The position numbers were made by a program, and so were the translations under genes. Below are positions 1 to 20,494 of a DNA stretch of 20,494 nt, one piece after another. The notes under the pieces are model-generated. The model ran no database searches. It was not told the origin of the DNA and was given only the letters and a program-made list of their open reading frames with translations. Position 1 is the first letter of the stretch. Each line of letters begins with the position of its first letter. The stretch comes from a virus: positions 1-20,494 of IMG/VR virus record IMGVR_UViG_3300044858_003120. One strand, given 5' to 3'.

Positions 1-110
1 TTGTGCGCTTGGACGCGGGATTCGATCTGGCTGTTGATTTTGCCCAGCAATTGAAGCGCGATGCGCTGCGCGGCTGGCGGTTGGGTGGTTGGTAGTTCGA
101 TGAGGCTCAT
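1..110 (-). CDS. Partial gene, N-terminus only, unknown protein next to the tail fibre
   Basis: The leftward frame opens with ATG at 110 and stays open to the window edge, giving 36 residues that begin MSLIELPTTQPPAAQRIALQ. It starts 6 bases after the stop codon of the large tail-fibre gene, so it is probably co-transcribed with it and likely belongs to the tail or host-recognition module. The visible part has a Thr/Pro-rich stretch and then an amphipathic helical segment. No domain can be named from this fragment, and no clear ribosome-binding site precedes it. Confidence 0.6.
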   Translation of the reverse strand, partial: MSLIELPTTQPPAAQRIALQLLGKINSQIESRVQAH

Positions 111-116
111 AGTTGT

Positions 117-3100
117 TTAGTCGGCTTGTCCCGCGAGGTAGAACACGCAGATTTCGATGGCTCCTGCGGTGAAATTTGATCCCTTGGCAGTCAGCGTCAC
201 TTCGCCGCCTGCGGTAAAGCATTCGATGGTTCCAGCCGTCCAGTTGGCATTGTCGGAAGTCGTGCCGATAGCCGTTCCAGTAATGTCGCCCCAGCGGTCG
301 GCGTCCGTGCCGTCACCGATGGTGTAGCCTGTCGCGCCTGTGAGGGTGGTGCCGACTCGCGTGGTCACGCCGACAACGACCGCGCCGTCAGGGATGAATG
401 TGCCTGTGGTAGTGGCCGATGCGCCAGAGAGGGCGGAGAGCGTTTGCTTCACGCTCTTGACGGTCATGCGCTGAAAATTCGTGTCGCTTGTATAAGTCGC
501 GTATTGCCTAAATTCCTGCGCCGTAGTTGTTCGGCGTTGGGCAATTACATGGCTGGCATCTCGTATTAACGCGGATTCAAGTTCGCCGAACTCTATAAAA
601 CCTGTGGTTCCCATTGTAATGCGGCCGACAGTTGAACCACCTACGCCGCCAAAAACCATAGATGTGTTTATCGCATACAAATTTTGTCCGAAAAAAATCC
701 AATTTGTTGATCCGCTTGAAAGGCCTACCCTAAAATAGCTGGACGTTGTTTCTAAACCACCAGTATCACTCAGACCGCCGCGTATCATTATTGCGCCGTC
801 TTTGCGAACAGCAAACCGCTCGGCTCCACCAACATTTACTTGAAACAATCTTGATGCCGCATTGCTCGCCGTGTCCGTAATGTTCAGCTTGATAGCCGAA
901 GGCGTTCCCGTGGTGTTCCAAGTGCCCGCGAGATCAATGACGCTCTGCGCGTTGCTGCCTGTGAGCGAATAGCCCGTGACGGCATAGGCTGCGGTGTTGG
1001 CGGGGGGTGCGCCTGTGAGGGAGGTAAAAGCTCCTGTGTTAGGGGTGGTCGTTCCGAGGGCTGCGGGGCTGGCTGGGTCAAATGTTGACGTAGCCGTTAA
1101 GGTCGTCCCGCTAATCGACAGCCCCGATCCCGCCTCCAGATAGCGCAGCTTGGATTCCGAATCGTCCCAGAAAATAATGCGGTCAGCGTTCGGGTCATCG
1201 GCAACCAGATCAGACCCCGACACGCTCAAGACATCTGCGGTGGATGCGCCGACTGCGGTGACGCCCGATCCCGTAGCCGACAACTCCCCCGCCGACAGAC
1301 TCAAGCCCGAGCCGATTTGGATCTCCTCGATGGCCCCTGTGCTGCTGCTTGTCCTTCCGAGTATCCTCGCTGTGGCTTGGGTGAGGCCCGATGTGGTGAT
1401 GGAGCCAGAGGCGGCTGCGCCTGTAACGTCTGCGAGAACGTGGGTGTGGTTGCCTGCGGCTACTTGTGTGCTGCCTGCGCCGACTGGCAGGCGGGCTACG
1501 TCGAGTGTGCCAGAGGTGATGTCGGAGGCGGCGTGAGTGTGCGTATCGACGGCAACGGGCATCCACTCTTGCGGCCCTGCTCTGTAAATAAAACGATACT
1601 GCTTGTCTACTTCCGTGATTGTAACAAGCGTCTGTGGCGAGCCGACAACAGGGTTATATCCAATAGTGACAGACGCATTGATAAAATTAGTGCTGCGAAA
1701 TACTGCAATGTCTCCCTCTTGAGAAGCTGTAATAGGAAGGGTGATGGTGTAGGCGCTGCTATAGTTACTGACATCGAAGATGCGCGCTCGGCCTGCCGAC
1801 AAAGTTGTTGCCCCCGTGATGCCTGAAGATGTGAATAACGACTGCGCCCCAATATCACTCGGTGCCAGCGCATCCGTGCCGCCTGTGGAATGGGATACTT
1901 TGTGCGCCGTGGGCGTCCTCGCGTCCGAAAGCCGCGCATCATTCCCCTCGCAGGCGGTTCCAGCCGTAGATCCGTAGCTGACCGTGAGCGTTCTATTAGC
2001 TGTAAGATCTCCTCCGCCTGTAAGCCCAGTTCCCGCGATAATTTGGCGACCTGTCGGAACACCCCCAATGTTAGTCAATGCGGTTGCGGGATTTGAGACA
2101 TCGGAAAGATTGTTAACCTCCAGTAGCGCACCTTGCGCTGTCAAAAGCCCGCCCACATTGATAGTCCAAGCCGTGAATGGCCCGCCGCTCCCCTCCACGG
2201 TATCGACATTAACTACCAATTCTGTCCCAGAGTAGCTGGTAACAAAAGCATGCATGTGGCGGGCTGCATCGTATACAATGGTAACGTCCTGTGTCGGGGT
2301 GTAGCTAAGTCCTGATTGGACAACGAACGTCTTAGATCCCGTAGTAATTGAATGGGAGCTACTGGAAGTTGTTAGATAGCGGTCTCCGCGATTGGCCAAC
2401 GTAAATGCCGTAGTGGCAATTTGGGTAGTATCAGTTCCAGCAGCAGCAGTAGGTGCTGTCGGGGTTCCCGTGAGAGCGGGAGATTCTAGATTGGCTTTGA
2501 GATTTAGTGCCGTCTGGGTCGCCGTGGATATGGGCTTGTTGGCATCAGACGTATTGTCCACATTGCTTAATCCGACATCAGACTTTGTGGCAGAAGCTCC
2601 AACAGTTGCCCGCCCCTTGGCATCAACGGTGACCTTGGTATAGGTTCCCGCGCTTACCCCTGAAGTGGTTAAAGTGGGACTGGGGTAGGTTCCTGTGAGA
2701 TCTCCGCCTGCGGGGCCGCTGGGTGCGGTGGAGATGGTTCCCCATTCGGGCGCTGTGGCTCCGCTATTTACCTTTAGGACTTGGCCCGCTGTGCCGATAG
2801 GAAGCCGCTCGTTGACCAGAGGGCCGCGATAGAGGGTATCGCCTTGGTTGGTTAGGATAGATTCTCCCCCACCTCCAGAAGTGCCATAGCGAGGAAGGAT
2901 CTGCCATCCACGGGTAGATCCAGTATAGATCATTGTGAAGTAGGCTCCTTCGACGTTGCAGACAAGGTTTTCTTCCAGACTTTCGATTCTTTGTCCGTTT
3001 CGGGCGATGGTCAGTGGATTAGTGTCGAAGGTCTCCGAGTAGTCGAAGATATCAATGGAATCACCAGCATTCGGGCTTGCGGGTAGCGTAAGAGTAAACG

Positions 3101-3272
3101 CCCCTCCAGAAGTATCGGCTGCGATGTTTTGGGAATTAGAGAGTGTCTGAGGACTAGAGACTACTGTGTAGTTGATGTTGGCTTGCGGGCCACTAGGCCC
3201 AGTAGGGCCGCGCTCCACCACCTCAATGATCTCAATCTCCCTCTCTGTGATCTCAATGACCTCTTGGCTCAT
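117..3272 (-). CDS. Large collagen-like phage tail fibre protein
   Basis: This 1051-residue protein is probably a trimeric tail fibre that contacts the host surface. It has an acidic N-terminus, then a short collagen-like GPTGPSGP run (residues 22-29). A beta-rich module at about 33-130 (TLTLP, GD, IYTGS, W) recurs near the middle of the protein. Residues 231-249 carry the [14 protein letters not shown] repeat, which is widespread in tail fibres. [12 protein letters not shown]-type repeats and repeated [10 protein letters not shown] / HTHAASDI segments follow. The last ~125 residues resemble a C-terminal beta-sandwich seen in other phage fibres ([26 protein letters not shown]). The start is supported by AGGAG 9 bases upstream and by a 4-base ATGA overlap with the preceding gene. 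Composition is rich in Ser, Thr, Gly and Ala. The fibre assignment is strong; the receptor is unknown. Confidence 0.88.
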
Positions 3273-3637
3273 CGGGCAATCTCCTGATAGACCTTAGCCT
3301 TACCAGTGGCAAATGCGATATAGGTATAGCCGAGGTAGAGTTCGATTTCGTAGACGTTGTCGCCTGCTGTTAGGTTCGCGGCCTGCGTGGCGGTAATTTC
3401 TATTTCGATTGTTCCAGCCGTTCCGCCAAGTGTAATGCCTCCTCCAGAGGTTAGAGTGAGCAATGTAGCACTATCCTTGGCGCACTCCCGAATCACCATG
3501 TTGGCCCCGTAGCCCGAAAGATTGACTGGGACATTGGACTTACCCTTGCAGGACTTAGTCAAATAACGAAACTTCGCCGTCCATGTCTTTCCTTGGACGA
3601 TTTCAATATCTCTTTCAAGTCTCCAGTAGTTGGTCAT
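3269..3637 (-). CDS. Small beta-rich phage virion-type protein, paralogue of 6015-6377
   Basis: This is a 122-residue protein of predicted beta structure. It shares a clear pattern with the product of 6015-6377: a PVNLxGYxAxMxIR segment, a short loop, an [13 protein letters not shown] strand pair, and an ending VYEIELY...[11 protein letters not shown]. Proteins with this pattern are common in tailed phages, usually just before tail-fibre genes, and I think they act in the baseplate or as a fibre-attachment piece; that role is inference. It overlaps the fibre gene on each side by 4 bases (ATGA), so translation is probably coupled. Confidence 0.75.
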
Positions 3638-5688
3638 TTATAAACTGGTAGCCAGAATTGATTGGTTCCAACACGAATTTCAATGAAGTCATTGATCTGG
3701 TTGTTGGTTGCGGGGTTTGAGTTGGTGTGGTTGGTGGAGAAGTCTACAAACCCATCTACCACAAGATTGGTCTTCGCCGTTAATGTAGATGTGGCGGTCA
3801 AGGTGCCAGATGCTGTGACATTGGAGAAGGAGACGTTGTTAGTGGTTCCGAGTTCTATGGCATTGCGGAAATTGGCATTATTGGTATTGGTGAGGGCTGG
3901 GAGGGGGAGGCCAAGGTTGGTGCGGGTGATGGCGACATCGGCGGCGGCATTGGTGCCAACAAATGCTATTGGAGACAAAAGCTGCAATTCAACAGTGCGG
4001 ATTTGGAAAGACCCGCCTTCAGCAGCAATAAAGTTTTCTTCAAAATTGATCTCAAACCCAAAAGGCGGACTGCTTATATAAGAAGGAGTAAGCTGCGAAT
4101 ATTCAGACTCCGTAGATCCCACAACCGCCGATGCAAAAGTAACCGAATTCGATGACCCCAGCCCAATCGCCGTTCGGAAATTTGTGGCGTTGGTATTGGT
4201 TAGCCATGTGGCTCCGAGGCCGAGGTTGGTGCGGGTGATTGCTGCACCAGTGCTGTTGTTAGTTCCAAAAGAAAGCGCCAAGGTAGGAGCGTTTAGGCTA
4301 AGAGCACTATCAATGGTAACTCTATCAGGGGTTCCTTGCCAACCAAGTGCAACTCCCCCATTAGAAGACGCCGTAAAAGAAGCATTTGCCGCTCCAGATA
4401 AAACAGCCCCAAAAGTAACGGAATTGGTTGAACCAAGACCAATCGCCGTGCGAAAATTCGTGACGTTGGTGTTCGTGAGCCATGTTGCTCCGAGCGACAA
4501 GTTTGTTCTGCTTGCCGCCGCATTGGCTGCGGCGTTGGTGCCCGAAAAGAAGATGGGCTCAACATAAGAGATGTTGTCAGCCAATATCCACGCCCCACTG
4601 CGATATATCAACAAAACCGCTTCATCAAGCTGATTAAGAGTGATTAGGTTTGTTGCCGCGCCCAATTGCCTAATAGCCGTCACTGCGCTGGTTGTTTGAG
4701 CAAGATGGGTAATAGTAGCTCTATCTCCTTCAAATGTGGTTGCGGGATTTGTTGGAAGTGTCACCGTGTTGGTAATTCCCGAAACCGAAGGAGAAAGGCT
4801 GAACAGGAATAGATTGCGGCTATTTGTGGCGCTATTTGTTGATGTTCCAGTAACATTTGTCTGATATTGGACAGTTGTGGATATCGGGGCTGCTGCCCAG
4901 AAGTTGGTTGGACTCACCACATCTCCATTGGTATTCACCAAAACTGGATTGGTGTTGGAGCCGAATAGTGCTGCTTGGAAGTCGGCGGCGTTGACGTTGG
5001 TTAATCCGCTCCAAGGAAGGCCAAGATTGGTGCGGGTGGCGGCGACTGAACCAAAGGAGACTGGGACACCAAAAGAAGCGCCCTGTGCGCCGACAGAAAA
5101 AAGAGGCGCTCCAATATAACTAAAAGTTACAGACTGATTATTAGTTGCGCTAATACTAATAATTGAATTTGAAATAGAAAGGCTCCCAAATGTAATATTA
5201 CCAAATGCAACATTATTAGTTGCCCCGAGGCCAAGGTTGGTGCGGGTGATGGCTGCGGCTGCTGTAGTGCCAAAACCAACTCCATTTACGATTGTTAGGT
5301 TGGTGCTTGATACATACCAAACAACCGATCCGTTTCTATAATATCCAAAATCACTAGGGCCAGCGCCGACACCCCCAAATCCAGTATTTGTTTGTCCCAG
5401 TGTAAGGCTAAAGATTGAAGATGAAGCAACCTGTGTAGATCGAAGTGTTGCAAAAATGCCATCGTTGATTTCTCCAAGCCCAATGGCGTTACGGAAATTT
5501 GTAGCATCGGTGTTGGTAAGCGCAGACCAACCGAGACCGAGTCCTGTGCGAGCATTTGAAGCATCGGCGCTCCAGAAATTCGTGGGCTGGACTACGGCAT
5601 TGTTGGTTCCAACAAGAACATTTCGCGTTTGTCCGAAGCCCGAAACAACCAAGGCTCCACCGATAATAAGTGAGAGAATATATTTCAT
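3634..5688 (-). CDS. Repeat-rich tail-fibre-like protein with an N-terminal signal peptide
   Basis: The protein has 684 residues. I chose ATG at 5688 rather than the upstream TTG at 5709 because the protein then begins with a complete export signal: MKY, a hydrophobic core ILSLIIGGALVVSGFG, then Q-T-R. The body holds six diverged copies of an RTNLGLG...LTNTNATNFRTAIGLG unit, starting near residues 47, 149, 228, 403, 485 and 592. Such N-rich repeats are typical of phage fibre shafts. Residues ~290-380 match the beta module (NTVTLP, EGD, LLIYRSGAWIL) also found in the 1051-residue fibre. A signal peptide is unusual for a virion protein, which is assembled in the cytoplasm. It may instead be an uncleaved hydrophobic tip or a surface protein. 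It starts 2 bases after the 107-residue gene and ends in an ATGA overlap. Confidence 0.8.
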   Translation of the reverse strand: MKYILSLIIGGALVVSGFGQTRNVLVGTNNAVVQPTNFWSADASNARTGLGLGWSALTNTDATNFRNAIGLGEINDGIFATLRSTQVASSSIFSLTLGQTNTGFGGVGAGPSDFGYYRNGSVVWYVSSTNLTIVNGVGFGTTAAAAITRTNLGLGATNNVAFGNITFGSLSISNSIISISATNNQSVTFSYIGAPLFSVGAQGASFGVPVSFGSVAATRTNLGLPWSGLTNVNAADFQAALFGSNTNPVLVNTNGDVVSPTNFWAAAPISTTVQYQTNVTGTSTNSATNSRNLFLFSLSPSVSGITNTVTLPTNPATTFEGDRATITHLAQTTSAVTAIRQLGAATNLITLNQLDEAVLLIYRSGAWILADNISYVEPIFFSGTNAAANAAASRTNLSLGATWLTNTNVTNFRTAIGLGSTNSVTFGAVLSGAANASFTASSNGGVALGWQGTPDRVTIDSALSLNAPTLALSFGTNNSTGAAITRTNLGLGATWLTNTNATNFRTAIGLGSSNSVTFASAVVGSTESEYSQLTPSYISSPPFGFEINFEENFIAAEGGSFQIRTVELQLLSPIAFVGTNAAADVAITRTNLGLPLPALTNTNNANFRNAIELGTTNNVSFSNVTASGTLTATSTLTAKTNLVVDGFVDFSTNHTNSNPATNNQINDFIEIRVGTNQFWLPVYK
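3850..5580 (-). repeat. Six diverged coding repeats inside the 684-residue fibre gene
   Basis: The repeat unit encodes RTNLGLG, a short linker and LTNT(N/D)ATNFR(T/N)AIGLG. Some copies keep near-identical DNA, read here on the plus strand: GCCAAGGTTGGTGCGGGTGA near 3910 and 5230, with close variants near 4219 and 5022. Other copies (near 4500 and 5540) share the protein pattern but use different codons. The mix of conserved and diverged copies suggests old duplications with occasional homogenisation. The near-identical segments could recombine and change fibre length. Confidence 0.7.
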
Positions 5689-5690
5689 TG

Positions 5691-6014
5691 TTACATTAAT
5701 CGCTTCCAAACACGTTTTGTTCCAGCTTGGCTATCATAGTCACTAGGACGAACTACGAATGGTAGGTTTTCGGCGTCCGTTCCTTCGGTTAGTTGGTAGA
5801 TGGCTGGCAGTCCGCTAATTACCAAAAAGATAACAATACCAACTGCATAGGTTCCACTCACAGTGTTGAGTCCATCGAGATTGGTTGCCCCTCCACCATC
5901 CAAACCAGTAACCGAAGGCTCTACCCGAAGGATATTAACACTAGGTGTTTGAATCGGGGTCGAAGAAACGCCGATAACACTGGAAGATGGGATAGGGATG
6001 CAGATCTTGCTCAT
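5691..6014 (-). CDS. Unknown 107-residue protein with one hydrophobic segment, tail region
   Basis: I do not recognise the family. The N-terminal half is rich in Ser, Pro, Val and Ile (MSKICIPIPSSSVIGVSSTP), followed by a Gly/Asn-rich stretch (DGGGATNLDGL). A hydrophobic segment at about residues 58-73 (YAVGIVIFLVISGLPAIY) could be a membrane helix or a buried strand. The C-terminus is basic. Its ATG at 6014 directly abuts the stop codon of the upstream gene, and its own stop lies 2 bases before the fibre start. It is therefore part of the tail operon and possibly a small virion or fibre-associated protein. Confidence 0.65.
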   Translation of the reverse strand: MSKICIPIPSSSVIGVSSTPIQTPSVNILRVEPSVTGLDGGGATNLDGLNTVSGTYAVGIVIFLVISGLPAIYQLTEGTDAENLPFVVRPSDYDSQAGTKRVWKRLM

Positions 6015-6377
6015 TTATCGGGTAACCTCTGGTGAAATGATAACATTGCCTTGCAGGATTCGGGTTGTGACGGCCCCATTGTAAAGCTCAAGGTCATATA
6101 CGGCTTTATCACAGACCGAGAGCGATGCCGTGTCAGATGCCGAAATAAAAAGCCTAATAGATCCTGTAGCTTCATTCAAAACAATTCTACCATTAGTTGT
6201 AGACAGTTCAAGAATTAGTGCTTTGGATTCGGGCTTTGACCGAATATGCATTTTGGCCGTATAACCAGCAAGATTAACGGGAGCCGAGGGTTCGCCCGTC
6301 TCGTAAAACAAAGTCTGGTTAAAAGTCGCGCCTTGGAATATACAGATATCCGCTTCGGCAATCGGTAGTTGAGCCAT
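6015..6377 (-). CDS. Small beta-rich phage virion-type protein, paralogue of 3269-3637
   Basis: This 120-residue protein contains FQGATFNQTLFYE, then APVNLAGYTAKMHIRSKP, a strand pair (GRIVLNEATGSIRLFIS) and a closing VYDLELY...RILQGNVIISPEVTR. The pattern is common among small tailed-phage proteins encoded beside fibre genes and shows no enzyme-like residues. It lies 15 bases downstream of the terminase stop and directly abuts the next gene. It is the first of two paralogues in this operon, each followed closely by a fibre. Its precise structural role is inferred only from position. Confidence 0.78.
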   Translation of the reverse strand: MAQLPIAEADICIFQGATFNQTLFYETGEPSAPVNLAGYTAKMHIRSKPESKALILELSTTNGRIVLNEATGSIRLFISASDTASLSVCDKAVYDLELYNGAVTTRILQGNVIISPEVTR

Positions 6378-6392
6378 AAACCCAAACAGAAT

Positions 6393-8234
6393 CTACCATT
6401 TTGTCTTTAGAGTCAAGGACTGTTTAAGTTTCTTGAAGGTTTCTTTATTAATTCGCTTCTTCTCTTCTATTGCTTCGCTTCCAGCCATTGCCCCGAATAC
6501 CTTACGGGCGACAAATAATCCTACGGCAAAGGAATCGAATAAGTCGGGGGATTTTCCGATCCTTTTTTTCATGTCAGTCTTGGACTCAATAATAATCTTC
6601 CGAGTCCTTCGCACATACTTTCTCTGGGTCATCTCCCATGCCAGATCGGGGCTAATCCCCTTGAGTTGTTCACATTCTAAAAAGTAGCGAGCGGCGAAAC
6701 AGAGTTCGGAGGCCATATTGTGGAACAATTCCTTGCCAACTTGGGGCTTTCCTGTGACTTCGTTCCTCATGGCGTATTGGGCGCTGACAGGAAGGTCGGA
6801 TGCCGCTCCTGCAAAACTCACTGCGTGCCAGCCTTTTAGGAGTTCTCGTTCTCCGATTGACCAGAAGATACCGCCAGCCGAAGCGTCCACCCCCATCCAT
6901 TGATTCGGAATTCCTAATTTAAGGGACAAATCGTGAATTTGCTGGATCATCTCGTATTGAAAGTCTTCCTGAGATCCCGCTCTTCGGTTAAGGACATACT
7001 GCTTTTCGACAGCTATCGCCCATTTGCCGCTAATCAGCTTGCCATACTTAAGGTGGGTAAACACAAATCTATCACCACCTTCAGTGTAACTTGGGTCAAT
7101 GCCAGCAATATCTTTCGGGGTTCCATCCCAGATCGGCTTGTCTAGCGCCCCATGGCGGGCCAGCAGGATGTCCGAGACAATCGTGGAGTCATCGGCGTCT
7201 GCGGGAGGCCAGAAGCCCCGAAACTTTCTCCAATACTGGGGATTAAGTTCTCCGAGTTCCTTTCGGGCCAAGGCCACATCATTAGGTTTGGGAAGGAACG
7301 GATAGCGCAATCCCTTGCCAGCGTCGAAGGACTGTTGGTTGGGATTGTCATTTTCTGAATCAAACCTTATACACACTCCCTCAATGCCTGCTACCCGTAT
7401 CTTCCAGTTTGGGGTATTCTCGTCCACGCTCATCCATCCCTTTATGGGTTCGCAAAACTTCCCGTGGGGATCGAATATAGAAGATGGGTTACCAGCGCCG
7501 ACGATATAAAGTTCTTGAGCGCCCTTAAATCCCCACACGGCTTGGGAAATTACGGAAGGCGAACAGTCTTGTAACTCGTCAATAATCAACACGATACGAC
7601 GATTTTTCTTACCTTGAAGTCGCTTCTGAGCATCGTCTTTGTATTCGTCACCCGCCGCTAGAAGCATAATCGAAGACGCATCACTAACCCCTGTTTCGGG
7701 GTCGATCACTGCTCCTTCTTCATCTGAGAGCTTAATGATATCCATGGACTCAATAAGTCTGCCAGAGGCTAATCCCATGTTTCGGGCTTCGCGATACATC
7801 TTGACCAGTGCCGCCCAAATACGCTGCTTGGCGTCGATCTTGGACGTAGAGACCACAATGGTCATTGTATTGATCGGGTCGCAGAACCAATTGACCAGCG
7901 CAAACGCCGCCATCCCGTAGGATTTACCAGAGTCCGTTCCGCCAGCGAGACCAGTAACGCTTCGGACAAATCGGTTGCCTGTAGCCTCGTCCACCTCATA
8001 GACTTGGTTACAGAATGCCTGTGCGCTGAGTTCCGCCCACCTATGCCATTGGAAGGTTGGCCAGATTGCCGAGACAATATTACGATAATGTCGAGCCTTG
8101 CCTAACCCTCCTTCTTCGGGGGTAAGTCCCTGCAAGAAGGCATCCATCTCAATACGGATTGGTGTAATCGCCTGCCCGTCTTTGGGTAACCACAATCTCC
8201 CGTATTTCTCTATCCCTTGATCAACTGTTGCCAT
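6393..8234 (-). CDS. terL: Terminase large subunit: DNA-packaging ATPase and nuclease
   Basis: The 613-residue protein matches the two-domain plan of terminase large subunits, which cut concatemeric phage DNA and pump it into the prohead through the portal. The ATPase half has a deviant Walker A motif, GGTDSGKSYG (residues 98-107, Lys104), a Walker B motif, VLIIDE (215-220, Asp219/Glu220), and a following VGAGNP segment (245-250). The C-terminal RNase H-like nuclease has acidic residues at Asp380 (AGIDPSY), Asp450 (MGVDASAGG) and Asp564/Asp567 (SPDLFDSFAVG). Length is slightly above the usual ~450-600. The ATG at 8234 faces the start of the rightward gene at 8263 across only 28 bases. Confidence 0.93.
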   Translation of the reverse strand: MATVDQGIEKYGRLWLPKDGQAITPIRIEMDAFLQGLTPEEGGLGKARHYRNIVSAIWPTFQWHRWAELSAQAFCNQVYEVDEATGNRFVRSVTGLAGGTDSGKSYGMAAFALVNWFCDPINTMTIVVSTSKIDAKQRIWAALVKMYREARNMGLASGRLIESMDIIKLSDEEGAVIDPETGVSDASSIMLLAAGDEYKDDAQKRLQGKKNRRIVLIIDELQDCSPSVISQAVWGFKGAQELYIVGAGNPSSIFDPHGKFCEPIKGWMSVDENTPNWKIRVAGIEGVCIRFDSENDNPNQQSFDAGKGLRYPFLPKPNDVALARKELGELNPQYWRKFRGFWPPADADDSTIVSDILLARHGALDKPIWDGTPKDIAGIDPSYTEGGDRFVFTHLKYGKLISGKWAIAVEKQYVLNRRAGSQEDFQYEMIQQIHDLSLKLGIPNQWMGVDASAGGIFWSIGERELLKGWHAVSFAGAASDLPVSAQYAMRNEVTGKPQVGKELFHNMASELCFAARYFLECEQLKGISPDLAWEMTQRKYVRRTRKIIIESKTDMKKRIGKSPDLFDSFAVGLFVARKVFGAMAGSEAIEEKKRINKETFKKLKQSLTLKTKW

Positions 8235-8262
8235 TTATGAAATTTATACTAAACTAATCTGG
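8235..8262. promoter_or_regulatory. 28-base divergent start region, possible bidirectional promoter
   Basis: The gap between the two divergent start codons is very AT-rich. On the plus strand TATACT (8245-8250) resembles a -10 box and would start RNA about 6 bases before the ATG at 8263. On the minus strand TATAAA occurs in the same spot. No good -35 box is visible for either, and neither gene has a Shine-Dalgarno site here. If these are real promoters, both mRNAs would be almost leaderless. Confidence 0.35.
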
Positions 8263-9033
8263 ATGGAGAAAAAGCGCAAGAGCGGAGAGCGGGATTGGGA
8301 CTCGCCCGAAAACCGTATTAAAAAACAGAATGCATTTCGGCTCTATGCTGCTGGAAGAGATTTGCCAGAGGTAATGAAAGCATTGGAAACAAAGCATAAA
8401 CCAACTCTGGAAAAGCTGATCTATAGCGAGAGATGGGACGAGTACGTTAAGGTCTGGCAGGAAAATCCCGAAGCAGAAAACCTCTACCCTTGGGATAAAG
8501 AACGCCCCGCAACCTTGGTTACTCCTCCATCTAGAATGGAGGAAATGGACAAGAAGCGCAGGCTTGAATGTATTAAGGGATTTTCTATGTATTGTTCGGG
8601 GCGCACCCTGCGGGATATTGCCGAGGAACTGAAGGTAAGCGAATCTACTGTATGCCTATGGCGGGATACTCAACGCTGGATTCAGTGCCGCGAACGTCTG
8701 GTCAACGAGCAATCTCCTGCCCCTTGGGAAGATGACGGTGTTCCTTCTGTGATGTCGGAAATCACAGCATCTTTGGAAACAATGAAAAAATCGATCAAGT
8801 TTTTAACTGGCAGGGTTCTGGTGAAGGCCGCTGATGCCGCGCAAGACCTAGATGGCATGGAGGCTCTAGGCATGATGAGAAACATCAAGCAGTTGGCAGA
8901 AGCTGCTGCCATCAACTTTTCTGAGGGCAATAATCAGCAGAATGCAATTCAGATTAATATTGCTACCAAGCTTGAATCCATGAAAATTCCCGAAAACAAC
9001 ACTTATGAGGCGGAGTTAGTTGTCAATGAATGA
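8263..9033 (+). CDS. Double helix-turn-helix protein, possible terminase small subunit
   Basis: The protein has 256 residues and two helix-turn-helix-like segments. The first is at about 22-60 (KQNAFRLYAAGRDLPEVMKAL, then ERWDEYV). A clearer one is at 105-140 (GRTLRDIAEELKVSESTVCLWRDTQRW). Each ends in a W-rich stretch, suggesting a duplicated domain. The C-terminal third is helical and Ala/Gln-rich, suitable for oligomerisation. Terminase small subunits often combine an N-terminal HTH with a helical oligomer domain, and the gene starts 28 bases from terL. However, it is transcribed away from terL, so a transcription regulator is an equal possibility. It overlaps the next gene by 8 bases. Confidence 0.7.
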   Translation: MEKKRKSGERDWDSPENRIKKQNAFRLYAAGRDLPEVMKALETKHKPTLEKLIYSERWDEYVKVWQENPEAENLYPWDKERPATLVTPPSRMEEMDKKRRLECIKGFSMYCSGRTLRDIAEELKVSESTVCLWRDTQRWIQCRERLVNEQSPAPWEDDGVPSVMSEITASLETMKKSIKFLTGRVLVKAADAAQDLDGMEALGMMRNIKQLAEAAAINFSEGNNQQNAIQINIATKLESMKIPENNTYEAELVVNE

Positions 9034-9628
9034 AGCTCCAAAATTTTGCTACGAGAGAAAATCAAGTGTTCCCCCACAGGGATGGTGGGTAAATTGTCCA
9101 ATTGTAAACGAGCCTGTCCGTGGGGGCGATTGGCATGATATGGTTACGAATTGCGAAAAGCTTTTAATCTCCAAGGGTATTACCCCGCCCGTAGATCTTG
9201 TGTCACAAATAGAACACAATCTTTGTGACAGGATGGCTGGAAACGAAAACTGTGTGCCGTGTACCCAAGAAAAACAAACTTTGGGGTTCTCTCAAATTGT
9301 CCGATGGGTCAAGGCGATGTATCACTTTGCCAAAGACAACAAGTTCCAGCTAGTCGATCAAGAGGAGGCGGAGCGCAGGGCCAAGATTTGCGCGGCCTGT
9401 CCACATCAAATTGCCACTTCTGGCTGTTGGGGATGCAAGGGTATTGCTGGAATGCTTCCGCATATCGCTGGAGCAAGAAAGACTTCTTATGATATGCAAC
9501 TAAAGGCTTGCGGGGTTTGTGGATGTTATAATGCGGTCTCTGTCCATCTTCCAGTTGATGCACAGGGTGGAGAAGGATTGAATTTCCCAGCATTTTGCTG
9601 GAAGGCTACGCCACCTCAAATCGGGTAA
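9026..9628 (+). CDS. Cysteine-rich zinc-knuckle protein, function unknown
   Basis: I use ATG at 9026, with GGAG 10 bases upstream, rather than TTG at 9020. The 200-residue product has fourteen cysteines. They include CVPC (76-79), CAACPH (122-127), GCWGC (133-137) and ACGVCGC (161-167), and then Cys191, a set able to bind two or more zinc ions or an iron-sulphur cluster. No catalytic motif is visible. Similar Cys-rich proteins occur in phages, but I cannot name a function. It follows the HTH gene with an 8-base overlap and its end overlaps dnaB tail-to-tail by 23 bases. A nucleic-acid-binding accessory role is a guess. Confidence 0.75.
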   Translation: MNEAPKFCYERKSSVPPQGWWVNCPIVNEPVRGGDWHDMVTNCEKLLISKGITPPVDLVSQIEHNLCDRMAGNENCVPCTQEKQTLGFSQIVRWVKAMYHFAKDNKFQLVDQEEAERRAKICAACPHQIATSGCWGCKGIAGMLPHIAGARKTSYDMQLKACGVCGCYNAVSVHLPVDAQGGEGLNFPAFCWKATPPQIG

Positions 9629-10910
9629 TCGCCTTGTTGAAGCTCATGTTGGCCACGCCTGTCGGGCCGTCCCTATGCTTGCCGACAATAAACTCCATGG
9701 TGGGATTCTGTTCGTGGTCTTGAGCATCTTCGCTGTGAAGCATGATGACGATATCTGAGTCTTGCTCGATTGCTCCAGATCCCTTGAGGTCTGAAAGGCT
9801 GGGGCGTCCTCCGCGCTTGTCTGGGTCGCGGTTGAGTTGAGCCAGCACCAGAACAGGAACCTTGAGGGTCTTGGCCAGATCCTTAATACCGCCGCTAATC
9901 TCTTCCACCTCGCACACACGGTTGTCTTTTCCACGCTTGCTGTCGCCTTTGACCAACTGGAGGTAGTCAATGATGATAAGATCTAGAGGTGTGCGTTGAT
10001 GGGCGCGGCGAGCTACCGCCTTGAGATAGCCGATAGATTTGGCCGAGCTATCGTCGCAGATGATTTCGGATGCTTGGATTTCCTGAACCGCCCGTCCAAG
10101 GGATTGTTTTTGATGTGGGGTTACCCGACCAGAAAGGATGTCAGCAGCGCCAACACGCGCCCGCGAGCGGATCATGCGCTCCATGAGGGCAACGCTTGTC
10201 ATCTCCAAAGAGAAGATCAAGACCCGCTTCTTTTGGTTGAGTGCCACGTTTTCGGCAATTTGAAGGGCGCTGGCCGTCTTGCCAACTGCTGGTCTCGCAG
10301 CCAAGACAACCATATCTCCACCGCGCAAGCCAAACATGAGAAGATCATCCAGAGGTGTAATACCTGTGCGAATACCGATGCAGGGTTTTCCTGCAATCGT
10401 GGATTCGATATTCTGGGCAGCACGATCCAAGGCGTTGTTGATGGATAGCTTGCTGCCGTCATCCATCTCGTAGTCAGCCCGCATGACGGTGGTCTCTGAC
10501 CAGTTCTTGAGTTCTTCAATCTTTAGCTCGCGGTCTCTGGCCTTATGAACCATGTCATTGGCCAAGTATTCCAACGACCTTCTGTAGCGGGCTTCTTCCA
10601 GCTTGGGGTAGTAGCGTTTCCAGTTGTTATGGGCTACACATGAAGTTGCAACTTCTGTAATCTTTTGTTCACCCCCGACGATATCGTATTCGTTGGCGGC
10701 TTCGATCTCTCCCTTAACATTAATAATGTCAGCCTGCATCCCCTTGGCGATACAACGCATGACCGCCCGAAAGACGATCTTATTCTCCTGAAGGTAGAAA
10801 TGATCTTCCTTTATGGATAAAAGGATCTCACGCTGATCCTCTGACGGGGCATGACAGAGGCAGGAAAGGATGGCGGTTTCGGCGGATGGTTCAAAGATGA
10901 CTTCTTGCAT
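9606..10910 (-). CDS. dnaB: Replicative DNA helicase, DnaB type
   Basis: The 434-residue protein is a hexameric 5'-3' helicase that unwinds DNA ahead of the replisome. The N-terminal helical domain (~1-110) starts PSAETAILSCL, the usual DnaB opening. The RecA-like domain contains Walker A ARPAVGKT (205-212), the catalytic Glu236 in SLEM, and Walker B LIIIDY (311-316). It also has the H3 motif LAQLNRDPDKR (356-366), the GSGAIEQDSD motif (377-386) and a KHRDGPTG arginine-finger segment (411-418). All key residues are present and length is normal. The start is 8 bases downstream of the glycosyltransferase-like gene, with no good Shine-Dalgarno site. No primase or loader gene sits beside it, though the winged-helix protein at 14438 could act with it. 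Confidence 0.93.
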   Translation of the reverse strand: MQEVIFEPSAETAILSCLCHAPSEDQREILLSIKEDHFYLQENKIVFRAVMRCIAKGMQADIINVKGEIEAANEYDIVGGEQKITEVATSCVAHNNWKRYYPKLEEARYRRSLEYLANDMVHKARDRELKIEELKNWSETTVMRADYEMDDGSKLSINNALDRAAQNIESTIAGKPCIGIRTGITPLDDLLMFGLRGGDMVVLAARPAVGKTASALQIAENVALNQKKRVLIFSLEMTSVALMERMIRSRARVGAADILSGRVTPHQKQSLGRAVQEIQASEIICDDSSAKSIGYLKAVARRAHQRTPLDLIIIDYLQLVKGDSKRGKDNRVCEVEEISGGIKDLAKTLKVPVLVLAQLNRDPDKRGGRPSLSDLKGSGAIEQDSDIVIMLHSEDAQDHEQNPTMEFIVGKHRDGPTGVANMSFNKAITRFEVA

Positions 10911-10918
10911 AGGAAGCG

Positions 10919-11929
10919 TTAGACAGCCTCTTGGGCCTTTCGTTCACGCTTTCTTTGCAAAATTTCCATCATCGCCTGCCTGCGGCGTTCGCGCTCCACT
11001 TCCGAGATTACCCGCTTTTTCTTGGTTTTTTGGGGCGGTTTACGCACCACTTCTGAGGCTTTATCGCAAACTGTCCCCACTTGTGCATCATTGCTGACAC
11101 TTTGCTCTAATCCCATCGAATTCGATGGGGTATTTAATCCCGTTGAATCTGACGGCATTGAAAATCCCTCTTGTGCCATTTTGTGGAGAGATCCGTCTTT
11201 ACACCCGTGGATGACCACTGCTTGGCTGGAGATGATTCGGTCTGGGCAAGTAACACCCTGAACCGCTTGGGCTTCGGGGTCTTCAGCGTAGAAAACAATT
11301 TTCCCGTCCTTCCACTGGTAGTTAACACTTTTCCAATAGGTTCGGATAAGTGGTGTGTCGCGGCCAATCTCCATAAAGTTCCATCGGCAACGAACATCCC
11401 AAGGCTCTGGAACGTTTCCCGATTCCCTATAGGCCAAATTGTAAGTTGATAAAGATTGGGCTGAAGGACAAAAGTCTAAGAAATTAGGAGGGTAGACCGC
11501 ACTGCCCACAATCATTTTGTAGATATTCTTTCCATTGGAAGCCATTCCGCCTTCGTAGAGATGACCAAGGATACCAACCTGTTTGTGATATTCGGCGTCG
11601 AGATCATCAACCCAACCCTCTTTCATCGGAACGCAGTCTGGCTCCCAGAAGTAGAATGGGGTATTGGTCGAATACATGGCAGCAGCCACATCGGCAAACA
11701 TCTGGTTGGGGCCAAGGGGCCAGCCATCAAATCCGTCTTGGACAAACAATTGGTCTACTTCGGGAAAACTTTTCTTTAGTTCATGGATGATATCAGAGGC
11801 TCCAGATGTATCCTTCGTACAGCATAAAGTCGCCTTATGTCGCATATTGATGCCAAAAGCTGTAATCGCCTTGGCCGACTCCATGGCTAATTCGGCATCC
11901 CCATTGTGATAAGCAAAAGCAATATTCAC
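10919..11929 (-). CDS. Glycosyltransferase-like (GT-A fold) protein with a basic C-terminal tail
   Basis: The protein has 336 residues with a GTG start at 11929, supported by a 4-base overlap with the upstream stop. Residues 1-245 resemble phage GT-A-type transferases. They include an N-terminal AFAYHNGD strand, WPLGPNQMFADVAAA, then FYFWEPDCVPMKEGWVDDLDAEY (93-114), where EPDCVP takes the place of the metal-binding DxD motif. VIHGCKDGSL (239-248) supplies a possible second histidine ligand. Such enzymes could transfer a sugar to phage DNA bases, virion protein or a host surface; the target is unknown. After ~255 comes a low-complexity linker and then a highly charged Lys/Arg tail (301-333), which might bind nucleic acid. 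It sits directly upstream of dnaB. Confidence 0.65.
   Translation of the reverse strand: MNIAFAYHNGDAELAMESAKAITAFGINMRHKATLCCTKDTSGASDIIHELKKSFPEVDQLFVQDGFDGWPLGPNQMFADVAAAMYSTNTPFYFWEPDCVPMKEGWVDDLDAEYHKQVGILGHLYEGGMASNGKNIYKMIVGSAVYPPNFLDFCPSAQSLSTYNLAYRESGNVPEPWDVRCRWNFMEIGRDTPLIRTYWKSVNYQWKDGKIVFYAEDPEAQAVQGVTCPDRIISSQAVVIHGCKDGSLHKMAQEGFSMPSDSTGLNTPSNSMGLEQSVSNDAQVGTVCDKASEVVRKPPQKTKKKRVISEVERERRRQAMMEILQRKRERKAQEAV
11112..11129. repeat. 18-base perfect palindrome within the glycosyltransferase-like gene
   Basis: CCCATCGAATTCGATGGG reads the same on both strands with no central spacer. It lies in the part of the gene that encodes the low-complexity linker, where protein sequence is probably free to vary. 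It could be a binding site for a dimeric protein, or a chance result of the SNSMG-type coding repeat. There is no T-run after it on either strand, so a terminator is unlikely. Confidence 0.55.
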
Positions 11930-12117
11930 TGTGCGTCGAAGTTGAGCGGCCAGCTAGGATGGATAGGGTCTTCCAAGCGAATACGAACGTTATTATATCC
12001 TTTACCTGTCAGCTTTTCGGACTCAAAAGTTGCCTCTTCCTTACTCAGTCCAGAGGCGTGAAGTTCCACAATTTTCTCTCCGTGGCACACAATGTAAGTT
12101 TTATTACTTTCGCTCAT
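11926..12117 (-). CDS. Small unknown protein, 63 residues
   Basis: The ATG at 12117 overlaps the stop of the preceding gene (ATGA), which decides the start over the longer in-frame ORF reaching 12171. The product begins MSESNKTYIVCHGEKIVELH and contains a helical segment, LSKEEATFESEKLTGKGY, followed by NNVRIRLED. It looks like a small alpha-beta protein with no motif I recognise. It is translationally linked to the glycosyltransferase-like gene downstream through a GTGA overlap, so the two may be expressed at a fixed ratio. Confidence 0.65.
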   Translation of the reverse strand: MSESNKTYIVCHGEKIVELHASGLSKEEATFESEKLTGKGYNNVRIRLEDPIHPSWPLNFDAQ

Positions 12118-12338
12118 TTTTTCTTTTTTTTCTCTGATTGATTGATGTATTTTTGAAAGGATTCGGCGCAATCTCTGGCCATCTCGATTTCTGATTCTGG
12201 GTCAAAGAAGTAACCGCCACGTTCAGCGAACAACGCTTCCATTGGCATGGGGGTTCCTCGACGGAACCGTGGGCCAACAACGAATGGGGAAACAGAGTCT
12301 TCATTGATTACTGTAAGAACTACTTTGAATCGGGCCAT
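12114..12338 (-). CDS. Small unknown protein, 74 residues, lysine-rich C-terminus
   Basis: I use ATG at 12338 rather than the TTG at 12347. The product (MARFKVVLTVINEDSVSPFVV...) starts with a beta strand, continues through FRRGTPMPMEALFAERGGYFF, and ends in a helix with KKKKK at the C-terminus. The A/T run coding for that tail (12118-12130) also serves as the region before the next start codon. It overlaps its upstream neighbour by 19 bases and its downstream neighbour by 4. No function can be assigned. Confidence 0.6.
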   Translation of the reverse strand: MARFKVVLTVINEDSVSPFVVGPRFRRGTPMPMEALFAERGGYFFDPESEIEMARDCAESFQKYINQSEKKKKK

Positions 12339-12508
12339 GGTGTCCAATACTTAATCACACGTTCAAGTATATGTCCAATCCCGCTCCATCCATGGTGGGG
12401 GTGGTAATGGCAGGCCCATTTCAATGGAGGGTTTGACTCATCGTTTTTGATGAGGTAGATTCCCTCTGCATCGGGTTTTGTATTATTGTAATCGTTCCAA
12501 GTAATCAT
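12320..12508 (-). CDS. DUF551-like small protein
   Basis: The 62-residue product reads MITWNDYNNTKPDAEGIYLI, then a middle segment rich in His and Trp (HYHPHHGW), and ends VIKYWTPWPD. The plan of an N-terminal W....P..G.Y/V...., then a C-terminal V..W.P.P, matches DUF551-type proteins, short phage and enterobacterial proteins of unknown function. It is the first gene of the leftward helicase operon. It faces the HNH gene head to head with only 7 bases between the two start codons, so its promoter must lie inside the neighbouring coding sequence. Confidence 0.6.
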   Translation of the reverse strand: MITWNDYNNTKPDAEGIYLIKNDESNPPLKWACHYHPHHGWSGIGHILERVIKYWTPWPDSK

Positions 12509-12515
12509 AGTAGGT

Positions 12516-12920
12516 ATGACAAGAAAAACTCCACTTCGTTCAAAAACCCCATTAAGCAGGAATCAGCCACTTAAGCGCAGCGGAAGGTTGCGGAGCGCAT
12601 CCCCCAAACGCCAGCGTGAATACAATGAGTATGCAAAGGTAAAGAAAGCCTACTTGGCACTGCATCCCATATGCGAGAAATGTAAGAAGGCGAAGAGTCA
12701 AGACATCCATCATAAGGCGGGTAGGATTGGTCGCTACCTTTGCGACTATAGCCTGTTTGCCGCGCTTTGTCGGGGATGCCATGATTGGTGCCACGCTAAC
12801 GGGCGCGAAGCCCGCAAACAAGGTTGGATCATTGATACATTTCATACTCTTCAAGATCCCTCTCCAGAAGCTTCATCAGTTCAATCTCATAGCCAAAATC
12901 AGGTTCATACTGCCGAATAA
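12516..12920 (+). CDS. HNH endonuclease with zinc-binding cysteines
   Basis: The protein has 134 residues. The first ~35 are very basic (RKTPLRSKTPLSRN...KRSGRLRS), a usual start for phage HNH proteins and likely to contact DNA. The catalytic region has CEKC (53-56), DIHHKAGR (63-70), with the HH pair as the active centre, and LCRGCHDWCHANG (84-96), whose second Cys pair completes the zinc site. It may cut DNA during packaging or replication, or be a free-standing homing nuclease. Unlike its neighbours it runs rightward alone. Its last ~30 codons overlap the lipoprotein gene on the other strand and carry no family motif. Confidence 0.82.
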   Translation: MTRKTPLRSKTPLSRNQPLKRSGRLRSASPKRQREYNEYAKVKKAYLALHPICEKCKKAKSQDIHHKAGRIGRYLCDYSLFAALCRGCHDWCHANGREARKQGWIIDTFHTLQDPSPEASSVQSHSQNQVHTAE

Positions 12921-13119
12921 GTGGGTTCCAGATCTTACCTTTGGGTGCCGTCCAGTTGCGGAAGGCATCAACGGCATTAACCCAGCTAGTCTCCAAAGGA
13001 GCATTCCACTCATACTCTGGTGGGAAGTTCCAAGGATAGGGTCGGGGTGGATAGGAAACACAACCACTTGTAATAAGTAATGCTATTACTATCCCTGCTC
13101 TTTGAAGTCGTAGAACCAT
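12829..13119 (-). CDS. Proline-rich putative lipoprotein
   Basis: This 96-residue protein is preceded by a strong AGGAGG 5-6 bases before ATG 13119. It begins with a basic N-region and a hydrophobic stretch, then LLITSGC: a lipobox-like end with Cys20 as the possible lipidated residue, although Thr at -3 is not ideal. The mature part opens with a proline-rich segment (PPRPYPWNFPPEY) and ends in a charged helix (ELMKLLERDLEEYE). Short proline-rich lipoproteins are typical of phage outer-membrane spanins (Rz1), but no endolysin or holin is adjacent, so that role is speculative. It overlaps the upstream gene by 31 bases and the HNH gene tail-to-tail by 92. Confidence 0.68.
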   Translation of the reverse strand: MVLRLQRAGIVIALLITSGCVSYPPRPYPWNFPPEYEWNAPLETSWVNAVDAFRNWTAPKGKIWNPLIRQYEPDFGYEIELMKLLERDLEEYEMYQ

Positions 13120-13739
13120 AGCTCCTCCTCGCTTTCGCTAACCCATCTGCTGCCTGTATGCTCGCAGCTAAACTCTTGGCTAAAGACCCTCCAGTCGGGT
13201 TTCATGGGGAATTGTTTGGCAATAAACGATCCCCCATCCATCCACAACACACGATTGTTGGGTTGTAAAAAATATTGACCACCTTCTCCCACCAGCACAT
13301 GACCGCACTTATGCCCAGCCGCCATCTCGCCGTAGCCAGAGGTATAATGAGGCCCGAAGCACCAGTCCAAGGTAAACATATACTTTGCTTTTTCAAAGGT
13401 TTTGTTCTTTAGCATTACGTTCGCTGCCCGATTCTTGCAGTAGTCCAAGATGTTAACAGAGCAATAGTAGCTCATAGAATCCCATAGCTGTATCCAATCT
13501 AGTGGGTAAGACGATCCTCCCGTATCCTCTGCATGGAGATAATGGATTGGAACACGGGCATGCTGGCTTCCGTATTCAGTCATTACACTAAACAACCCAC
13601 ACCGTTGGGGAATCGAGGTGAAGGCAAATACCTCGACAAGTTGTCTTTCCCTGCTGACACATGGTTCAAGATCGTAAAAGAATCCCTCATCTACAAAAGC
13701 AAAGAAGGTGGGGATATTGACGTTGAGATAGTTACTCAT
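13089..13739 (-). CDS. Unknown 216-residue phage protein, Trp/Tyr/Cys-rich
   Basis: The product starts MSNYLNVNIPTFFAFVDEGF. It has several aromatic-rich beta-type segments, including VEVFAFTSIPQRCGLFSVMT, WIQLWDSMSYYCSVNILDYC, YMFTLDWCFG, GHKCGHVLVGEGGQYFLQPNNRVLW and a C-terminal SQEFSCEHTG. I recall similar proteins only as hypothetical phage proteins. No signal peptide or catalytic motif is evident. Its ATG overlaps the upstream stop (ATGA) and its end overlaps the lipoprotein gene, so all three leftward genes are one transcription unit. Confidence 0.75.
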   Translation of the reverse strand: MSNYLNVNIPTFFAFVDEGFFYDLEPCVSRERQLVEVFAFTSIPQRCGLFSVMTEYGSQHARVPIHYLHAEDTGGSSYPLDWIQLWDSMSYYCSVNILDYCKNRAANVMLKNKTFEKAKYMFTLDWCFGPHYTSGYGEMAAGHKCGHVLVGEGGQYFLQPNNRVLWMDGGSFIAKQFPMKPDWRVFSQEFSCEHTGSRWVSESEEELWFYDFKEQG

Positions 13740-14017
13740 TGGTCGGCAATTTTACGCAGGAGTCTGGTCTGTTCCCGCAGTTCATAAAGTTGATTGTTGG
13801 CTGCAATCTCCGCACTCATACGGGCGTTTGATTCCGCCAACTCCGCATTAATACGACGAAGGGTAGAAAGATAGGTGTCCTCTTTGGGTTTGATATCCAC
13901 AGATCCACTGATGACCTGTATCCGCCCCGAATCCAAATCATAGACTGTCCCGTTGAACGATCCGTCTTGTGCCTGAATATTAGCTGTTAGTAGTAATACT
14001 ATTAGTAGTGGTTTCAT
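13736..14017 (-). CDS. Exported small coiled-coil protein
   Basis: I set the start at ATG 14017. The 93-residue product then begins MKPLLIVLLLTANIQAQDGS, a textbook signal peptide with likely cleavage at A-Q. Next come a short beta segment (NGTVYDLDSGRIQVISGSVDI) and a coiled coil of ~45 residues (TLRRINAELAESNARMSAEI...LREQTRLLRKI). The frame stays open to 14197 (ATG also at 14050 and 14182), but those starts would bury the signal. A periplasmic coiled coil followed two genes later by a proline-rich lipoprotein recalls an inner/outer spanin pair, though i-spanins normally keep an uncleaved anchor. It ends in an ATGA overlap. Confidence 0.68.
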   Translation of the reverse strand: MKPLLIVLLLTANIQAQDGSFNGTVYDLDSGRIQVISGSVDIKPKEDTYLSTLRRINAELAESNARMSAEIAANNQLYELREQTRLLRKIADQ

Positions 14018-14024
14018 AAAGAGA

Positions 14025-14123
14025 TTGGAAGCGGGGTGGCGCAACTTCATTGGCCCCCAAGCCTTTGAAGTTTTCGCATTTTCATGCCGAGTCTCCCCGC
14101 CTCCAAAAATTGGGAGAGGACTC
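14025..14123 (-). promoter_or_regulatory. Structured leader upstream of the leftward exported-protein gene, candidate cis-regulatory RNA
   Basis: Arms 14025-14036 and 14095-14106 pair over 12 positions. The single A-C mismatch on the plus strand becomes a G-U pair on the minus strand, so the stem is complete in leftward RNA. It encloses two hairpins: 14043-14048 with 14067-14072 (plus inner 14050-14053 with 14057-14060), and 14076-14079 with 14084-14087. Together they form a three-way-junction shape. A competing hairpin, 14089-14097 with 14112-14123, shares bases with the main stem. The structure ends 7 bases before the ATG at 14017, so folding could control access to the start. It matches no riboswitch class that I recognise. 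Confidence 0.42.
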
Positions 14124-14174
14124 AGGTCGCTCAACCCCGCATTCGCAGTGTTGCCCTCAATGATCCCCTCCGAA

Positions 14175-14188
14175 GTATCCATAGATAC
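14175..14188. repeat. Small perfect hairpin with 5-base stem
   Basis: GTATC and GATAC flank a 4-base loop. It sits between the structured leader and the GC-rich hairpin at 14199-14211 and may form part of the same leftward leader RNA. Too small to interpret alone. Confidence 0.4.
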
Positions 14189-14198
14189 ATAGACCACA

Positions 14199-14226
14199 GC
14201 CCCTTCGGGGCGTTCAATGTTTTTTT
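14199..14226 (+). terminator. GC hairpin followed by a T-run, possible rightward terminator
   Basis: GCCCC-TTC-GGGGC (14199-14211) forms a tight hairpin. It is followed on the plus strand by 8 bases and then seven Ts (14220-14226). The gap between stem and T-run is longer than in an ideal intrinsic terminator. No rightward gene ends nearby; the closest is the HNH gene at 12920. It could therefore stop read-through from that gene, end a short plus-strand RNA, or simply be a leader hairpin for the leftward genes. Confidence 0.4.
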
Positions 14227-14258
14227 GAGCATTTTTCCGCTTGCCATGTCTTACCCTT

Positions 14259-14289
14259 TGTGAGAAGTTAAAACAGTCTGATGTGAGAA
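14259..14289 (+). repeat. Two direct copies of TGTGAGAA
   Basis: TGTGAGAA occurs at 14259-14266 and again at 14282-14289, 23 bases apart start to start, about two helical turns. The second copy is the outer end of the left arm of the inverted repeat. Its inverse (TTCTCA) occurs at 14387-14392. The arrangement resembles a set of operator or initiator sites in front of the rightward replication-type genes. Confidence 0.4.
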
Positions 14290-14398
14290 CCCAGACGATT
14301 TAATATGAACACTACTCTAACAATAAATATTAATCTGCCATTCAAGTGGCGGGGTGAGGGAGCATCTAGCAGTGTTCATTGTCGGGTTCTCAATCATC
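14280..14398 (+). repeat. Nested inverted repeat upstream of the rightward operon
   Basis: TGAGAACCC (14284-14292) pairs perfectly with GGGTTCTCA (14384-14392), and ATGAACACT (14305-14313) pairs with AGTGTTCAT (14371-14379). GAC 14294-14296 pairs with GTC 14381-14383, and GATG 14280-14283 with CATC 14395-14398. Inside, CTGCCA (14335-14340) and TGGCGG (14347-14352) close a 6-base loop with one G-U pair that exists only in plus-strand RNA. The whole unit is ~119 bases and ends 39 bases before ATG 14438. It could be a regulatory leader RNA, a protein-binding array or a replication origin; the sequence cannot decide between these. Confidence 0.55.
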
Positions 14399-14421
14399 CC
14401 ACGCCCCGTCATTTGAGTGGC
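14339..14421 (+). repeat. Imperfect 12-base direct repeat, CATTYRAGTGGC
   Basis: CATTCAAGTGGC (14339-14350) and CATTTGAGTGGC (14410-14421) match at 10 of 12 positions and are 71 bases apart. The first lies in the inner hairpin of the inverted repeat and the second just after the outer arm, close to the rightward start codon. They could be repeat protein-binding sites. Confidence 0.4.
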
Positions 14422-14437
14422 AATTTTATTTATTGCT

Positions 14438-14959
14438 ATGAAAAAGAATCAAACAGTCTATAGGCGGGTAACTAGGGGCGGATTTGTCCAGCTATCAAAT
14501 GATCTCGTAAGAGATAAGAGGCTGTCATTCGGGGCGAGGGGCTTGCTGGCTATGGTGCTATCCAACGCCGATGAGTGGGTGGCAAATCGGGCTTATTTTG
14601 TAAATAACACCACAGACGGGGCCAACAGGGTCAAGACCTACTTTCGGGAATTGGAAAGTCTCGGCTATGTAAAGTATGAGCTTTCTGGCGGAGGTAAGGG
14701 AGGATTCTGCAATACTTGGACATTTTATGATGCGCCAGTTGCGGAAGATCAGCGTAGCAATCGCACAAATTGGCGTTCCCCTCTTTCCGTGGTCAAGGTT
14801 TCTAGCGCACGGGAAATTCCGTCCACGGGAAACTTCGACCACATTATAACACCAATATCAGAGAATACCAATATACAGAATACAATATATGATGAGAATA
14901 TTGTATCGGGTTATGGGGATGAGGAGGAGTATCAGGGAGAAATTCGGGGATTGTGGTAA
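14438..14959 (+). CDS. Winged-helix DNA-binding protein, replication-initiation type
   Basis: I use ATG 14438 rather than GTG 14417. The product has 173 residues. Residues ~15-82 (GGFVQLSNDLVRDKRLSFGARGLLAMVLSN...NRVKTYFRELESLGYVKYE) match the winged-helix domain found at the front of phage replication proteins and related regulators. The FVQLSNDLVRDKRLSFGARG lead is especially typical. The rest is disordered, ending in an acidic tail (YGDEEEYQGE) that could contact a partner. As first gene after the inverted repeat at 14280-14398 it is the best candidate for an origin-binding or operon-regulating protein. It has no helicase or primase motifs. No Shine-Dalgarno site is visible. Confidence 0.75.
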   Translation: MKKNQTVYRRVTRGGFVQLSNDLVRDKRLSFGARGLLAMVLSNADEWVANRAYFVNNTTDGANRVKTYFRELESLGYVKYELSGGGKGGFCNTWTFYDAPVAEDQRSNRTNWRSPLSVVKVSSAREIPSTGNFDHIITPISENTNIQNTIYDENIVSGYGDEEEYQGEIRGLW

Positions 14960-14963
14960 TCGG

Positions 14964-15032
14964 ATGAAATCCCGAAATAATCCAGTTACTGACCGAACCG
15001 ATAAGCCGCGCAGCGCAAGTGTTCCGCGATGA
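14964..15032 (+). CDS. Possible 22-residue leader peptide, coupled to HNH gene
   Basis: A short frame, MKSRNNPVTDRTDKPRSASV then PR, fills the 69-base gap between the winged-helix gene and the HNH gene. Its stop overlaps the HNH start as ATGA, the same junction used elsewhere in this window. The peptide is basic. There is no strong ribosome-binding site and the frame is short enough to be chance, so it is a tentative call. Confidence 0.35.
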   Translation: MKSRNNPVTDRTDKPRSASVPR

Positions 15033-15559
15033 TAACGCAATCTCAATACCAAGCCTACCTTACAACTCCCTACTGGCGAGAAGTGAGTAGGGCCGTCAAA
15101 AAACGGGCAGGGTTCCGTTGCCAACTCTGTAATAGCCCCCTAGATTTGCAGGCCCACCATCGAACTTACGAGCATAAGGGAGACGAACTAAACCACCTTG
15201 ATGACTTGATCTGTCTCTGTAAAAAGTGCCACAAGAACTTCCACGCTGTGGAACGCGAGGAGTCCCGCAAGTTTCAACGGAAGATTTCCAGACCAAAGCC
15301 AGAACCCATGACCGAAACCGTGGAACCAAACAGGCGGGACAAGGCCACAAATACCAGAGTCATCGATTCCAAGATTGTCGAAAGCCTCAAGATTAAGGGC
15401 GGAATGACGGCAGCTACTCTAAAAGCTTTAGGACTTAGTTGGAGTTTTACACGCCAACCCAACTGGCTATTCAAACTACGAGGACGAGTCATTACCGAAG
15501 AAGCCTACCAGCAAGCCTTGGCTGGCAAGAATGTCCGCGCCCAAAAGAAGCGCCGATAA
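15029..15559 (+). CDS. HNH endonuclease with fused C-terminal domain
   Basis: The protein has 176 residues. It starts MITQSQYQAYLTTPYWREVS, a lead shared by many small HNH proteins. The zinc/catalytic core is CQLC (31-34), LQAHHRTYEHKGDE (40-53), with His43-His44 at the active centre, and CLCKKCHKNFH (62-72). From ~110 on is a second, helical region (IVESLKIKGGMTAATLKALGLS...GRVITEEAYQQAL) that looks like a small DNA-binding or wing domain. This may direct cleavage to a particular site. The basic tail RAQKKRR fits DNA contact. The gene is transcribed with its neighbours, unlike the lone HNH at 12516. Confidence 0.82.
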   Translation: MITQSQYQAYLTTPYWREVSRAVKKRAGFRCQLCNSPLDLQAHHRTYEHKGDELNHLDDLICLCKKCHKNFHAVEREESRKFQRKISRPKPEPMTETVEPNRRDKATNTRVIDSKIVESLKIKGGMTAATLKALGLSWSFTRQPNWLFKLRGRVITEEAYQQALAGKNVRAQKKRR

Positions 15560-15562
15560 TAT

Positions 15563-15590
15563 TTGACGTATATTGAACAACAGCTAGGTT
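15563..15590 (+). promoter_or_regulatory. Weak promoter candidate before the small HTH gene
   Basis: TTGACG (15563-15568) is a near-consensus -35 box, followed after 16 bases by TAGGTT (15585-15590), a poor -10 match. The region is AT-rich and is the first gap of any size (~52 bases) after the HNH gene. A perfect TATAAT at 15603-15608 is present but lies too close to the start codon to serve the same gene. Confidence 0.3.
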
Positions 15591-15611
15591 TAAGTGTCAA
15601 TATATAATCAT

Positions 15612-15923
15612 ATGATCAACACATCTACTCTACCTACTGAAATTCAGGAAAACCCCGAAATCACCATTGGCGAACTGGCCGTAAAACACGGATCAAGCTA
15701 CCATGCCATGGCTTCGGCGTTGAAGCGGACGGGCATTCGGGCGAGGCGCAAGAAGACCACCAAGAGGCGCTTGTCCAACGGGGGAAGATCTTTCAAGATT
15801 TTGGGTTTTATTATGAACAACCCCGAAACCAACTTCACCGCCGTTGCCGAGGTATTCAACTGCACCCGCGAGTATGTGAGCCAGATTGAGGCCATCGCCC
15901 GTGAAGAGGGGATCATCAAATGA
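15612..15923 (+). CDS. Small protein with two helix-turn-helix segments
   Basis: I use ATG 15612; a GTG at 15594 would add six residues and has a weak AGG site, so the start is uncertain. The 103-residue product has one HTH-like segment at 17-45 (EITIGELAVKHGSSYHAMASALKRTGI). A very basic linker follows (RARRKKTTKRR), then a second HTH at 73-98 (TNFTAVAEVFNCTREYVSQIEAIAREEG). It is probably a phage DNA-binding regulator. It ends in an ATGA overlap with the next small gene. Confidence 0.72.
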   Translation: MINTSTLPTEIQENPEITIGELAVKHGSSYHAMASALKRTGIRARRKKTTKRRLSNGGRSFKILGFIMNNPETNFTAVAEVFNCTREYVSQIEAIAREEGIIK

Positions 15924-16096
15924 CTGTTGGACGATTATATAGCAATGTTGCAGAGTTTCCCGATAGAAGCATTCTGCACATCATGCTAGAACAAAAAGAA
16001 AGGCAATTGGAGAAGGCCCGCCAAGCACTGATGATGTGCATCGCCCCCGATCCCGAATCCGAAAGACTTAAAGAGGAAGTATTGCTTGAGCAATGA
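15920..16096 (+). CDS. Small helical protein, 58 residues
   Basis: The frame starts with ATG at 15920, overlapping the upstream stop (ATGA). A GAGGGG ribosome-binding site lies about 9 bases upstream, and the frame ends in another ATGA overlap with the RusA-like gene. The product begins MTVGRLYSNVAEFPDRSILH and is mostly one long charged helix (MLEQKERQLEKARQALMM, then ESERLKEEVLLEQ), possibly a coiled coil. Both overlaps make it a convincing gene, although its function is unknown. Confidence 0.7.
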   Translation: MTVGRLYSNVAEFPDRSILHIMLEQKERQLEKARQALMMCIAPDPESERLKEEVLLEQ

Positions 16097-16491
16097 AAGA
16101 AATCCCCGCAGGCTATGTGGAAGTAAGCAAAGGAGTCTATGAGCGTATCGATGTCATCCAGAAAAAATTCATGGGAGGAAAAGCCATTCTTCCAGCTAAG
16201 AGTAAAAGCCGTAACAGCAAGCCTAAACCGCCTATTCTCAATGGGGCCGTGGGGAAGGCTGGCGGAGAAAAAGCGCATACAGGCCGCATTCTTGTCCGCA
16301 TTACGGTCTACAGGAAGAGATGTGTCGATCCCTGCAACGCAGGGCAGAAATACCTCGTTGACTGTCTCAGATATGCTGGAATTTTGGTCGATGACCGAGA
16401 AGAAGATATCGCGCTTGAAATCAACCAAGAAAAAACTCGCGGGGAAGAAGAGACGTTGATAGAGTTGTTTAATGAATCAGTGGAGTTTTGA
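16093..16491 (+). CDS. RusA-like Holliday-junction resolvase-type protein (tentative)
   Basis: The protein has 132 residues. The first ~60 are a basic, proline- and lysine-rich lead-in (AKSKSRNSKPKPP). The folded part starts at RILVRITVYRKR, then VDPCNAGQKYLVDCLRYAGILVDDREEDI (78-106). In RusA-family resolvases, a D..N..K...D.L...g.l.DD pattern carries the metal-binding acids; here Asp79, Asn82, Lys86, Asp90, Asp100 and Asp101 fit. Then comes EINQEKTRGEEETLIEL, matching the final strand. Such enzymes resolve branched phage DNA before packaging. The first metal-site region is not an exact match, so I hold this as likely but not certain. Confidence 0.6.
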   Translation: MKEIPAGYVEVSKGVYERIDVIQKKFMGGKAILPAKSKSRNSKPKPPILNGAVGKAGGEKAHTGRILVRITVYRKRCVDPCNAGQKYLVDCLRYAGILVDDREEDIALEINQEKTRGEEETLIELFNESVEF

Positions 16492-16624
16492 CGCCGATCT
16501 AAAAGTCGCTTACGATGACACAGGTGTTCTGATGCCATTTCCAGAACAAGAAGAAGGCTTTTGCGACAATCCTATCAGAAGGCTGTTTGAACAAGTTGAG
16601 GAAACCGATGTCGAAGAAGACTAA
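16472..16624 (+). CDS. Small acidic protein, 50 residues
   Basis: ATG 16472 lies inside the end of the RusA-like gene (20-base overlap). The frame ends at TAA 16622-16624, sharing one base with the next ATG (TAATG). The product begins MNQWSFDADLKVAYDDTGVL and ends in a strongly acidic stretch (FEQVEETDVEED). Coupled start and stop signals support a true gene. No family is recognised. Confidence 0.6.
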   Translation: MNQWSFDADLKVAYDDTGVLMPFPEQEEGFCDNPIRRLFEQVEETDVEED

Positions 16625-17196
16625 TGGATCAAGCAACGATCAACTTTCTGGGGCGGGCTATCCTTAAATACCGCCAGTTCAAACTTTCGTTTGTTCCTCA
16701 AAAATATCTTATCACAGGCAAGGCCACCTCTGTAGGGTGGGCAGATGACAAAGAGCTACGCATAGCCACCAAACGCCCCGTATCCACATGGCTTGATGTC
16801 TTTGTCCATGAGACCTGTCACCTCGACCAGCAACTCCAAAGACCCAAGTGGCATGATGTCAGGGAGGATGCCCTTGGAAAGCTGGATGAATGGCTTGCTG
16901 GTAAGAAAGTAGACTATGTGGATAAATACATACGCCTCGTTGTTGAACTGGAATGGGATTGTGAAAAGCGATCCGTGCGAAAACTTGCCCGTAACAAACT
17001 ACCCGTAGATCTTAAACGCTATGCCCAGATGGCCAACGCCTACATCTTGGGCTACCATTGGATGTTCAACAATCGTAAGTGGTGCAAGAAAAGCTACGAG
17101 ACCACAAGGATCTGGAGCCAGATGCCCGAAAAAATCATATCTTTAAACACCGCGCTGTTCCCCCCAGCAAAACTTACCGACCCATACTATGATTGA
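16624..17196 (+). CDS. HExxH zinc metallopeptidase-like protein
   Basis: This 190-residue protein contains VFVHETCHLDQQ, a classical zinc-binding HExxH motif at His62-Glu63-His66. About 45 residues later LVVELEWDCEKRS (105-117) offers Glu108 or Glu110 as a third ligand, an arrangement seen in gluzincin-type proteases. The N-terminal part (FLGRAILKYRQFKLSFVPQ) and middle WADDKELRIATKRP are beta-type. The substrate is unknown; possibilities include a host protein or a virion protein processed on infection. Some phage proteins of this plan may be inactive. It overlaps the preceding gene by 1 base and the next by 8. Confidence 0.68.
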   Translation: MDQATINFLGRAILKYRQFKLSFVPQKYLITGKATSVGWADDKELRIATKRPVSTWLDVFVHETCHLDQQLQRPKWHDVREDALGKLDEWLAGKKVDYVDKYIRLVVELEWDCEKRSVRKLARNKLPVDLKRYAQMANAYILGYHWMFNNRKWCKKSYETTRIWSQMPEKIISLNTALFPPAKLTDPYYD

Positions 17197-17452
17197 CCTA
17201 CTTAACGGAAGTAATGGGAAAGACTACATCCCGTGTCCTTCCTGTACCCAGATTGATGAGATTAAACAGCTACTTGCTGAATATCAGACCTTTGAGGGAG
17301 AAAGCCCGATTATCTCAATTGATCTACTAATTTCGGAAGTCAAGATGTGGAGAAGTAAAGAAAGCTACGAGCGTAAGCTAAAATCCACCATGATTTCCTC
17401 CATGGTTAAGAAGCTAGAAAATAAAGGATTCCAAGTTGATGAAAACAATTGA
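17189..17452 (+). CDS. Unknown helical protein, 87 residues, with CPSC motif
   Basis: ATG 17189 overlaps the metallopeptidase-like gene by 8 bases and the gene itself overlaps the dCMP deaminase by 14. The product has an N-terminal YIPCPSCTQ, which may bind metal together with another protein, then helical heptad-like stretches (IDEIKQLLAEYQTF, LLISEVKMWRSKESYERKL, MISSMVKKLENKGF). The family is not recognised. Its dense packing points to joint expression with the deaminase. Confidence 0.62.
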   Translation: MIDLLNGSNGKDYIPCPSCTQIDEIKQLLAEYQTFEGESPIISIDLLISEVKMWRSKESYERKLKSTMISSMVKKLENKGFQVDENN

Positions 17453-17885
17453 AGACAAGTGGGTTGCAAGATTTATCAAGTTGGCCGAAGAAGTCTCCAC
17501 ATGGAGCAAAGACCCTTCGTCACAAGTGGGCGCGGTCATTGTCCGACCAGATCGAACCATAGCTTCTATTGGATTCAATGGATTCCCTAGAGGAGTTGAG
17601 GACTGCCATGAGCGTATCGCAAATCGCGATACCAAATTGTTGTTCACTATCCATGCCGAGATGAATGCTATCCTGTCGGCCAAAGAGCCACTTAAAGGCT
17701 ACTCTCTCTTTGTTTGGCCCTTCCAACCCTGCGCCCATTGTGCGGCGTCTATCATTCAATCGGGGATCAAGGAAGTCTACTGCCCGTTCAACGCCCATCT
17801 GGATAGCTACGAGCGTTGGGCCGACTCCTTCAAAGCCGCCCTTCAGATGTTTGACGAGGCCGAGGTTCGCGTTATTTTCTCTTGA
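17439..17885 (+). CDS. dCMP deaminase family enzyme
   Basis: I start at ATG 17439 (AAGGA 9 bases upstream) instead of TTG 17436. The 148-residue protein has the cytidine/deoxycytidylate deaminase zinc signature: HAE (His72, Ala73, Glu74 as proton shuttle) and PCAHC (Cys98, Cys101). DPSSQVGAVIV (25-35) and GFNGFPRG (45-52) are typical of the dCMP branch. It should convert dCMP to dUMP, the substrate of thymidylate synthase, raising dTMP for phage DNA synthesis in the cytoplasm. No thymidylate synthase gene is nearby. Another cytosine-type deaminase activity is possible but less likely. Confidence 0.9.
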   Translation: MKTIEDKWVARFIKLAEEVSTWSKDPSSQVGAVIVRPDRTIASIGFNGFPRGVEDCHERIANRDTKLLFTIHAEMNAILSAKEPLKGYSLFVWPFQPCAHCAASIIQSGIKEVYCPFNAHLDSYERWADSFKAALQMFDEAEVRVIFS

Positions 17886-17910
17886 CAACCCCAGAATCCT
17901 CGTCTCTATT
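17882..17910 (+). promoter_or_regulatory. Promoter candidate: TTGACA, 17 bases, TCTATT
   Basis: A perfect -35 consensus TTGACA (17882-17887) overlaps the deaminase stop codon. Spaced 17 bases on, TCTATT (17905-17910) matches four of six -10 positions. RNA would begin near 17917, only ~3 bases before ATG 17920, and no ribosome-binding site is seen there, so the mRNA may be almost leaderless. This would give the small-gene run that follows its own control. Confidence 0.45.
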
Positions 17911-17919
17911 AACCAAATT

Positions 17920-18141
17920 ATGAGCGAAGGACTATCCAAAGTCTTTGAAATGGTCAGTGGCTGGAAAGAGTGTTCTCAGTTTGAACATGACCACGAAGGC
18001 TACATCACTACCGAACGAGTCGGAGAAGGGAAGGCAATGTTTCTTTGGCGGGTTGACAAAGAACCCGTTCACCTCGACCATATGTATATGGACGGAAATC
18101 TATTCGTCCGATTCAGCGAAGACTACCAAATAAATCTATGA
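17920..18141 (+). CDS. Unknown small protein, 73 residues
   Basis: The product begins MSEGLSKVFEMVSGWKECSQ. It continues through acidic and aromatic beta-type stretches (GYITTERVGEGKAMFLWRV, HMYMDGNLFVRFSEDYQINL). There is no signal or catalytic motif. ATG 17920 follows the candidate promoter at 17882 and the stop overlaps the next gene (ATGA). A longer open frame reaching back to 17665 is rejected because it lies inside the deaminase gene. Confidence 0.6.
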   Translation: MSEGLSKVFEMVSGWKECSQFEHDHEGYITTERVGEGKAMFLWRVDKEPVHLDHMYMDGNLFVRFSEDYQINL

Positions 18142-18389
18142 GTGAAGAAACCAACCAACCAAACCCGTCCGAAGTGCTTACTAATCGCGTGAACAGCGCC
18201 TATGTGGCCAAGGACTACACGCTGCTTAACGGCGGCACCGATAACATCGTGATGATCCAAGGAGAGCGCAAAGACTCTGATCCCGTGGATGTTCTTCTTA
18301 CCTATGATGGTATGGAAGAAGTCCTTAAGTCTCTCAAGGAATCCACTACACCGAAAGAAGAAGTCAAAGAAGAGTCTTCTGATGACTAG
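18138..18389 (+). CDS. Unknown small acidic-tailed protein, 83 residues
   Basis: The product starts MSEETNQPNPSEVLTNRVNS. It has a compact middle (YVAKDYTLLNGGTDNIVMIQGERKD, VDVLLTYDGMEEVLKSL) and a charged disordered tail (TPKEEVKEESSDD). It is coupled to its neighbours on both sides by overlaps of 4 and 8 bases. It is the last soluble gene before the run of tiny membrane peptides. The family is not recognised. Confidence 0.62.
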   Translation: MSEETNQPNPSEVLTNRVNSAYVAKDYTLLNGGTDNIVMIQGERKDSDPVDVLLTYDGMEEVLKSLKESTTPKEEVKEESSDD

Positions 18390-18540
18390 TATCTGGCTGA
18401 TAGGTGCGGTAGGTATCTGCTATGGTATTGTTTCTTTAGAACAGGCTATTCGCGGAAACTACGCCCTGTCGATCATCTGGGGAGGATATTGTTTCTCCCA
18501 GTGGGGATTGCTTTGGGTAACGCTTTACGGAACCAAGTAA
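18382..18540 (+). CDS. Tiny two-helix membrane protein, 52 residues
   Basis: I use ATG 18382, overlapping the preceding stop by 8 bases; the open frame extends upstream to 18289 but that part is basic shadow. Two hydrophobic segments (IWLIGAVGICYGIVSLEQAI and YALSIIWGGYCFSQWGLLWV) are separated by a short RGN loop. It is a likely inner-membrane hairpin with small-residue and Cys/Trp content. Size and topology would fit a small class II-type holin, but this is unproved. Confidence 0.6.
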   Translation: MTSIWLIGAVGICYGIVSLEQAIRGNYALSIIWGGYCFSQWGLLWVTLYGTK

Positions 18541-18623
18541 TGGAAGCTCTAGGATCTATTTACGCAATGCTTGCATGTTTGTTTATCGGCTGGTGGAAAA
18601 TTACGGGCAAGCACCTTGACTGA
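18540..18623 (+). CDS. Tiny single-span membrane peptide, 27 residues
   Basis: This starts at ATG 18540, sharing a base with the previous stop (TAATG), and ends at TGA, sharing a base with the next ATG (TGATG). The peptide MEALGSIYAMLACLFIGWWK plus ITGKHLD has one hydrophobic helix (~4-19) and a basic end. The exact one-base junctions on both sides are the main support. Confidence 0.5.
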   Translation: MEALGSIYAMLACLFIGWWKITGKHLD

Positions 18624-18712
18624 TGGTTGACTCATTTACGTCTATTGTTTTCTGGGGGGCTATGCTTATCGTGACTCTCAAGGTTATTAAAGATCGTATT
18701 AAGCCCGAATAA
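18623..18712 (+). CDS. Tiny single-span membrane peptide, 29 residues
   Basis: The ATG at 18623 overlaps the upstream stop (TGATG). The product MVDSFTSIVFWGAMLIVTLK then VIKDRIKPE has one membrane helix (~5-19) and a basic cytoplasmic end by the positive-inside rule. A 2-base gap separates it from the next peptide gene. Confidence 0.48.
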   Translation: MVDSFTSIVFWGAMLIVTLKVIKDRIKPE

Positions 18713-18714
18713 CA

Positions 18715-18810
18715 ATGAAAATAACCACCGTTGTCGCGCTATCTATCCTGTCCACAATCTTCTGGGGAACATTTTCCTATGGCGTATATGCTCTCCTCTA
18801 CTGGAAATAA
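18715..18810 (+). CDS. Tiny single-span membrane peptide, 31 residues
   Basis: This starts at ATG 18715, two bases after the previous stop. The product MKITTVVALSILSTIFWGTF then SYGVYALLYWK has a Lys near the start and one long hydrophobic stretch to the C-terminus. It may be a signal-anchor or membrane peptide. Its last 32 bases lie inside the start of the next gene in another frame, so both may be translated. Confidence 0.45.
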   Translation: MKITTVVALSILSTIFWGTFSYGVYALLYWK

Positions 18811-18985
18811 ACTGGAAAAGTGGATCAAAACCCGATCTGAGGACGAAGTTAAAGTAATGAACTTCCTCCAAGAATATGGGGTGGTGAGCGATAATGCCGT
18901 CTGGGCTAAAGATGTGGGGAATGACGGAAAGGCCATGCGGTGTATGGCAATAAACTTTGAACGTTTCAAGACCTACGCTGTCTAA
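18779..18985 (+). CDS. Small unknown protein, 68 residues, possible winged-helix fold
   Basis: I use ATG 18779, preceded by GGGGAA about 9 bases upstream; ATG 18788 is an alternative. The product begins MAYMLSSTGNKLEKWIKTRS. A helical stretch, EDEVKVMNFLQEYGVVSDNAVWAKDV, reads like the small recognition domain of phage HTH proteins, and the end is basic. It overlaps the preceding tiny gene by 32 bases. No firm family assignment. Confidence 0.55.
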   Translation: MAYMLSSTGNKLEKWIKTRSEDEVKVMNFLQEYGVVSDNAVWAKDVGNDGKAMRCMAINFERFKTYAV

Positions 18986-18992
18986 TATCGCA

Positions 18993-19451
18993 ATGAAGAC
19001 TTGTTTTGAAGTTGGTCAAAACGCCGAACAGCGATTTGCACGGCATATTAGTGGGCCTGTCTTTGCCACCAAGGAGCAAGACATCCATGAGCATTGGGAC
19101 GTTAAGTCGGTAGCTGGCACCAAATACGATGTGAAGGCGATGAAGAAGTGGAATAGGGCCGACCCCGAATCCACAGATCGGATGCATTACATCGAACTAC
19201 GCAACGTCAACGGAGAACTGGGCTGGCTTTACGGAGAGGCTGACTACATCGTCTTTGAAACCCGCGCCCACTGGATAGTGGTCAAACGCCGCACCCTCAT
19301 GCCCTTTATCGAGGGATTGACAGAAAATAGTGAACAAAGCCTGAAACCCGCTGTCTATAGACTTTACCAACGCAATGGTAGAAAAGATCTGATGACCGTA
19401 GTGCCTACAGTAGACCTACTGGCCATTAGTGAAGAGATAATAAAGAAATAA
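18993..19451 (+). CDS. PD-(D/E)XK nuclease-like protein
   Basis: I use ATG 18993; a TTG at 18957 adds 12 residues. The 152-residue product has the order of a PD-(D/E)XK core: an N-terminal helix with Glu12 (GQNAEQRFARHI), then EQDIHEHWDVKS (Asp36), KYDVKAMKKW (Asp46-x-Lys48), and HYIELRNVNGELGWLYGEADYIVFE, in which Glu68 may complete the site. Phage proteins with an AE.RF...EHWD...DVK...ELKNV.G..GWLYG.ADY pattern are frequent, and I believe they are nuclease-fold. The role could be branch resolution, host DNA breakdown or repair. The C-terminus is helical. Confidence 0.7.
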   Translation: MKTCFEVGQNAEQRFARHISGPVFATKEQDIHEHWDVKSVAGTKYDVKAMKKWNRADPESTDRMHYIELRNVNGELGWLYGEADYIVFETRAHWIVVKRRTLMPFIEGLTENSEQSLKPAVYRLYQRNGRKDLMTVVPTVDLLAISEEIIKK

Positions 19452-19458
19452 ACTAACT

Positions 19459-19671
19459 ATGAATAACCAACAAAAAGATAATTCGGGAGCGTTGTTCCCG
19501 AACAAAAGTGATAACCCCAAAGCCCCAACCCACAAGGGTAAGGTGATGGTCAATGGAGTCCTCCTCGACGTTGCGGGCTGGAAGCAGAAGTCCCAAAAGG
19601 GAGTGGACTACGTCAGCCTCAAGTTCTCTCCTCCTTACAAGAAGGAAGAAGAAGTAGACGAGGCATTCTAA
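19459..19671 (+). CDS. DUF736-like small protein, possible SSB-like fold
   Basis: The 70-residue product carries NSGALFPNKSDNPKAPTHKG, then VMVNGVLLDVAGWKQKSQKG, YVSLKFSPP and an acidic end (EEEVDEAF). The pattern SGALF.N....P....G......A.W.K.SKKG..Y.SL.. matches DUF736-type and related short phage/plasmid proteins thought to resemble single-strand DNA-binding folds, including the acidic tail. Positioned right after the nuclease-like gene, it may act in DNA replication or repair. No Shine-Dalgarno site is evident. Confidence 0.65.
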   Translation: MNNQQKDNSGALFPNKSDNPKAPTHKGKVMVNGVLLDVAGWKQKSQKGVDYVSLKFSPPYKKEEEVDEAF

Positions 19672-19689
19672 TTTAGGGTGTCAGCCCAT

Positions 19690-19723
19690 GGGGTGGGAGG
19701 TAATTCGACCTATCTCCCGCCCC
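19690..19723 (+). promoter_or_regulatory. GC-rich hairpin between two small genes
   Basis: GGGGTGGGAG (19690-19699) pairs with CTCCCGCCCC (19714-19723) over ten positions. One of them is a G-U pair only on the plus strand, so it fits rightward RNA. The 14-base loop can add a short inner AGGT/ACCT stem. No T-run follows, so it is not a typical terminator. It ends 15 bases before ATG 19739 and may stabilise mRNA ends or regulate the next gene. Confidence 0.5.
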
Positions 19724-19738
19724 AACCTCTAAAAATAC

Positions 19739-19936
19739 ATGAATAAAACAATTGAACAGCTTAACGACGATCTGGTCTACGCTGAAGCTACGTTAAGGAT
19801 TTTGTTGGAATCCACCCGTGATTGGCTGGATAGCGAGATCAAAGAGTCTGGAGAATACTTCGTCAGGGGGCTGCAACGCCGAATCATAGATCGCCACCCC
19901 CAACTAGGCTGGGTTATTGACCCACTGGAGTTCTAG
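19739..19936 (+). CDS. Small helical protein, 65 residues
   Basis: The product starts MNKTIEQLNDDLVYAEATLR. It is mainly helical, with EATLRILLESTRDWLDSEIKESGEYFVRGLQRRI as one long amphipathic stretch, ending in GWVIDPLEF. It follows the hairpin at 19690 and ends 2 bases before the next ATG. Its own end supplies a GGAG ribosome-binding site for that next gene. The family is not recognised. Confidence 0.6.
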   Translation: MNKTIEQLNDDLVYAEATLRILLESTRDWLDSEIKESGEYFVRGLQRRIIDRHPQLGWVIDPLEF

Positions 19937-19938
19937 CT

Positions 19939-20100
19939 ATGGCAGCAGGAAAGGGAGATAGACCCCGCAAGGTGAATGGCCCGAAGTATCGGGACAACTA
20001 CGATTTTATTTATGCGAGCAAAAGTCATTGGAATCAAACAAGACCGCAACCCAGCAATCCATACCCCAAAACCCCGAAACGTGAACCCAAAGATCAATAA
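19939..20100 (+). CDS. Small conserved phage protein, MAAGKGDRPR type
   Basis: The 53-residue product begins MAAGKGDRPRKVNGPKYRDN, continuing YDFIYASK and a Pro/Lys-rich tail. Small proteins opening with GKGDxPRPVN..KYR.NYD.IF are found in many tailed phages and have no known function. GGAG lies 8 bases upstream. About half of it overlaps the next gene in another frame. I rate it real because of the family-like opening. Confidence 0.65.
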   Translation: MAAGKGDRPRKVNGPKYRDNYDFIYASKSHWNQTRPQPSNPYPKTPKREPKDQ

Positions 20101-20266
20101 GCTACTCAAGGATGGAAGGCTGCTTCCCATCTACAATGCCATAGGAGAGACTTTGTGCCTCGTTGGCTACCGCCGCAAGGCAAGCAGCAGAAAAGCCAAC
20201 CAGCGGCCACTTATGCTCAAACAACCCATACCTTTGGGCCCGATTGAGACCAACCCCGAAGCATGA
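20012..20266 (+). CDS. Basic unknown protein, 84 residues, overlapping its neighbour
   Basis: I choose ATG 20012, which overlaps the preceding gene by 89 bases; the frame also opens upstream to 19976. The product is basic, with KVIGIKQDRNPAIHTPKPR then INKLLKDGRLLPIYNAIGETLCLVGYRRK, a plausible folded core. The C-terminus is Pro-rich. Its stop overlaps the next ATG (ATGA). With no other good frame for 20100-20263, I favour it being translated, perhaps from a later non-ATG start that would shorten the overlap. Confidence 0.45.
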   Translation: MRAKVIGIKQDRNPAIHTPKPRNVNPKINKLLKDGRLLPIYNAIGETLCLVGYRRKASSRKANQRPLMLKQPIPLGPIETNPEA

Positions 20267-20445
20267 CCTACAAACAACTCTCAGGTCTAATAAGGGCAAC
20301 CCTAACCAAAGAGCAGGAAGACAAGGAAGTAGAAATAAGGATAGGAGACCAGTCCTACTCCAACCTAGCCCTAGTCTCCACAGAAGAAGATACCTTCCTG
20401 CAACCCCAACCAGCCCGAACCTGTACACAAAATCCCGAAACATAG
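20263..20445 (+). CDS. Small conserved phage-type protein, MTYKQL
   Basis: The 60-residue product starts MTYKQLSGLIRATLTKEQED, continuing KEVEIRIGDQSYSNLALVSTEEDTFLQP. The order MTY.EL...L..LT.EQ.D..V.......Y....L....EED.L.P matches small phage proteins that I know only as hypothetical. The ATGA overlap decides the start. The last ~12 residues (ARTCTQNPET) look less conserved. Confidence 0.6.
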   Translation: MTYKQLSGLIRATLTKEQEDKEVEIRIGDQSYSNLALVSTEEDTFLQPQPARTCTQNPET

Positions 20446-20458
20446 ACACGTTCCCCCC

Positions 20459-20483
20459 AATATGTATAAGCCGTAAACATATT
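20459..20483. repeat. Inverted repeat in the last non-coding stretch
   Basis: AATATGT (20459-20465) and ACATATT (20477-20483) form perfect 7-base arms around an 11-base spacer, the shape of a dimeric-protein operator. It is followed by AAAGGA, which could be the ribosome-binding site of a gene starting beyond the window. Confidence 0.4.
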
Positions 20484-20494
20484 AAAGGATAGAG

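Follow-up and report, generated by a model that had tools for sequence, protein, structure and literature searches.

A covarying three-way-junction RNA at the end of an open phage operon leader and its possible role as a translation-coupling gate

In the window (the whole stretch of viral DNA analysed, 20,494 nucleotides of IMG/VR record IMGVR_UViG_3300044858_003120), the minus-strand RNA in front of a gene cluster can fold almost up to the first start codon, and the reading frame across the fold stays open. The question is therefore whether this stretch is an RNA element, coding sequence or both, and what it could do for the genes behind it. The initial annotation had described a stem of 12 positions around two hairpins as the leader of an exported phage protein, possibly of a switch type, with the caveat that the open frame might be coding.

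The three-way junction of module C

The minimum-energy fold of the minus-strand RNA consisted of a stem of 12 positions, one of them G-U (14106-14095 with 14036-14025), around two inner hairpins (14087-14076 and 14072-14043). It matched in its coordinates the arrangement first described, including its end 7 nt before ATG 14017. We refer to this element as module C. Its parts and the gene behind it are as follows.

14095..14106 (-): closing stem, 5' strand (fold and covariation)
14076..14087 (-): hairpin 1, GCAT GAAA ATGC (compensatory changes in L021 and L055)
14043..14072 (-): hairpin 2, with an internal loop and a G-rich apical loop (both parts compensatorily replaced in L019, L031, L055 and L105)
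14025..14036 (-): closing stem, 3' strand (fold and covariation)
14018..14024 (-): 7-nt spacer TCTCTTT without a Shine-Dalgarno (SD) sequence (6-8 nt in relatives)
13736..14017 (-): first gene of the operon, a 93-aa protein with a signal-peptide-like start and a coiled-coil-like rest (pN/pS 0.22)

Compared with dinucleotide shuffles, the element had a folding z of -2.3, the 246-nt region one of -3.0 and 14182-14000 one of -3.1, and only 0-4 of 200 shuffles of these three regions folded as well, so the energy comparison that the initial annotation had called for came out in favour of a structure. The plus strand of the module C region also folds well when taken alone, and energy by itself therefore gives no strand. 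The RNA strand was assigned as minus because, where relatives differ on one side of the closing stem alone, the change is G-U/G-C or G-U/A-U and pairs in minus-strand RNA only (the G-U becomes A-C on the opposite strand). The single imperfect pair of the window had been read in the same way, and the variants of the relatives agree with that reading.

Homologues were collected by a search with the exported protein, which gave 33 IMG/VR loci, and by a DNA pattern and a covariance model, which added more; a terminase search for relatives found none, and a DnaB search returned matches below 60% identity only, the best at about 35%. The covariance model located module C in more than 40 related IMG/VR phage leaders. 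There was one copy per leader, seen once per contig and always as the last module, and 6-8 nt separated it from the ATG that opens the operon, whichever ORF came first. Among 43 distinct copies, in an alignment that was fitted to the model and in which 2 of the 45 rows are antisense matches, 98.5% of cells were paired and 17 of the 27 pairs had changed on both sides. None of 500 shuffles reached any of five covariation measures, and pairing fell to 35-57% when the partners were slid. In 17 copies chosen by hand, 96.8% of cells paired and 8 pairs had changed on both sides. Hairpin 1 was replaced by CGACT/AGTCG in L021 and by CTGA/TCAG in L055. The most distant clear copies, in L055 and L092, kept the layout with quite different hairpins, and in these two and L105 the hairpin sequences and loops were wholly replaced. 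Compensatory changes, which the initial annotation had proposed to look for with a covariance model, are thus abundant, and the three-way junction of module C is a real structured RNA at the head of the transcript.

No Rfam family matched module C at the gathering threshold, and the best matches by E-value were unrelated families; the earlier statement that the form fits no known riboswitch class was borne out, and a riboswitch or other known RNA class was rejected at both the gathering and the E-value thresholds. Related DNA was absent among 50,697 phage records, and a weak search of four Verrucomicrobiota genomes found no module C.

The switch-type reading fared differently. The competing hairpin that overlaps the closing stem does occur in the window, where it is nearly equal, 1.3 kcal/mol less stable, and leaves the closing stem at P = 0.74. 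It is favoured in L008 only (closing stem P = 0.16) and is absent or negligible elsewhere: 31 leaders were folded, and in all 29 besides the window and L008 the closing stem had P of at least 0.92. The competing strand is missing from leaders without module B (described below), including those that carry module C alone. Because nearly all relatives lack an appreciable competing pairing, the switch-type leader is unsupported, and a conserved switch was rejected. A small internal ORF with an SD inside module C (MKMRKLQRLGGQ, ending in a stop) was also rejected, its ATG being lost in L021 and L055.

The 93-aa protein had no Pfam or PHROGs match; its signal-peptide-like segment begins directly after ATG 14017, and no SD sequence precedes this ATG in the window. 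An exported gene does lie downstream, as had been described. However, module C has no particular link to it, because the module also precedes a different first ORF (MNRQEAIQL...) in L012, L022, L097 and L164. Further along the cluster, starts and stops overlap by 4 nt at 13739/13736, 11929/11926, 3637/3634 and 3272/3269.

The leader frame and its promoter-like start

Upstream of module C, a promoter-like element and a conserved ATG mark the beginning of the leader frame.

14218..14229 (-): A-rich tract AAAAAAACA, UP-element-like, 5' of the -35-like hexamer (A-rich in nearly all 30 distinct contexts)
14212..14217 (-): -35-like hexamer TTGAAC (constant spacing in 30/30 contexts)
14189..14194 (-): -10-like hexamer GTCTAT (same arrangement at other genes)
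14180..14182 (-): conserved ATG at which transcription is predicted to begin and which would open the leader ORF as a leaderless start codon (fixed spacing, open frame)
14018..14182 (-): leader ORF MDTSEGIIEGNTANAGLSDLSPLPIFGGGETRHENAKTSKAWGPMKLRHPASNLF, sharing the frame of the exported ORF in the window (stop count)

The spacing of TTGAAC-N17-GTCTAT[GT] was fixed in all 30 distinct leader contexts despite a varying spacer sequence, and the ATG followed GTCTAT by 6 nt in all 30. This constant spacing suggests a leaderless mRNA, and transcription therefore likely starts at the ATG; the promoter-like element is placed as would be expected for a transcript that begins with its start codon. Leaderless starts look like a general feature in these phages, because identical geometry precedes ordinary conserved genes: TTGAAC-N17-GTCATA-N6-ATG lies before the window gene starting at 12508, and a like arrangement lies before conserved genes in L105, L116, L201, L137 and L207. 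The window contains 10 sites with at most 2 mismatches from TTGAAC-N17-GTCTAT, against 1.6 expected. Members of a TTGAAC-N17-GTC(T)A family with an ECF-like look were seen near start codons at 12508-12543 (-), 15573 (+), 18957 (+) and 10919 (-). At 12516-12920 (+), an HNH-like ORF lies opposite the minus-strand cluster and overlaps the promoter-like site of gene 12508.

From the conserved ATG to module C (up to 494 nt), all 30 distinct leaders had 0 stops in frame, compared with totals of 122 and 135 for the two alternative frames; the corresponding numbers of distinct contexts were 0, 61 and 79. These counts are not independent, owing to common ancestry, which the other two frames share equally. 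For the longest leaders, only 2-6 of 2000 simple shuffles kept the frame open. The open frame is thus under strong selection, and because of this the leader is very probably translated.

The product of this translation appears to be free to vary. By one method, pN/pS was 0.82 in module C and 1.04 in module E, compared with 0.22 in the exported gene (its last 50 codons in 30 relatives), so the purifying selection on amino acids that marks ordinary coding sequence was not seen in the leader frame. The pS was 0.15 in module C versus 0.55 in the exported gene. Strong codon conservation, which the initial annotation had named together with missing compensatory changes as evidence against an RNA, was thus not found, and the outcome favours RNA. 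The caveat about coding sequence holds in that openness is strongly selected; it does not hold for the amino acids, which are unconstrained. Accordingly, a plain non-coding RNA was abandoned after the stop-codon count and ordinary protein domains after the pN/pS comparison. In the leaders compared, fold and readability are both kept and the protein sequence is not.

The position at which the leader frame ends was also consistent. None of the 41 leaders that lack an HNH gene had its first stop 5' of module C, and every frame ended near or overlapping the downstream start, or ran on into it. The frame was fused in frame to the first gene in 20 leaders, including the window, and ended in an ATGA overlap in 6; relative to the downstream ATG, the other stops lay at -30 to -36 (8 leaders), -10/-11 (2), -49 (2) and +32/+35 (3). 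A ribosome following any of these frames would have moved beyond the 5' strand of the closing stem. In L009 (about 4320-4735) and L168, an HNH-AP2 homing endonuclease ORF sits exactly at the leaderless ATG. Its stop is overlapped by the ATG of a new frame, 8 nt upstream in L009 and as ATGA in L168, and these new frames are open into module C over 185 nt (L009) and 305 nt (L168). Ribosome traffic to module C thus appears to be kept even across an inserted gene.

Module B and the chain of exchangeable modules

Between the promoter-like element and module C, leaders carry zero to several structured modules, which are swapped mosaically among close relatives. The window has one such extra module.

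14113..14171 (-): structured module B (33 distinct copies)

Its closing stem is formed by GGAGGGGAT and GTCCTCTCC and encloses an invariant CATTGAGGG (14162-14154), a variable hairpin and an invariant AGCGACCTGA (14131-14122). In 33 chosen distinct copies, 95% of cells were paired and the covariation score was 0.646 versus 0.191 in shuffled alignments, the number of pairs with double changes alone not exceeding the shuffles. Modules B and C are two covarying RNA families absent from Rfam.

Module B was in phase and free of stops in all 16 leader copies, compared with 22 of 45 copies elsewhere. Many further phage contigs carry the pattern, frequently behind stop codons and next to tRNA genes. 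It also occurs in Verrucomicrobiota genomes (an Akkermansia MAG, Spartobacteria, Ereboglobus and Opitutaceae); it lies among tRNA genes in at least L174, L177 and L178. The genomes carrying module B are Verrucomicrobiota, from which we infer that the phages infect this phylum. The combined pattern of promoter and module B was not found in 388 genomes of the phylum. A match of the pattern in L175 (Sarcina) lay inside coding sequence and was taken as chance, and the idea that the modules are tRNAs was rejected, ARAGORN having found none in the leaders.

Where module B adjoins tRNA genes or lies between them, in Verrucomicrobiota genomes as well as in phage contigs (L174, L177, L178, L121 and L073), the copies frequently finish with ACCA or ACCT followed by a T-run, like the neighbouring tRNAs. 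In three other phages (L057, L066 and L122), an open frame terminates with module B, and the stop codon of that frame overlaps the start of the following gene (CTATGA); judged from these contigs, translated leaders of this kind may extend beyond the present phage group.

A predicted gate, rival explanations and related systems

We consider it reasonably probable, from these sequence comparisons, that the operon leader is translated from a leaderless AUG and that module C is its gate, opened by the ribosomes that enter there. In the mechanism that we infer, RNA polymerase would start at or next to the conserved ATG 14182, giving an mRNA whose 5' end is AUG, and ribosomes would load at this AUG without a Shine-Dalgarno sequence. 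They would then read through zero to several in-frame structured modules (module B in the window) before meeting module C. With the very stable 12-bp stem lying 6-8 nt ahead of it, the first gene's SD-less start would be shut off, and a lone 30S subunit should fail there; the predicted folds are consistent with this closed state, the stem having P of at least 0.92 in 29 of 31 leaders. A ribosome translating into module C would melt the stem, after which translation could restart at the downstream ATG following the nearby stop or, where the frames coincide as in the window, simply read on.

This gate model fits the start/stop overlaps of the cluster, the scarcity of SD sequences and a report that some Verrucomicrobiota are SD-scarce (PMC10783764). 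Several points stand against it. The fused leaders (20 of 41) exceed one third, though they are related, and an N-terminally extended product may be made. Efficient coupling usually involves shorter distances to the start than those of the stops at -30 to -49, and Rho polarity or mRNA stability, in place of module C, could be the cause of the selection against stops. The model also gives no reason for the modules besides C.

Four other explanations were weighed, each of which misses at least one main observation. The leader ORF could be the true N-terminal part of the first gene, with the modules as a variable extension whose stems are tolerated or serve mRNA stability. The fused frames, that of the window among them, and a divergent locus (L180) with a continuous 178-aa ORF and no ATG at the usual place would agree with this. 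However, the frame is unfused in 21 of 41 leaders, the leader pN/pS of about 0.8-1 contrasts with 0.22 in the exported part, and the signal-peptide-like segment begins right after ATG 14017, which makes such an extension unlikely. We regard as quite unlikely a reading of the modules as palindromic RNA/DNA elements, mobile or selfish, that insert in frame into a translated leader, with module C as the oldest insertion: a functionless insertion would not be kept in every leader, once per contig and at a fixed distance to the start codon. The mosaic swaps between close relatives, the occurrence of module B at unrelated sites (intergenic regions and tRNA arrays, with regular in-frame placement in leaders only) and the HNH homing endonuclease gene at the same site in two phages speak for such elements, and this reading could account for module B and the other modules while being compatible with a gate role of module C.

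The leader could also be a transcriptional device, such as an attenuator that responds to leader translation or an antitermination RNA of the put type known from phage HK022. Such a device would agree with the place of the folded RNA, no more than about 165 nt into the transcript for a long gene cluster, and with CAATTTTT following the module B stem. It is nevertheless very unlikely, since a put-like element needs no open frame, yet openness is strongly selected, and a terminator scan for a GC-rich hairpin plus U-run, which covered short loops only, gave 0 sites in 13900-14460. Least probable, and likewise very unlikely, is a ligand- or protein-sensing leader, that is, a riboswitch or autoregulation by an operon product, in which module C binds the ligand. 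Unpaired conserved segments (GGGGAGAC and GCGCCACC), the G-rich apical loop and the strong nucleotide constraint in module C expressed by its low pS are what such a sensor would be expected to have, but there is no conserved alternative pairing and no Rfam match, the hairpins and loops are fully replaced in the three divergent copies, and two unrelated first genes follow the module.

The gate model has counterparts among known systems. In class 1 integron cassette arrays, a short translated leader (ORF-11) lies next to attC hairpins, structured elements with an influence on how the following gene is translated. The present leader is likewise short, translated in our reading and placed beside structured RNA elements, whereas its modules carry no genes, save for the HNH gene in L009 and L168. 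The put antitermination RNA of HK022 is structured and lies within about 100 nt of the 5' end of a phage operon transcript; it resembles our leader in that position, and differs from it in that the leader has a preserved open frame, a three-way junction right at the start codon and no known terminators to overcome. Rickettsia palindromic elements are palindromes that occur both in frame within ORFs and in regions of stable RNA. They are mentioned in a MITE review (PMC10969869). Our modules share this double occurrence but occupy one fixed operon-head locus per phage, with a universal terminal module.

Translational coupling through RNA unfolding is established for coat and lysis of phage MS2 and for rpmI-rplT of Escherichia coli (reviewed in PMC12548453). 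As in these systems, a start codon hidden by structure would become usable upon translation of an upstream frame, here as deduced from sequence. Unlike in them, the upstream frame has no conserved product and an apparent 5'-terminal AUG start, structured modules are exchangeable, and the gate is a conserved three-way junction. GOLLD and ROOL, phage-borne structured RNAs whose function is not known (PMC12286853), are comparable only to module B and the upstream type-2 RNA; the modules differ from them in having no Rfam match, in their size of 60-90 nt and in lying in frame 5' of an ATG.

A leaderless, translated chain of exchangeable RNA modules that ends in a conserved three-way-junction gate might represent a new class of gene-control leader, selected for frame and fold and not for protein, in which at least one module (B) also exists as an independent RNA family, found in Verrucomicrobiota phages and tRNA arrays and having its own function; we advance this wider proposal tentatively. 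Such a leader would separate selection for being translated from selection on the product, the modules staying readable and folded while the amino acids drift. More than 40 natural variants make coupling and RNA unfolding by ribosomes testable, in SD-poor hosts whose operon translation is little understood, and module B ties the phage leaders to bacterial tRNA arrays.

The region upstream of the leader also contains structured sequence. At 14260-14445 of the window, between the promoter and a divergent replication-initiation gene that starts near 14440 on the plus strand, long inverted repeats are interleaved in pseudoknot order: TGCCACTCAAATGACGGGG with CCCCGCCACTTGAATGGCA, TGAGAACCC with GGGTTCTCA, and ATGAACACTGCT with AGTAGTGTTCAT. 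In an alignment of 9 variants, compensatory changes were seen in the third pair (L007, L012, L013 and L027) and in the first (L039 and L055). Relatives without that region have, in front of the leader, a conserved non-coding stretch that is itself roughly 400-580 nt long, with its own TTGACT promoter-like sequence and numerous predicted stems (L018 at about 4270-4800; also L004, L014, L016, L028, L032 and L051). It had no Rfam match, and 18 sequences gave 102 alifold pairs, 11 of them with double changes, which makes this stretch a candidate large phage RNA.
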